From NCBI GenBank assembly GCA_937858825.1, contig CALMAI010000005.1, positions 1 through 58,587 on the forward strand: a stretch of 58,587 nucleotides of DNA. The letters run 5' to 3'. The position numbers were made by a program, and so were the translations under genes. How positions within the stretch are numbered: the first letter of the stretch is position 1; every line of letters begins with the position of its first letter. The stretch is from an uncultured Candidatus Peregrinibacteria bacterium. Lineage in GTDB: Bacteria; Patescibacteriota; Gracilibacteria; UBA1369. The notes under the pieces are model-generated. The model did no database searches and was not told the DNA's origin. It saw only the letters and a list, made by a program, of their open reading frames with translations. This document shows positions 1 to 58,587 of this stretch, piece after piece.

Positions 1-200
1 GCCTGCATGAACCATTGCGTGGTCTATCGCCAGATCGGCGGGCACCCCCATGGCGGGGGCCCTCCCCCCCCCCCCGGGGCGGGGGGGGCGCCCCGGCTTG
101 GCGGGGGCCCCCCAACCCCCCCCCCCCCCCCCCCCCCACTTTCCCCCCTCTTCCTCCCCCCCCCCACAACCCCCCCCGCCTCCGGCTCCCGCCACTATAA
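1..200. other. Low-complexity C/G homopolymer tract at window start
   Basis: This stretch consists of long C and G runs, including 22 consecutive C at 116-137 and alternating C/G blocks at 55-113. Base composition is unlike the rest of the window. The open frames through it are only Pro/Gly-rich artefacts. It lies just beyond the stop of ppdK, so it may be a sequencing or assembly artefact at a contig end rather than biology. From about 200 to 273 the sequence looks normal again, and I see no gene there. Confidence 0.75.
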
Positions 201-273
201 AACCCTCCGCGAAAAAATCGGTTGGGGAAAATAGAGTCGCTCGCCAAGCCAGCTTGCCTCTTCATTCGGAAGC

Positions 274-2883
274 TTATTTCCGATTCTTCAGCGCTGCCTG
301 CGCCGCCGCAACCCTTGCGATCGGCACCCGGTACGGACTGAGACTAATATAGTCGAGGCCAATTTTATCGCAGAAAACAACACTGTCCGGCTCTCCGCCC
401 TGTTCACCGCAAATACCGATCTCTATATCAGATTTCACGCCTTTTCCAAGTTCAATACATCGCTCCATCAAAAATCCAACACCCTTTTGGTCAATCGATG
501 AGCTTGGATCACGCTCCAAAATGCCGTTTTCCAAATAAAAGTTCATGAATTTTCCTGCGTCATCACGGGAAATTCCCCAGGTTGCCTGCGTTAAATCATT
601 TGTTCCAAAAGAGAAGAAGTCGGCATATTCTGCCAATTCATCAGCCGTCAAACAGGCTCGCGGCAACTCGATCATCGTCCCAATCTTATACTCAAACGTC
701 ACACTTTCTCCATACTCGGCAATCACAGCCTCAACAGCCGCTCGCCCTGCCTTCAATTCATCAATATTGGTAATAAACGGCAGCTCAATTTCCGGTATCA
801 CATTCACGCCCTCCTTAGAAACCAGAATAGCAGCCTGAATAATGGCCTTCACCTGCATTTCATAAATCTCAGGATTGGTCAGTCCCAAACGGGATCCGCG
901 GTGTCCAAGCATTGGATTCACTTCGTGCAAATTATCAATAACACGTTCCAGTTTTGCCACTTCCATTCCCATTTCATCAGCCAGCTGTTGTACCATTTCC
1001 GGCTTTTGTGGCAAAAATTCGTGCAAAGGTGGATCCAGTAGACGGATCGTCACTGGCATGCCATCCATGGCCTTAAAAAGGCCTTCAAAATCCTTCTGCT
1101 GCATTGGCAAAATAGTCTCCAACGCATTGCGGCGTTCTTCAAGACTTGTTGATAAAATCATTTTTCGCACAGCCTTAATCCGGTCTTCATCAAAGAACAT
1201 ATGTTCTGTTCGGCACAGCCCAATACCTTCAGCACCAAACTCTTTTCCAACAAGTGCGTCCTCGGGTGTATCGGCATTAACACGAACATGGAGCCGCTTC
1301 ACCTCATTGGACCAGTCAAGAATCTTTTGGAAATTGTCAGTCAATTCCGGTTCAACCATCGGGACTTCCCCAATCATCACTTCACCAGTTGAGCCATTGA
1401 GTGTAATAAAATCACCTTCCCGAACCTCGACATTGCCAACTTTGAAGACTTTATTCACCACATCCACGCTCAAATCACTACAGCCGGCCACGCAACATTT
1501 CCCCATTCCACGGGCCACAACAGCCGCGTGAGAGGTCATTCCACCAGTCGATGTCAAAATCCCAACCGCAGCATGCATTCCATGAATATCTTCAGGACTG
1601 GTCTCTTTTCGAACCAAAATTACTTTCTCATCCCGGTTAAATTTCCAGTCAGCTGCATCATTAGCCGTAAAAACAACGCGTCCACAAGCTGCTCCAGGGG
1701 ACGCAGGCAACCCTTTCACGATAACATTTTTAGGCGCATCTGGATCCAGATCCGGGTGTAAAAGTTGATTCAAAGAAGTGGCATCAATTCTCAAAAGTGC
1801 CTCATCCCGACTAATCAAACCTTCATCAACCATATCCACTGCAATGTTCACAGCTGCTTTTGCTGTTCGCTTTCCGGTTCGTGTTTGAAGCATAAACAGC
1901 TTTCCTTCCTGAATCGTAAACTCAATATCCTGCATGTCTTTGTAGTGTTTCTCCAGCTTTTCCCGAACCGCCTCCAATTCAGCAAACACCTCCGGCAAAA
2001 CCTCTTTCATTTCCTCCAGTTTCCGGGGCGTCCGGATTCCGGCAACCACATCTTCACCCTGGGCATTCAGCAAAAACTCACCATAAAACTCCTTTTCTCC
2101 GGTCGATGGATTCCGTGTGAAAGCAACACCAGTCCCACTCGTATCCCCCATATTCCCAAACACCATCGCCTGTACATTTACAGCCGTTCCCTTTAAGCCA
2201 GTAATATCATTAATCCGCCTATACGTTTTTGCCCTTTCATTATTCCAGGACTCAAAAACCGCTCGAATAGCCAACTCCAGCTGCTCGCTTGGCTCGTGCG
2301 GAAAATCACGTCCGGCCTTCTCTTTCACAACTGCTTTAAATCGGCTAACCAACTCCTTCAAGTCAGCAGCATCCAATTCTGTATCCAGCTTCACACCTTT
2401 CTCCTCCTTCAACTTATCCATTTCCAGTTCAAAATTTTCATGAGAAATACCCATCACAACATTCCCAAACATATTCACAAAACGCCGATACGCGTCATAA
2501 CAAAAGCGTTCATTCCCGGTTTTTTCTTTCAATCCTTCAACTGTTTCATCATTCAAGCCAAGGTTCAAGATAGTATCCATCATCCCTGGCATACTCACGG
2601 CAGCTCCACTTCGGACACTTACAAGTAGAGGATTATTTGCATCGCCAAACTTCATCCCCAGCTCTTTTTCTACATTAGCCAAATGCGCTAACACATCATT
2701 AAAAAAGCCTTCCGGATAGTCATCTTTATGAAGAAAATACGCACAGGTCTCTGTTGAAATTACAAACCCGGGAGGAACAGGTAGCCCCAAAGACGTCATC
2801 TCCGAGAGATTTGCTCCCTTACCACCTAACAGCTCCTTCATATCTTTCCCTCCCTCACGGAACGCGTAGATGTATTGAGTCAT
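274..2883 (-). CDS. ppdK: Pyruvate, phosphate dikinase
   Basis: The enzyme interconverts pyruvate + ATP + Pi and PEP + AMP + PPi in the cytosol. The 869 residues match the usual 870-900 of the family. The N-terminal ATP-grasp half opens with GGKGANLSEM and carries VSVRSGAAVSMPGMMDT. The swivelling phospho-histidine domain has GGMTSHAAVVARG near residue 450, whose His is the phosphorylated residue. The C-terminal PEP-binding TIM barrel ends with IGICGEQGGEP, which supplies the catalytic Cys, and SLSPYRVPIARVA. It is the last gene of a minus-strand unit, 35 bp after gdhA. With GDH and an aminotransferase upstream, a role in turning amino-acid-derived pyruvate into PEP is a reasonable inference. 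No convincing terminator is seen after the stop. Confidence 0.97.
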   Translation of the reverse strand: MTQYIYAFREGGKDMKELLGGKGANLSEMTSLGLPVPPGFVISTETCAYFLHKDDYPEGFFNDVLAHLANVEKELGMKFGDANNPLLVSVRSGAAVSMPGMMDTILNLGLNDETVEGLKEKTGNERFCYDAYRRFVNMFGNVVMGISHENFELEMDKLKEEKGVKLDTELDAADLKELVSRFKAVVKEKAGRDFPHEPSEQLELAIRAVFESWNNERAKTYRRINDITGLKGTAVNVQAMVFGNMGDTSGTGVAFTRNPSTGEKEFYGEFLLNAQGEDVVAGIRTPRKLEEMKEVLPEVFAELEAVREKLEKHYKDMQDIEFTIQEGKLFMLQTRTGKRTAKAAVNIAVDMVDEGLISRDEALLRIDATSLNQLLHPDLDPDAPKNVIVKGLPASPGAACGRVVFTANDAADWKFNRDEKVILVRKETSPEDIHGMHAAVGILTSTGGMTSHAAVVARGMGKCCVAGCSDLSVDVVNKVFKVGNVEVREGDFITLNGSTGEVMIGEVPMVEPELTDNFQKILDWSNEVKRLHVRVNADTPEDALVGKEFGAEGIGLCRTEHMFFDEDRIKAVRKMILSTSLEERRNALETILPMQQKDFEGLFKAMDGMPVTIRLLDPPLHEFLPQKPEMVQQLADEMGMEVAKLERVIDNLHEVNPMLGHRGSRLGLTNPEIYEMQVKAIIQAAILVSKEGVNVIPEIELPFITNIDELKAGRAAVEAVIAEYGESVTFEYKIGTMIELPRACLTADELAEYADFFSFGTNDLTQATWGISRDDAGKFMNFYLENGILERDPSSSIDQKGVGFLMERCIELGKGVKSDIEIGICGEQGGEPDSVVFCDKIGLDYISLSPYRVPIARVAAAQAALKNRK

Positions 2884-2918
2884 GATGACGGTGAATTATT
2901 CGGTTAACAGTATAGAGA

Positions 2919-4187
2919 CTAAACAGTGCCCCGCAAGGCTAAAATATCCTGAAGTCGTGTTAAAGCAACGATAAAAGCAGCCATTCGGTACGTTGTTTTA
3001 TACTTTTCTTTTGCCTTAGCAACATTATTCCACGACTTCCCCATGTTCTTTTTAAGCTTCTCTTCAATCTCTTCAGCCTCCCAATAAAAATTTTGCTTAT
3101 TTTGGACCATTTCAAAGTAACTAACCGTTACGCCACCAGCATTCGCCAGAACATCCGGAACCACAACAACCCCATTCTTCTCCAGAATCTGATCTCCATC
3201 GGCAGAAACAGGCCCATTTGCAAGCTCCAGCACAATCTTTGCCTTCACTTTATCAGCATTTTCTTGAGTGATCTGATTTTCAAGCGCGGCCAAAACCAGA
3301 ACATCACATTCCAGTTCCAAAAGTCCCTCATTCGAAATCTTCTCACACGTATCGCCATCCGTTGGCTGATACTCACTTCCTCCACAGTTTTCAACGCTCC
3401 CTTCCTTGATTTTACACTCCATAGTAGCAAGAGCATCCAATCCATGAGGGCAATGCAAACCTCCATGTGAATCAGAAACGGCAACCACTTTAAAGCCATC
3501 CGCGGCCATTAAATTGGCCATATTACTCCCGGCATTTCCATATCCCTGAATTGCTACAGTAAGTCCTTTTGGATCCTTACCAAGTTTTTTCAAAAGCTCT
3601 TCCAGAACAAACAGTCCACCCTTACTGGTCGCATCAAATCGGCCCTGGCTTCCACCATATAAAATTGGCTTACCGGTAACCACCCCAACAACATTTTTTT
3701 CACTCAATTTTGAATACTCATCCGCAATCCATGCCATCACCTTTTCATCTGTATTCACATCTGGCGCCGGGACATCAGTATCCGGTCCAATAAATGGCTC
3801 AATCATCTGAACAAAAGTCCGTGTAATCCGCTCAAGTTCATCTTTTGAGTAGTCATGAGGATTCATGGTGATCCCACCTTTTGCTCCACCAAGCGGCAAA
3901 TCCACTACAGCACACTTCAAAGTCATCAAAGATGCCAGCGCTTTTACCTCATCAATATTCACATCCTGGTGATATCGGATCCCGCCTTTATACGGCCCGG
4001 CTGCATTATTGTGTTGGATTCGAAATCCGGTAAAAACTTTAATTTCTCCATTATCAAGCTTCACTGGAAAATTCACCTGAACAATCCTTTGCGGCTGACT
4101 TAAAACCATTTCAGCATTTTTATTTAAATCCATAATCTCTCCTGCCCGCTGAATTTGCTGAAGCGTATTTTCGTAAAAGGTCGCCAT
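2919..4187 (-). CDS. gdhA: Glutamate dehydrogenase (Glu/Leu/Phe/Val dehydrogenase family)
   Basis: Oxidatively deaminates glutamate to 2-oxoglutarate, or the reverse, with NAD(P). The 422 residues fit the bacterial hexameric class. GPYKGGIRYH (Lys67) and LPLGGAKGGI (catalytic Lys103) form the substrate site. PAPDVNT follows, and the Rossmann nucleotide loop is GYGNAGSN near residue 215. The C-terminus NAGGVTVSYFE is typical. The gene sits 18 bp after the aminotransferase gene and 35 bp before ppdK, so the three are probably cotranscribed. GDH would regenerate the 2-oxoglutarate acceptor for the aminotransferase. The start has no Shine-Dalgarno site but a pyrimidine-rich context ending in TTATG. 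Cofactor preference cannot be told from the sequence alone. Confidence 0.97.
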   Translation of the reverse strand: MATFYENTLQQIQRAGEIMDLNKNAEMVLSQPQRIVQVNFPVKLDNGEIKVFTGFRIQHNNAAGPYKGGIRYHQDVNIDEVKALASLMTLKCAVVDLPLGGAKGGITMNPHDYSKDELERITRTFVQMIEPFIGPDTDVPAPDVNTDEKVMAWIADEYSKLSEKNVVGVVTGKPILYGGSQGRFDATSKGGLFVLEELLKKLGKDPKGLTVAIQGYGNAGSNMANLMAADGFKVVAVSDSHGGLHCPHGLDALATMECKIKEGSVENCGGSEYQPTDGDTCEKISNEGLLELECDVLVLAALENQITQENADKVKAKIVLELANGPVSADGDQILEKNGVVVVPDVLANAGGVTVSYFEMVQNKQNFYWEAEEIEEKLKKNMGKSWNNVAKAKEKYKTTYRMAAFIVALTRLQDILALRGTV

Positions 4188-4205
4188 AAAAAGAAATGTA
4201 AAAAT

Positions 4206-5741
4206 TTAAGAAGTGAGATATTCACGTGTGATTTTTGCAGCTTTCTGAACCCTTTCCGCGCTGGTATTCACCACGGAAGCCCGTACCATATTCAGTTTAC
4301 TATTATCCAGCCGCTCATTTTCGGAGAAAAACAGGTTCGCAGGAATATACACCACACCCCGCTTTGCCAACTCAACCATCTTCTGCTCTGGGGACACATT
4401 ACCCTTTGTGCAGCCATCAATACTGTTTAAATCAAAAATTGTGTAATACATATTCCCTTTGTGCGGTAATTGTAACTCACTCACAAAAAGATCAACATTG
4501 TGCTGCACACCTTCAAAATAGCGTTGTCGCTCCTCACCTGCCATCACCATGTGAGCAATTCCCAAAAACTGAGAAGGCCCTGGCACAAACGTTGTATGTT
4601 GCAACTCTCCATCGCTTCCACCTGGTCCCTTTGCCTGCATTAAATAGTTTTTAAAGTCGATCCCGGAAAGGTGACTACCCAAAATCGTATTAGTGATATA
4701 TTCATTTGCTTCCTGCGAGATAAACATATCTCCAAAACGCAGTCCCGTACTCCGCTCAATCTTTGAACGGGCATCAATCCGGACAACCCGCTCCGGACAA
4801 TAGTCCACAAGAGTCTTTTTCTTGGGGAAAAATGATGCATAAACCTCATCAGTTATCACGAGCGCATCATGTTGACGCGCAATCTCGGCAATCTTAGCAA
4901 TCGCGTCATCCGACAGAGAAAATCCAGTTGGATTATTGGGATCAATCAAAATAATAGCCGAAAGCCTCCCATCAAAGCTCTTCAAGTGTTCAAGCGACTC
5001 TTCGCTCAATGCCCCAGTCATTGGATCCACGCTCAAAGAAAATGACTGAATATTCCGATTCAGCAGACTCATATTGTAGGGAGAATAGACCGGAGAGAAC
5101 ATCAAAACTGTACTTTGACTATTCAAAAAATTCACACCTTCCACACCAAGAGACTTAAATAGCGTTCCAATCGCATGCGATGCTCCACTCGTCAAAATAA
5201 AATCCTCATGTGTCAGCGGAACAGAAATAAATTTACGATACCAGTGAGCAAGAACAACGCGAACAATGGTCTCTCCCTGAGGATTCAGATAATTCCCTCC
5301 GCTCAAATTACAAAAACGAAAACACTCATGCAAAACATCAAACCTGTCCCACTTCAAACCTGACTCCGCTGCCATTTCCTGAACATCCCCACAAAACTCA
5401 TCCAGTTGAGTCAAAAGATCTTCTGCCATTCTTTTTCCATAGATATCTCGTGTGAAAGACTCAATACCAGCATTAATAACATCCAGATCTTCGCGTCGAA
5501 GATGAATAAAACGTTCTGTAGCATTGTTAAAATGAGTATCCAGAGCAAGTAAATAGCTATAAAAAAGCCGGCCACGCTCACTTGGCGTAAATCCATAGCC
5601 TGGATCTCCTCGTGATAAATCAATCACATGCTCTTCGCCCACGCTCTTCCGGGCAATCTCCTGGAGTAGCCGAAAAATAGCAAATGGGTTATCACATGCA
5701 ATCGAAAATCCCCATTCGTTCTGCGTCAGTTGTTGAGACAT
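4206..5741 (-). CDS. PLP-dependent class I/II aminotransferase, aspartate-type
   Basis: A fold-type I PLP enzyme of 511 residues, about 100 longer than common aspartate aminotransferases. Visible signatures are DPNNPTG (residues 268-274), TDEVY (297-301), and SK at 326-327 followed by GLRFGD, where Lys327 should form the Schiff base and Arg335 bind the phosphate. The length and the long N-terminal part recall bifunctional aspartate aminotransferase/aspartate 4-decarboxylases. That would give alanine or pyruvate, but I cannot show decarboxylase activity. Position between a lipid kinase-like gene and gdhA suggests amino-acid catabolism feeding PPDK. Confidence 0.85.
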   Translation of the reverse strand: MSQQLTQNEWGFSIACDNPFAIFRLLQEIARKSVGEEHVIDLSRGDPGYGFTPSERGRLFYSYLLALDTHFNNATERFIHLRREDLDVINAGIESFTRDIYGKRMAEDLLTQLDEFCGDVQEMAAESGLKWDRFDVLHECFRFCNLSGGNYLNPQGETIVRVVLAHWYRKFISVPLTHEDFILTSGASHAIGTLFKSLGVEGVNFLNSQSTVLMFSPVYSPYNMSLLNRNIQSFSLSVDPMTGALSEESLEHLKSFDGRLSAIILIDPNNPTGFSLSDDAIAKIAEIARQHDALVITDEVYASFFPKKKTLVDYCPERVVRIDARSKIERSTGLRFGDMFISQEANEYITNTILGSHLSGIDFKNYLMQAKGPGGSDGELQHTTFVPGPSQFLGIAHMVMAGEERQRYFEGVQHNVDLFVSELQLPHKGNMYYTIFDLNSIDGCTKGNVSPEQKMVELAKRGVVYIPANLFFSENERLDNSKLNMVRASVVNTSAERVQKAAKITREYLTS

Positions 5742-5751
5742 GTCCTAAAAA

Positions 5752-6393
5752 TTATTGAAAGAAGGTAAAGAGCCAGTCAAAAAGTCGGGGAAATTCCACT
5801 AATTGAACACCTGCAGCATACACTATCATCTGCCCTGTAAACCCTGAAAAGAGAGGAACAGTCAGGTTGTCATCAAGCTTATTTGTTACAAGCTCAACAA
5901 CGCTCGCGATAATCGCCATCGGAAGAAAAATCACCATATGCTCATGGAGGAAGAGTGCTCCAACCAGAACATTTACAATCAATCCCGCCAAAAAGCCTTC
6001 GGTCGTTTTCTCGCGAAACAGTTTATGTTTCCCCCATTTAATGCCCACAAGCGCCGAACTTAAATCGCCAAAAACGGTCATAATAAGAGCCATCACCGCG
6101 ATGCTATAGTCAAAAACAGCAAAACAAATAATCGTAGCCATAATAAAAAAGACCGTCCCAGTCACATTATTGCGTTCTTTTGGACGAAAAACATTAACTA
6201 TTCGCGGAATTTTTGGGCGAACCTCCAGTCGGATATACTCAATCTCCAAAAGAAGCAGGAGCATGGCAGTAAGAACAAGAATGGCAACCTGCTCAGACCA
6301 GATATATCGAATAATGCTATACGCCAGAAGGAGTGGTATCTCCATAAGATGAAACAGCTTCCTGATAATCTCTTTTTTGAGACTTTTACCCAT
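5752..6393 (-). CDS. Diacylglycerol/polyprenol kinase family membrane protein (CTP-type)
   Basis: A 213-residue integral membrane protein with about six or seven hydrophobic segments. It matches the dolichol kinase/phytol kinase/Dgk1 family, which phosphorylates lipid alcohols using CTP. Family hallmarks are FGDLSSALVGIKWGKHKL (about 105-122), KTTEGFLAGL soon after, and DNLTVPLFSG near the C-terminus. The substrate could be diacylglycerol or an isoprenoid alcohol such as undecaprenol, and the sequence does not decide which. It is the first gene of the unit that ends with ppdK and lies 10 bp before the aminotransferase gene. An extended -10 promoter precedes it. Confidence 0.8.
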   Translation of the reverse strand: MGKSLKKEIIRKLFHLMEIPLLLAYSIIRYIWSEQVAILVLTAMLLLLLEIEYIRLEVRPKIPRIVNVFRPKERNNVTGTVFFIMATIICFAVFDYSIAVMALIMTVFGDLSSALVGIKWGKHKLFREKTTEGFLAGLIVNVLVGALFLHEHMVIFLPMAIIASVVELVTNKLDDNLTVPLFSGFTGQMIVYAAGVQLVEFPRLFDWLFTFFQ

Positions 6394-6417
6394 AAAGAAA
6401 GGGAAAAATATACAATA

Positions 6418-6445
6418 AGTATACCATTCTCCTTCATCTCTTCAA
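6418..6445 (-). promoter_or_regulatory. Promoter of the lipid kinase-aminotransferase-gdhA-ppdK unit
   Basis: On the minus strand TTGAAG (6445-6440) lies 16 bp before TATACT (6423-6418). The -10 is preceded by TGG, giving an extended -10. The start codon at 6393 follows after 24 bp, so the leader is short. Prediction from consensus only. Confidence 0.6.
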
Positions 6446-6613
6446 AAAAAATGCCAAAAGGAAGGCTATATTACAGTGTCTAGCCGTAATGTTTAGGTGG
6501 GAATATGGCTTTATAAAAGGAAAAAATATCAACCGGCTTATCATTCGATTATACATCTGTATAGGCGTTTGATTACGCAAAAAAGAGGGAGAAGTTCCCT
6601 ATTTGGCATAGAG
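6446..6613. other. Intergenic region without a recognised gene
   Basis: No open frame of credible length is seen on either strand. It contains a 6-bp inverted repeat TATACA-TC-TGTATA at 6550-6563 and a small hairpin GCGT/ACGC near 6566-6580. It could hold an operator for the downstream minus-strand unit, but nothing else supports that. Confidence 0.4.
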
Positions 6614-6647
6614 TAAACAAAAAAGCATCACGCGACTGCGTAATGCT
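6614..6647 (-). terminator. Intrinsic terminator after the HTH gene
   Basis: AGCAT-c-ACGC (6624-6633) pairs with GCGT-a-ATGCT (6638-6647) around a GACT loop. On the minus strand the hairpin is followed by TTTTTTGTTT. It lies 45 bp past the stop of the HTH protein gene. Confidence 0.8.
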
Positions 6648-6691
6648 CATGGATAGGCGAAGGCCTTAACGTCTTGGAAGTAAGGCGAAAA

Positions 6692-7117
6692 CTACTTCCA
6701 GAAGTGGTACCATTTCTTTTTGCTCGGTTCTTCCAATAGTTTAAGTTGATTCTCCATCACAATAAACTTCTCCTGGAACGTTTTCATAAACCTCATAAAA
6801 CTTTCCTTGGCTTTGTCATTTTCTTTTAATACGGCTTCCAGGTCAGCTTGTATTTTCTTCAAATCATCAATTGTTGCAAACTCCTGAGCAACCTCTTGCT
6901 GATTCCTTTTTACGGTTCCCTGCTTCCGCTCAGTTTTTGGAATTCTAAGCTTATAAACTTCAATAACGCTCTCCCGGCTAATCATGTAATGAAAGCCCTG
7001 TGGAGTCTTTTTTCTCTTATACTTTAACTTTTTGGCTTTGATCGCTCTTCGTATGGTCTGAATCGATTTACCGGTCAGTTCAGCGGACTCTTGGATGGTA
7101 ATATACGTTTCAGGCAT
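6692..7117 (-). CDS. Helix-turn-helix (excisionase/MerR-like) DNA-binding protein with coiled coil
   Basis: I place the start at 7117, giving 141 residues, because a consensus -10 box overlaps the upstream ATG at 7150 and makes that start impossible for this transcript. Residues about 6-60 (YITIQESAELTGKSIQTIRR and on) form a winged HTH like the excisionase/MerR class, with GFHYMISRESV as the wing. The rest is Glu/Lys-rich and probably coiled coil, suggesting dimerisation, and ends in an aromatic tail WYHFWK. Function unknown; transcription regulation is inferred from the domain. It stands alone between its own promoter and terminator. Confidence 0.75.
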   Translation of the reverse strand: MPETYITIQESAELTGKSIQTIRRAIKAKKLKYKRKKTPQGFHYMISRESVIEVYKLRIPKTERKQGTVKRNQQEVAQEFATIDDLKKIQADLEAVLKENDKAKESFMRFMKTFQEKFIVMENQLKLLEEPSKKKWYHFWK

Positions 7118-7148
7118 AAGAAATGAGGCTAGATATTTATTATTTGTC

Positions 7149-7178
7149 ATTATATTAAACGCCTCCCCGGTTAATCAA
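7149..7178 (-). promoter_or_regulatory. Promoter of the HTH protein gene
   Basis: TTGATT (7178-7173), an 18-bp spacer, and TATAAT (7154-7149) on the minus strand. Predicted transcription start is near 7142, 25 nt before the chosen ATG at 7117. Confidence 0.65.
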
Positions 7179-7241
7179 GCGATTATCCAAAAAGCTCCTT
7201 GCGTCTAGTCAAATCATCAAGCGCAATCATCTTAAAAGAAC

Positions 7242-7317
7242 TGGTGGGTCCAGCAGGGCTCGAACCTGCGACCATCTGCTTAAAAGGCAGCTGCTCTACC
7301 AACTGAGCTATGGACCC
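7242..7317 (-). tRNA. tRNA-Lys (anticodon TTT)
   Basis: A 76-nt cloverleaf with a perfect 7-bp acceptor stem GGGTCCA/TGGACCC, discriminator A and an encoded CCA. D stem GCTC/GAGC, anticodon loop CTTTTAA, T arm GCAGG-TTCGAGC-CCTGC. The outermost anticodon-stem pair is G-A, the only mismatch. It is preceded by its own promoter. Confidence 0.96.
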
Positions 7318-7351
7318 CCAAACATCAAATTTTCATGCAAAAAGCCACAAC

Positions 7352-7380
7352 ATTCTATTCAGTCATCCTCGCTTTTTCAA
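7352..7380 (-). promoter_or_regulatory. Promoter of tRNA-Lys
   Basis: TTGAAA (7380-7375), a 17-bp spacer, and TAGAAT (7357-7352) on the minus strand. Expected transcription start is about 28 nt before the tRNA. The -35 box overlaps the 3' end of the upstream membrane protein gene. Confidence 0.65.
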
Positions 7381-7946
7381 GCTGTTTTTTTGTGAACCAT
7401 ACTCAGAAGTACCATAGCCGCTCCAGGAAGGAAGAACCATAGGTTTGAGTAGTCAATCATAATCCGTGCAAAACGAGACTCTCCATAAATGGTTGTCAGC
7501 GGATTATTCGGATTCGCAACCTCTGCAATAAGCGATTCTCCGGCAACAAAAATCATCAGGGCACTCATCATCAACCCCGCACTTAAGAGTCCCAGACCCA
7601 AATTTATACCAATTTTTAGGCTTACCGGACGTGAATCCTCAGCATCAAAGTTATAAAGGCCCCGTACGGCCACCAGAACCACAAAAGTAATCAGAACCAA
7701 CACCTTAAAAAAGGCAGTTGCCTGGTCAGATGTTCCAACAGAAAAGAGTCTCATAATCTTCAGAAACGATTCTGAGCTCGCCAGATAGGTGGAAAAAAGA
7801 TTTCCCAGTGCATCACTGCACAAAATCGCCAAATACGTCGCAGAAATAACCTTTAAAGTTTGATTTCTGCCAATAATAAAACTGTATGCAATGACAACCC
7901 CAAAAAAGGCAAGAATAAAAAGATCCCAGGAGAGTTGTATATTCAT
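7377..7946 (-). CDS. Membrane protein of unknown function
   Basis: 189 residues with four or five hydrophobic helices (about 8-25, 32-50, 80-95, 112-135, 165-182) separated by short loops. I do not recognise the family. A loop of about 25 residues (NPNNPLTTIYGESRFARIM) precedes the last helix. It has its own promoter and lies 64 bp downstream of dnaJ. Nothing in the neighbourhood suggests a specific role. Confidence 0.7.
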   Translation of the reverse strand: MNIQLSWDLFILAFFGVVIAYSFIIGRNQTLKVISATYLAILCSDALGNLFSTYLASSESFLKIMRLFSVGTSDQATAFFKVLVLITFVVLVAVRGLYNFDAEDSRPVSLKIGINLGLGLLSAGLMMSALMIFVAGESLIAEVANPNNPLTTIYGESRFARIMIDYSNLWFFLPGAAMVLLSMVHKKTA

Positions 7947-7975
7947 AACAGCAGCAATATGGCCAATTGCTGATT

Positions 7976-8004
7976 ATTATAGTATCAAAACTCTTTACAA
8001 GCAA
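7976..8004 (-). promoter_or_regulatory. Promoter of the 7377-7946 membrane protein gene
   Basis: TTGCTT (8004-7999), a 17-bp spacer, and TATAAT (7981-7976) on the minus strand, 29 bp before the ATG at 7946. Confidence 0.6.
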
Positions 8005-8010
8005 AGCCTC

Positions 8011-9147
8011 TTACAAAAGGCCTTTTAAAAACCCTTTCTTTCCCTTTGTAGAAAGTTTCGCCTCGCCAGCCAGTTCAATATAAAGATCGCGCTCTTTCCG
8101 TGAAATTTTTGATGGAATATCAACGATGATTTTTACAAAGTGATCTCCTTTCCCGCTCCCACGCAGTTTTTCAATGCCCCTTTCCTTCAGTCGAAAAACA
8201 CGCCCGCTTTGTGTTCCGGCTGGAATCTTTAGAGTTAGCTTTTCCTGGAGTGTTTCAACTTCAATATCATCGCCTAAAACAGCTTGTAGAAGGTGAATGT
8301 GCTCCTCTGTATGAACATCATAGCCATTGCGCACAAACTTTTTACTGGCTGCAACACGGATGTGAACATACAGATCACCATTTGGTCCGCCAAAGGCTCC
8401 AGCTTCACCTTTCCCGCTGAGTCGTATAGTCGAATCATTATCAACTCCGGCAGGTATCTTCACTTTTACGCGTTCATCACGCTTAATTCTGGTTGCTCCA
8501 TGACAAACTGAACATTTTGTCTCATGGATTCGCCCCTCACCATGACATTCACCACACGGCGCGGCTGTTGCCATCTGTCCCAAAATTGTCTGCCGAACTG
8601 TCCGGACCTCACCGGTTCCATTACATGTTTTACACGTAATAGACTTGCTTCCCGGTTCAGCACCCGTTGCGTGGCAGTGATCACAGCTGACAGGTTTGGA
8701 AATGGAAAGCTCCTTTTCTGTACCAAAGGCAGCGTCTTCAAAACTCAGCTCCATACGAAACTCAATATCCCGCCCCTGTTGTGGGCCATTACTTTTTTGT
8801 CGCGGCGCGCCTCCTCCTCCAAAAAATGTTTCAAAAATATCCGCAAAGCCACCAGCGCCGCTAAATTGCGAAAAGTCGAATCCGTTAGCATTAAATCCAC
8901 CCTGAAATCCTGCGCCGCCTCCACCACCAAACCCCGCTGATCCAAACTGATCATACTGTTGTCGTTTCTGCTTATCCGAAAGAACCTCGTAGGCTTCATT
9001 TGCCTCTTTGAACTTCTTTTCAGCATCTTTATCACCCTTATGTTTATCCGGATGATACTTCATGGCCATCTTTCGATACGCCTTCTTTATATCCTGATCA
9101 GATGCATCTTTCGATACGCCAAGTGTTTTATAGTAATCGTCAGCCAT
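8011..9147 (-). CDS. dnaJ: Chaperone protein DnaJ
   Basis: Type I Hsp40, 378 residues, the usual length. It stimulates the ATPase of DnaK and delivers unfolded clients. The J domain (about 4-70) carries HPD in KYHPDKH. A Gly/Phe-rich linker follows (about 75-120). The zinc-binding region has four Cys repeats: [24 protein letters not shown] and CSVCHGAT, the last lacking the second Gly. Two C-terminal substrate domains complete the protein. No grpE or dnaK lies next to it, and no CIRCE repeat is visible upstream. It has a sigma70-type promoter facing away from tRNA-Glu. Confidence 0.97.
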
Positions 9148-9169
9148 AATTCAAAATTGAGCGGGTCGC

Positions 9170-9199
9170 ATTATAAACACGATTTGAAAACCCTGCCAA
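9170..9199 (-). promoter_or_regulatory. Promoter of dnaJ
   Basis: TTGGCA (9199-9194), an 18-bp spacer, and TATAAT (9175-9170) on the minus strand, 22 bp before the ATG. It overlaps the upstream region of the divergent tRNA-Glu gene. Confidence 0.65.
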
Positions 9200-9210
9200 G
9201 GTAGTATACA
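9184..9210 (+). promoter_or_regulatory. Possible promoter of tRNA-Glu
   Basis: TTGAAA (9184-9189), a short 15-bp spacer, and TATACA (9205-9210) on the plus strand, 24 bp before the tRNA. The spacer is below optimal, so this is a weak prediction. Confidence 0.4.
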
Positions 9211-9234
9211 TTGTCCGAGCAAAAATTTGCACAT

Positions 9235-9309
9235 GGTCCCATCGTCTAGCGGCTAGGACGTCACCCTCTCACGGTGAAAACACGGGTTCGATCCCCGTTG
9301 GGACTACCA
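9235..9309 (+). tRNA. tRNA-Glu (anticodon CTC)
   Basis: A 75-nt cloverleaf with acceptor GGTCCCA/TGGGACT, in which the first pair is a G-T wobble. Other features are the D stem GTCT..GGAC, anticodon stem TCACC/GGTGA, loop CTCTCAC, T arm with TTCGATC, discriminator A and an encoded CCA. CTC rather than TTC is notable. A TTC isoacceptor would have to be elsewhere in the genome. Confidence 0.95.
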
Positions 9310-9397
9310 AACCACGAACTACAACATATTTACCAATTTTGTCTTGTTAAATATTGAAACAAATAGCCTTTTATACAGTTTGACGGGGTGACTGCGA

Positions 9398-9645
9398 TTG
9401 ACTTGAACAAAGCGATTTGGTAAATTTTCGGTTGAATCCGAGCCCGGATAGGGCTTAAGAATGCGTATTGTTTAGAAGTGTAGCGAGTGGCTTACAAAAG
9501 AGAAGAAAGATGAATTAGGAGCTTTCTCACGACTACGATTTTGGTGTCATTTTGGTCTTTGACAATCCGAACACGAAGCGCTGCATAACGCGCTTCGACT
9601 CTAAATCTCCCAATAAAAAAGCCTTTCTCCCAAGGCTTTCTATTA
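9398..9645 (+). ncRNA. Possible small RNA or long leader upstream of the SLH protein gene
   Basis: No convincing protein gene lies between tRNA-Glu and 9765. TTGACT (9398-9403) and TAAATT (9421-9426) are spaced 17 bp and could start a transcript near 9433. It would contain hairpins AGCCC/GGGCT (9441-9455), CGAAGCGC/GCGCTTCG (9574-9597, 8 bp perfect) and AAAGCCTT/AAGGCTTT (9618-9639). The last is followed by TTTCTATT, a mediocre terminator on this strand. I recognise no known RNA family. It may be a small RNA, or a 5' leader of the SLH gene. Confidence 0.35.
9612..9639 (-). terminator. Terminator-like hairpin
   Basis: The stem AAAGCCTT/AAGGCTTT (9618-9639, loop TCTCCC) is followed on the minus strand by TTTTTTATTG, a better U tract than on the plus strand. 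No minus-strand gene ends here, so its function is unclear. It may end the small plus-strand transcript or an antisense RNA. Confidence 0.45.
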
Positions 9646-9730
9646 CAGATTAAATTTATACTTAAATTTAAGATGGCCATGTGCTAAATGCCGTGAGCCG
9701 ACCTCTCTTATAGATGATCAAGTATTTATC

Positions 9731-9736
9731 TATAAT
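9731..9736 (+). promoter_or_regulatory. -10 box of the SLH surface protein gene
   Basis: A perfect TATAAT, 28 bp before the ATG at 9765. No recognisable -35 box stands at 16-18 bp, so initiation may need another factor or the upstream leader. Confidence 0.45.
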
Positions 9737-9764
9737 TTTCTATTTCTTTAATTCACATAACCTT

Positions 9765-12700
9765 ATGGACATTGTGACTAGTCTTAAGAACGTCCGAAGG
9801 CAAGTGGCAAGCTTTAGCCTCGCAGCTTTGGTTGCAAGTTTCTTTGCGATCGGTGTGGCTCAAGCTCAAACATTTCCTGACGTTCAACCAGGTGACTGGT
9901 TCTACTCTTATGTAGAAGACCTCGTTGCTATGGGTGTGGTAAACGGATCTATGTCTGAATACCGACCTGCAGACAACGTTAATCGTGCCGAAATGGCAAA
10001 ACTTGTTGTAGAAGGTTTTGATATCCCGCTCGTAGAAACAGCTGGACTTCAAACTTTCAACGACGTTCCAGAAGGTGAGTGGTTCCACGTTTACGTTGAA
10101 ACTGCTTACGCTAATGGAATCGTAGGAGGATACCTCGACGACAACGGAGATCCATCTGGATTCTTCGGACCAGCTGATTCACTTACTCGTGAACAATCAG
10201 CTAAGATGCTCGTTCTTGGAGCTCCTATGACCATCAATACCAACTGTGGTCCTTCATTCCCAGACGTAACCACAAACATGTGGTCTTACAACTTCGTAGA
10301 AACTCTCTACGTAAACTCTGTGGTTGATGGATACCCAGATGGAACATTTGGTCCAACTCTTAACATCAACCGTGCAGAAATCGCTAAGATGGTTTCTAAC
10401 GCTATGAACCCTGTACTCCGCCCATGTGGAGGATTCAGTGTTGCTAGCGCTAAGGCTATGAGCGAAACTTCTGTAGAAGCTTGTTTCACACAAGAATACG
10501 GAGACGGTGCTATGGAAGTAGGAAACTACATGATAGAAGACCAAAACGGTAACGGACTTGATGTTACTGCCGTTGCTGCATCTTCTGATCCAATGTGTGT
10601 TGACCTTACAACCGAAGCACAAGACTCAACCAAGGTTTATGACCTTATGGTTGACAACGTTATGAGCTCTACAAGTGAAGATCTCATTGGTAAGACAGCA
10701 AGCTTCAACGGTTACACAACTGCCGAAGCTGGAGATCTTACAGCAATGCTCGACGGATCTTCTCCAGAAGGAACAGCTATTCCAAAGAATGGATCTAACA
10801 TTCTTTACAGCGTGTTCGCTTTCGAAGCTGGAAGCAATGAAGACGTTGAAATTACACAACTCGTTATTACTCGAGCTGGTCTTGGTGAACCACAACACTT
10901 CGAAAACGTTAAGATTTACGTAAACGGAGTACAAAGAGGTGGTGAAAAGACCGTTAACTCTACAACTAACACAGCTACCTTCAACCTTTCTAGCGAACCA
11001 ATCGTGGTTCCTGCAGGTAAGAAGACCCTCGTGGAAGCTCGTGGAGACATGGACGCTGCAGAAAACTCACACAACAAACTCTGTATTGCATCATCTGACG
11101 ATGTACTTGCTGAAGGAGTTTCAAGTGGAGCAGAAGTTGCAGTAGGAGGAAGCTTCGCAATTTGTGGTGAAGAAATGACCACAACATCTGCTGAAGTTGG
11201 AACTCTTACATACCGTGTATCTCAATCATCTACTGCTGACATCAACGTTGGTGACACAGATGTATTGATGACTAAGGTTCGACTTGATGCAGCTGAAGAA
11301 GATATCTGCGTTGACAAGCTTATGTTCAAGCAACAAGGAAGCGCAGACGCAGAAGACTTTGCTAACCCAACCCTCGTACTTTCAGGATCACCAGTTGATG
11401 CTGACGTATCTTGGGAAGGTGACTACCTTATGTTCGACCTCACAGAGATGGATCCATGTCTTGAGATCGAAAAGGGTTCTACAAAGAACTTCGAACTCTG
11501 GGTTGATGTAGTAGGAGGTCTCGGAAACGACGCTTCTTTCGACATCTACCGAGACTGGCACGTTGAAGGTACCGGACAGGTATACGGATACGGTGTTAAC
11601 GTAGAAGAAGATAATACATCTATCACTCCTACAGATCGAGAAATCGTTGGTGGAAACATTGCATTCTCACTCTCTGCAAACAATCCAATTGCTGGTGAAG
11701 TTGCTCGAGGTTCAAATGACCATGAATTCACACGATTCAACATCTCTACAGCTGGTGAAGCTGTAACAGTTCGTGAGCTCACCCTTACCGTTAGCGGTGC
11801 AGGTGGAGCACTTGCTTCAGAAATTGAAGACCTCAAGATCTGGGCATGGAATGCGAACACAGAAACATGGGTAGTTGTTATGGGTCCAGATGATGTAACC
11901 GCCTTTGGTGACATCTCATTCCTCGACTCATTCGACGTTCCTGGAATGGATACAACTGAATACATCATTACTGCTGACATCACTAACGATGCAGGAGACG
12001 GACACCAGTTCGACATTGATGTTGCAGATGTAACTGATTCTTCTAAGACCGAGCTTGAATACACAAGCGACGGTGACCCAGTAGACGAAGCCACAGAAGT
12101 AAGTGGTGGAGTACTCGACGGTAACGTTCAAACTGTTGCTGACCCAGCAGTTGATGTAACTCTTGCTGCCACACCTGGTGACAAGTCTTACGTAAAGAAC
12201 ACACTCGACCGTGACCTTGTAGCATTTGACTTCGCTGCTACTACAGCAGACGACATCAAGCTCACAAGCCTCACAGTTCACTGTGCTGTTGGAACTGGAG
12301 CAGATTGCTCTGATGCATTCCAAAGCTTGAACCTCTACCTTAAGGAAGGTTCAACTCTTACAAAACTTGATGGACCAGAATCTATTAGTAGTGCTGGTAC
12401 AGACGGTGATGTAGACTTCAGCTTCACACACACAATCGATGCTGGTAACTCTGCTCGTCTCCTCGTTCGAGGTAACGTAGCAAGTGCTGCTGGTGCAGGT
12501 ACATATCTCTTCACAATCGAAGATGATACTGACGTAACTGCAGAAGACAGCGAAGGATCAGACGCAGTAGTAAATGACGGTGATGGAAACTACGCCGATG
12601 CGTTCGTTGCTGTTGGTCCTCGAACAGTTACCATTGCTGGTAATGGTTCTCTTAGCAACCAAAACATCTCTGACAGCTCAACCGTTTCTCGAATCCTTGT

Positions 12701-13769
12701 TGGAAACTCTTCAATGGAAACAGTACTTCGACTTCGGTTCGCTGCAGATGAACTGGAAGCTTGGAACGTACGAAAACTCCAGATTAAGGAAATTAACTGG
12801 GGCAACGACGCAGACGTAGAAAAAGTCTACCTCAAGTGGGCAGACAAAGAATTCTCTGCAAACCTTGTTGGTGGACTCGCAAACTTCAACCTACCATCTG
12901 GTAGCTACATCAACATTCCTGCTGGAGGCAATGTAACTGTAGACGTATTGGTAGACGTTGGAAACGTGGTTCCAGACAGTGCTCTTACTGGTGACCTTCC
13001 ACAGTTCGCATTTGACTTTAATGACAACTTCGAAGCTGTTGGAGCATCATCTTCAACTGTTCTCGCGGCTGCCCCAAGTGGAGCTGACATCAACGGTGAA
13101 TCAATGCGTGTTGCCAAGAGTGCGCCAAGCGTGGCTCATCAGGCAACTTCTACTTCATTGTCAGCTGGTACAGTAACACTCTACAAGTGGACTGTTACTG
13201 CAGATGCTGCTGGAGACGTTGCCATCAAGCAATTTGCATTTGATGTGCAGCCTAGTGCAGCTCTCGTAGCTTCAGGAGTAGGAAACTTCAAATTCTTCCG
13301 TAATGGTGTAGATGTGTCTAGTTCAAGTGCATCTGTCGACATTGAAGAAAGTGGAGGTGCGGATCTGGAAGCGGGAAATCTTGCCGCAGCTGGAACTGTC
13401 CTCGTGAAGTGGAGTGATGCTGCTGGAGCTGGTGAAGAGATCATTGGTGCTGGTAACACAGTAACTTATGAACTCCGAGCTACAGTTACCGGACCTACCA
13501 CAGGTGAAAGTATCTCAACACAGTTGGCAAACGACACTGCTGGTGACGTTGGTGATATCGACACCGCTACTGGTGGAGAAACCGTTGGTGAAGGTGTAGA
13601 AGTTGATGGTGGAGCGTCAAACCTTGTTTGGTCTGACCTTTCTAACACCGTTCAAGGTGGAGGAACAACTATCCACAACGGTACCCTCGGTGCCTCATCA
13701 TTCGACTGGGTTGATGGATTCCTCGTTGACGGACTCAGCTCAATCAACACTCAGGTACTCAGTGACTAA
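9765..13769 (+). CDS. Large surface protein with three N-terminal SLH domains (S-layer-type)
   Basis: The start at 9765 gives 1334 residues with a clear signal peptide: charged LKNVRRQ, a hydrophobic core, and cleavage after VAQA near residue 34. Three S-layer homology domains follow at about 36-85, 95-150 and 160-215, with motifs FPDVQPGDWFYSYVEDL, FNDVPEGEWF and FPDVTTNMWSYNFVETL. Such domains bind cell-wall polymers. The remaining ~1100 residues are acidic, rich in Thr/Ser/Val/Ala/Asp, nearly free of Lys/Cys clusters, and look like repeated beta-sandwich modules. Codon use is strongly biased compared with neighbours, suggesting very high expression. It is a good candidate for the major surface or S-layer protein. 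Strong terminator downstream. Confidence 0.88.
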   Translation: MDIVTSLKNVRRQVASFSLAALVASFFAIGVAQAQTFPDVQPGDWFYSYVEDLVAMGVVNGSMSEYRPADNVNRAEMAKLVVEGFDIPLVETAGLQTFNDVPEGEWFHVYVETAYANGIVGGYLDDNGDPSGFFGPADSLTREQSAKMLVLGAPMTINTNCGPSFPDVTTNMWSYNFVETLYVNSVVDGYPDGTFGPTLNINRAEIAKMVSNAMNPVLRPCGGFSVASAKAMSETSVEACFTQEYGDGAMEVGNYMIEDQNGNGLDVTAVAASSDPMCVDLTTEAQDSTKVYDLMVDNVMSSTSEDLIGKTASFNGYTTAEAGDLTAMLDGSSPEGTAIPKNGSNILYSVFAFEAGSNEDVEITQLVITRAGLGEPQHFENVKIYVNGVQRGGEKTVNSTTNTATFNLSSEPIVVPAGKKTLVEARGDMDAAENSHNKLCIASSDDVLAEGVSSGAEVAVGGSFAICGEEMTTTSAEVGTLTYRVSQSSTADINVGDTDVLMTKVRLDAAEEDICVDKLMFKQQGSADAEDFANPTLVLSGSPVDADVSWEGDYLMFDLTEMDPCLEIEKGSTKNFELWVDVVGGLGNDASFDIYRDWHVEGTGQVYGYGVNVEEDNTSITPTDREIVGGNIAFSLSANNPIAGEVARGSNDHEFTRFNISTAGEAVTVRELTLTVSGAGGALASEIEDLKIWAWNANTETWVVVMGPDDVTAFGDISFLDSFDVPGMDTTEYIITADITNDAGDGHQFDIDVADVTDSSKTELEYTSDGDPVDEATEVSGGVLDGNVQTVADPAVDVTLAATPGDKSYVKNTLDRDLVAFDFAATTADDIKLTSLTVHCAVGTGADCSDAFQSLNLYLKEGSTLTKLDGPESISSAGTDGDVDFSFTHTIDAGNSARLLVRGNVASAAGAGTYLFTIEDDTDVTAEDSEGSDAVVNDGDGNYADAFVAVGPRTVTIAGNGSLSNQNISDSSTVSRILVGNSSMETVLRLRFAADELEAWNVRKLQIKEINWGNDADVEKVYLKWADKEFSANLVGGLANFNLPSGSYINIPAGGNVTVDVLVDVGNVVPDSALTGDLPQFAFDFNDNFEAVGASSSTVLAAAPSGADINGESMRVAKSAPSVAHQATSTSLSAGTVTLYKWTVTADAAGDVAIKQFAFDVQPSAALVASGVGNFKFFRNGVDVSSSSASVDIEESGGADLEAGNLAAAGTVLVKWSDAAGAGEEIIGAGNTVTYELRATVTGPTTGESISTQLANDTAGDVGDIDTATGGETVGEGVEVDGGASNLVWSDLSNTVQGGGTTIHNGTLGASSFDWVDGFLVDGLSSINTQVLSD

Positions 13770-13814
13770 TCGAGTACAAACGGATAATCATTTCACATGA
13801 AATGAATAATCGTG

Positions 13815-13846
13815 AAAACCCCCTCCTTTTCAGGAGGGGGTTTTTG
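13815..13846 (+). terminator. Intrinsic terminator of the SLH surface protein gene
   Basis: CCCCCTCC (13819-13826) pairs with GGAGGGGG (13833-13840) around TTTTCA and is followed by TTTTTG. Very strong. Confidence 0.93.
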
Positions 13847-13918
13847 TAATGGATTCATAGAATCAACGTAAAAAATAGTGTAAGCTGACAATTATAAACC
13901 TCTAATATCGTTGATCTT

Positions 13919-15871
13919 ATGATAAAAAAAATCACAGCGCTCTCAATCATGAGCCTCCTTACCTTTGCACTAATCCCTTCCAGCTCCGCGTTTGAGCTGA
14001 ATCTTCCATTAGAAGACCAGATTGAAATGTACAATCAGGTTGAGCTGACATCTATGGATGAGGCAGTTCTTATGAATACCAAAAACAGTGTTGAAAGAGC
14101 TTCATACTCCCCGGATTTTAATGATGATCAGACCCTCTACGCGGGAACAACAAGCGGAACCTACATAAATGGAGTTCCAGAGCCCAACTTCTACCAGGAC
14201 AGCGGTATGCCAGTCGACGTAAAAAACAGCCCATTCACTCTTGAATTTGGAGCAAATTATGCCAACGAAGGAACCGCAGTAGCCTACAACAGTGAAAGCA
14301 TCTACATGGTGTACAGCAAAGGTACATCATGGAGCGCTGTTGATGTTCAGGTAGATGAAGAAATTTTACAGGCCTGGCCAGGTCCTGGGTTCGCAAGCAG
14401 TCAATATGTCTATTTTACAACGCAAACAGGTCTCTACCGGCAATCAATCCAGAATAACGCAGTAGAACTCCTTGTCGAAAACGACACAGATGGAGATGTG
14501 GTGGACTTTACCTATTCCCCTTTAACCACAGTAGACAGCATTTTCTATGTTGCCAAAGGCTCAACCGTCATGAAAACAGAAAACTTTGGACTAACATGGT
14601 TCGAACACGACATGGGCGCAGAAATTAAGGAGCTCGTTAGCATTGTAGATAGAGACGATGTTACAGAGGACCACGGTGAATTGGCTGTTATTTTTGGAAA
14701 CAAAGGGCTCTCACGGGCAACCAAGACCTTTGACTTTTACAGCCCGACTCTCCCTGCTGGAGTTAATGATTTGTACTCAGTGAAGCAGGTACAGAACGGC
14801 AAAGAGCAGGACATGATCATCAACACCGACCAGGGAATCTACACCACCTACGATGACGGAGATTCATGGGCCAACATCACCTACGACGAAATCTCTGACT
14901 ACAGCAAAGTAACGGACGTTTTTGGAGCGCTGGAGGCAGCAAAAGTAACAATCTTTTTGGTTCGTGACGGAGTACTCTACAGAGACCTCCAGTCCCTTGG
15001 AAACCTGGAACCATTCATGAACGGTATCAGTTCTGAAGACAGCTATGCGTCAGAGGGGTCAATCGAATCCTACAACATCCTGGATCTCCACGAGATGAGT
15101 TTTGATCCAAATTACACTGTGGATCAGGCCATTCTTCTTGTTGATGCGGACGCTCAGGAGCAGACTATCAACTACTTCATGACCGCCGATGGTGAAAACT
15201 GGGAAGAGGTGACTCCAAACGAAGCTCATATCTTCGAAAACCAGGGAACCGATTTACGCTGGCGGATAGAGATGAGCAGCAGTGATCCATCAAAGTCACC
15301 AATCATTTATGCGGTGGCAATGGACTTTGGATTTGATGAAGGACAAATGCCACCAGAAGACGGGCTCTGTGAAGGATTCACCGATGTGGAGGCACAGGAC
15401 CCTCTGTGTCCCGCTCTAAGCTATGTAAAAGAGCAGGGAATCTTTGAAGGGTACCCAGATGGCACTTTTAAACCAAACCAGGCTATAAACCGCGCTGAGA
15501 CGGTTAAAGTGATTGTAGAAGGGTTCGATGTGCCACAACTTGCCGATCCTGCAACGAATCTTGGCTTTTCTGACGTCATCCTTGGTGAATGGTACATGAA
15601 GTACCTGGCCACAGCGCAGGCAGAGGGAATCATTGAAGGATACCCGGACGGAACCTTCAAACCGGAACAGACCGTTAACTACGTTGAACTCATTAAGATA
15701 TTCTTTGAGACAGCCGACGTGACACTCACCCCTGCTCCAGAAGGATCACAGTGGTACCAAAAATACCTCGATTACGCTCAAGATAATGACTATCTGGTCT
15801 ACCAGATCCTCGACTCAGGAATGAAGAGAGGAGACGTGGCAACGCTCTTCTATGAGCACAGCATGAAGTAG
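13919..15871 (+). CDS. Secreted beta-propeller protein with C-terminal SLH domains
   Basis: 650 residues with a signal peptide (MIKK, hydrophobic, SSSAF). Residues ~60-470 contain sialidase/BNR-like propeller repeats, recognisable as YSPDFNDDQTLYAGT, FTYSPLTTVDSIFYVAKG, TENFGLTWFEHDMG, TYDDGDSWANI and MSFDPNYTVDQAILL. No catalytic sialidase residues are evident. The C-terminus (about 480-640) has two clear SLH domains with EGYPDGTFKPNQAINRAE and EGYPDGTFKPEQTVNYVE, plus a partial third. The SLH domains anchor it to the cell wall as in the previous gene, but at the opposite end. Possible roles are ligand binding or surface architecture; not determinable here. Codon use is less biased than in the preceding gene. 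Confidence 0.85.
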   Translation: MIKKITALSIMSLLTFALIPSSSAFELNLPLEDQIEMYNQVELTSMDEAVLMNTKNSVERASYSPDFNDDQTLYAGTTSGTYINGVPEPNFYQDSGMPVDVKNSPFTLEFGANYANEGTAVAYNSESIYMVYSKGTSWSAVDVQVDEEILQAWPGPGFASSQYVYFTTQTGLYRQSIQNNAVELLVENDTDGDVVDFTYSPLTTVDSIFYVAKGSTVMKTENFGLTWFEHDMGAEIKELVSIVDRDDVTEDHGELAVIFGNKGLSRATKTFDFYSPTLPAGVNDLYSVKQVQNGKEQDMIINTDQGIYTTYDDGDSWANITYDEISDYSKVTDVFGALEAAKVTIFLVRDGVLYRDLQSLGNLEPFMNGISSEDSYASEGSIESYNILDLHEMSFDPNYTVDQAILLVDADAQEQTINYFMTADGENWEEVTPNEAHIFENQGTDLRWRIEMSSSDPSKSPIIYAVAMDFGFDEGQMPPEDGLCEGFTDVEAQDPLCPALSYVKEQGIFEGYPDGTFKPNQAINRAETVKVIVEGFDVPQLADPATNLGFSDVILGEWYMKYLATAQAEGIIEGYPDGTFKPEQTVNYVELIKIFFETADVTLTPAPEGSQWYQKYLDYAQDNDYLVYQILDSGMKRGDVATLFYEHSMK

Positions 15872-15895
15872 AAGAGACCAAGTAATAACCACAAA

Positions 15896-15927
15896 CGAAA
15901 AACCCCTGGCATCTGCCAGGGGTTTTT
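15896..15927. terminator. Bidirectional intrinsic terminator
   Basis: AACCCCTGGC (15901-15910) pairs perfectly with GCCAGGGGTT (15915-15924). It is flanked by A5 on the left and T5 on the right, so it serves the propeller/SLH gene on plus and the MopE-like cluster on minus. Confidence 0.93.
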
Positions 15928-15948
15928 AAAATCGCAATAAATAAAAAA

Positions 15949-16827
15949 CTAGAATGTTACGCGAATATCAACTGGATCACATCCAGCTGGAGTCACAGTA
16001 TTTTCACCAGTCTGATCATTATAAACATGTTCAACCGTCGCAGGATTTTCAGAATAACTATAGTCGATAGATTGAACAGCTGCAGTCGATTCCTGCCAGT
16101 TTGGATTATTGTCATTGGAGCACTGAACCTCTACAGATTTTGGCTCTTCAGAAGAGGTAAACATCAATGGTGATTCCGTTGATTCCCACCAAACCTGCGC
16201 ACGATCCCCAGGCTGATACGTTCCCATTACACCAGCCTTGGTACAAATAGAACTGTCCGGTGTGGATGAGTTGCCATCAATAGTAACCCCACCAGAAAGG
16301 AAATGAACCGCTTTGTAGCAGTCAGCGCCACTAAGAGCGGGGAAAGAAACGCTCACATCACAACCATTATCTATCTTTCCGTCGCAATCATTATCAAGAT
16401 TATCTCCACATTCCTCCAAAACAGGAGCAATAGAGTCTTGACACTCTCCAGACCAGAGTCCATCCACGCACTCCTCGGTACCTTTTTGGCAAACACCCTC
16501 ATTTGTTCCACATTCCCGGGTATCACCATCATCGCAGCTGCAAAGAAGATCATTATCGATCTCTCCATCACAGTCATTATCAACACCATCACAAACTTCA
16601 TCGGCAGGATTGGTTGGCACACATTCAGCGCCGCCGCTACCACCTTGTCCAGTGGCTCCGGTTCCACCATCGCCACCAAATTCAACATGGTCTGTACCGG
16701 TACAGGCAGGAATGCTCATCATCAATGCCGCCACAGCAGCACGTGTCGATCGAGAAGGTGCTAATCGCGCTGAAAGAGAGTCCAATACTTGTTGAGCCGA
16801 AGATGGCAAAGCCTCAGAAAGTTTCAT
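15949..16827 (-). CDS. MopE-motif putative lipoprotein, copy 1 of 3
   Basis: 292 residues. After a hydrophobic N-terminal segment comes SIPAC (about 37-41), a weak lipobox, then a Gly-rich spacer (GGDGGTGATGQGGSGG). The central part has two MopE-type metal-binding motifs, EVCDGVDNDCDGEIDN and EECGDNLDNDCDGKIDNGCD, and a Cys-rich segment (CGTNEGVCQKGTEEC). Such Asp/Asn loops probably bind Ca2+ or another metal. The C-terminal ~150 residues form a domain shared with the next two genes: DCYKAVHF, STPDSSICTKAG, TYQPGDRAQVW, EPKSVEVQCS. Last gene of a three-gene minus-strand unit. Surface role inferred from the anchor and linker. Confidence 0.8.
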   Translation of the reverse strand: MKLSEALPSSAQQVLDSLSARLAPSRSTRAAVAALMMSIPACTGTDHVEFGGDGGTGATGQGGSGGAECVPTNPADEVCDGVDNDCDGEIDNDLLCSCDDGDTRECGTNEGVCQKGTEECVDGLWSGECQDSIAPVLEECGDNLDNDCDGKIDNGCDVSVSFPALSGADCYKAVHFLSGGVTIDGNSSTPDSSICTKAGVMGTYQPGDRAQVWWESTESPLMFTSSEEPKSVEVQCSNDNNPNWQESTAAVQSIDYSYSENPATVEHVYNDQTGENTVTPAGCDPVDIRVTF

Positions 16828-16860
16828 ATCTGTTGTTTTTAAGAATAAAAATTCAGATTT

Positions 16861-17931
16861 TTAGTACGAAATTCGCGCGTCGTAGTTACCATCCATACAC
16901 CCAGAAAGAGAGTAGGTATAAGTCTGTCCATTGATAGCAGGAGCCCCAAGTACAGATGTATCGGTTGGATCGTTATAGTTGGCCTGAACAGCAGTTGTTA
17001 AGTCAGCGTGATCAGGATCAGCACTAAATGGAGAACATCGAAGCTCTACAGATTTTGGCGCTTCTGATGCGTCGAATTCAAGAGTTCCAAAATCAACCCA
17101 AATCTGGGCTTTGTGACCTGGTTGATAGGTGGAACTGATTCCCACTTTTGAGCACTGGTTTGTATCTGGAGTAGATGAATTGGTATCAATTACGCCAAAT
17201 TCATCAAAATGTCCGAGCTTATAACAGTCAGTAGAAAGCGTTGGCAGACTGAAAGCAACATCACAACCATTATCGTTATTTCCATCACAGTCTTCATCCA
17301 GGCCATTGCTGCAAACTTCAAGGGCAGGTGAAACCTCTCCAGTACAGGTAGGATCCCACATACCATTTACACACATTTGCGTTCCTTGCGCACATTCACC
17401 AACATTACTCCCACATGATTGAGTTTCATTGCCGGTACACTCACATGATGCTTCATTATCAACTTGGCCGTCACAATCATTATCAAGGCCATCACACGTT
17501 TCGGCTTCCGGCCAGACAGCGCCTTCACAGTTCTCTGACCACTTCCCGTTTTCACAAGATTGGGTTCCCTGCATACATTCACCAGTATCGCTTCCACATG
17601 CCTGGGTTTGTCCTTCTTCACAGTTACAACCTTCATCAATAGTCCCATTACAGTCGTTATCAACACCATCACAAACTTCAGTGCTTGGCATACATTCACC
17701 TCCGCCTTGTCCTCCACCACCAGTTTCCATACCACCACTACCACCCTGACCTCCAACAGAAGATGTAGTTTCCCCACCGGAACCACCAATTCTATCTCGA
17801 TCAACAGTAGCAATAAGCTCACAAGCCTGAGCAGCAAAACCAAGGCTCAAAGCCAAAACTACTTCTTTTTTTGTTGGCATTCGGGATACCAGAGCTTCTG
17901 TATTTGGTTGTGAAAGTCGTTCTAAAGACAT
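16861..17931 (-). CDS. MopE-motif putative lipoprotein, copy 2 of 3
   Basis: 356 residues. A hydrophobic segment ends at AAQAC (about 36), then a glycine-rich linker (GGSGGETTSSVGGQGG and on). Three MopE motifs follow: EVCDGVDNDCNGTIDEGC, ETCDGLDNDCDGQVDN and a degenerate EVCSNGLDEDCDGNNDNGCD. They alternate with the repeat CGS-(D/N)-x-GEC-x-QGTQxC. The C-terminal domain is the same as in copies 1 and 3 and ends in Tyr. Cys count is high and even, fitting disulfides outside the membrane. It begins 23 bp after copy 3 and ends 33 bp before copy 1. Glycine linkers of this style are common in myxobacterial surface proteins. Confidence 0.82.
   Translation of the reverse strand: MSLERLSQPNTEALVSRMPTKKEVVLALSLGFAAQACELIATVDRDRIGGSGGETTSSVGGQGGSGGMETGGGGQGGGECMPSTEVCDGVDNDCNGTIDEGCNCEEGQTQACGSDTGECMQGTQSCENGKWSENCEGAVWPEAETCDGLDNDCDGQVDNEASCECTGNETQSCGSNVGECAQGTQMCVNGMWDPTCTGEVSPALEVCSNGLDEDCDGNNDNGCDVAFSLPTLSTDCYKLGHFDEFGVIDTNSSTPDTNQCSKVGISSTYQPGHKAQIWVDFGTLEFDASEAPKSVELRCSPFSADPDHADLTTAVQANYNDPTDTSVLGAPAINGQTYTYSLSGCMDGNYDARISY
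16863..17273 (-). repeat. Duplicated C-terminal domain, unit A
   Basis: This stretch of MopE copy 2 closely matches 17957-18363 of copy 3 at the DNA level, including a 59-bp identical run (17024-17082 versus 18121-18179). It reflects recent duplication or gene conversion. Confidence 0.85.
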
Positions 17932-17954
17932 AGGAAAAATTAAGTAAAGTTTAT

Positions 17955-18947
17955 TTAGTAGGTGATTCGGGCATCATATTTTTCATCCACACACCCGGAA
18001 AGAGAGTAGGTGTAGGTTTGACCATTGATAGCAGGAGATCCAAGCACAGCAGTATTTCCAGCGTCACTATAGTTATTGGCCTGAACGGCAGTTGTTAAGT
18101 CGGCATGATTTGGATCAGAGCTAAATGGAGAACATCGAAGCTCTACAGATTTTGGCGCTTCTGATGCGTCGAATTCAAGTGTCCCAAAGTCGACCCAAAC
18201 CTGGGCTTGGTGACCTGGTTGGTATGTTGAGCTGATTCCCAGCTTTGAACAAACATTCGTATTTGGAGTAGATGAATTGGTATCGAGCACACCAAATTCA
18301 TCAAAGTGTCCAAGCTTATAACAGTCAGTAACAAGTGTCGGAAAGCTCAGTGTCACATCACAACCATTATCATCTACACCATTACAGTCTTCATCCATAG
18401 AGTTACCACAAACCTCAAGTGCTGGCTGATTATCCGGAACACAAGAGATTCCGCCAGATTCACAAACATTGCTTCCAGTAGCGCAAACTCCATCTAATCC
18501 AGTATCACAAGATGCATTTACCTCAGGATCTTCACTACCATCTTGGGTGCTTGGATCACAATCATTATCAACACCATCACAAAGTTCAGTTGATGGATTG
18601 GTTGGTTCACACCCACCAGTACCACCTCCACCAGTTTCCATACCCCCGGTCCCGCCAGTACCTCCTGTGCCGCCACCCCCATCTTCCATACCTCCTGTGC
18701 CGGCACCACCTTCTGCCAGTCCTCCACCTCCATCGCTAACAGCATTTGGATCAAGTAATCCTCTTCTATCTAAAGTACATCCTTCAGCGCTAAGAACAGT
18801 CAAAGCACTGGCACCAAGAAGCGCGTAAAGTGATGCCCGGGTAGTCGTGCTGCGGGTAGAAATATTATTTTGAGTTGATGGCATTTCTGTCTCCTGTGGA
18901 CGAGAAACTCCAAGCAAAGTTCCGAGTTGTTTTACTTTATTCAACAT
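17955..18947 (-). CDS. MopE-motif putative lipoprotein, copy 3 of 3
   Basis: 330 residues from ATG 18947; an internal ATG at 18884 is an alternative start. The hydrophobic segment ends at LSAEGC (about 57), a weak lipobox, followed by a long GGTGG-type linker. Motifs are ELCDGVDNDCDPSTQD and EVCGNSMDEDCNGVDDNGCD, with fewer Cys repeats between them than in copy 2. The C-terminal domain is closely similar to copy 2 (CYKLGHFDEFGV, DTNSSTP, GISSTYQPGH, EFDASEAPKSVELRCSPF). First gene of the unit, with its own promoter. The shared C-terminal domain is not one I recognise. Confidence 0.82.
   Translation of the reverse strand: MLNKVKQLGTLLGVSRPQETEMPSTQNNISTRSTTTRASLYALLGASALTVLSAEGCTLDRRGLLDPNAVSDGGGGLAEGGAGTGGMEDGGGGTGGTGGTGGMETGGGGTGGCEPTNPSTELCDGVDNDCDPSTQDGSEDPEVNASCDTGLDGVCATGSNVCESGGISCVPDNQPALEVCGNSMDEDCNGVDDNGCDVTLSFPTLVTDCYKLGHFDEFGVLDTNSSTPNTNVCSKLGISSTYQPGHQAQVWVDFGTLEFDASEAPKSVELRCSPFSSDPNHADLTTAVQANNYSDAGNTAVLGSPAINGQTYTYSLSGCVDEKYDARITY
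17957..18363 (-). repeat. Duplicated C-terminal domain, unit B
   Basis: Partner of 16863-17273. The 59-bp identical run is at 18121-18179. Identity falls sharply upstream, where the MopE repeats and linkers differ in number. Confidence 0.85.
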
Positions 18948-18982
18948 AGATAGTGAATTTAGGATGCGAATAATAAGGGCGC

Positions 18983-19010
18983 ATTATGGCATAAAAATAA
19001 AAATTGTCAA
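18983..19010 (-). promoter_or_regulatory. Promoter of the MopE-like cluster
   Basis: A perfect TTGACA (19010-19005), a 16-bp spacer, and CATAAT (18988-18983) on the minus strand, 35 bp before the ATG at 18947. Confidence 0.7.
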
Positions 19011-19108
19011 CCCTCATTTCAAGTATGCCTGCAAAGTGTATAATGAACTTAAGGGCACAGTGTTACAAAAGCAAACGCATATTCATGACATAATACAAAC
19101 TTATTGCA

Positions 19109-19894
19109 ATGTCCTATAATACCCTCAAGAGAGAGCACCTCGCACACAGCATCCGCATTATAAAAGAGCTGGTTATTAGCGACTTTAAACTTCGCTATCA
19201 GGGATCCTATTTGGGCTATTTCTGGACACTTATAAAGCCTCTTTTGCTTTTTGGGGTCATCTATACCGTCTTCACCTTTTTCATGCCTGTAGCAGTCGAA
19301 AATTACGCCATATACCTGCTTCTGGGGGTGCTTATATGGAACTTTTTCTCCGAATCCACGCTCATTGGCATGAATACCTTCCTGTCCAAGCGAGACCTGG
19401 TCACCAAAATCTACTTTTCCAGGGCAGCACTCGTATACGCGTCAACTATATCCAGCCTCATAACCCTTCTGCTTAATTTAGTGATTTTCTTCTTTTTCCT
19501 GGCTATTGCCGGCGTTGCCCCAGGTTGGGAAGCACTTTTTTTCATCCTCTACTTGGCAGAAATGTACTTGATCGCAACCGGAATCACGTTTGTCCTGGCC
19601 TCACTTACAATCCATTTTCGCGACCTCCAACATATCTGGGAAATCCTCCTTCAAATAGGATTTTGGCTTACCCCAATCATTTATCCTATAACAGTCGTCC
19701 CGTTTGAGTATCACAGCCTTATCTTTCTCAATCCATGGGCGCGCATCATTGAATACTCGCGAGACATCTTCATCCGCCACCACATCCCAAGTCTTTATCT
19801 GAACATTATCCTCTTCATTGGAACCGTGATAATCTTTGCACTCGGATACGCCATTTTCAAAACACAGGAGAACAAAATTGCCGAAAAGCTCTAA
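19109..19894 (+). CDS. wzm: Polysaccharide ABC transporter permease (Wzm type)
   Basis: 261 residues, ABC-2 family membrane subunit with six predicted helices. The N-terminal amphipathic segment SDFKLRYQGSYLGYFWTLIKPLL is the hallmark of O-antigen/teichoic-acid exporters. Helices at about 33-55, 62-82, 108-135, 143-165, 175-195 and 230-252. It pairs with the ATPase gene that starts 2 bp after its stop. The system moves undecaprenyl-linked polysaccharide across the cytoplasmic membrane. It is the first gene of a plus-strand surface polysaccharide unit. TATAAT at 19039-19044 is a possible -10. Confidence 0.93.
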   Translation: MSYNTLKREHLAHSIRIIKELVISDFKLRYQGSYLGYFWTLIKPLLLFGVIYTVFTFFMPVAVENYAIYLLLGVLIWNFFSESTLIGMNTFLSKRDLVTKIYFSRAALVYASTISSLITLLLNLVIFFFFLAIAGVAPGWEALFFILYLAEMYLIATGITFVLASLTIHFRDLQHIWEILLQIGFWLTPIIYPITVVPFEYHSLIFLNPWARIIEYSRDIFIRHHIPSLYLNIILFIGTVIIFALGYAIFKTQENKIAEKL

Positions 19895-19896
19895 AT

Positions 19897-20631
19897 ATGA
19901 ACGATCCCATTCACATCCAGAATCTGAGCAAAACCTTCAAACTCCCACATGAACGGAGGGACACGCTCAAGGAAAATCTCCTCAAAATCGCCAAAAAACG
20001 AACATATGAGGAGTTTCATGCACTGAAAGATGTGTCATTGAATATTCAAAAAGGGGATTTTGTAGGGGTTGTCGGACGCAATGGAAGTGGGAAAACCACG
20101 CTTCTTAAACTCATTGCCGGCATTTATCAGCCATCAGAGGGAACAGTAAAAGTGGATGGAAAAATTGCCCCGTTTTTAGAGTTGGGAATTGGATTTCAGC
20201 CAGAGCTCACCGCCCGTGAAAACATTGTCGTCAACGCCACGCTCCTGGGTCTGACAAGAGCACAAATCAAAGAAAAGTTTGATGAAATTGTTTCATTCGC
20301 AGAAATCGAAAACTTCCTGGATCTGAAAATCAAAAACTTTTCTGCGGGGATGAAAGCCCGTCTGGCCTTTGCTATAGCCAAAGAGGCCGACGCAGACATT
20401 TATCTTTGTGATGAGGTTTTAGCCGTTGGGGACGAAGGGTTCCAAAAAAAATGCATGACTGTTTTTGAAAAATGGAAGGAAGAAGGAAAAACAATCCTGC
20501 TCGTAACGCACAACTCCGATCAAATCCGTGATCTCTGCACAAAAGCCTTTTTCCTACAGCAGGGACAACTGGTCGCAGCCGGCGCGCCAGCTGAAATTGT
20601 TGAGCGATATCACCAGAGTTTAGCGTTGTAA
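19897..20631 (+). CDS. wzt: Polysaccharide ABC transporter ATP-binding protein (Wzt/TagH type)
   Basis: 244 residues. Walker A GRNGSGKTT (about 62-70), signature NFSAGMKARLAFAIA, Walker B DIYLCDEVLAVGD, then the switch His in LLVTHNSDQI. It is the short form without the C-terminal carbohydrate-binding domain of long Wzt proteins. Substrate choice may therefore be loose or depend on other parts. Partner of the preceding permease. Confidence 0.95.
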   Translation: MNDPIHIQNLSKTFKLPHERRDTLKENLLKIAKKRTYEEFHALKDVSLNIQKGDFVGVVGRNGSGKTTLLKLIAGIYQPSEGTVKVDGKIAPFLELGIGFQPELTARENIVVNATLLGLTRAQIKEKFDEIVSFAEIENFLDLKIKNFSAGMKARLAFAIAKEADADIYLCDEVLAVGDEGFQKKCMTVFEKWKEEGKTILLVTHNSDQIRDLCTKAFFLQQGQLVAAGAPAEIVERYHQSLAL

Positions 20632-20644
20632 ATTGCAAAAAAAC

Positions 20645-23600
20645 ATGATACATATGGTGCCTAAAAACACTGTGCCCGGCTTTGACATGAACAGAGAAGA
20701 CATTTCCAAACTCCCCCCAGACCTTTATTCACGAAACACGACCATTGCATTCATGGCGCAGCACCTTTTGCCAGAACAAAAGCTGCGCGTATTGGACGTT
20801 GGCGGCTATTTAGGCAATCTGGCAGCCTTTTTCCCGCAAGAAACAAGGTTCACCATCCTCGACAAAAAAGTTCAACCAGATGGGGAGCAGATTGAATACA
20901 TTCAGGGCGACGCCAATAAAATCCCTTTTTCAGACAAAAGTTTCGACATTGTCGTTGGATCCGATTTAATTGAACACGTGGAAAAGCCGTTCAGAGCACC
21001 GGTCATCCGTGAAATGGTGAGGGTTAGCAAAGGCTATGTGATTCTAGGAATGCCATGCAAAAATGAGTTGGTCGAACGCGCGGAGCAATACATTTCTGAT
21101 CAGTTCAAACGAATAACCAATACAGAACATCCTTTTTTGAAGGAACACAGCGAAAACGGACTCCCCGAAGAAGAAAAAATCGTCAGCATCCTTCGGAAAG
21201 AAGATCTCAACTACACCATCATCAAAGAGGGGAATCTCATGAACTGGTACATCCAGCAGCTCTACAGTGTTATCCAGCACGGACAAAACATGGAGCATGA
21301 AAAATACGAATTCTACCAATTTTTCAATAATCATCTTCACGAACTTGGCAATCTTCGTGCCCCGACATACCGAACGATTTTTGTAATCGCGACGGATGGG
21401 ATGCCATTGGAGGAAGGCGTTTTAAATGAACTCCAGGACCAAAACCAGTGGAAACCGGAAAGATTTATGGAACTTCTCCAAAAAGCTTTCAGCGATCTCA
21501 AGAAAGTCATGGTAGAAAAAGAGGCTTCCTCAAGCGCCAATTCTGAAGCCCTCCAGCAGAAAGATCAAATCATTCAGGAGAAAGATCAGAAGCTGGAAAA
21601 AGCCCGCGAGATTGTAAGTACCTACAAAACAACACTCCGGGATGTTCGTGATTATCTTCAGGAAAAAGAAAAAACCGTAAACTTTCTCAAAAGCATTGTT
21701 GCCGAGAAAGATGAAACATTGGCGCAGCTCGAAAACCTAAAAATGAAGCAGCAGGAGGAACTGGAAAAGTTGAAGGATCAACAGTCAAAAAACGAAGAAG
21801 AGATTCAGAATCTAAAAAAACACAGCCTCAAACTTGAAGAAAATCTTACAGAAAAAGACCAAAAAATAAACACACTCAATACCGATTTAACAGCCACAAA
21901 GCAAAACCTACAGAACCACCAGAAAGAGCTCCAGAGCGTGATCAATTCCCGCGCCTGGAAAGTCATTATGTTCTACTCAAAAATCAAAACCACACTCTGG
22001 GCCAAACCGGTATCACTCATCAAAAAAGGGTGGAATGTTTTAATCCACATGGGACCAAAAGCTTTCTGGAAACGATTGGTTCGCAAGATGAAGAAACAAA
22101 AGCCAATCGAGGAAAAAGCGGCGTATCAAAAATACGTTGAAGATCATGAGCTCACGGATCAGGACCGGAAAAAAGCAGAAGCAGCGATCAAAAAGTTCCA
22201 AAAATCACCAGTCATCAGTATTGTGATGCCCACCTACAACGTTGATGAAAAATGGCTTCATAAGGCAATAAAATCAGTGCAGAATCAATGGTATGACCAA
22301 TGGGAACTCTGCATTTGTGACGATGCATCCACAGAGGAAAACCTGATCCAAATTATCAAAGAGTACGTCCAAAATGACGACAGAATTAAGGCTGTTTTCC
22401 GCAAAAAGAATGGCGGAATTGTGAAGGCATCCAACGATGCCATTGAACTTGCCACCGGCGAATTCATTGGATTTTTGGACAATGACGACGAGCTCACACC
22501 AGACGCGCTCTATGAAGTAGTGAAGACATTGCAGGAAAAAGATTACGACTTTATCTACAGCGATGAAGACAAATTGGATTTGGACGGCAACCGCTGTGAT
22601 CCCTTCTTTAAACCGGATTGGGCGCCAGATCTACTTCTTTCAGAAAATTACACCAGCCATTTTTCAGTGTATCGACGGAGTCTGATTGAGGAACTTGGAC
22701 GACTCACAGAAGAGTCTTCTGGATGTCAGGACTACGATCTGGTTCTTCGTATCACTGAAAAAACAGACAAGATTAAACACATTCCAAAAATTTTGTACCA
22801 CTGGCGCAAAATACCAGGATCAACAGCCGCAACAGTCGACGCAAAACCATACGTTTTTACGCGGGCAAAGGAAACACTCCTGCGCGCCATGAAACGTCGG
22901 GGCATAGAAGGCACAGTGGAAGACGGAAGATTCAGCAGCTCATTCCGCGTAAAGCGCCATATACTTGGCGAACCGCTCGTTAGCATCATCATCCCATTCA
23001 AAGACAAAGCCGATGTCCTAAAAGTATGCATCGAAAGCATCCTCAAAAAATCGACATGGGAAAACTATGAAATCCTTTTGGTCGATAATCAGAGCGAAGA
23101 GCTGGAAACAAAGGAATACCTTGAGCAGCTCAAATACAATAAAAAGATCAAACTACTCAGTTACGATCATCCCTTCAACTTTGCAGCCATCAATAACTTT
23201 GCGGTGCAGAAAGCCCAGGGAGAGTACTTTCTACTTCTCAACAATGATACAGAAGTAATCTCTGAGGATTGGATTCAGTCCATGCTGGAACACGCTCAGC
23301 GTGAAGAGGTTGGAGCAGTCGGAGCAAAACTTATCTATCCAAACAATCTCATTCAACATGCCGGCGTTATTGTCGGACTCAATGGCATTGCCAATCACGC
23401 TTTTGGAAAAACTCATCGCAACGACCTCGCCTACTTCGGACAAGCTGAAGTCATCCGTAACTACAGCGCTGTAACCGGAGCATGCATGATGATCAGAAAA
23501 GACATCTACGAAAAAGTCGGCGGCCTCAACGAAAAAGATCTCGCCATCACATTTAACGACATCGACTTCTGCCTTCGCCTTCGCGAACAAGGATACCTTG

Positions 23601-23797
23601 TTGTCTACACACCATTCGCAGAACTCTATCATCACGAATCACTCTCCCGCGGTTACGAAGTCGCCATGAAAGAGATCCAGTACATGCAGCGAAAATACGC
23701 AGGAATTCTTGAAAAAGGAGATCCCTACTATAACCGCAACCTCACTCAGGAACGCTTCGACTTCAGCCTCCGCGTGGAGGATAAAATAGCCGATTAA
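20645..23797 (+). CDS. Fusion: SAM methyltransferase, coiled coil, two GT2 glycosyltransferase domains
   Basis: About 1050 residues from ATG 20645; a TTG at 20633 would add four. Residues ~40-170 are a class I methyltransferase (RVLDVGGYLGN, GDANKIPFSDKSFDIV, DLIEHVEKP). About 270-440 is a long Glu/Lys/Gln-rich coiled coil. The first GT2 domain has PVISIVMPTYNVDEKWL and FLDNDDELTPDAL. The second has PLVSIIIPFKDKADVL, LLLNNDTEV, VTGACMMIRKDIYEKVGG and the FNDIDFCLRLREQGY base region. Such fusions synthesise and cap or modify polysaccharides; the coiled coil may act as a molecular ruler, as in WbdD-type terminators. That last point is inference. It overlaps the convergent ugd gene by 4 bp. Confidence 0.9.
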   Translation: MIHMVPKNTVPGFDMNREDISKLPPDLYSRNTTIAFMAQHLLPEQKLRVLDVGGYLGNLAAFFPQETRFTILDKKVQPDGEQIEYIQGDANKIPFSDKSFDIVVGSDLIEHVEKPFRAPVIREMVRVSKGYVILGMPCKNELVERAEQYISDQFKRITNTEHPFLKEHSENGLPEEEKIVSILRKEDLNYTIIKEGNLMNWYIQQLYSVIQHGQNMEHEKYEFYQFFNNHLHELGNLRAPTYRTIFVIATDGMPLEEGVLNELQDQNQWKPERFMELLQKAFSDLKKVMVEKEASSSANSEALQQKDQIIQEKDQKLEKAREIVSTYKTTLRDVRDYLQEKEKTVNFLKSIVAEKDETLAQLENLKMKQQEELEKLKDQQSKNEEEIQNLKKHSLKLEENLTEKDQKINTLNTDLTATKQNLQNHQKELQSVINSRAWKVIMFYSKIKTTLWAKPVSLIKKGWNVLIHMGPKAFWKRLVRKMKKQKPIEEKAAYQKYVEDHELTDQDRKKAEAAIKKFQKSPVISIVMPTYNVDEKWLHKAIKSVQNQWYDQWELCICDDASTEENLIQIIKEYVQNDDRIKAVFRKKNGGIVKASNDAIELATGEFIGFLDNDDELTPDALYEVVKTLQEKDYDFIYSDEDKLDLDGNRCDPFFKPDWAPDLLLSENYTSHFSVYRRSLIEELGRLTEESSGCQDYDLVLRITEKTDKIKHIPKILYHWRKIPGSTAATVDAKPYVFTRAKETLLRAMKRRGIEGTVEDGRFSSSFRVKRHILGEPLVSIIIPFKDKADVLKVCIESILKKSTWENYEILLVDNQSEELETKEYLEQLKYNKKIKLLSYDHPFNFAAINNFAVQKAQGEYFLLLNNDTEVISEDWIQSMLEHAQREEVGAVGAKLIYPNNLIQHAGVIVGLNGIANHAFGKTHRNDLAYFGQAEVIRNYSAVTGACMMIRKDIYEKVGGLNEKDLAITFNDIDFCLRLREQGYLVVYTPFAELYHHESLSRGYEVAMKEIQYMQRKYAGILEKGDPYYNRNLTQERFDFSLRVEDKIAD

Positions 23798-25053
23798 GCG
23801 CGCCCGATACTCACATAATGAAAGCCCTGATCTTTCATCACTGCCGGATCAAAAATATTCCGACCATCAACAGCAAGTGGTTGATTCATCAATGATTTCA
23901 TTTTCGCAAAATCGGGATTCCTGAAAATATCCCATTCCGTCAAAATCAAAAGAGCATCGGCATCTTGAAGGCCGGCATAAAGATCATTAGTGACTGTAAC
24001 ATCCAATCCGTCCAGAGAGGCGACTGGATCAAACACACAAATCTGTGCCCGCGCATCAGCCAGCTTTTGCAACATTTTCAGCGATGGAGCTTCCCGAATA
24101 TCATTGGTATTCGCTTTAAAAGCAGCTCCCCATACAGCAATTTTTTTATCCCGGAGCGATCCAAGCGCCTGCTCAAGTCGTAAAAAAAGAGTATCAACCC
24201 GTGAATCATTCACTTGTTTCACCGCTTCAAAAAGAGGCAAATCACAATCTAAATCTTTGCCATCATCCAAAAGTGCCTGAACACTTTTAGGCAGACAGGA
24301 TCCGCCAAATCCAATTCCGGCCTGCAAAAAGTCTGAACCAATTCGCGAGTCAAACCCCATTCCACGCACAACCTCCTGAACATCTCCACCAGTAGCCTCG
24401 CACAAATTCGCCAGCTCATTCGCGAAAGAGATCTTCGTCGCCAAAAACACATTCGACGCGTACTTAATCAGTTCTGCGTTGCGCAAACTGGTGAACACGA
24501 ATGGAATCTCTTCATCATAACAGTAGAGATCTTTCATTTTTTCCTTCACATTTTCATCATCTCCATTGAGTCCCACGACCACTCTTTCTGGATGTAGAAA
24601 ATTTTGTAATGCCGTTCCCTCCTGGAGAAATTCAGGGTTAGCGACAATCTGGGAAGGTGCAATTATTTCTCCAATTTTCTCGGCCGATCCAACTGGAACA
24701 GTCGACTTATTTACAAAAAGTTTTCCCCCATCTGTTGAGCGCGCGAATAGCTGCGCAACCTGCATAACGGCATCAAAATCAGTGCGCTCACCAGGCAAAG
24801 AGACCGCACACATCACCACATCGCTCTCTTGAGTGGCAGATTCGCCATCATGTGTAAAAGTCAGCTGTCCGGCAGTCATCTGCCGCTGCATCGCTGCTTC
24901 AAGACCTTCTTCAAAAAGAGGAGATTTCCCTTCCTTCAACACTGCCAATTTTTCCTTATCAATATCAACACCAACCACGGTGTGCCCTAATTCAGCCAAA
25001 CCAACCGCGCACGTGAGCCCCACATATCCACAGCCAAAAACAGCAACATTCAT
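23794..25053 (-). CDS. ugd: UDP-glucose 6-dehydrogenase (nucleotide-sugar dehydrogenase)
   Basis: 419 residues. Oxidises UDP-glucose to UDP-glucuronate with two NAD+. N-terminal Rossmann motif VFGCGYVGLTCAVGLAELGH. Catalytic Cys in GIGFGGSCLPKS (about 255-266), preceded by the central-helix signature EFLQEGTAL. The C-terminal UDP-binding domain has WGAAFKANTNDIREAPS. Last gene of uxs-metK-ugd, 9 bp after metK. The product is the substrate of the decarboxylase encoded two genes upstream. UDP-mannose or UDP-GalNAc dehydrogenase is less likely. Confidence 0.93.
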   Translation of the reverse strand: MNVAVFGCGYVGLTCAVGLAELGHTVVGVDIDKEKLAVLKEGKSPLFEEGLEAAMQRQMTAGQLTFTHDGESATQESDVVMCAVSLPGERTDFDAVMQVAQLFARSTDGGKLFVNKSTVPVGSAEKIGEIIAPSQIVANPEFLQEGTALQNFLHPERVVVGLNGDDENVKEKMKDLYCYDEEIPFVFTSLRNAELIKYASNVFLATKISFANELANLCEATGGDVQEVVRGMGFDSRIGSDFLQAGIGFGGSCLPKSVQALLDDGKDLDCDLPLFEAVKQVNDSRVDTLFLRLEQALGSLRDKKIAVWGAAFKANTNDIREAPSLKMLQKLADARAQICVFDPVASLDGLDVTVTNDLYAGLQDADALLILTEWDIFRNPDFAKMKSLMNQPLAVDGRNIFDPAVMKDQGFHYVSIGRA

Positions 25054-25062
25054 AAACTCACA

Positions 25063-26187
25063 TTATAGATACGCTTTCAGAGCATCGGCTTTGTCTGTCA
25101 CTTCCCATGTAAATCCTTCTTCGTTTCGACCAAAGTGACCATATGCCGCGGTTTGCTTATAGATCGGTCTTTTCAGCTGGAGGGATTCAATAATATTCGC
25201 CGGCCGGAAATCAAAATGTTCACGAACAGCTTCCAAAATTTTCTCATCAGCGATCTTCCCCGTACCAAACGTTTCCACAAAAAGTGACAACGGATCCGCC
25301 ACACCAATCGCGTACGAAACCTGCAGTTCAAACTTATCAGCAAGTCCGGCAGCAACTACATTTTTCGCTACATAGCGGGCATAATACGCCGCACTTCTGT
25401 CCACTTTAGAAGGATCTTTCCCAGAAAAACATCCTCCCCCATGCCGGGCCATTCCACCATAGGTATCTACAATAATCTTCCGCCCGGTCAGCCCAACATC
25501 GCCAGGCGGACCACCAATAATGAAGCGCCCCGTCGGATTCACGTGAACAATCGTTTCATCATCCAAAAAATCGCCGCACACCGGACGAATCACATGTTCC
25601 AGGACATCTTTTTTAATCTGATCCTGCTCCACATCCGGCCCATGCTGCGTGGAAACCACCACCGTATGCACGCGCTTCGGCGTCAAACCATCATACTCAA
25701 TCGTTACCTGACTTTTCCCATCAGGGCGCAAGTATTTCAACACACCCTCTTTCCGAACCTGCGCCAACCGCCGTGTAAGCTTGTGTGAAAGTACAGCAGA
25801 AAGCGGCATCATCTCTTCACATTCGTTCGTCGCGTACCCAAACATTAAACCTTGATCGCCCGCTCCACCCGGATCCACACCCATCGCAATATCCGGACTC
25901 TGCTCATCAATTGCCGTCATTACCGCGCACGCCTTGGAATCAAATCCATAACTGGCATCGTGATAGCCAATCTCATCCAATGTCGCCCGCACAATTTTGG
26001 GAATGTCCGAATAGCAACTGGTCGAAACCTCTCCACACACCATCACCATTCCCGTGGTTGCAACCGTTTCCACAGCCACACGTCCATTCGGATCCTGCCG
26101 TAAAATATCGTCCAAAATCGCATCAGAAACCTGATCCGCAATCTTGTCAGGATGTCCCTCGGTCACCGATTCAGAAGTAAAAAGCAT
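25063..26187 (-). CDS. metK: S-adenosylmethionine synthase
   Basis: Makes AdoMet from methionine and ATP. From ATG 26187 it has 374 residues, with N-terminus [41 protein letters not shown] and the phosphate loop [19 protein letters not shown] are present, the Ala of the usual GGGAFSGKD being Cys. The unusual place between two nucleotide-sugar genes may supply AdoMet for the methyltransferase fusion made from the convergent gene, or may be chance. A TTG at 26193 is a less likely start. Confidence 0.97.
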
Positions 26188-26196
26188 GCTCAAAAG

Positions 26197-27129
26197 TTAA
26201 GAAAAATATTCAAAAGTTTTTTTCAAACCCTCATCCAAACCAACCTTCGGCTCAAATCCAAGCTTCTCACGCGCCAAAGAAATATCCGGACAACGCCTTT
26301 GTGGATCACCTTTTTCACCATCCACAAAACTCATCATACTCTCACTTTTGGTCAGTTCAACAATTTTCTCAGCCAACGCCTTCACCGTAATCTCCTCTGG
26401 ATTTCCCAAATTTACAGCACCGGAAAACTCCTTTTCTTCCCGCCCCATCAACGCGATCAGTCCATCCACTAAATCATCCACATAACAAAAAGACCGCGTC
26501 TGCGAGCCATCCCCGGTAATCCGTAACGGTTCCCCGGCAATCGCCTGTTTAAAAAATTCAGGAATAACCCGGCCATCATGCTTGCGCATCTTCGGCCCAT
26601 ATGTGTTAAAAATCCGGGCAATCTTCAGATCAAACTGAAAATGTCGCCAATAGTTGTAGGCCAGACTCTCCGCAAACCGCTTGCCACTATCATAACAACT
26701 ACGCTCCCCCAGTGTATTCACGTTCCCAAAATAGCCCTCTTTTTGCGGATGCTCCAAAGGATCCCCATACACTTCAGACGTCGACGCCAGCAAAAACGGA
26801 ATAAAATACCGCCCTGCCAGATCCAGCACATTCTTGGTTCCCTGCGCGTTCGTCATCATGGTTTGCAGCGGAATCTCTTTGTAGTCCACTGGTGAAGCCG
26901 GCGACGCCAGATGATACACCTGTTCTACATCGTCAAAATCTTCCTCAAACGGATTCGTAATATCATGTTCCAAAAGCCGAAAACGCCCAGTCTCTTCCAG
27001 GTGTGAAACATTCTTTGGACTCCCGGTAATAAAGTTATCCACGCACACTACCTCGTGCCCATCAGCAATCAGCCGTTCGCACAAATGGCTCCCAATAAAA
27101 CCGGCCCCTCCTGTAACAAGAATCTTCAT
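26197..27129 (-). CDS. uxs: UDP-glucuronate decarboxylase (UDP-xylose synthase)
   Basis: 310 residues, extended short-chain dehydrogenase/epimerase. The chosen start gives [20 protein letters not shown], the NAD-binding GxxGxxG. The catalytic region is STSEVYGDP followed by [12 protein letters not shown] with the YxxxK pair, and [19 protein letters not shown] follows; these are the marks of UXS enzymes. It converts UDP-glucuronate to UDP-xylose. With ugd in the same unit the route UDP-glucose to UDP-xylose is complete, which suggests pentose in the surface polysaccharide. An ATG six codons upstream (27147) is possible. Confidence 0.9.
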
Positions 27130-27180
27130 GGTAGGCGCATGATACACAGAAAACCAAACCTACGCTATACTGGCCCAGAA

Positions 27181-27513
27181 ATGATCAGCATTATCGTCAT
27201 TAACTACAAGAGTAAAGAGCTTCTGGAGCCTTGCATCCAGCGGATTTTACAGCAAACCTACATGGATCGTGAGGTCATTTTTATCGATAACGATTCCAAA
27301 GACGGTTCATGCGCGCTTGTGCAGGAAAAGTTTCCCAATGTCACAGCCGTCTGCAATAGCCACAACTCCGGCTACGGAGGCGCGGCGGACCAGGGCATCA
27401 AGCTGGCAAAAGGGGAGTACGTCATGATCATGAATCCAGATGTTCACCTCACTCCCGACTACATTGAAAAATGCATCGCCCGTATGGAGGAGGATAAAAA
27501 AATATCCGTCTAA
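27181..27513 (+). CDS. Glycosyltransferase family 2, N-terminal part (frameshifted gene)
   Basis: 110 residues, ISIIVINYKSKELLEPCI at the start and MIMNPDVHLTPDYIEKC with the metal-binding DxD-like position near the end. The frame stops at 27511-27513, where family members continue. The missing acceptor half continues in the next forward frame (27440-28216). The break lies between two runs of seven A (27496-27502, 27518-27524). Loss of one A from the first run would join both parts. TATACT at 27166-27171 sits only 9 bp before the ATG, suggesting a leaderless mRNA. It is either a real pseudogene, a sequencing error or rescued by transcript slippage. Confidence 0.8.
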   Translation: MISIIVINYKSKELLEPCIQRILQQTYMDREVIFIDNDSKDGSCALVQEKFPNVTAVCNSHNSGYGGAADQGIKLAKGEYVMIMNPDVHLTPDYIEKCIARMEEDKKISV

Positions 27514-28216
27514 ATTTAAAAAAATTAACATAGAGATTTATCAAAAAAATCTAAAAACCAACAAACTCGACACGGTTGGTCTCTTCTGTTTCCGCAACCG
27601 CCGCATCATAGATGATGGTCAGGGATTGGAAGACAATGGCCAGTTCGGCCAGGAAAAAGAGGTGTTCGGTGTGTCCGGTGCCTGTCCAATCTACCGCAAA
27701 GAGGCACTGGAAGATGTAAAAGTAATGGGCGAATATCTGGATCAGGATTTCTTCATGTACAAAGAGGACGTGGATCTTTCCTGGCGATTGCTTCTGTTTG
27801 GATGGAAGTCACTCTACTACCCAATGGCTGTGGCTTACCACGGACGCGGAACCGGTGTACTCAAACGCTTTACCCACATGGAGGTCTACAAAAACCGCAG
27901 CCAGCTCAGTAAATTTCAGAAGTACTATTCCTACAAAAACCAACGACTCATGCAGCTGAAAAACGAAACCTGGGGAACATACTTCGCTGACTTTTTTCCT
28001 ATCTTCGGCAAAGAGATCCTGGTTTTTGGATACATGCTCTTCAGAGAACCATCTATCTTTAAAGCCTGGCTCGAGATGGTCAAACAACTTCCAAGAGCAC
28101 TTAAAAAGCGAAGTTACATCCAAAAAAACAGAAGGGTCACCTCGAAAGAGATGAGAAAATGGCTCAGCGGAAAACAATCTCAGTATCTCCAGCATGAAAA
28201 AAATCCCAATACATAA
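27440..28216 (+). CDS. Glycosyltransferase family 2, C-terminal part (frameshifted gene)
   Basis: The homologous region starts at about 27500, just after the first A run. It then gives LDTVGLFCFRNRRIIDDGQG, VSGACPIYRKEALEDV, and DFFMYKEDVDLSWRLLLFGW, the acceptor/base region of rhamnosyl-type GT2 proteins. The ATG at 27440 is within the N-terminal part and probably not a true start. The end overlaps the next gene by 23 bp, which argues that translation normally reached this stop. The conserved sequence shows little decay, so a recent frameshift or an artefact is likely. Confidence 0.75.
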   Translation: MFTSLPTTLKNASPVWRRIKKYPSKFKKINIEIYQKNLKTNKLDTVGLFCFRNRRIIDDGQGLEDNGQFGQEKEVFGVSGACPIYRKEALEDVKVMGEYLDQDFFMYKEDVDLSWRLLLFGWKSLYYPMAVAYHGRGTGVLKRFTHMEVYKNRSQLSKFQKYYSYKNQRLMQLKNETWGTYFADFFPIFGKEILVFGYMLFREPSIFKAWLEMVKQLPRALKKRSYIQKNRRVTSKEMRKWLSGKQSQYLQHEKNPNT

Positions 28217-28853
28217 AGAGCTGCAACAACAAGATTTCAGCCAACTTCTGAACCTCGATTACCAGAAAAAAAATCTTTCAAGGCCACTCTACAGCGGACT
28301 AAAACGGATCATCGACATAGTTTTGGCACTACCCGCAGCAATTATCCTACTCCCGGTAATGATTGTTATTGCTCTTGCCATCCGCTTGGATTCAAAAGGC
28401 AAAGCACTCTTCGCTCACAAAAGAGTCGGGAAAAATGGAAAAATTTTCACCATATACAAATTTAGAACTATGCAAAAGGATGCCAAAAAACAGGCATTTT
28501 CTCCAACCTCCCAAAGCGACGAACGCATAACAAAAGTAGGAAAATTCCTCCGCCGGACCAGCCTGGATGAGCTCCCCCAACTCTTCAATATCATCCTGGG
28601 AAACATGTCACTCGTTGGTCCCAGACCAGAAATGGAGTTCATTGTTCAAACCTACACACCGCTCGAAAAAGCCCGACTGCTGGTCAAACCCGGCCTCACC
28701 GGCCTCTGGCAGATTGCCGGACGGAAAGATCTTCCTCTTCATAAAAACCTGGAGTTTGACCTATACTACATAGAGAACCGATCCATCCTCTTCGACTTCT
28801 CCATTATGTTCAAAACATTTGGAGTGGTCCTGCGAGGCAAAGGGGCCTATTAA
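28194..28853 (+). CDS. Undecaprenyl-phosphate sugar phosphotransferase (bacterial sugar transferase)
   Basis: 219 residues. It starts surface glycan synthesis by moving a sugar-1-phosphate from a UDP-sugar to undecaprenyl phosphate. One membrane-embedded hydrophobic hairpin (about 38-63) is followed by the catalytic core: FAHKRVGKNGKIFTIYKFRTM, KVGKFLRRTSLDELPQLFNI, GNMSLVGPRPE and KPGLTGLWQIAGR. The length matches the minimal PglC-like enzymes rather than the long WbaP/WcaJ forms. The sugar cannot be read from the sequence. Cotranscribed with neighbours. Confidence 0.93.
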   Translation: MKKIPIHKELQQQDFSQLLNLDYQKKNLSRPLYSGLKRIIDIVLALPAAIILLPVMIVIALAIRLDSKGKALFAHKRVGKNGKIFTIYKFRTMQKDAKKQAFSPTSQSDERITKVGKFLRRTSLDELPQLFNIILGNMSLVGPRPEMEFIVQTYTPLEKARLLVKPGLTGLWQIAGRKDLPLHKNLEFDLYYIENRSILFDFSIMFKTFGVVLRGKGAY

Positions 28854-28860
28854 AAAACAA

Positions 28861-30855
28861 ATGACCCAGAAAAAGATAAAAAAGACTACAGAAAAATGGT
28901 ATGACAGAGGCATTCGCTATGCTCTTTATGCTTTAATTGTAGCCATTCCGGTTGCATTCTCGCCGGCCTTTCATACCGTGTTCAGCGCCCCAAAACTCTT
29001 GGCGCTCCGCCTTATAACGCTGTTCATTTTTCTCCTTTGGGGAGCCAAAATCTACATTGAAGAACATTTCACTTTTCGCCGTGGCCCCCTCAACTGGGTT
29101 CTCCTTGTGTATGCCATTGTTTCCATTCTCACAACCATCTATTCAGTCGCTTTTTACACCAGTCTGCTTGGTGCCCAGGGACGATTTTTAGGAATTTTCA
29201 CCATTCTCAACCTGTTGGTACTCCCACTTTTTATCTGGAACCATCTCAACAAAAAACAGGTCATCACGCTTTTAAAAATATCCACTATCACCGCCAGTTT
29301 CCTGGCTCTGTATGGCATTGCCCAATACTTCGGCATTTTTCAGGAAGGATTTAATTGGGACCAAACCGCGACCGATCGCGTATTTGGAACTATCGGTCAC
29401 GGGAACCATTTTGGCGCATACCTGGGCATGAATCTTTTGTTGGGACTCTTTCTGCTTCCCACCTTTCCCAAAAAATGGCAGAAAAATATTCTCATTATGG
29501 GGTTAATTCTCCAGTTTATAGCACTCTTTCTTACAGCCAGCCGGGGAGCTGTTATTAGTACCTGGATAGCCTTTGGCGTCGTGCTCTTCAACTTTTCGTA
29601 TCAAAAATGGAGGAGCGTCAAAAAAGCTCTGCAAAAAACTCTCCTGCCAGGGTTCATTATCATATCTATAACCATTGCCGGATTTATAATTTTCGATAAA
29701 AACGTCGATGACATTCCCCTTGTGAATCGTACCATTGCCACAATTACGGCAGCGCAAGAAGGTGTAGTCCCGGATCGTCTGAGTTGGTGGATGAGTAGCC
29801 TTGATATGGTCGCCGAAAGACCACTCCTTGGATTTGGCCTTTCCACGTATCGTGACATCTACAACCAGTTCCGCCGCACCGACTATCGCACTTTGGAAAA
29901 CAATGGCATGCAGGACAACATCACACCGGAGTCAGCACATAACGAATATCTCAATATTGCCGCCACGCAAGGTCTGATTGGATTAGCAGCATTCCTGGCT
30001 ATTATCATCCTCATCATCTGGAAAATCGACAGGCAGCTTTTCGCGAAACCAGAAAAACTTTCTCCAGAATTTTATCCAATCCTTGGGGTAAAAGCAGCAA
30101 TCCTGGTTTATCTGTTTCAGGTAGCCATCAGTTTTGGCGTGATCGCTACCATGACGATGCTGTACATATTTATTGGATGTGCCTTTGTCCTGACAGAAAA
30201 GCGGGCAAACATCATAGAACAGCCTTTCAAAGGTATCAAAAAAGTTGTACTCACCATCATCCTCTTTTTGGGAATGAGCGTGGCAACCATGAGTTCCATC
30301 AATGCCGCATTGGCCGAAGTTCATTACAAACAGGCGCTCATTGCGCTCAAAGAGGGAGGCATGGAAGCATCAATAAACGAGTATCATGCCATGATTGCGG
30401 CCCAACCATTCGACTACGCCTACTACCAAATCTTTGCCGACGCGGCACTCCAATACTCACGAACACCAGGCCTGAGCGATGATCTGGCTTCCAATCTCAC
30501 AGATCTTGCCATCGCCAACTACGAATCTGCAATCCTCATCAACAACCTTCACCCAAGCACGTTCTACAATCTGGGTATTGCTTACCTCCAACGTTATGCC
30601 TACATGGGAGATCCTTTTGACTACTCAAACGCCGAATATAACCTTGAGAAAGCAGTGTCAAAGGCTCCAAACAACCCACTCTATCCATACCAGGCAGCCA
30701 AAGCTTTCGAAACCATGGAAACACCTGAGGCGCGCCAAAAAGCAGCAGACTACTACCAACAGGCCCTGAACATTCGCAATCCATTCCGCGACGCACAGCC
30801 CGCTCTGGAGCAGGTTATGCGCGTAATACAATCACAACCCCAAACCGCCCGGTAA
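28861..30855 (+). CDS. O-antigen ligase family membrane protein with C-terminal TPR region
   Basis: 664 residues from ATG 28861. About 12 hydrophobic segments in the first ~470. The Wzy_C/WaaL signature appears as FLTASRGAVISTW, RPLLGFGLSTYRDIYNQFRR and SAHNEYLNIAATQGLIGL. The last ~180 residues carry tetratricopeptide-like repeats (NNLHPSTFYNLGIAYLQRY, ASKAPNNPLYPY-like). Such proteins ligate or polymerise undecaprenyl-linked glycans or glycosylate surface proteins. With SLH and MopE-like proteins nearby, protein glycosylation is conceivable but unproven. The gene ends 40 bp inside the convergent pgeF gene. Confidence 0.88.
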   Translation: MTQKKIKKTTEKWYDRGIRYALYALIVAIPVAFSPAFHTVFSAPKLLALRLITLFIFLLWGAKIYIEEHFTFRRGPLNWVLLVYAIVSILTTIYSVAFYTSLLGAQGRFLGIFTILNLLVLPLFIWNHLNKKQVITLLKISTITASFLALYGIAQYFGIFQEGFNWDQTATDRVFGTIGHGNHFGAYLGMNLLLGLFLLPTFPKKWQKNILIMGLILQFIALFLTASRGAVISTWIAFGVVLFNFSYQKWRSVKKALQKTLLPGFIIISITIAGFIIFDKNVDDIPLVNRTIATITAAQEGVVPDRLSWWMSSLDMVAERPLLGFGLSTYRDIYNQFRRTDYRTLENNGMQDNITPESAHNEYLNIAATQGLIGLAAFLAIIILIIWKIDRQLFAKPEKLSPEFYPILGVKAAILVYLFQVAISFGVIATMTMLYIFIGCAFVLTEKRANIIEQPFKGIKKVVLTIILFLGMSVATMSSINAALAEVHYKQALIALKEGGMEASINEYHAMIAAQPFDYAYYQIFADAALQYSRTPGLSDDLASNLTDLAIANYESAILINNLHPSTFYNLGIAYLQRYAYMGDPFDYSNAEYNLEKAVSKAPNNPLYPYQAAKAFETMETPEARQKAADYYQQALNIRNPFRDAQPALEQVMRVIQSQPQTAR

Positions 30856-31600
30856 TCCCATGATCCCGGCGGAAAGAAAAGAAATTCTGTCCATTATCCA
30901 GCTGCGTACAAATCCGCGCCAGCTCAATATTATTTTTCTGAATCCCGGCTTCCTGAAGTTGAGCCAGACTGTACTCCCACAAATCCACCCTTTTTTGACT
31001 ATCAATATACGGATGAAAAGACTTCGGCAACTCCTCTTCAGGATTCGAAAAAAACGCACTTTCCGGGCCTAGGGAAGGAGAAATCCCTACCAAAACATTT
31101 GAAGGATCACATCCATAATGCGACTTCATCACATCAATCGCGGCTCCACTCACATTTTGCGCAAGACCTTTCCATCCCGCGTGCACGGCAGCAATAACTT
31201 TCTTCACCGGATCAAAAAGAAGAATCGCCTGACAGTCGGCCACCTGAATCATCAGCGGAACTTCCCGCAAATTCGTAACAAAAGCATCCACGTCATCAAC
31301 CTCCTGCCCATCCGGCTGAAACTTTAAAAACTCTTCATCCACAATCTGCACATGATTACTATGAGTCTGATCCGCAGAAACCATTCGTTCATAACCAATC
31401 CCATGCAGAATAATCTGCCGGTTTTTATCCACATTTGAATGAGAATCGCCAATCCCATAGCGCACATTCAGTGAATCATATGAATCCTTACTCACGCCTC
31501 CATGTCGCGAAAAAACCGCGTGATCAATCTGATCAGAAAATTTCTGAAGCAGGTGAAACTGGTACGCAGGAACAGTGTCCTGGAGGTAGACTTTTCTCAT
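30815..31600 (-). CDS. pgeF: Purine nucleoside phosphorylase PgeF/YfiH (laccase-domain family)
   Basis: 261 residues of the multicopper-polyphenol-oxidoreductase family, whose members cleave purine nucleosides and help remove faulty peptidoglycan precursors. Metal ligands are visible in ADQTHSNHV, VADCQAILL and AVHAGWKGLAQNV. FSRHGGVSKDSYDSLNV at the N-terminus and FFSFRRDHGITGRFG at the end are typical. The first gene-to-gene gap is 5 bp to the NAD(P)HX dehydratase gene upstream, so the two are cotranscribed. Confidence 0.92.
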   Translation of the reverse strand: MRKVYLQDTVPAYQFHLLQKFSDQIDHAVFSRHGGVSKDSYDSLNVRYGIGDSHSNVDKNRQIILHGIGYERMVSADQTHSNHVQIVDEEFLKFQPDGQEVDDVDAFVTNLREVPLMIQVADCQAILLFDPVKKVIAAVHAGWKGLAQNVSGAAIDVMKSHYGCDPSNVLVGISPSLGPESAFFSNPEEELPKSFHPYIDSQKRVDLWEYSLAQLQEAGIQKNNIELARICTQLDNGQNFFSFRRDHGITGRFGVVIVLRA

Positions 31601-31605
31601 AGATC

Positions 31606-32466
31606 CTAGATCATATCCCGCGTTACATACGGAATTTCCATAGCTAAATCGGTCGCCGAAAAGTTGTAGCCTTTCACTTTGGCCAGATCATCACCAACTT
31701 TTCCAAAGAGGTGTGCAGCAATCTTACAGGCAGCAAACGGCATCGCCCCCTGAGCAATAAGACCCGCCACAAATCCACTCAACACATCTCCACTTCCACC
31801 AACAGTCATTCCCGGATTACCGGTTGTATTTTTCAAAATCTCACCTTCATCAGACGCAATCAGATCTTCTGGCCCTTTTAAGATGATATTAATTTTCAGA
31901 TCCGTTGCCAGAGTTCGCAGCAAAACCACTTTATTCGAAAGTGATCCAGAGATTTTAATATCTTTCCCCGTGAGCGTTTCAAACTCATTATGGTGCGGAG
32001 TAATCACAATCTGTTGTCGCGGAACCTCTTTAATCTTTTTGAGAACCTGGATCGCATTGCTATCCAGAACCGTCGGAATACTGATCGATTTTATAATAGT
32101 TGCCAGTGCGGTTCTGGTCTCTTCACGTTCACCCAAGCCAGGACCAATCAAAACCACATCACACTTTTTTGCAAAATCGACAATTGGAGTAATCGCCTTC
32201 ATATCCAAAAAATCCCCTGGAAAAGAGTGAACAATAAAATCCGGATACATACTTCGCGAAACATCAAAGTTACATTCCGGAACAAAAAGATGAACCAGAT
32301 CAGCGCCACCATACAACGCTCCAAGCCCACTCAAAATCGGCGCGCCATAATAATCAACACTCCCACCCACAACCATAACGCGCCCATTCATCCCCTTATG
32401 CGAATCGGCGGCGCGCCTTGGATAAATCTTCTTAATATCCCCAATTTTAAGATCCTTTACCATCAT
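31606..32466 (-). CDS. nnrD: ADP/ATP-dependent NAD(P)H-hydrate dehydratase
   Basis: 286 residues from ATG 32466, or 285 from the adjacent 32463; the longer frame would run into enolase. Repairs hydrated NAD(P)H. Ribokinase-like fold with GRVMVVGGSVDYYGAPILS, LIGPGLGE, VITPHHNEFETLTG, and the nucleotide/catalytic motif GNPGMTVGGSGDVLSGFVAGL, where Asp is the base. It lacks the N-terminal epimerase domain of bifunctional YjeF proteins. It follows eno by about 10 bp, so a glycolytic enzyme and a cofactor-repair enzyme are coupled. Confidence 0.93.
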   Translation of the reverse strand: MMVKDLKIGDIKKIYPRRAADSHKGMNGRVMVVGGSVDYYGAPILSGLGALYGGADLVHLFVPECNFDVSRSMYPDFIVHSFPGDFLDMKAITPIVDFAKKCDVVLIGPGLGEREETRTALATIIKSISIPTVLDSNAIQVLKKIKEVPRQQIVITPHHNEFETLTGKDIKISGSLSNKVVLLRTLATDLKINIILKGPEDLIASDEGEILKNTTGNPGMTVGGSGDVLSGFVAGLIAQGAMPFAACKIAAHLFGKVGDDLAKVKGYNFSATDLAMEIPYVTRDMI

Positions 32467-32476
32467 TGAAAAAATA

Positions 32477-33790
<1,314 letters not shown>

Positions 33791-33794
33791 CTAA

Positions 33795-33808
33795 TATGGG
33801 CGCCCATA
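33795..33808. promoter_or_regulatory. Perfect palindrome between divergent genes
   Basis: TATGGGCGCCCATA, 14 bp self-complementary, in the 90-bp gap between eno and the divergent gene at 33863. Its position fits a shared operator, but no partner regulator is identified. Confidence 0.45.
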
Positions 33809-33862
33809 ATTTACAATTCTAAAAAAATCCCGTAGTATCTGCGCGTATTCTAACTACCAATT

Positions 33863-34486
33863 ATGGAAATCATTTGGCACGGAAATAGCTGTGTATCAAT
33901 CAAAAGCAAAGACGCAACGGCAGTCATCAACCCATACAAAGACGGACAGGGCTTCAAACTTCCGAACCTGGAGGCCGATATGGTGATCGTTACCAATACC
34001 CAGGAAGGAAATGACAACGCAGAAGCAGTGAAAGGCGAGCCAAAACTCATTGACTGGCCGGGAGAGTACGAAGTATCAGGAATCGTTTTAAACGCAATGC
34101 GATCACCAGAAACCAAAGGATTCTTCCTCACGCTCGTTGCCGACAACCTTCGCATTTGCTACCTGGAAAACGTTGGAAAGAAACTGGAAGAAGACATGGT
34201 TGATAAAATTGGAGATATCGACGTTCTCATTCTTCCGGTTGGAGGAAAAGAAGAAATGGATGCCAAAACTGCTCACGAAATCGCCGAAACAATCGAACCA
34301 CGCTGCATTATTCCAATCTATTTTGATGCAGACGGATCAACAGCTGGCCTGGCTTCACCAGATGAGTTCCTGAAACTTGTTGGTGCTGCAGGAGTGGCTT
34401 CACTCGACAAGTACAGCATTGCAAATCGCAGTTCGCTGAAAGAAGACACAACCGAATGCGTCCTCCTCGAGCCACAAGTAGGATAA
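33863..34486 (+). CDS. Metallo-beta-lactamase-fold protein with degenerate metal site
   Basis: 207 residues. The scaffold of the UlaG/UPF0173-like family is clear: EIIWHGNSCVSIKSKDATAVINPY, LIDWPGEYEVSGI, IDVLILPVGGKEEMDAKTAHEI, CIIPIYF. Active relatives have GHSC and a SHxHxDH zinc motif. Here the first is HGNSC and the second place reads VTNTQEGNDN, so the usual ligands are lost. It may be a pseudoenzyme or use another site. A TATTCT at 33846-33851 is only 11 bp from the ATG, so the leader would be very short. Followed by tRNA-Arg. Confidence 0.82.
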   Translation: MEIIWHGNSCVSIKSKDATAVINPYKDGQGFKLPNLEADMVIVTNTQEGNDNAEAVKGEPKLIDWPGEYEVSGIVLNAMRSPETKGFFLTLVADNLRICYLENVGKKLEEDMVDKIGDIDVLILPVGGKEEMDAKTAHEIAETIEPRCIIPIYFDADGSTAGLASPDEFLKLVGAAGVASLDKYSIANRSSLKEDTTECVLLEPQVG

Positions 34487-34506
34487 CAACCATTCCGGGC
34501 GACCGC

Positions 34507-34581
34507 GTCCCTGTAGTTCAACGGATAGAACAAGGCACTCCTAAGGCTTAGATGTAGGTTCGATTCCTACCGGGGACACCA
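34507..34581 (+). tRNA. tRNA-Arg (anticodon CCT)
   Basis: A 75-nt cloverleaf with acceptor GTCCCTG/CGGGGAC (one T-G wobble), D arm GTTC..GAAC, anticodon loop CTCCTAA, T arm GTAGG-TTCGATT-CCTAC, discriminator A and an encoded CCA. The anticodon stem AGGCA/GGCTT has an A-G mismatch next to the loop and a G-T pair, weaker than normal. Confidence 0.92.
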
Positions 34582-34583
34582 TA

Positions 34584-34618
34584 AAAAAACTCCACCAGCA
34601 GAGCCAGCGGAGTTTTTT
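34584..34618. terminator. Bidirectional intrinsic terminator
   Basis: AAAAAACTCC (34584-34593) pairs with GGAGTTTTTT (34609-34618). It serves tRNA-Arg on plus and the 34637-35287 gene on minus. Confidence 0.85.
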
Positions 34619-34636
34619 ATCGAACAAAATAAATTC

Positions 34637-35287
34637 CTATCGACCGTCGATACTACTTTGTGAATCCTCAATTTCACGAAGACCATCTGATGGTTGAATA
34701 ACATAGTCTAGATTATCAACAGGATGAATCTTAAGGCTTCCATCAGCCAGAACTTCGGAAATACCAGTAATTTCAGACTCAAGATTTCCTTCACGGGAAT
34801 CAACTGCTTTTGTTTTCATCTCAACCAGAAACACATCGTCAACACTCACTTCAATCGGCTTCACAAAACGAATTTTTGCCTCAATCAGCTCACCTCTGGC
34901 AAATCCACAATGCGGACAGGTCATGAATCCAAGACTTGCTTCATCGGCAGAACTGGCAAGATCTGTCTTGTTCAAATAAGCTCGAACAGAATCAATTGCA
35001 AATCCCGCAGGAGCAATCTTCAGGTCAATCTCCTGAATTTTCATCGCACGATCAGTAGCAAATCCCGCCACTTCAATCGGCTTATCCAGGCTTGAAAGAG
35101 TCTGCTCAATCGAAAGGGGGCGAATTTTTAATTCCTCAGAACTGCTCCTTAGTTCCGTGCTCGGTGCACGGAGATAACCTTGAAGCTGCGAGCCACTCAT
35201 ATTGGCAAAAAGGACAACAGCCAGCACGAGAATAAGCGCTCCCAAAAGAGCATAAAGCTTATATTTATTTTGCATTTTGTTTTTCAT
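34637..35287 (-). CDS. Membrane-anchored protein of unknown function
   Basis: 216 residues with one N-terminal transmembrane anchor (about 10-30) and an outside domain. A low-complexity RAPSTELRSSSEELK segment (about 40-54) is encoded by two adjoining hairpins. The domain contains a CPHC pair (about 130) and is otherwise beta-rich (IQEIDLKIAPAGFAIDSV). I do not recognise the family. The CPHC could bind metal or form a disulfide. It stands alone, ends at a bidirectional terminator and is divergent from the Ntn-hydrolase gene. Confidence 0.7.
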   Translation of the reverse strand: MKNKMQNKYKLYALLGALILVLAVVLFANMSGSQLQGYLRAPSTELRSSSEELKIRPLSIEQTLSSLDKPIEVAGFATDRAMKIQEIDLKIAPAGFAIDSVRAYLNKTDLASSADEASLGFMTCPHCGFARGELIEAKIRFVKPIEVSVDDVFLVEMKTKAVDSREGNLESEITGISEVLADGSLKIHPVDNLDYVIQPSDGLREIEDSQSSIDGR

Positions 35288-35413
35288 ATAAATGAAATGA
35301 TTTAAGGATAATCATATAATTATACAATAAAAATGACAATTTAGCAATAATGGCTGTTGTCGGAGAGGATAAAATCCGGTAGGTTAAAGCACGAACATTC
35401 TCACAAATCGACT

Positions 35414-36373
35414 ATGTCACTTGCCATTATCACCACCACCAACGAGGGAAACATCCTTGCCGCAGACAGCATGGAAACCTATAGAAATGCCCTTGGCGAT
35501 ACCCGTGAAGGATCTATGACACGCATGAAACTCTTTCAGCTCACCTCAAGAATTGGAGCGGTCTCTTGTGGCTTGGCCTTTTTGGACAACAAAAACATGC
35601 ATCAGCAAATGATGCTCTTTAAAAAAGAGAACAAGCTGGAAGGACTTCCAGTAGCGGATGTGGTAGATAAGCTCTATGACTTTTTCTATGCCAAATACCA
35701 GGAATATTTAAAAAGCGCGTCAGAAAGAAAAATGAAATCACTCGAAAAAAGAGGAAAAACCAGCATTGAAACCAGTGTGGAATTAGAGGTTATTACCGCT
35801 AAATTTAAAGATAACAATGGGAAACAGGAGAAAAAATACTACATGCCAATCATTGAAATGCTCGTAGCAGGCCACGATCCGGATGGAACCAACCATGTCT
35901 ACAAAATTGTTATTCCCGATCCCAAAGACAAAAACGGAATCGTTGAAAAATCAAAAGAGGGACAGCCTGGCGCAACCTGGATCGGCCAGACCGAAGTACT
36001 TGTTCGCATCATTCGAGGATGGAGCCCACAAATCAAACAATCAAAACACATCCAGGAAATGCCGGACAAAGCCCGCAACGAACTCCTGAAACATATCGAC
36101 GACCAGGAATATCTTGTTAACTGGGGAACCATGACCTTTCAGGACGCTATTGAATTTGCTGAATTAGCTATAAAAACCACCGAAAGCATCCAACGTATGA
36201 CCGACGGAACATGGCAAATCCCCGGCGCATCTCCTGGTGTAGGAGGCCCGGTTGATATCGCAATCATCACCCCAGAAAAAGGATTCGTGTGGATCAAAAA
36301 GAAGAAAATTGTAGTAGAAGGACCGGATATTGACCTCGACGCCCTCCCTGATCTACCATCTGCAAACGCATGA
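35414..36373 (+). CDS. Proteasome-like Ntn-hydrolase fold protein
   Basis: 319 residues from ATG 35414. The N-terminus SLAIITTTNEGNILAADSMET matches proteasome beta subunits, whose motif is T1...GVVLAADSR. Aligning the conserved Asp17 puts Ser2 at the nucleophile position after Met removal. KLFQLTSRIGAVSCGLA provides the Lys33 equivalent. Later segments EMLVAGHDPDGTNHVYKIV, GATWIGQTEVLVRII and GGPVDIAIITPEKGFVWI fit the rest of the fold. An insertion at about 95-150 is Lys-rich. No ATPase partner lies nearby. It overlaps miaB by 4 bp. Peptidase activity is inference only. Confidence 0.72.
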   Translation: MSLAIITTTNEGNILAADSMETYRNALGDTREGSMTRMKLFQLTSRIGAVSCGLAFLDNKNMHQQMMLFKKENKLEGLPVADVVDKLYDFFYAKYQEYLKSASERKMKSLEKRGKTSIETSVELEVITAKFKDNNGKQEKKYYMPIIEMLVAGHDPDGTNHVYKIVIPDPKDKNGIVEKSKEGQPGATWIGQTEVLVRIIRGWSPQIKQSKHIQEMPDKARNELLKHIDDQEYLVNWGTMTFQDAIEFAELAIKTTESIQRMTDGTWQIPGASPGVGGPVDIAIITPEKGFVWIKKKKIVVEGPDIDLDALPDLPSANA

Positions 36374-37812
36374 AATACTATATCCAAACACTTGGTTGTG
36401 CCATGAACTACTCCGACTCTGAACGAGTTGCTTCTGTTCTGGAAGACATTGGATACGAGCGCACAGCCGTACCGGAAGAGACCGATCTCTATATCTTCAA
36501 CACCTGTTCTATCCGCCAAAAAGGAGAGGATCGCGTTTTTGGAACGTACAAAAACGTGGCCAGCTGGAAAAAACACAATCCGCGTTTAATGATTGGAATA
36601 ACCGGATGTATGGTTCGCGCTACATCCAGCCGCAATACAGAAGAGGATAAGGATGAGTTGCTTCGCCGTTTGGACGGATTGGATTTCGTTTTTCGTATTA
36701 ACGACACTCACCGGTTACCGCAGATTATGGAAGAGGCCGAGCCACATTTGGATCTTCCAACCTTGCCATCAATCAACGAGACCGGCCAGGCAACAGACTA
36801 TTTGAAGGTCGCGCCAAAATATTCCAGTGACTTTCAGGCCTTTGTGCCGATCCAGATTGGATGCGACAAATACTGTACTTACTGCATTGTTCCATACTCT
36901 CGTGGACGTGAAAAAAGCCGACCGTTCGATGAAATTGTAGCTGAATGTCGGGCGCTCGTTGAGAACGGATGCAAAGAGATCACACTCGTTGGACAAACAG
37001 TGAACTCATACGGAAAGAGTATGACCGACCAGAAAACTGTTGATAAAAACGGAAAAAATCCTTTTGAGCACATGGACGATCCGTTTGTAGAACTTCTGAC
37101 ACAGCTGGACAAATTACAAGAGCTGGGATTGAGCCGACTCCGCTTTACATCGCCACATCCACGTGACTATTCAGATGCTTTGATCGAAGCACATGCCACT
37201 TTAAAAACATTAACACCACATTTCCATCTGCCAATTCAGGCAGGGGATGATGAAGTACTGAAGCGCATGAACCGTCAGTATACTTTGGAACACTACAAAG
37301 GTTTGGTGGATAAAATTCGCAAACGTGTGCCGGATGCTTCAATAACCAGCGATATTATTGTTGGATTTTGTGGAGAAACAGAGGAACAGTTCGCGCGCAC
37401 CGAACAAGCCTTCAAAGACATCCAGTGGGACATGGCATACCTTGCACGCTACTCACCCCGCACCGGAACCACGTCGGTGCGCGCTTGGCAGGACGACGTT
37501 TCGCGTGAAGAAAAAGCGCGACGTTGGCACGCCCTTAACGACCTGCTTGAAAAAAGTAGCGCGGCCTACCACGCCAACATGATCGGCCAAACCCACGAAG
37601 TCCTCATCGAAAAATACATCCCCGAAACCAACGAATACCAGGGCCGCGCCCGCAACAACAAAGTCGTCCAGTTCCCGGCAGCAATCACTCCCACCTCAAA
37701 CCAGGAAGAGCCTGAAAACCAAGACCCGGAAAACCTCATCGGCGAACTCGCCAACATCAAAATCACCTCCGCCCAAAAATGGACGGTAAAAGGGGAACGA
37801 ATCGAGAACTAA
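36370..37812 (+). CDS. miaB: tRNA-2-methylthio-N6-dimethylallyladenosine synthase MiaB
   Basis: 480 residues, radical-SAM methylthiotransferase acting on A37 of tRNAs reading UNN codons. The N-terminal cluster domain supplies three Cys: QTLGCAMNYSDSE, FNTCSIRQKG and GITGCMV. The radical-SAM motif CDKYCTYC (about 167) follows with IVPYSRGREKSR. A TRAM domain ends the protein (HEVLIEKY...GRARNNKVVQF, GELANIKITSAQ). An insertion of some 20 residues (TDQKTVDKNGKNPFEHM) is seen after GQTVNSYGKS. The ATGA start overlaps the preceding stop, so the two genes are translationally coupled. Confidence 0.95.
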   Translation: MKYYIQTLGCAMNYSDSERVASVLEDIGYERTAVPEETDLYIFNTCSIRQKGEDRVFGTYKNVASWKKHNPRLMIGITGCMVRATSSRNTEEDKDELLRRLDGLDFVFRINDTHRLPQIMEEAEPHLDLPTLPSINETGQATDYLKVAPKYSSDFQAFVPIQIGCDKYCTYCIVPYSRGREKSRPFDEIVAECRALVENGCKEITLVGQTVNSYGKSMTDQKTVDKNGKNPFEHMDDPFVELLTQLDKLQELGLSRLRFTSPHPRDYSDALIEAHATLKTLTPHFHLPIQAGDDEVLKRMNRQYTLEHYKGLVDKIRKRVPDASITSDIIVGFCGETEEQFARTEQAFKDIQWDMAYLARYSPRTGTTSVRAWQDDVSREEKARRWHALNDLLEKSSAAYHANMIGQTHEVLIEKYIPETNEYQGRARNNKVVQFPAAITPTSNQEEPENQDPENLIGELANIKITSAQKWTVKGERIEN

Positions 37813-38348
37813 ATCCGCTTCCGTGTCTTTTTCGACGGCATAACCTTTTTCCGGGAAGTCTTTTTCGGCTTTTTCACCTTCGCTAGAGTTCCCAAACTCT
37901 TCGTCAAATAAACATGTTTTTCAATATTCTCAAACCCCCGCTTTTTAAAAAATCCAATCGCCTTTTTATGATCGTATGCCGTATCAACCATCATAATCCG
38001 CGCTCCAGACTTTCGGAAAAGCATTTCCATTTTCTCATACAATTTTTTCCCAACTCCTTCATTCTGCACATCCTCACGCACACCAAGCCACAACAAATAA
38101 CCATAACTCCAGGAATGTTTTTCAATAATGGTTCCGATAGCAAAACCAACCAGTTCATCACCCTGCTCAGCAACAAGTGAAAACTCACTATCACTCATAA
38201 ATCGCTCCAGAATTTCATACTGATCCCACGTCCGATACAAAACCGGCCATTTCTCCGCAGTAAAAAGCGTCGTCCCCAAATAATAAACAGGACTTAAATC
38301 ATCAAATTCCAATTGTCGAATGCGTACAGAACCCTTTTTTACGGGCAT
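37809..38348 (-). CDS. GNAT family N-acetyltransferase
   Basis: 179 residues from ATG 38348. The acetyl-CoA motif is LGVREDVQNEGVGKKLYEKM (motif A, Q/RxxGxG/A type), followed by AIGFFKKRGFENIEKHVYLTK. The closest style is the RimI-like group. The last 30 residues are highly basic (KKPKKTSRKKVMPSKKTRKR), perhaps for nucleic-acid or ribosome contact. The substrate is unknown. It overlaps the convergent miaB end by 4 bp. Confidence 0.87.
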   Translation of the reverse strand: MPVKKGSVRIRQLEFDDLSPVYYLGTTLFTAEKWPVLYRTWDQYEILERFMSDSEFSLVAEQGDELVGFAIGTIIEKHSWSYGYLLWLGVREDVQNEGVGKKLYEKMEMLFRKSGARIMMVDTAYDHKKAIGFFKKRGFENIEKHVYLTKSLGTLAKVKKPKKTSRKKVMPSKKTRKRI

Positions 38349-38508
38349 AAAATTTCTAAAGACAATACATTTATGCACGACTTTTTAGAATAAGTCAAGT
38401 GCCTAAAGGGGAATCATTGACAAAACATAAAATAAAACGTAAAAATGCAGTTCTGGACTTGTTGGCAGGTATAACATCTGTCCGCAGCCGGAAGTTCATC
38501 GACAACTC

Positions 38509-38514
38509 AGGAGG
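38509..38514 (+). promoter_or_regulatory. Strong Shine-Dalgarno site
   Basis: A full AGGAGG, 9 nt before ATG 38524. It is the only consensus site of this strength before a gene in the window; most other genes have none. Confidence 0.8.
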
Positions 38515-38523
38515 TTCACAATC

Positions 38524-39180
38524 ATGGCTGGCTGGAATGCAAAGAGGGAAAAAAACATCAATAATAACCTCACGCTCAACGAGATCTGGATCGACATCTA
38601 CATCGTAGTGTTTACCGGCGTGGCGATGGCAGTCTACCCGGTCAGTTTCTACGCGCTTCAGATCGAGGCCGCAGAGGCTCTCATGGTTCTCAAGGCACAA
38701 TTGGGAATCATGCTCGGAGGCATAACCCTCTACACTATCGTCCAGGGGGTGATGATCAAAAGCAAATATTGGAAGGAAAGAGTAAAGGAGTCACTCGAAA
38801 CCATAGACTACAACAGTCCGGAATTCCTGGAATACTTGAAGGAACGACAATCGAAGCCCTATGTACACCCGCTCACCCGGATGGATATTGCATCGCGAAG
38901 AGCCTACATGACGCTTTTCCTCACCCGTAAAAACTTCGAAGGCGGAATAAGCTTCGGACTCAAGGGTGGATTCGTGAAGTTGCTCATGCTGCTCCCCATA
39001 GTTGGTAGCATCCTGTCTCTGGTGAGTATAGGCACAAATGCTCCAGACATGAACCAGCTGCTAAGGATCCTTCCCACAGCTGGTGGCGTCATCGTGCTCT
39101 ACCTGGGAATATGGGCAGTGGGAGCCAGAATGCTGAAGAACCTCAACAAAGCCGAAATACCGCTCAAAGAAATCGGCTAG
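38524..39180 (+). CDS. Membrane protein of unknown function
   Basis: 218 residues. Two N-terminal hydrophobic helices (about 23-45 and 58-78), a charged middle region (KSKYWKERVKESLETIDY, RQSKPYVHPLTRMDIASRR), then two more helices (about 150-172 and 182-203). I do not recognise it. Its consensus ribosome-binding site and richer use of GGA/AGG/CTC codons set it apart from neighbours, which could mean recent acquisition. It is a monocistronic gene followed by its own terminator. Confidence 0.75.
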   Translation: MAGWNAKREKNINNNLTLNEIWIDIYIVVFTGVAMAVYPVSFYALQIEAAEALMVLKAQLGIMLGGITLYTIVQGVMIKSKYWKERVKESLETIDYNSPEFLEYLKERQSKPYVHPLTRMDIASRRAYMTLFLTRKNFEGGISFGLKGGFVKLLMLLPIVGSILSLVSIGTNAPDMNQLLRILPTAGGVIVLYLGIWAVGARMLKNLNKAEIPLKEIG

Positions 39181-39184
39181 CATA

Positions 39185-39203
39185 GATGACGATGAACGTC
39201 ATC
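39185..39203 (+). repeat. Short hairpin after the 38524-39180 gene
   Basis: GATGACG (39185-39191) and CGTCATC (39197-39203) form a perfect 7-bp stem with a 5-nt loop, with no U tract. Possibly an mRNA-stabilising element or a protein site. Confidence 0.5.
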
Positions 39204-39251
39204 GTGGCGAGATGCTCCCTCAATAGAGGTCGACGTATCCGCACAACTCAG

Positions 39252-39282
39252 AGGTCACCCAACATACCGAGGTGGCCTTTTC
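39252..39282 (+). terminator. Intrinsic terminator of the 38524-39180 gene
   Basis: AGGTCACC (39252-39259) pairs with GGTGGCCT (39271-39278), with one T-G wobble, and runs into TTTTC. The U tract is short. Confidence 0.6.
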
Positions 39283-39289
39283 GAAATGA

Positions 39290-41173
39290 CTATTTTTTCT
39301 CACCAGCGTACTCCACTTCTGCCGGACCACCTTCAACAATCGCCTTCACGCGGCGTAAACCAGCTCCAATACTTTCCTGCTTGGTGATCTTAAACTTCCC
39401 AAGTGAACCGGTATGAATCACATGCGGCCCACCACAAATCTCATACGAAAAGTCCCCCATTTTATACACTTTCACATTCACATCATATCGCTCAGGGAAA
39501 ACCCCAATTGCACCTTTTTCACGGGCTTCCGGTACAGTCACGACCTCATAATAAATCGGCACATCCTTTTCAATCTGTTCATTCACCATGTCTTCCAACT
39601 GCTTCACCTGCTCATCGGTCAGCTTCTCCGGCCAGTTGAAATCAAACCGCAAACGTTCCTGTGTAATGTTCGATCCCTTCTGTTCAACCTCTGGGGAAAG
39701 CACATTCTTCAAAGCCTGATGCAAAAGATGCGTCGCTGTATGCAGCTTTGTACACTCCACACTGTGGTCCGCAAGACCACCATGAAACTTCTGTTCCGCA
39801 CCCGCGCGCGACTTCTCCTGGTGCTTGGTCATTGCCGCATGAAACGTCTCACGGAACTTCTCAAGATCAATAGTGTAGCCCATTTTGGTCAGCTCCTCCT
39901 CAATCATCTCCAGCGGAAAACCATAGGTTTCATAAACAAAAAATGCCTTTTCACCATCCACAATCGTGAACTCTTTACTGCATTCATCCTCATTCCAGAT
40001 CTTCAACATCTCCCGAAGACCCTTATCAATGGTTCGTTGGAATTTCTTCTCCTCCTTCTGCAACTCCTCCATAATTTTTTCCTGATTCGATGTCAGTTCC
40101 GGATACACATCACCATATTGATCGATCACAATTTGCGCCAGTTCATGCGTAAAATGAGCATCAATTCCAAGCTGTTTTCCTTTACGGATAGCCCGCCGGA
40201 TCAAACGACGCAAAATATATCCCTGATCTTTATTCGATGGATACACACCCCACGGATCACCAAGAATAAAGGTGGCCGCCCGAATATGATCGCAAATAAT
40301 CCGAATAAATGCCTCCTGCTCCTCATCCGTTCCGCTCTTTTCCCCAGTCGACAGTTCCGCAATTTTGTTTTTCATCCCAATAAAATGGTCGGTCTCGTAG
40401 TGTGATTTCACACCCTGCATAATCGCCGCAATACGTTCCAGTCCCATTCCAGTATCCACATTTTTTTGCTTCAGCGGTTCATACGAACCATCTTCTTTCT
40501 TGAAATACTGCATAAAAACATCATTCCAGATCTCCACAAAACGCTCACCATTGGTGCTCGGATTGTCACCTTCCGGAATATCCCCACCAATCACATCGTA
40601 AAACATCTCGGTATCCGGACCACAAGGACCAGTCTGCCCAGCCGGACCCCACCAGTTATCTTTCTTTCCAAAAAAGTAAATAAGACGTTTCTGGCCCGGA
40701 TCAGCATCTTCCGCGCGTACAAATCCCAACTCCTCCCACACGGTCGCAGCCTCTTCATCTTTTGGAGCATCATCATCACCGGCAAAACAACTCACAGAAA
40801 GCCGATCAGGATCCAACCCCAACCCACCATTTTCAATCGGAGTCGTCAAAAATTCATAGCTCATTTTAATAGCTTCCTCCTTGAAATAATCACCCAAAGA
40901 CCAGTTACCGAGCATTTCAAAAAATGTACAGTGCGTTGTATCACCAACCTCATCAATATCATCCGTTCGCAAACATTTCTGACTATTCACCAACTTGTTT
41001 CCCTCTGGATGCGGTTCACCCATTAAATACGGAACCAACGGATGCATTCCCGCAGTGGTAAACAGAACCGTTGGATCATTTTCAGGAATAATCGAACCTG
41101 AAGGAATCTCGGTATGGCCATGCTTTTGAGCAAAAAAATCAATAAATCGTCGTCGGATCTCGTTCGTTTTCAT
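39290..41173 (-). CDS. alaS: Alanine--tRNA ligase, short form without C-Ala domain
   Basis: 627 residues from ATG 41173; bacterial AlaRS is usually about 870. The catalytic class II core is intact: RRRFIDFFAQKHGHTEIPSGS, FTTAGMHPLVPYLMG, THCTFFEMLGNWSLGDYF, and VDTGMGLERIA. The tRNA-binding region follows. The editing domain has both zinc motifs, HTATHLLHQAL and CGGPHV (Thr of the usual CGGTH is Pro). The protein then stops, so the coiled-coil/DHHA1 C-Ala domain is missing. It may be monomeric or use a separate factor. Own promoter; no T-box is visible. Confidence 0.94.
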   Translation of the reverse strand: MKTNEIRRRFIDFFAQKHGHTEIPSGSIIPENDPTVLFTTAGMHPLVPYLMGEPHPEGNKLVNSQKCLRTDDIDEVGDTTHCTFFEMLGNWSLGDYFKEEAIKMSYEFLTTPIENGGLGLDPDRLSVSCFAGDDDAPKDEEAATVWEELGFVRAEDADPGQKRLIYFFGKKDNWWGPAGQTGPCGPDTEMFYDVIGGDIPEGDNPSTNGERFVEIWNDVFMQYFKKEDGSYEPLKQKNVDTGMGLERIAAIMQGVKSHYETDHFIGMKNKIAELSTGEKSGTDEEQEAFIRIICDHIRAATFILGDPWGVYPSNKDQGYILRRLIRRAIRKGKQLGIDAHFTHELAQIVIDQYGDVYPELTSNQEKIMEELQKEEKKFQRTIDKGLREMLKIWNEDECSKEFTIVDGEKAFFVYETYGFPLEMIEEELTKMGYTIDLEKFRETFHAAMTKHQEKSRAGAEQKFHGGLADHSVECTKLHTATHLLHQALKNVLSPEVEQKGSNITQERLRFDFNWPEKLTDEQVKQLEDMVNEQIEKDVPIYYEVVTVPEAREKGAIGVFPERYDVNVKVYKMGDFSYEICGGPHVIHTGSLGKFKITKQESIGAGLRRVKAIVEGGPAEVEYAGEKK

Positions 41174-41208
41174 AAATCTATGGGAGTAAGATATGTATTC
41201 GGTAGCCA

Positions 41209-41236
41209 ATTGTAGCGAAAAAATGGTATAATGCAA
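41209..41236 (-). promoter_or_regulatory. Promoter of alaS
   Basis: TTGCAT (41236-41231), a 16-bp spacer, and TACAAT (41214-41209) on the minus strand, 35 bp before the ATG. It overlaps the divergent promoter at 41224-41232. Confidence 0.55.
41224..41232 (+). promoter_or_regulatory. Extended -10 promoter of the 41254-41655 gene
   Basis: TGGTATAAT, a consensus extended -10, 21 bp before the ATG. No -35 box is needed or seen. Confidence 0.6.
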
Positions 41237-41253
41237 AGATCTCAAAAACAAAA

Positions 41254-41655
41254 ATGGAGGCTCCGGATAAAAATCAAAAAAGAATGGAAGTCCTTATTCC
41301 AGCTTACGAGGCTCTCGAATATAGTGAGCAACGGATTGCCGGGATATTCATGAATTGGTTTGTCAGCTGCAGCAACAAACGCGAGCTTTTGGATCTTTGC
41401 GAAAGTGCGGCCAGGAGTCGGTTCGACAGAATTTCGTGGCTCAGGATCATGAGAGAGCTCAATCGACTCAACCCGGGAGGCCCAGATGTGATAGGCACTA
41501 TTAAAAAAATGGCAAAGATGGACGAAAATATATTCCTGGACATCACCGCCAAACTGGAACAGATCGTTGCCCTGAAGGCGGAAAAACTCTCCAAAGAAAC
41601 CACGCACAAGGTTCGCATCATTGTTTCAGATGATGTAAAAAACGCACTCAAGTAA
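41254..41655 (+). CDS. Small helical protein of unknown function
   Basis: 133 residues, probably all alpha-helical and soluble. It has two Cys (CSNKRELLDLCES) and a C-terminal KVRIIVSDDVKNALK. I do not recognise a family. It has an extended -10 promoter shared back-to-back with alaS. A weak gene call on homology grounds, but promoter, length and codon use support it. Confidence 0.62.
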   Translation: MEAPDKNQKRMEVLIPAYEALEYSEQRIAGIFMNWFVSCSNKRELLDLCESAARSRFDRISWLRIMRELNRLNPGGPDVIGTIKKMAKMDENIFLDITAKLEQIVALKAEKLSKETTHKVRIIVSDDVKNALK

Positions 41656-41668
41656 GCATATCCATCGC

Positions 41669-41697
41669 TTGAACTTTCCCCATGGCTCTGACATAAT
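41669..41697 (+). promoter_or_regulatory. Promoter of the DUF3352-DUF4012 unit
   Basis: TTGAAC (41669-41674), a 17-bp spacer, and CATAAT (41692-41697), 24 bp before ATG 41722. Confidence 0.65.
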
Positions 41698-41721
41698 ACT
41701 CGGGCCTCTTTTGAACGTGCT

Positions 41722-43416
41722 ATGGCCAAAAAAAAAGATAATGTCCAAACCAGACAAAAAATCCGAGGCGGAATTTTAATCGCCATTGGACTTGGAGCGA
41801 TTATATTCATCGCGTTTTTCCTCTTTAGCAAATTTTTCCAGCCACAGCCACTGGCAGAAATTCTTCCGGCAGAACAAACATTGGGATTTGTTGAAGTAAA
41901 TATCGATGGAAAAAGTCAGCAGGTGGAGCAGTTTTCTGAACTTTTAAGCAGTCATGCAGTGTATCAGCGGGGTGGAATCATTGCGCTTGTGAATCAGGTT
42001 TTTCCCGTTAGCTTCACCAACGATGTTGAACCATGGCTTGGACGTCAGATTGGATTTGCAGCCCTCACCAATCAGGAAGGATCAATAACACCACTCCTCT
42101 TCATTGAAAGCAATGACCATGAAGCAACATTGGATTTTCTTAAAGCCCGAACGCTCGATGTCCAAAACGAATCAATCATAGTAACAGAGCATCAGAATGG
42201 AACCATCTACAGCTTTGAAATGAGCCAGCAGTTTGCCTTCACCTTTGTACAACACTACCTTCTGGTTGCCCCAACGGTAGAAAATCTCCAAAACTTTTAC
42301 GACCACTACTACGATCAGCCACGATTAATCGAACATGAAAAATACCGCAAAGTCGCCAACAACCTTGCCCGTGGAGGATTGGCTTTTGCCTATATCGACA
42401 TGGAGAAACTCTTTGAAACACTCGAAAAAGATAAAAAATTCGTATCACTCAAAGGGCAGGAACTCCTTGCTTTCAAGCCATATACATCACTCTTCACGGC
42501 AGAGGGTCTCACCATTTTTGCAGAAAAAGATCGATTCACAGCGCAAACCTACACAAGCCTCAACAAAGAAGCACTCAACGGACAGCCATACGTTACCTTT
42601 GAGGAAGATTACCAAAGTGAACTGCTCAAATATCTTGGAGAAGATCCAATAATCGTAATTGGTGGACATGACTTCACCGCAGAATGGAGTCGGATTGAAG
42701 AACTTTTCAAGTCTGGAACCAAAACCCCTGCACTCCTCTTTGATGGAACCGTCGAAGCTCAAAAAGACAGATTTTTTGGCAAAAACATTGGGATTAAAGA
42801 AGACCTCTATCCACTTTTGACCGGAGAGTACGCCTTTAGCATTGAAAACAGTTTGGAAGATCCGCAAATCTCTGTTCTCCTCAAGCTGAAGAATGCAGAC
42901 GATATTCCTCGATTCGAAAGAGTCGTGAATGAATTCATTAATGTGAGTGGAGTATTCTCGCCAATCGTTCAGGAAGTGGAACTTCCAGATGGAACCATTG
43001 CCCAGGAAATTGTCGCGAGCCCGGAACAGATTGAAGAGAGTACAAAAAATCATGGACAGGCAACAGTTACATCGCTTCGACTGGGCAACACTGGAATCCA
43101 AATCCATTACACCATCATCGACAACACTATTCTTGCCAGCAACAGCGAAGAAAACCTCCAAAAAATTATCGACCGTGTTCAGGGGGCAGAGTCAGAAAAT
43201 CTTACCACGACACATGCCTATGAGCGCCACATGCAGCCAATAATTCATAACGCGGACCAGGTGCTCCGCGTGAAACTTGGCGCACTTACCGAGCGGCTTG
43301 GACTTACAGGCAATGGCATGTTAGCGCCATATCTGGTACCATGGAACAACTTCACCATGGCCAAAAATTTCTTTGAAGATGGTGTCGCCACAACCTACTT
43401 TGTAGAGGTACTCTAG
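41722..43416 (+). CDS. DUF3352-like membrane-anchored protein
   Basis: 564 residues. A basic N-terminus and one transmembrane helix (about 18-38) are followed by a large extracytoplasmic region. LPAEQTLGFVEVNID near residue 50 and the alternating pattern of short beta strands match DUF3352 proteins, whose function is unknown. PLLTGEYAFSIEN and SNSEENLQKIIDRVQG are further family-like stretches. It is 18 bp before the DUF4012 gene and shares its promoter, so the two probably work together at the surface. Confidence 0.75.
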   Translation: MAKKKDNVQTRQKIRGGILIAIGLGAIIFIAFFLFSKFFQPQPLAEILPAEQTLGFVEVNIDGKSQQVEQFSELLSSHAVYQRGGIIALVNQVFPVSFTNDVEPWLGRQIGFAALTNQEGSITPLLFIESNDHEATLDFLKARTLDVQNESIIVTEHQNGTIYSFEMSQQFAFTFVQHYLLVAPTVENLQNFYDHYYDQPRLIEHEKYRKVANNLARGGLAFAYIDMEKLFETLEKDKKFVSLKGQELLAFKPYTSLFTAEGLTIFAEKDRFTAQTYTSLNKEALNGQPYVTFEEDYQSELLKYLGEDPIIVIGGHDFTAEWSRIEELFKSGTKTPALLFDGTVEAQKDRFFGKNIGIKEDLYPLLTGEYAFSIENSLEDPQISVLLKLKNADDIPRFERVVNEFINVSGVFSPIVQEVELPDGTIAQEIVASPEQIEESTKNHGQATVTSLRLGNTGIQIHYTIIDNTILASNSEENLQKIIDRVQGAESENLTTTHAYERHMQPIIHNADQVLRVKLGALTERLGLTGNGMLAPYLVPWNNFTMAKNFFEDGVATTYFVEVL

Positions 43417-43434
43417 TAGATTACAATCACGAAA

Positions 43435-45552
43435 ATGGCTCGACGCGTTGTCCGTGACATAGAAAAGAAAGGTCCACAGATCATCATTTTAGGTGATCAA
43501 AAAGAGCGTGCAGCTCGCACCCAAAAGCCAAAAGTTCTTGGGCCATCCGGACAAAGAAAAAAAAATGAAGTCCGTTATTTCCACATTGATGAATCCACCG
43601 AGCGTCGCGACCGAAGCCTGAGCGAAGCGCTCCGCATGATCGCAGCCGGAACACTGGTTCTCATTATTTTCAACATTGTTAATATTTATCATCGGGGATT
43701 GTCACTCAAAAATGAACTGGTGAGTGCAGCAACTGTTGGATATGAAGAGCTGATGAAGGCAGGGGATCAGGCACAAAGCGCGGACTTTGGGGCTGCGGAA
43801 CTCTCCTTCAGCGAAGCCAATACCTACTTTGAATCGGCCATGAATTCAGTGGCATATTTACGAACCAATCAGGAGTTTTTCTTCACACAGGAAAAAACAC
43901 TCCAGTCTATTCAGGGCGTCTTGGATGCGGCCAGAAACATTGCTTCTGCCGGACAGAACTTTTCTCGTGGAGTTCAAAATCTGGAAAAGTTGCCAGCACT
44001 TTTTATCGAAGCCAATAGCCAGCCAAGTCAGGACGCAACTCGAACCTCTCTTACCGAAAAGCTGAAAGAAGATCTCACCTACGTTAATACAGCCATTGCT
44101 CAGCTCAAGTCTGCGCAAAACAATCTGAACCTTGTCAGTGAAGCTGTTCTCCCTGCTGAATTCCGTTCGCGGCTCGCTTCTGCAAAAGCAAAGCTCGCCG
44201 CCCTCAATGAAGTACTCGCCAAAGTACAGGAAGAGATCCCGGCCTTACTGGACCTCCTGGGCGACCGCTATCCACATCGCTACCTGGTGCTCCTCCAAAA
44301 CGATACCGAAGCCCGCCCAACAGGTGGATTCATTGGAAGTTATGTCATTATGGATCTCAATGATGGATACCTTACCAAGATGGATTTCCACGACGTCTAC
44401 GAACTGGACGGCCAACTTCAGGAATACATTGAACCGCCATCAGACATCAAACTCGTATCCGATAACTGGCGTATGCGCGACTCCAACTACTCACCGGACT
44501 TCGCCATTTCCGCAGAAAAAGCCGCATGGTTTTTGCAGAAACAAAAAGGGCCAAGCGTCGACACAGTTATTGGCATTAACCAAAGTTTCATCGCCGACCT
44601 CATGGAACTCACCGGCCCAATCCAACTCCCGACACTGGATCAACCCCTCAACAAAGACAACTTCCAGCTCATCCTTTCATACATTATTGAATCCAAACTC
44701 AGCGGAGCCGCCAATCCAAAAGAGATCATGCAGGATCTGGTGCCTGCATTCCAAAGCAAACTCCTCACAGGCGCGCCACTCGAAAAAACATTGGAAGTGA
44801 TGATGCACGGCATCGACGACAAAAAAATCCTCTTCTATTCACGCAACGAACGCGTCCAGCAACTCTTCGATGACTTCGGCCTCACCGAACGCGTCCGTCA
44901 AACCGCACCCGATGAAGACTACCTCAATGTCATCGCAACTTCAGTTGGTGGAAACAAAAGTGACCGCTACATCGACCAAAACATCAAACACTATTCACTC
45001 ATTCAGAAAGACGGATCCATCGTCAACGAAGTGACCGTTACCCGAAAACACACCTGGACACTCAAAGATCTGGAAGGATGGAGAGCGATGCTTAAGACCT
45101 TTGGTTTCAACGATCTTCCACCCCACATCCAGGACATTCTTGGCTCCGGAGAGAACAAAGCCTTCGTCAAAATCTATGTACCAGAAGGGAGTGAACTCAT
45201 CCAGACCGACGGATTCCCCCAGGAAAATGTTCTCATTGAAGATGATGAAGAGATTGGCAAACGCTACTTCATGGTCATGCTCAATGTTCCGGCTGGTGAA
45301 GAAAGATCAGTATCGGTGACCTACAAGTTGCCATACAAACTTCGCATGCTCCCAGCCGATTCATACAAGCTTCACATTCAAAAACAGGCAGGAATGGTGC
45401 AGAGTTATTTAGAAAAACGCATCTTCTTCAAAGCCGGACTGCAAAGTTACAAAGAGTATCCGGCAGCACTCACTAAAAACGAAAACGGCTTCCTCGAATA
45501 CACCGGAAACCTTACCAGCGACCTCTATCTCTCCAGCGTGATTGGAATGTAG
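43435..45552 (+). CDS. DUF4012 domain-containing membrane protein
   Basis: 705 residues. A basic cytoplasmic N-terminus (~65) precedes one transmembrane helix (about 66-84), an alpha-helical stalk (about 95-260), and then the DUF4012 domain. It is recognised by RYLVLLQNDTEARPTGGFIGSYVIMDL, followed by DFHDVYELDGQL, NWRMRDSNYSPDFAISAEKAAWFLQ, and DTVIGINQSFIADLMELTGPI. The C-terminal ~150 residues are a beta domain (NEVTVTRKHTW, GEERSVSVTYKLPY). DUF4012 is frequent in CPR genomes and is of unknown function. The gene ends 2 bp from the convergent mutL stop. Confidence 0.88.
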   Translation: MARRVVRDIEKKGPQIIILGDQKERAARTQKPKVLGPSGQRKKNEVRYFHIDESTERRDRSLSEALRMIAAGTLVLIIFNIVNIYHRGLSLKNELVSAATVGYEELMKAGDQAQSADFGAAELSFSEANTYFESAMNSVAYLRTNQEFFFTQEKTLQSIQGVLDAARNIASAGQNFSRGVQNLEKLPALFIEANSQPSQDATRTSLTEKLKEDLTYVNTAIAQLKSAQNNLNLVSEAVLPAEFRSRLASAKAKLAALNEVLAKVQEEIPALLDLLGDRYPHRYLVLLQNDTEARPTGGFIGSYVIMDLNDGYLTKMDFHDVYELDGQLQEYIEPPSDIKLVSDNWRMRDSNYSPDFAISAEKAAWFLQKQKGPSVDTVIGINQSFIADLMELTGPIQLPTLDQPLNKDNFQLILSYIIESKLSGAANPKEIMQDLVPAFQSKLLTGAPLEKTLEVMMHGIDDKKILFYSRNERVQQLFDDFGLTERVRQTAPDEDYLNVIATSVGGNKSDRYIDQNIKHYSLIQKDGSIVNEVTVTRKHTWTLKDLEGWRAMLKTFGFNDLPPHIQDILGSGENKAFVKIYVPEGSELIQTDGFPQENVLIEDDEEIGKRYFMVMLNVPAGEERSVSVTYKLPYKLRMLPADSYKLHIQKQAGMVQSYLEKRIFFKAGLQSYKEYPAALTKNENGFLEYTGNLTSDLYLSSVIGM

Positions 45553-45554
45553 TG

Positions 45555-47417
45555 CTAATTTTTATAGTCGCGCCCAAAACGTTTTTCCAACTCAGCCGCA
45601 GGAAGCCGGACCATTGTTGGCCGACCATGAGGGCAGGTATAAGGCAAATCCAGGGTCATCAACTTTTCGCACAGCGCTTCCATTTCGGCCATTTCCAAAG
45701 GATCACCAAACTTTACAGCACTTCTACACGCCGCATAAGTAAGAGCCTTCTCTTTCCGTGCCTGAAAATCTCCTTTCAGAGATTGATTATTCAAGTCATC
45801 CAAAATTCCCTGAATCAAAGAGGATGGATCCTCCTTCACCATGCTACTTGGAACACCATAAACAGAAAAAGTATTTCCTCCAAACGGTTCAATCTCAAAT
45901 CCAAGCCCTTTCAAAAGTTCCAGATTCTCTTCCAGAATCGACTTGTCCGAAAGCGACAACTCTAACTGAACCGGCATCAAAAGTGGCTGCGTCGAAATCT
46001 CTTTCTTCTCAAACTGGTCCAAAAGTTCGGTATAGCGGATCCGTTCATGCGCGGCATGCTGATCCAAAACCACCAGGTCCATGTTGGCATGCGCGCCTTC
46101 TCCAGGATTCTTACTCACCTGCTGACACACAATATACGATCGATTCATCTGCGCGAGTGGTATGAGTTCAACTGTCTCATCCCGAAGAGTTGCTTCCGGT
46201 TCAGATTGATCACTTTCTTGTTGGGGTAAGGATTCTTGGGCCGCCTCTTCCGGCGCATCTTTCAATACCAATGCTTCCTGTTTCACCGGTTCATAATTGG
46301 CAGGCTCATACACCGGTGGCGTCACATCCACTGATTTCAAAGTTTGGTGGTCACGTTCTCGCGGTTGCGAAAGTGTAGAAAAATCTTCAGGAATCTCTTC
46401 AACCGGAACATTGAAATCCGGAGCCAATACATGTTTCTCCAGTGCATGCTTGGTCGCCTGCACAAAAATTCTAAAAATTGCTTTCTCATCACTAAATCGT
46501 ACTTCCAGTTTTCGTGGATGAACATTCACGTCCACTAACTTTGGATCCACTTCCAAAAAGAGCACAAAAACAGGATGCCGATTGTTCGGTAGCAAAGAGT
46601 GGAAAGCTTGCTTCACCGCATAAGAAAGCACATAGGATTGGACCTCCCGCCCATTCACAAACAGATGTTGAGCCTTCCTATTTGCTCGCGCAATATCCGG
46701 CTTTCCAATAAATCCTTCCAGTCGCATTTGTGCATGACCATTAAAAACAGGAATCAGATTGTCCGCCACCTGCCGCCCCATCAAATCCCGAATCCGAACC
46801 TGTACATTTTCCGTCGCAGCCAGATCAAAGACGATCTTGTCATCGTGTACCAGTTTCATCGCCACACCTGGATTGGCCAAAGCAATCCCGGTTAAAAGAT
46901 CAACAATTGCCCGATACTCAGCAGCATCACTCTTAAGATATTTTTTCCGTACGGGAGTATTAAAAAACAGATCCCGTACCTCAATTTGCGTTCCTTCCGG
47001 GCATCCCAACTCTTTCATTTTCGTCATCCGCCCACCCTCATTCATCAAGAGCGAACCCTCCATCGCCCCCTCCTTTTTTGTCTCCACGATCATATCCGGA
47101 ACCGATGCAATACTCGCAACCGCTTCTCCTCGAAACCCAAACGTAAGAATATTTACCAGGTCATCCGCCGTCGAAATCTTGCTGGTGGCATGCCGCTCAA
47201 AACACAAAACCGCATCCTCTTTATCCATCCCTTTCCCATCATCAGTCACCCGCAAAAACGTATCTCCCCCACCATGAGCTTCCACAATAATCCGCTGCGC
47301 ACCAGCATCCAAAGAGTTCTCCACCAACTCCTTCACCACAGACGCCGGACGTTCCACCACCTCACCCGCCGCAATTTGGTTAATCAAATTTTCCGGAAGA
47401 ACTTTAATTGTTGGCAT
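45555..47417 (-). CDS. mutL: DNA mismatch repair protein MutL
   Basis: 620 residues. N-terminal GHKL ATPase: VKELVENSLDAGAQRI, DDGKGMDKED, ATSKISTADDL, GFRGEAVASIASV. The C-terminal domain carries endonuclease-type motifs DQHAAHERIRYTE, AACRSAVKFGD and CPHGRPTMVRL, indicating a nicking MutL as in Gram-positives rather than the E. coli type. In the first motif the final Glu of DQHAxxExxxxE is Thr with Glu one place later. The middle is an acidic Gln/Glu linker. It overlaps the mutS end by 14 bp and is last of the methionine-attenuated operon. Confidence 0.96.
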   Translation of the reverse strand: MPTIKVLPENLINQIAAGEVVERPASVVKELVENSLDAGAQRIIVEAHGGGDTFLRVTDDGKGMDKEDAVLCFERHATSKISTADDLVNILTFGFRGEAVASIASVPDMIVETKKEGAMEGSLLMNEGGRMTKMKELGCPEGTQIEVRDLFFNTPVRKKYLKSDAAEYRAIVDLLTGIALANPGVAMKLVHDDKIVFDLAATENVQVRIRDLMGRQVADNLIPVFNGHAQMRLEGFIGKPDIARANRKAQHLFVNGREVQSYVLSYAVKQAFHSLLPNNRHPVFVLFLEVDPKLVDVNVHPRKLEVRFSDEKAIFRIFVQATKHALEKHVLAPDFNVPVEEIPEDFSTLSQPRERDHQTLKSVDVTPPVYEPANYEPVKQEALVLKDAPEEAAQESLPQQESDQSEPEATLRDETVELIPLAQMNRSYIVCQQVSKNPGEGAHANMDLVVLDQHAAHERIRYTELLDQFEKKEISTQPLLMPVQLELSLSDKSILEENLELLKGLGFEIEPFGGNTFSVYGVPSSMVKEDPSSLIQGILDDLNNQSLKGDFQARKEKALTYAACRSAVKFGDPLEMAEMEALCEKLMTLDLPYTCPHGRPTMVRLPAAELEKRFGRDYKN

Positions 47418-49935
47418 GTTTCAATTCATGAAGTTTTTTCAGCGCCTCCATCGGCGTCATGTTGTCGGTGTCGATAGCATCGATCTCTTTTTGAAGAGGG
47501 TTATGATCGCGTTCGCGATCATCCTGAAACAGCATCGACTGTGTTTGTGCAGGCCGAGAGGCGAGTTCTTTCTGCACCGCTTGTTCATGGGATCCTTCTT
47601 CAAGGTCTTGCAAAATCTGCCCGGCCCGAGCGATCACATCTGTTGGCAAACCAGCCAGTTTGGCCACTTCGATTCCATAACTTTTGTCCACACCGCCCTT
47701 CAGCACTTTGTATAAAAACACTACACCTTCTTCCGCATTTTCCTTTACCGCGACCGAGTAATTCACCGCATGTTCCAGCTTGTCGGCCAAGGCAATCAAT
47801 TCATGATAGTGCGTTGCAAACAGCGTTTTCGCACCAATCGAATCGTGCAAATATTCCAAAATCGACCAGGCAATGCTCATACCATCGTAGGTAGAAGTTC
47901 CCCGACCGATCTCATCCAGTATCACCAGACTTTTCTCAGTCGCCGAAGCAAGAATGTCTGCGGTTTCCTGCATTTCCACCATAAACGTACTCTGCCCGCG
48001 CACCAAATTATCCGACGCTCCAACGCGTGTAAAAATCCGATCCACCATACCAATCTCGGCAGCCTCTGCAGGCACAAAACAGCCGATTTGCGCCATGAGC
48101 ACAATCAACGCGACCTGACGGAGGTACGTCGACTTCCCACCCATATTCGGCCCCGTAATAAGCTGTACACGCTCTCCTGAGTTCAGGAGAGCGGTATCAT
48201 TTGGCACAAACCGTGCGGCAAAACTCATCTCTTCCACCACCGGATGCCGGCCATTCACAATATTCAGGTCTCCATCAGCCTTCACGGTTGGCTTGCAATA
48301 GCGATTCATAAGTGCCGCCGCCGCGAAACTTTGCAGCACATCCAGGAGCGCCAACTTCTTCGCCGTTTTCTGAATCCGATCTTTCTCTGCCACAACCTGG
48401 GCTCGAACTTCCGCAAAAAGTTGTTGTTCCAACGCCACAATTTTCTCTTCCGCGCCCAAAACTTTCTCTTCGTACTCCTTCAATTCGGGAGTGATGTAGC
48501 GCTCCGCGTTCACCAAAGTCTGTTTACGAATCCACGTTTCCGGAACCTTGCTCACATGCGATTTTGAAACCTCCAGGTAGTAGCCAAAGACCTTGTTGTA
48601 ACGCACTTTCAAGTTACTGATACCAGTTCGCGCAATCTCTTCCTGCTGCATTTTTTGAATGTAGGATTTTCCTTCGCGGCTGATTTTTTTCAACTCATCC
48701 AGTTCGGTGTGGTATCCATCGGCAATCACACCACCATCGTTAAAAGTAAGAGGAGGTTCCTCCACAATCGCTTTTTCAATGAGCGTAACGATGTCAGAAA
48801 GGGGATCGATGCCGTCCCGGATGCCAGCAAGGAGTTCGGTTTTCGCACCTTTTCCATCGGACGACGCGCTCAAAAGTTGTTGGATAGTAGGGATCTGTTG
48901 CAGCGACTGTTTGAGTGCTGCGAGGTCGCGCGCGCTGCCCCGATTCATCGAAAGCCGCGCCAGCAATCGCTCCATATCCAAAATAGACCCCAGAACGCCA
49001 CGCACATCCTCCGCCAGCGCGCGCTCCTTCACCAACTCTTCAACCGCGTCCAATCGCCGAGCCACCTGCCCAGCATCCACCAATGGATGCGTCAAAAAAT
49101 ACCGCAATAAGCGCCCACCCATTGCTGTTTCCGTTTTATCAATCACCCACAACAACGACCCCTCTTTTTTCCCTTCCCGCAACGTTTCCATTAACTCCAA
49201 ATTCTTTAAAGTCGCCTCATCCAGTGCCATAAAATCAATCTCATCAGCTTCCCCAACCACCATATGATCCAAATTGGTTTTCTGTGTCTCTTTCAAATAG
49301 TCCATCAAAAACTCTTCCACTTTCTCTGCCTCGCTCGCATGCCCAAAAACAAAAACATCACGCATCCGCTTCAAACTATCAACCCAATCGCTCTCCAATT
49401 CGGCCGCACTCACCACCAGCTCGCTCGGCCCCAACCGCTGGAGCTCCGCTCCCAGCGCCTTCACATCAGCCACTCTCACTATTCCAAACTCACCAGTCGT
49501 CACATCGGCAAACGCCAGCGCAAACCCGCCACCAATTTCCATAACCGCAGCAACATAATTACTCTTTTTTGCATCCAAAACCTTTTCATCAAGCGTCGTT
49601 CCCGGTGTCACAATCCGTGTTACCTCGCGCTGAACAATTCCCGGTTCACTCGGGTCAGAAACCTGATCGCAAATCGCCACCTTTTTTCCAAGCTTCGTTA
49701 ATTTCGCAATGTATCCCTCTGCCGCATGGTGTGGAACCCCACACATTGGCACTCGCGTTTCCCCCTTACCCCGACCGGTCAACGTTAATCCCAAAAGCTT
49801 TGCTGTTTCTTCAGCATCATCAAAAAACAGTTCATAAAAATCACCCAACCGGAAAAACAACAAACACCCTTCATGCTCAGCCTTAATAGCCAAATACTGC
49901 TTCATCATCGGTGTCAATTTCCCATCACTAGCCAT
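47404..49935 (-). CDS. mutS: DNA mismatch repair protein MutS
   Basis: 843 residues, close to the 853 of E. coli. Mismatch-reading motif in domain I, LGDFYELFFDDA, with the Phe-x-Glu pair. Walker A GPNMGGKSTYLRQ, Walker B region LVILDEIGRGTSTYDG, and the HTH contact segment at the end. The C-terminal DNNMTPMEALKKLHELK-like tail is the tetramer region and is short. The start overlaps the upstream gene by 8 bp, so it is translated from the same mRNA as the methyltransferase gene. Confidence 0.97.
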   Translation of the reverse strand: MASDGKLTPMMKQYLAIKAEHEGCLLFFRLGDFYELFFDDAEETAKLLGLTLTGRGKGETRVPMCGVPHHAAEGYIAKLTKLGKKVAICDQVSDPSEPGIVQREVTRIVTPGTTLDEKVLDAKKSNYVAAVMEIGGGFALAFADVTTGEFGIVRVADVKALGAELQRLGPSELVVSAAELESDWVDSLKRMRDVFVFGHASEAEKVEEFLMDYLKETQKTNLDHMVVGEADEIDFMALDEATLKNLELMETLREGKKEGSLLWVIDKTETAMGGRLLRYFLTHPLVDAGQVARRLDAVEELVKERALAEDVRGVLGSILDMERLLARLSMNRGSARDLAALKQSLQQIPTIQQLLSASSDGKGAKTELLAGIRDGIDPLSDIVTLIEKAIVEEPPLTFNDGGVIADGYHTELDELKKISREGKSYIQKMQQEEIARTGISNLKVRYNKVFGYYLEVSKSHVSKVPETWIRKQTLVNAERYITPELKEYEEKVLGAEEKIVALEQQLFAEVRAQVVAEKDRIQKTAKKLALLDVLQSFAAAALMNRYCKPTVKADGDLNIVNGRHPVVEEMSFAARFVPNDTALLNSGERVQLITGPNMGGKSTYLRQVALIVLMAQIGCFVPAEAAEIGMVDRIFTRVGASDNLVRGQSTFMVEMQETADILASATEKSLVILDEIGRGTSTYDGMSIAWSILEYLHDSIGAKTLFATHYHELIALADKLEHAVNYSVAVKENAEEGVVFLYKVLKGGVDKSYGIEVAKLAGLPTDVIARAGQILQDLEEGSHEQAVQKELASRPAQTQSMLFQDDRERDHNPLQKEIDAIDTDNMTPMEALKKLHELKHANN

Positions 49936-50257
49936 TCAAGTTCAATAAAGGATACACATCAATCGCCGGCTCTTCATACGGATGGGCAGCCTTCACCGCT
50001 TCCATCACTCGGGCCAAATCCTCCCGACTGCACACTGTTTCAATCCGCTCCTCCTCAACTTCTTCCACTTTTCCAACCTCTCCTACAAACGGCTTCGCGC
50101 CATCCATTGGCTTAAACCGTCCCACCCCTTTTGTACTAAACGAACACGAACCATACATCCCCATCTTTCCAGCCCCACTTACAGCCAATGCTTCTCGCAC
50201 CAAGTCAGCATGCGTCACCGGAACATACACCACAAATTTCACATAAGAAAATTCCAT
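49928..50257 (-). CDS. YqfO/COG3323-like small protein (NIF3 insert-domain family)
   Basis: 109 residues from ATG 50257; the earlier frame start overlaps the preceding gene. VKFVVYVPVTHADLVREALAVSGAGKMGMYGSCSFSTKG, then FKPMDGAKPFVG, EERIETVC and AHPYEEPAIDVYPL match the stand-alone form of the domain inserted in NIF3/YqfO proteins, which resembles CutA/PII folds. Function unknown; metal or nucleotide sensing has been suggested for related folds. It lies 10 bp after the methyltransferase gene and overlaps mutS by 8 bp. Confidence 0.83.
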   Translation of the reverse strand: MEFSYVKFVVYVPVTHADLVREALAVSGAGKMGMYGSCSFSTKGVGRFKPMDGAKPFVGEVGKVEEVEEERIETVCSREDLARVMEAVKAAHPYEEPAIDVYPLLNLNG

Positions 50258-50267
50258 AGCAGTGGCA

Positions 50268-51218
50268 TCATAAAGAATGCCACTCAAAATGACAATCATT
50301 CTGGGGAACGGCCGAAATGTGGCTTACACTCTCATGATCATGGCCGCAACATCCACCCACAATCGACAGATTAAACCGCTTGGCTAAAAAGCGCAGATAC
50401 TGCCCGACACTTTTAGGATCCTCCACTTTCTGTACACCATCACTCCCACATAACTCTCGTGGATCAGCCGACGAAGCATTCGGATAGCAGGCAATCACTC
50501 TTCCCAAATCCTCTGTTGAAGCAAATGCATGAGTCAGTCCCTCAATTGGACAGCAGTTAAAAGAATAACCGACCACTGTTTGTCCACTCGCATCATCAAC
50601 AGCCTTAATAGCATCGCGCACACTCTCTCCACTCAAAAGACGTCCATCCCGATCAATAATAAAACTAATCACCGTTGGCACATAAGGCGCGGCAGCCTGT
50701 CCAATCCCCACAGCCTCTTCAATTGTAGCAATCGTTTCAAACCAGAGCACATCGGCATCACTCTTTTCAAATCCCTGCACTTGTAATTCATGAAAATCTT
50801 TCGCCAAACCACGATCAGGAGCCTCTTCCGGCTTATAACAATCACCATACGGACCCACACTCAAACTCAAAGCCTTCAATACAGCATCCCGCGCATAAGA
50901 CCTTACTCCCTGGAGCATTGCATTTTGTTGCCCAACAATCGCCTCTTCATACAACCGCCGTTCACCTTCATGCAAAAGTCCCCGCAAACCAAAAGCATTA
51001 ATGGTCGCGACTCGTGCGCCAGCATCAATATACTCACCAGCCACTCTCGCAATCGCATCCCGAGCCTTCTGGCTTGTCAGCACTGCTGTTGGAGCCACGA
51101 TATCCGGATTACCAATCTCTGCCCCAATCTGCTCAAGCCGCGTTCCATACGGCCCAAACAAAGTACTGCACTCCTGCGACCCACCATTGACGCCCAAAAC
51201 AAGATTATTCCCTGTCAT
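50268..51218 (-). CDS. Homocysteine S-methyltransferase family protein
   Basis: 316 residues, TIM barrel of the MmuM/BHMT family, making methionine from homocysteine and a methyl donor (S-methylmethionine, AdoMet or betaine; not decided). Zinc ligands are in YSFNCCPIEGL and the C-terminal IVGGCCGHDHES. Other family motifs are AGARVATINAF, SLSVGPYGDC, VLWFETIATIEEA and YPNASSAD. It is first of the operon with yqfO-like, mutS and mutL. It is preceded by a methionine leader-peptide attenuator, which independently supports a methionine role. Confidence 0.9.
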   Translation of the reverse strand: MTGNNLVLGVNGGSQECSTLFGPYGTRLEQIGAEIGNPDIVAPTAVLTSQKARDAIARVAGEYIDAGARVATINAFGLRGLLHEGERRLYEEAIVGQQNAMLQGVRSYARDAVLKALSLSVGPYGDCYKPEEAPDRGLAKDFHELQVQGFEKSDADVLWFETIATIEEAVGIGQAAAPYVPTVISFIIDRDGRLLSGESVRDAIKAVDDASGQTVVGYSFNCCPIEGLTHAFASTEDLGRVIACYPNASSADPRELCGSDGVQKVEDPKSVGQYLRFLAKRFNLSIVGGCCGHDHESVSHISAVPQNDCHFEWHSL

Positions 51219-51240
51219 GATAAAAAGTTAAAATGTTAAG

Positions 51241-51270
51241 AAAAAAGCCCTCGCGTGTGCGAAGGCTTTT
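51241..51270 (-). terminator. Attenuator terminator in front of the homocysteine methyltransferase gene
   Basis: On the minus strand AAAAGCCTTCGC (51270-51259) pairs with GCGAGGGCTTTT (51254-51243) over 12 bp with one G-U pair around an ACAC loop. U6 follows at 51246-51241. It lies 20 nt past the leader stop and 22 nt before the gene. Confidence 0.9.
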
Positions 51271-51312
51271 GGAGTTGTATGATCAGTTTCTACCAAACAA
51301 CCGGCCTTCGCA
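51258..51312 (-). promoter_or_regulatory. Antiterminator pairing of the methionine attenuator
   Basis: TGCGAAGGC within the leader codons (51312-51304) is perfectly complementary over 9 bp to GCCTTCGCA (51266-51258), which is the 5' arm of the terminator. The two structures exclude each other. A ribosome stalled at the Met codons leaves the first arm free, while one at the stop codon would cover it. Confidence 0.85.
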
Positions 51313-51385
51313 GCGAAAGCATCATCATAGACATCATCATTGACGAAGTTTGTTGCAAGCCGTTTTGTTGGGCAAAAGTTTTCAT
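51290..51385 (-). CDS. Methionine-rich leader peptide
   Basis: A 31-codon reading frame, ATG at 51385, TAG at 51292-51290. It begins MKTFAQQNGLQQ, then SSMMMSMMMLSL, so six of seven consecutive codons at positions 16-22 are Met, and ends RRPVVW. There is no known protein family, as expected for an attenuator leader. The promoter places the transcript start at or within a few bases of the ATG, so the leader peptide mRNA would be leaderless. It is the sensor part of the attenuator of the methyltransferase operon. Confidence 0.87.
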   Translation of the reverse strand: MKTFAQQNGLQQTSSMMMSMMMLSLRRPVVW

Positions 51386-51392
51386 TGGTCCG

Positions 51393-51420
51393 ATTATATC
51401 TGGATAAAGCTGAGAGTCAA
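51393..51420 (-). promoter_or_regulatory. Promoter of the methionine leader and methyltransferase-mutSL operon
   Basis: TTGACT (51420-51415), a 16-bp spacer, and TATAAT (51398-51393) on the minus strand, among the best promoters in the window. Only 7 nt separate the -10 box from the leader ATG. Confidence 0.8.
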
Positions 51421-51430
51421 TAAATCCAAT

Positions 51431-51949
51431 CTAGAGCGACACTAAAACCATCTCAATAAGGGCTTTTGCAGATTCGATTTTGTCCTCTTCAGTCATCATG
51501 GCACTTTCAACATTCACATTCACCCAAATGTCATCCTGGTAAGCATCCCCATTCACAGTGTCATTGAATACAAGTCCAACGCTTCCATCTCCAAGATCAT
51601 CAAAGTCGGCAAGTCGATACTCATCGACGACACTTTCCGCATTCATGGTATGAGTGTCAGCCGCATCAGATCCCTTTTCTGCCATAATCGTCACCTGCAC
51701 GCCACCGCCAGAATACTGACAGGTGAGAGGTGGTTGATCTTCCGGGCTTATAACATCAATGGACATTGTCTGGCGAACAAAATCGCCAACAATACGAGGT
51801 GAAATAATGTCACAAAGAGAATTTCGTGCCTCAGGGCTCTGTTCTGTTATAGGTTGATTAGTCAGTGATATACTTGGATTTTCTGATGGAGAACCCCCAC
51901 ACCCGGCAAGGAAAAGGGAAGTGAGAAGAAGAAGAGAAAGGCGTTTCAT
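51431..51949 (-). CDS. Putative lipoprotein of unknown function
   Basis: 172 residues. A clear lipoprotein signal peptide ends at the lipobox LAGC (about 14-17), so the mature protein starts with lipid-modified Cys. LCDIISPRIVGDFV, and later LTCQYSGGGVQVTIM, recall DUF3558-type lipoproteins of actinobacteria with two conserved Cys, but I am not sure. The C-terminal part is acidic. It follows the two paralogous membrane protein genes with an 11-bp gap, so the three form one unit. Confidence 0.8.
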   Translation of the reverse strand: MKRLSLLLLTSLFLAGCGGSPSENPSISLTNQPITEQSPEARNSLCDIISPRIVGDFVRQTMSIDVISPEDQPPLTCQYSGGGVQVTIMAEKGSDAADTHTMNAESVVDEYRLADFDDLGDGSVGLVFNDTVNGDAYQDDIWVNVNVESAMMTEEDKIESAKALIEMVLVSL

Positions 51950-51960
51950 AGGAAAAAGTT

Positions 51961-52536
51961 TTAAGAAACAAGGTGAATAATATAGAAACCGAGAGCCACA
52001 CCAACAGCAGCAGCTATAAAATGAAGTATCTGCAAAAAGTTATAAGACTCAATCCATAAACCTTCATATCCGGTTTCATCTTTGAAAATTTTTGGAAGGT
52101 CACGACGAATAAACCAAAGCGGAGCTGCTCCAAAAAATCCAAACATAGCCGCCATAAAAAAGAGCGGCCAGGTAGATTCACCATTTGGTGAAGGATTCAG
52201 GCCTGCCTGCAAAAATGTCCATGCAGATCCTAAAAAGGCTATCGGCCAAAGAGCCATAATCCAGTTAGGACCTTTTCGTAAACGAAAAACAAGATAAAGA
52301 AAAATCCCAATCATAAGCCCAATAATACCAATAGGCGCGAGTATTAAGGTATTATCCGGACACGGAACAGCAATTTCATAAGGACCTCCTTCAGCACAAT
52401 AACCTCCAATAGCAATAACCCCACGGAATAATTCATTCAAAACAATCAAACTCATAAACAGGCTCACCAACCCAAGAAACATCAATACCGCACGGCCAAA
52501 CTTTCGCGATTGATGATTTTTCTGAGCATCATCCAT
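51961..52536 (-). CDS. Membrane protein with GGYCAEGGPY/PCPDN loop, copy 1
   Basis: 191 residues, five predicted helices. The first extracytoplasmic loop has GGYCAEGGPYEIAVPCPDN (about 45-63) with two Cys, also found in actinobacterial membrane proteins of unknown function. The closest relative is the next gene upstream. Second gene of a three-gene unit ending in a lipoprotein. Confidence 0.78.
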   Translation of the reverse strand: MDDAQKNHQSRKFGRAVLMFLGLVSLFMSLIVLNELFRGVIAIGGYCAEGGPYEIAVPCPDNTLILAPIGIIGLMIGIFLYLVFRLRKGPNWIMALWPIAFLGSAWTFLQAGLNPSPNGESTWPLFFMAAMFGFFGAAPLWFIRRDLPKIFKDETGYEGLWIESYNFLQILHFIAAAVGVALGFYIIHLVS

Positions 52537-52552
52537 GAGAAAAAATGAAAAA

Positions 52553-53149
52553 TTAAGAAAGTGATTGAATCAAAAATTGAGCGAGGAAAAAGCCAACAAG
52601 AACAGATCCAAAGTGCAGAGCCAGCAAAAAATTCCGCGATTCCAAACCAGATTCGGGTGCTTTAATTCCCTCTTTTTCACGTCCAAAAAGCGGATGAGGC
52701 AGACCACCGCTTCCAATCAAAAGGAGCGGCGCAAATCCCATCAAACCAAAAAGAACCGCACAAATAATCCATCCCCATGCAATCCCACTCCCATCTGGCG
52801 GATAAATACTGAACTCAACAAAATTCCAACCAAGACTCAAAAAAAGCGCGGACCACCAGAGCATAGTCCAGTCAGGTCCATTCTTGGCCCGATTCCCCAT
52901 ATAAACAAATAGCCCAATAATCATAGTGAAAATAGAGATGGGCGTCAGCAATGCAACATTGTCTGGGCACGGAGTCGCAATAACATATGGTCCACCCTCT
53001 GCACAATAACCTCCAACCGCCATCACAGCACGCATCATGAAATAGATCAGCGTGAGCCCGAACGCTGTAGCCACAAGACCAATACTCGCCCACAAAGCAT
53101 TACTTGGAGTAAACGTTTCTCGTTGATTGTGCGGTTCCGGAAAATTCAT
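52553..53149 (-). CDS. Membrane protein with GGYCAEGGPY/PCPDN loop, copy 2
   Basis: 198 residues with the same layout as the neighbouring paralogue: helix, loop GGYCAEGGPYVIATPCPDN, four further helices, and SRNFLLALHFGSVLVGF near the end like SYNFLQILHFIAAAVGV in the other copy. A longer hydrophilic insertion (LFGREKEGIKAPESGLE) is present. A 7-bp inverted repeat TCATGCT/AGCATGA lies upstream at 53168-53193. Confidence 0.78.
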   Translation of the reverse strand: MNFPEPHNQRETFTPSNALWASIGLVATAFGLTLIYFMMRAVMAVGGYCAEGGPYVIATPCPDNVALLTPISIFTMIIGLFVYMGNRAKNGPDWTMLWWSALFLSLGWNFVEFSIYPPDGSGIAWGWIICAVLFGLMGFAPLLLIGSGGLPHPLFGREKEGIKAPESGLESRNFLLALHFGSVLVGFFLAQFLIQSLS

Positions 53150-53328
53150 GCTAAAAATGCAAAAAGGTCATGCTGAAAGCAAGTCTAGCATGAACTCCAA
53201 GCATGGTAAAAGCGGAAGAGATCTGGTGAACTACCGATTCACAACCGGCTCACTCACACAGGTTTGCAACTCTCCTCCAATTTTTTGCAAAATAGCACCA
53301 ACAGCTTTTCATTTTCTCAATAATATTC

Positions 53329-54675
53329 CTATTTAAACAACTGAGAAAAGATCTCTGTCGACCACACCCCAAGAGTTCCCGCACCAGCATGTGGTCCAAT
53401 AAGCATGTGTTTTTCGGTCATCCATTTTTTACGCCCTTTCCAATGTTCCACAGCATCGCCAAGGCCAATTGAATATTTCACTTTCTTCTTCAGTTCCGGT
53501 GGCAAAGAAGCAATCTGCTGCTCATCACGATGAACATCATATCCAGGAACTTTCATATAATCCTTCCCCCAAGCATCATTTCCATACGATTGGAAAATAT
53601 AGTGGTCAATGTATGGAGTGATCGATTCAAGAGAAACGCCATTTCTGCGCGCTGCTGCAGGACCATTGGCCATACAATCATAAGCCCAAAGTGTATCTGC
53701 TTCATCTACTTCCTTCAACCCGTTATACACACGCCGATAAAAATCGGTCCACAAATATTGCTCCTCCGCAAAATTATACGGCCCATGTGGATCTAAAAAG
53801 GATCGGAATCCCATCAATCCATCCCCTAAAAAGAGACCATCAAAGCCAAAATCAGCATTCAACTTTGTATATTGCTGCACAATATAATCTCCAAAAGGGA
53901 TCTTTTCCCCATGCTCATCTTCCACAAAACTGAGGGGGTTTATATCATCACTGTACGGAACAACCGGTTTCAGCGAGTCCCAGTTCCGATTCACAAAAGG
54001 ATTTTTTTCATGTTCTGCGGTATTTCCCCAAAAACCTATCACGACCTTGATATCCTGTTCATGCAATCCATCAACGAGCTTCTTCAGGTCGGCCATTGTC
54101 CACACATCGTCTGCATTCCCATGACGATTTAACGGTACCGTTGCATCTGCATCAAAATCACCATAGTTCAAATAAAAGTGCGGTGCTCTATCCTCCATAA
54201 TCACAATAGATCTAATGCCAGCCTCTTTGAGGCGGCTGAAATCTGCAGTGCCCTCTCTCACTTTTTGCAGAGGGAAAGCGCCCAAATCCACCAATGGAGA
54301 AAAAGTTTTTCGCTCAATACCCATTTTTTCCAAATCATCTAAGGAAACATTTTCACCCCAAAGCGCTTCATACGCTTTCATAATAGCCATATTCGGAACA
54401 ACCTTTCCTAAAAATTTAGTCACATTCCAGATCTCTTCGCGTGTTGTCGCCATTCTCTGATAAATATCCCGCGCTGTTCCAATAATTTCATACTCTAAAT
54501 GCAGCTCTTCGGGCGTTAATATCCGGCCACGATCAACCAAACTATGCGGATCTTCAACCATCTCATATTGTGGAGCATCTTCCTCTGGCAATATGCCATT
54601 ACCAATAGCTAATGCTGCTGCTGCCGCCATAACTGGCCCTCGTTCTTTAATATATTTCGAGAATTTACCAGTCAT
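53329..54675 (-). CDS. TIM-barrel, glycoside-hydrolase-like protein of unknown specificity
   Basis: 448 residues from ATG 54675. The N-terminus (KFSKYIKERGPVMAAAAALAIGNG) may be a weak signal sequence. The body has beta/alpha-barrel features of glycoside hydrolases: AGIRSIVIMEDRAPHFYLNYG, DIKVVIGFWGN, FGFDGLFLGDGLMGFRS at the position of the usual catalytic Asp strand, and TLWAYDCMANG. I cannot assign a GH family or substrate. A TATAAT at 54699-54694 precedes it. Isolated gene. Confidence 0.65.
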   Translation of the reverse strand: MTGKFSKYIKERGPVMAAAAALAIGNGILPEEDAPQYEMVEDPHSLVDRGRILTPEELHLEYEIIGTARDIYQRMATTREEIWNVTKFLGKVVPNMAIMKAYEALWGENVSLDDLEKMGIERKTFSPLVDLGAFPLQKVREGTADFSRLKEAGIRSIVIMEDRAPHFYLNYGDFDADATVPLNRHGNADDVWTMADLKKLVDGLHEQDIKVVIGFWGNTAEHEKNPFVNRNWDSLKPVVPYSDDINPLSFVEDEHGEKIPFGDYIVQQYTKLNADFGFDGLFLGDGLMGFRSFLDPHGPYNFAEEQYLWTDFYRRVYNGLKEVDEADTLWAYDCMANGPAAARRNGVSLESITPYIDHYIFQSYGNDAWGKDYMKVPGYDVHRDEQQIASLPPELKKKVKYSIGLGDAVEHWKGRKKWMTEKHMLIGPHAGAGTLGVWSTEIFSQLFK

Positions 54676-54744
54676 AGGAAATATTTTGAAAGGATTATAG
54701 TTTAACATAAAATAAAAAAATGTCAATCACCTCTCTTACAACAG

Positions 54745-54772
54745 AAAAGCCCCGGTCTCTTGGCGGGGCTTT
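54745..54772 (-). terminator. Intrinsic terminator of the 56-residue basic protein gene
   Basis: AAAGCCCCG (54746-54754) pairs with CGGGGCTTT (54764-54772). On the minus strand it is followed by TTTTCTGTTG. It lies 55 bp after the stop of the small gene. Confidence 0.8.
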
Positions 54773-54827
54773 CCCATATGCTTCATAATGTAAGGGGTTA
54801 AGAGTACAAGCTTCCGATTGGTATGCA

Positions 54828-54998
54828 CTATTTGCCTACAGGAATCTTTTTTACCGCGAAGCTCGTCTTGCCAGAAGTTTTCTTCAGTGCCAGGCCGCGC
54901 ACATGAAGGCGAACCTTCTTTGCAGATTTACGCCTTGGCAAAGGCATTGGGTCTGCGATTCGGTGAGTAAGCATTGGTGCAAAAATTCGAATTTGCAT
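54828..54998 (-). CDS. Small, very basic protein (56 residues)
   Basis: Starts MQIRIFAPMLTHRIADP, then MPLPRRKSAKKVRLHVRG, LALKKTSGKTSFAVKK, IPVGK. It has about 16 Lys/Arg and only one acidic residue, which suggests nucleic-acid or ribosome binding. I recognise no family. A TATAAT (55020-55015) lies 16 bp upstream and a terminator 55 bp downstream, making a complete independent transcription unit. The 15 bases around its start are identical to those of the HTH gene at 7117. Support comes from these flanks and not from homology. Confidence 0.6.
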   Translation of the reverse strand: MQIRIFAPMLTHRIADPMPLPRRKSAKKVRLHVRGLALKKTSGKTSFAVKKIPVGK

Positions 54999-55014
54999 AA
55001 GAAATGAGGGTTAA

Positions 55015-55020
55015 ATTATA
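55015..55020 (-). promoter_or_regulatory. -10 box of the small basic protein gene
   Basis: TATAAT on the minus strand, 16 bp before ATG 54998. No good -35 box is seen. The stretch 55021-55145 toward lexA holds nothing else I can identify. Confidence 0.5.
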
Positions 55021-55145
55021 GGTACACATCCTGGCTTTCTTATGAATTAAAGCCACAAGGTCTACCGACAATTTCTGATTTCAAAGGTCACAAAGCACGC
55101 CCACAAAATTTCGCGGTTAAAGAACAATCAATCTGCGCACTAGTT

Positions 55146-55769
55146 TTATCTCTTGTAGTAGCGAATAAGTCCCGTTACCACACCCTGCAGACACAATTCA
55201 CCTTCAGGATAAATATTGTCATAGTTGATATTCTCTGGCTTCAGATACACACGTCCTTTGCTATCTTTCATGTATCGCTTCACAGTATTTTGATTATCTA
55301 CAAGCCCGACAACAATGTCGCCTTTTCGAGCCTGAAGCGCTCCACACACCACCAAAATATCTCCGTCAAATATTCCCGCATCAATCATACTATCGCCTGT
55401 CACACGAAGCAGATAAGAGTCTTTATATTTGTAAATCGCATCTTCCCCAACATTGAGCCAGTCCTCAATGTATTCCTCGGTAAGAACAGGGCCGCCGGCT
55501 GGCACCATTCCGAGCAGAGGCAACTTGAACTCATTTGATTGCAGGCGCTCTTTAACACTTGAAAGAAGTTTGATTCCGCGCGGAGTGTCATCCTTCTCAA
55601 TGTATCCTTTCTCTTCCAGAGCCTTCAAATGCTTAAGAATACTATTGTCAGAGCTCACACCGAAGAACTCCCGCATCTCCCTGAGCGTGGGAGAGGATCC
55701 ATGTTCCAGTTGGTAGTCTTCAATGAATTGAAGAACTGCACTCTGTTTTTCGGTCAAAACGTCTGACAT
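55146..55769 (-). CDS. lexA: SOS repressor LexA
   Basis: 207 residues from ATG 55769. N-terminal winged HTH (VLTEKQSAVLQFIEDY, SPTLREMREFFGVSSDNSILKHLKALEEKG). Self-cleavage site Ala91-Gly92 in VPAGGP, catalytic Ser127 in GDSMIDAG and Lys164 in NTVKRYM, all in the S24 peptidase domain. It represses DNA-damage genes until RecA triggers cleavage. An 18-bp inverted repeat in its own promoter is the likely operator. A longer frame to 55835 begins inside the -35 box and is not real. Confidence 0.96.
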   Translation of the reverse strand: MSDVLTEKQSAVLQFIEDYQLEHGSSPTLREMREFFGVSSDNSILKHLKALEEKGYIEKDDTPRGIKLLSSVKERLQSNEFKLPLLGMVPAGGPVLTEEYIEDWLNVGEDAIYKYKDSYLLRVTGDSMIDAGIFDGDILVVCGALQARKGDIVVGLVDNQNTVKRYMKDSKGRVYLKPENINYDNIYPEGELCLQGVVTGLIRYYKR

Positions 55770-55806
55770 TGGCTTAAGGAAAAGATTAATGAGTGAAAGT
55801 GTCCTC

Positions 55807-55835
55807 ATTATAGGTGAGCGTATACTCACCGTCAA
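55807..55835 (-). promoter_or_regulatory. lexA promoter
   Basis: TTGACG (55835-55830), a 17-bp spacer, and TATAAT (55812-55807) on the minus strand. Expected start is near 55800, about 31 nt before the ATG. Confidence 0.8.
55813..55830. promoter_or_regulatory. Putative LexA operator (SOS box)
   Basis: GGTGAGTATACGCTCACC: perfect 6-bp arms GGTGAG/CTCACC separated by 6 bp. It fills the spacer between -35 and -10 exactly, so a bound repressor would block the promoter. It differs from the Gram-positive CGAAC-N4-GTTCG and the proteobacterial CTGT-N8-ACAG boxes. Confidence 0.72.
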
Positions 55836-55865
55836 TACTTTTTCCTGAAAATGCCAGAAAACGGC

Positions 55866-56387
55866 TTATTCAAAATCCAAAACAGGCATTCGCTTAAACC
55901 CCATCAGCATCATGAGCGGTTTCACCAAAAAGAACTCTCGCTTCTTATTAAAAGCACGAGCCTTCTCATTATACCTATTGGTCAACTCATCAACCTCCTT
56001 AATTGCATCTTTCAGCTCAGTTTTAATCTCCAAAAATCGAGTATCTTTCTGTATTTCTGGATGCTTTTGCGCCACCTCCAGACACACGGCAATTTTATTC
56101 GCCACTTCCAACTCACCATGAACCCGCTCTTTACTGGGATCCTCCATCTGCCAGAGCCGGCCCCGCAGTTCAATGAGTTCCCCAAAAAGTTTCTTATCAT
56201 CAGCAAATGGTTTCACCGTCTCAATCAGATTGGGAATCTTATCCAGTCGAAGGTTTAAAGCATCCATCACATCAGTCCATTTCATCAACACCCCTGTGCG
56301 CAAACTCTTCATAGTGTAGAACAGGAAAATCGCCCCCAAAAACAGGAGGATCAATACTGAAATGATAACGAGTACAACATTATTCAT
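55866..56387 (-). CDS. LemA family protein
   Basis: 173 residues. One N-terminal transmembrane helix (about 4-25), then a helical bundle with MKWTDVMDALNLRLDKIPNLIETV, the LemA signature, and ELTNRYNEKARAFNKKREFFLVKPLMMLMGFK at the end. LemA proteins are membrane-anchored with a poorly defined role. It follows the GT4 gene by 7 bp, so it belongs to the murG-GT4-lemA unit. Confidence 0.85.
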   Translation of the reverse strand: MNNVVLVIISVLILLFLGAIFLFYTMKSLRTGVLMKWTDVMDALNLRLDKIPNLIETVKPFADDKKLFGELIELRGRLWQMEDPSKERVHGELEVANKIAVCLEVAQKHPEIQKDTRFLEIKTELKDAIKEVDELTNRYNEKARAFNKKREFFLVKPLMMLMGFKRMPVLDFE

Positions 56388-56394
56388 ATATCTA

Positions 56395-57516
56395 TTATAA
56401 CTTCGTATACAGCTCTTTCAAAGCTTTGGCACTTTCTTTCAAAGAGTAAGGACAATCATACTCTGCCAGACGATCTTTCCAGGAATCATAAAAACCCCTG
56501 TCATCAATTAATCGAATTATCGCATCTGCCAATCCTTTTTCATCTTGAGGATCGGTGTACATCGCAGCATTTCCCATCACTTCATGGTGCACCGGAATAT
56601 TCGAAACAACCATCGGCGTTCCACTCACAGCCGCTTCCACAAGCGTTAAATTAAATCCCTCCGCCATCGAGACATTCACAAATCCATAGGCTGACTGGTA
56701 GAGCGCCGGTATATCTGCCTCATCCACAAAACCGGTCATAGCAACGGCATCATTATTTTTAATCGAATCAAAACTTTTGTAGAGACGACCTTCGAGCGAT
56801 TTTCCTCCTGCCAAAACCAACTGCACATCATGCTCAGGAGCTACTCCTTTCACAAAACTTTTCACAAGATGTTCCACATTTTTCCGCTCATCATACCCTC
56901 CAACATACAGAAAAAATGGCTTGGATTCATTAATTCCATACTTCTGAAGTACCTGTTTTTTCATACTATCCTCCATTTTTCCCAAAAAATGTGGAGGTGG
57001 AGCATTATGAATCACCGCTACATCGTCTGCTTTAACCCCGCAAACTTTTATAATATCTTTTTTGGATGTCTCCGATACGGTCACCACTTTTGTCGCACGT
57101 TTTACTGCATTTCTCGCCCGATCCTGATACAACCGCGTTAAAAAAGATCGCCGATACTCTGCCATAGTCCACGGAATCGTATCATGAACAGTCACAACAA
57201 CCGGCTTTAAAAAACCTTTCCATGGATTGGAAGGATAAGGATAATGAACCACATCCACACCAGCCTTTTTAAAAAATCGTGGCAACTTTACCTGTTCCCA
57301 GTGTGTTTTTTTCATACCGGCTGTTCCCAGCAACCGCTCACGGATAATCACAACATCCACATTGGCAGGAAAGTCACCTTCCACCTTTTCCGGAACCACA
57401 AAAACAAATCGATCATCCGGATTCTGCCGCGCCATCTCTCCAAACAAATACTGCGTATACTGACCAATTCCCGTATACGGTTTCGTTAAAAATCGTGCAT
57501 TCACTCCAATAATCAT
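56395..57516 (-). CDS. Glycosyltransferase family 4 (GT-B)
   Basis: 373 residues. N-terminal acceptor half with MIIGVNARFLTKPYTGIGQYTQYL. C-terminal donor half with FFLYVGGYDERKNVEHLVKSF, MTGFVDEADIPALYQSAYGFVNVSMAEGFNLTLVEAAVSGTPMVVSNIPVHHEV, in which the ExFGxxxxE-like motif is AEGFNLTLVEA. Typical of mannosyl- or rhamnosyltransferases for surface glycans. Its ATGA start overlaps the murG stop by 4 bp. Confidence 0.92.
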   Translation of the reverse strand: MIIGVNARFLTKPYTGIGQYTQYLFGEMARQNPDDRFVFVVPEKVEGDFPANVDVVIIRERLLGTAGMKKTHWEQVKLPRFFKKAGVDVVHYPYPSNPWKGFLKPVVVTVHDTIPWTMAEYRRSFLTRLYQDRARNAVKRATKVVTVSETSKKDIIKVCGVKADDVAVIHNAPPPHFLGKMEDSMKKQVLQKYGINESKPFFLYVGGYDERKNVEHLVKSFVKGVAPEHDVQLVLAGGKSLEGRLYKSFDSIKNNDAVAMTGFVDEADIPALYQSAYGFVNVSMAEGFNLTLVEAAVSGTPMVVSNIPVHHEVMGNAAMYTDPQDEKGLADAIIRLIDDRGFYDSWKDRLAEYDCPYSLKESAKALKELYTKL

Positions 57517-58571
57517 AGCGCCTCCAATAAAGCAATAATCTTCTCACTTGCCTCACTTACATCTGCTTTTTGTTCATGCATAGTATGCTCAGACAGATGT
57601 TCCAGATTGGACCAAAATTGTGCAATCTCAAACTCTTCCTCCTCCATCACATGAGCAGCATGCTTCTTGGCAAATGCCTTGGCGTTCACAATCTGATCAC
57701 CGCGACTCGCCCGCCGGCTCAAAGGAATCAGAATCGCCGGCAGCCCTACAGCCCCAATTTCAGAAAGCGTAATCGCTCCACTACGGGTTACCACCACATC
57801 AGCCAACGCATAAAAATCCTTCAAATCCTCTCCCACAAACTCAAAACTTTGGTACCCATCCTTTATTATTTCCCGCTTTTTTCCTTTTCCACAAATATGG
57901 ATGATCTGATACTGCTTCGTAAACTCATCCAAATGATCCCATACCAAATTATTCAAAAAGCTTGCCCCCTGACTTCCTCCCATTACCAAAATAACAGGTT
58001 TCTTTTCATGGAATCCGGTTATCTCACGTCCATGCTTTTCATCACCATCCAAAATATCTTTGCGTACCAGATTTCCAGTTATTTCCACATCTTTTTTAGG
58101 AAAATATCGGGTGCTCTCTTCAAAAGAAACACAAATCTTTGTAGCAAACCTCCCACACATTTTATTGGCCAAACCGGGCACAACATCTGATTCATGCAAA
58201 ACCACCGGAATTCGCAAAATCCATGCAGCCACACACGCGGGGAAGCTCACAAATCCACCCTTGGCAAAAACTGCCTGTGGTTTAAATTTCCGCAGAGCCC
58301 TTATCGCCTGAAAAATCCCAACCGGAATTTTAAAAATACCCAGAAAATTCGGCCACGAAAAATACCGCCGCACCTTCCCGGTCATCACTCCCACAAACTT
58401 CACGCCAACATCATGAACCATTTGCTCCTCCATACCATGGCGCTCGCCAATATACAGAAGTTCAATCTCATCGCCATATTTATCCTTAAACTCTTGAATA
58501 AGCGCGATATTGGGTACGATATGTCCTCCTGTTCCCCCGCCGGTTAGAGCGAGGCGCGTAAGCTTTGGCAT
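57513..58571 (-). CDS. murG: UDP-GlcNAc:undecaprenyl-PP-MurNAc-pentapeptide GlcNAc transferase MurG
   Basis: 352 residues. It makes lipid II on the inner face of the membrane. GGGTGGHIVPNIAL is the N-terminal G-loop, VFAKGGFVSFP the second, MGGSQGASFLN the third, and TRSGAITLSEIGAVGLPAILIPL the UDP-GlcNAc site. The usual HEQN is HESDVVPG. The gene shows that peptidoglycan is made. It is the first gene seen of its unit; only 16 bp remain to the window end, so earlier genes may exist. Confidence 0.96.
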   Translation of the reverse strand: MPKLTRLALTGGGTGGHIVPNIALIQEFKDKYGDEIELLYIGERHGMEEQMVHDVGVKFVGVMTGKVRRYFSWPNFLGIFKIPVGIFQAIRALRKFKPQAVFAKGGFVSFPACVAAWILRIPVVLHESDVVPGLANKMCGRFATKICVSFEESTRYFPKKDVEITGNLVRKDILDGDEKHGREITGFHEKKPVILVMGGSQGASFLNNLVWDHLDEFTKQYQIIHICGKGKKREIIKDGYQSFEFVGEDLKDFYALADVVVTRSGAITLSEIGAVGLPAILIPLSRRASRGDQIVNAKAFAKKHAAHVMEEEEFEIAQFWSNLEHLSEHTMHEQKADVSEASEKIIALLEAL

Positions 58572-58587
58572 GTTTAGAAATTTGAAG

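Follow-up and report, generated by a model that had tools for sequence, protein, structure and literature searches.

A predicted methionine-specific transcription attenuator ahead of a homocysteine S-methyltransferase operon and similar leaders in Patescibacteria

To our knowledge, methionine is absent from the list of classic leader-peptide attenuators, and almost no regulation has been described in Patescibacteria. The DNA analysed here, a stretch of 58,587 nt from an uncultured Candidatus Peregrinibacteria bacterium referred to as the window, raises the question whether a methionine attenuator may operate in these bacteria. On its minus strand, from 51420 to 51241, a promoter, 7 nt, an ATG, an ORF of 31 codons, 19 nt, and an intrinsic terminator follow each other, and the ATG of a homocysteine S-methyltransferase gene is located 22 nt beyond. 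The -35 box TTGACT (51415-51420) and the -10 box TATAAT (51393-51398) are separated by 16 nt and yield 11 of 12 promoter matches. The ORF (51290-51385) encodes MKTFAQQNGLQQTSSMMMSMMMLSLRRPVVW and contains, at codons 16 to 22, the putative regulatory run ATGATGATG-TCT-ATGATGATG (51320-51340), with Met at codons 16 to 18 and 20 to 22. Promoter, 31-codon leader, the run MMMSMMM, and all coordinates had been given in a preliminary description of the locus and were confirmed base for base. Among 1,064 short ORFs (10 to 60 codons, both strands of the window), six Met in seven codons are found only in this leader, the runner-up having four. The Met-rich leader is not a chance occurrence. It is kept in a 96% identical relative (G006) and has 67 homologues; homologous runs are present in about 70 leaders. 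Since its ATG lies 7 nt past the -10 box, the leader mRNA is probably leaderless.

The leader had been placed ahead of an operon consisting of the methyltransferase gene, mutS, and mutL. These genes are all present, but an additional ORF of 123 aa (50299-49928) lies between the first two. The first gene (50268-51218, minus strand as all others) specifies a protein of 316 aa matching PF02574 (E 6.8e-35); the NCBIfam homocysteine S-methyltransferase models match below their equivalog cut-offs, and alignment to 5dml revealed that the cysteine motif NC...GGCC is retained. The 123-aa ORF overlaps its neighbours and shows no family match. It is followed by mutS (47404-49935; TIGR01070) and mutL (45555-47417; TIGR00585). 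This order of four genes is kept in G006 and G009 and was not seen behind other methyltransferase leaders. For mutS and mutL, being part of the operon may be a matter of mere position. The genome containing the window comprises 1.3 Mb in 46 contigs and is 96% complete. A scan of genome contigs with the methyltransferase gave one match, in a sister Ca. Peregrinibacteria metagenome-assembled genome, with 96% identity; on this basis, the class is taken as Gracilibacteria (GTDB). A search of the window's own genome for S-adenosylhomocysteine hydrolase (PF05221) gave no match. The window also harbors metK, the gene for S-adenosylmethionine synthetase (25063-26193, minus strand), ahead of which the leader model detects no leader.

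Behind the Met run, alternative RNA structures are predicted. The antiterminator was initially described as nine perfect pairs, which are indeed formed between TGCGAAGGC (51304-51312) and GCCTTCGCA (51258-51266), but it is longer than that. A second, inner helix (51302-51292/51283-51273) surrounds the leader stop codon within 51273-51302, with pairs 51302-51297/51278-51273 and 51295-51292/51283-51280. The 3' arm GCCTTCGCA of the outer helix is also the 5' arm of the intrinsic terminator (51241-51270), which consists of AAAAGCCTTCGC-ACAC-GCGAGGGCTTTT and a U-tract. Its stem, 51270-51259 with 51254-51243, is present, but of the 12 bp assigned to it only eight, one of them G-U, form the core; the remainder is an A-tract/U-tract pairing in which four of the six tract U double as the 3' half of four A-U pairs. 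Directly behind the Met run, GCTTTCG-CTG-CGAAGGC (51304-51320; -6.4 kcal/mol) is predicted to form a hairpin that can act as the competing 1:2 structure. In the window, the two-part antiterminator (51312-51258) reaches a total of -21.7 kcal/mol versus -17.8 kcal/mol for the terminator, and the fold of the leader RNA has a z of -4.8. When whole leaders are folded at equilibrium, the terminator prevails in most. Therefore, switching has to take place during transcription, which is also the case for known attenuators.

Methionine genes are often controlled by S-boxes or T-boxes, and SAM-I riboswitches scored above cut-off in nine of 88 genomes of the order. A metabolite riboswitch or a T-box next to an incidental small ORF could thus be envisaged, but it would leave the in-frame start at the promoter and the conserved Met frame unexplained. 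Searches with RF00162 and RF00230 gave no match in the leader region (50900-51700) at E values up to 1 and none above cut-off in the window's own genome. For this reason, the explanation was rejected and is regarded as very improbable. The Rfam leaders Phe_leader (21.6 of 55 bits) and Leu_leader (20.4 of 50 bits) stayed below their gathering cut-offs for the window leader. In G009, a genome also containing a Met leader, two SAM-I riboswitches were observed (C2:293406-293508 and 294337-294439). Sub-threshold T-box matches of 36 to 47 bits occur in three genomes of the class (L179, L180, L181).

Conserved Met codons in relatives had been predicted as a check of a methionine attenuator. In 89 genomes of the order, 15 homologues of the methyltransferase were detected. 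The 11 best, the window's own and ten others, extend down to 34-44% protein identity, and each of them is immediately preceded by a terminator and a short ORF rich in Met, as expected from this prediction. The Met runs include MMMSMMM, MAMMM, MMAMMMQMIM, MMMAMMM, MMQMQMPM, MMMMSM, MQMQMM, and MMMQMQMM. Since the leaders differ in nucleotide sequence, spacing, and neighbouring residues, Met density and geometry appear to be what is kept.

When 353 genomes of the class were scanned for the pattern, the same arrangement emerged ahead of other genes too, and a covariance model built from 21 leaders raised the class total to about 70 Met-rich leaders. As the model was derived from ATG-rich sequences, the Met content of the leaders found with it is partly selected; only the search by methyltransferase homologues and the metA and PF02574 tests described below are free of this selection. 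Model matches below about 33 bits were mostly plain terminators (e.g. L106, L108-L110, L112, L114-L116) and were left out. A second match in the window's own genome (C23:69376, 27.8 bits) was judged to be a chance match, and several matches of the pattern scan, Asp- or Met-rich coding stretches without terminator, were discarded. In the homologous leaders, Met accounts for 20% of the residues. The number of Met codons ranges from two to eight across families, and spacing and residues outside the run vary; Met density stays. Outside the class, further convincing leaders were detected in a sample of 380 genomes of the phylum, among them those in G398 (MMMAMMM before a NAAPR family protein), G609 (MIMAMM), G600, G357, G624, and G538.

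Some variants of the arrangement were also observed. Two Met leaders in series precede one gene in L093, L082, L070, L098, L087, and L090; in one example, MMMQMM...RSLRGQVAA with its stop codon is followed by MMMSMPMPLRGG and another stop codon. A short variant ahead of metA in one genus (L118, L120, L121) ends with MMQLS before the G-rich arm, which places the antiterminator arm behind the stop codon. In L130 (G144), the metA reading frame crosses ten TGA codons; TGA readthrough is expected there, in a TGA-recoding lineage of the class.

Which genes follow the leaders was determined by Pfam searches. Homocysteine S-methyltransferase (PF02574) accounts for 14 genes, and metA/HTS (PF04204), a Cys/Met PLP enzyme (PF01053, E 4.6e-138), and two genes with the N-terminal domain of SAM hydroxide adenosyltransferase (PF01887, E 1e-9 and 5e-7) were also found. 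According to known biochemistry, all these enzymes make or release methionine or its precursors. Other leaders are located ahead of genes for methyltransferases and small proteins of unknown function, and some precede genes without a known link to methionine. For the metA test, all PF04204 genes in the class were gathered before any of their upstream regions was read. A Met-rich ORF and a terminator are directly upstream of 11 of the 17 genes, one more lies second in an operon with a leader, and five have none. Thus, the expectation of Met-rich leaders was also met ahead of genes collected by family, not by leader sequence. For PF02574, 14 of 26 genes have a leader directly upstream, one has a weak one (G236), and for one (G025) the leader heads the operon, two genes away, 16 in total; the ten genes without leader specify one MetH-sized protein and divergent homologues. 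Among the genes bearing leaders, 36 of 47 pass the Met criterion, a set partly chosen for Met, and none of 207 other genes in the fetched loci does. These numbers also bear on the possibility that the terminator acts constitutively or serves a short unrelated transcript, and that the Met codons are ATG-repeat noise. ATG repeats do arise by chance in Asp-rich coding sequence, as several scan matches demonstrate, but such matches lack the geometry of ORF and terminator, the control genes fail the same test, and the leader is conserved in register to low protein identity. Noise can hence hardly be upheld as an explanation.

Additional support for the Met frame came from the promoters. An arrangement of TTGACA or TTGACT with a mostly 16-nt spacer is present ahead of most of the 67 homologous leaders. 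Where the promoter is strong (52 leaders), the distance from the -10 box to the first ATG or GTG in frame has a median of 7 nt and is mostly 6 to 9 nt, and the start codons are 28 ATG, 22 GTG, and two TTG. Judged from these distances, the first in-frame ATG or GTG sits where transcription is expected to begin, which independently supports the Met frame as the translated one.

Compensatory changes, the other predicted check, were detected in both helices. Across homologous leaders, covariation in the terminator stem amounts to 0.454 versus 0.179 for shuffled sequences. Between the antiterminator arm and the shared arm it is 0.247, compared to 0.152 when shuffled and 0.05-0.14 when slid; with the first 21 leaders, values of 0.302 and 0.170 (shuffled) were obtained. 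Duplexes of an arm with its own terminator are more stable (-16.4 kcal/mol) than swapped ones (-12.2 kcal/mol), and none of 20,000 permutations was as good. The difference is larger for the 28 leaders with unlike arms (-15.1 versus -9.3 kcal/mol), again with no permutation out of 20,000 as good. An inner helix of at least four pairs enclosing the stop codon is predicted for 59 of 67 leaders (prefix fold, median z -3.4), and the distance from the stop codon to the terminator has a median of 23 nt, with 17-30 nt as the 5-95% range.

To these structures, the position of a ribosome can be related in silico. In the window, the antiterminator is whole if the A site of the ribosome is occupied by Met codon 16 or 20, and only partly available at codon 22. 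With the ribosome at codon 25 or at the stop codon, the antiterminator is lost and the terminator alone can form. In 66 of the 67 leaders, a ribosome at the first Met still permits at least five pairs onto the terminator arm; at mid-run this number is 65, at the last Met 33, and at the stop codon two. A stall at any point within the run's first half is enough. As modelled, this is the geometry of ribosome-mediated attenuation.

The locus is therefore interpreted, with a probability of about 0.9, as a ribosome-mediated transcription attenuator specific for methionine. What was observed or computed comprises the anatomy and its conservation, the covariation, the in silico geometry of stall and stop, and the link to methionine-forming genes; translation, termination in vivo, and charging of Met-tRNA as the signal are inferred. 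The signal in particular is deduced from the run of Met codons, from the genes controlled, and by analogy with known attenuators, without expression, ribosome-profiling, or 3'-end data. Transcription would start on the leader AUG or immediately beside it, and the probably leaderless message would be entered by a ribosome. With plentiful Met-tRNA(Met), the ribosome would clear codons 16 to 22 and would already be covering the antiterminator's 5' arms once the terminator region has been transcribed. In this state, the terminator (51270-51241) could form, and transcription would end before the methyltransferase gene. If charged Met-tRNA were scarce, the ribosome would stall in the Met run and leave 51312-51273 free. 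The antiterminator could then form before the 3' arm of the terminator is transcribed, and the operon of methyltransferase gene, 123-aa ORF, mutS, and mutL would be read.

A stall could also be caused by the peptide itself, as in arrest peptides of the TnaC or ErmL type, which would sense free methionine, SAM, or another molecule independently of tRNA charging. Several subgroups share a similar C-terminal peptide (e.g. MMHMMMHSLRGRELA, MMMxMMMxPLRGGC) that could represent an arrest motif, but this tail coincides with the RNA arm pairing to the terminator and changes together with that terminator. Neither the variation of Met number, spacing, and residues outside the run at constant Met density nor the in silico result that any stall in the run's first half suffices fits an arrest peptide, which is considered unlikely.

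If the leaders are methionine attenuators, they can serve as tags for unknown methionine genes, and proteins without a known family encoded behind the same Met leader become candidates for methionine or SAM metabolism. Three groups are concerned. The A2 family (L025-L028, L047, L061, and others) comprises 17 diverse proteins in which the motifs N.A.R, F, QFRS/QYRS, and D...N are invariant. They are possibly divergent SAM hydrolases, a tentative assignment from sequence alone. Three of the 17 reach SAM_HAT_C with a best E of 5.8e-5, below cut-off; hhalign of the family against clear SAM_HAT_N proteins found nothing, and a profile search of the PDB returned mostly maltose-binding-protein artefacts and 2zbu with an E of 0.06. 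Small related proteins of 66-77 aa starting with M[VG]NILPI, candidates for methionine metabolism, are encoded directly behind Met leaders in L029 (1631-1861), L030 (1183-1389), L071 (1263-1475), and L089 (2729-2926). Related oxidoreductases of the FAD/NAD type were observed in L045 (1620-2879) and L087 (1395-2840).

Beyond the single locus, it seems probable, although far from settled, that Patescibacteria possess a methionine regulon run by leaderless Met-codon attenuators. One design, sometimes in tandem, would have been moved among genes for homocysteine S-methyltransferase, metA, Cys/Met PLP, and SAM-hydrolase-like genes. It would fulfil the task that SAM riboswitches, T-boxes, or MetJ have elsewhere, sensing elongator Met-tRNA even though Met also starts the leader. 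The absence of methionine from the attenuator list is plausibly explained by methionine starting every protein. A well-supported case would mean that a cell can read scarcity of elongator Met-tRNA through a leader itself needing the initiator tRNA, and the leaderless AUG or GUG start makes this tension testable. For Patescibacteria, such an attenuator adds to the regulation known.

Compared to SAM riboswitches, Met T-boxes, and MetJ, the Met leaders share the control of methionine genes and differ in the sensor. S-box riboswitches were the elements named for methionine in a comparative study of Actinobacteria, which described no Met leader structure there (PMC1262725). The statement in the preliminary description that no described Met leader attenuator was known has to be qualified in one respect: a weak one, metL ahead of metNIQ in Streptomyces lividans TK24, has been proposed as a leaderless, methionine-responsive short ORF (PMC8079986). 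It contains two internal Met codons (MSTTSDRTPATEATTTPGARCMCRRMCAF) and no typical terminator, is known from one genome, and termination is called unclear by its authors (PMC8079986). In contrast, the Met leaders have five to eight clustered Met codons and a defined switch, and they occur in dozens of genomes. In open-licence papers, no other claim of a methionine leader peptide was found. The cysteine-responsive poly-Cys attenuators of mycobacteria, which are cited in two papers (PMC9094748, PMC9031893), are likewise leaderless short ORFs; they are located ahead of sulfur genes, and their codon run specifies a sulfur amino acid. For candidate mycobacterial cys leaders no conserved terminator hairpin was found (PMC1262725), whereas the Met leaders conserve an intrinsic terminator with an overlapping antiterminator.

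Closest are the attenuators of the trp/his class (trp, his, leu, thr, ilv, and phe of Proteobacteria; trp, ilv, and leuS of Actinobacteria). These have the same run of cognate codons and competition between antiterminator and intrinsic terminator, a stop codon placed so that the terminating ribosome favours the terminator, and downstream genes for the respective amino acid. Of the features of this class, the Met leaders possess the promoter and short ORF, translation of which has not been shown, the cognate codon run, the terminator before the first gene, and a covarying antiterminator sharing the terminator arm, which a stall frees and the stop position blocks, in silico only. Downstream genes make or recycle methionine (PF02574, PF04204, PF01053, PF01887), with part of the targets unknown. 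They differ from the class by their methionine specificity, the leaderless ATG or GTG start, the patescibacterial host, the gene set of metA, S-methyltransferase, and SAM-hydrolase-like genes, and the lack of an Rfam leader match above cut-off. The mechanism is thus a known one; methionine specificity, leaderless ATG or GTG starts, and the distribution over Patescibacteria seem to be new. Most likely, the classic trp/his attenuator has in the leader described here its first well-supported counterpart for methionine, the response to methionine being inferred.
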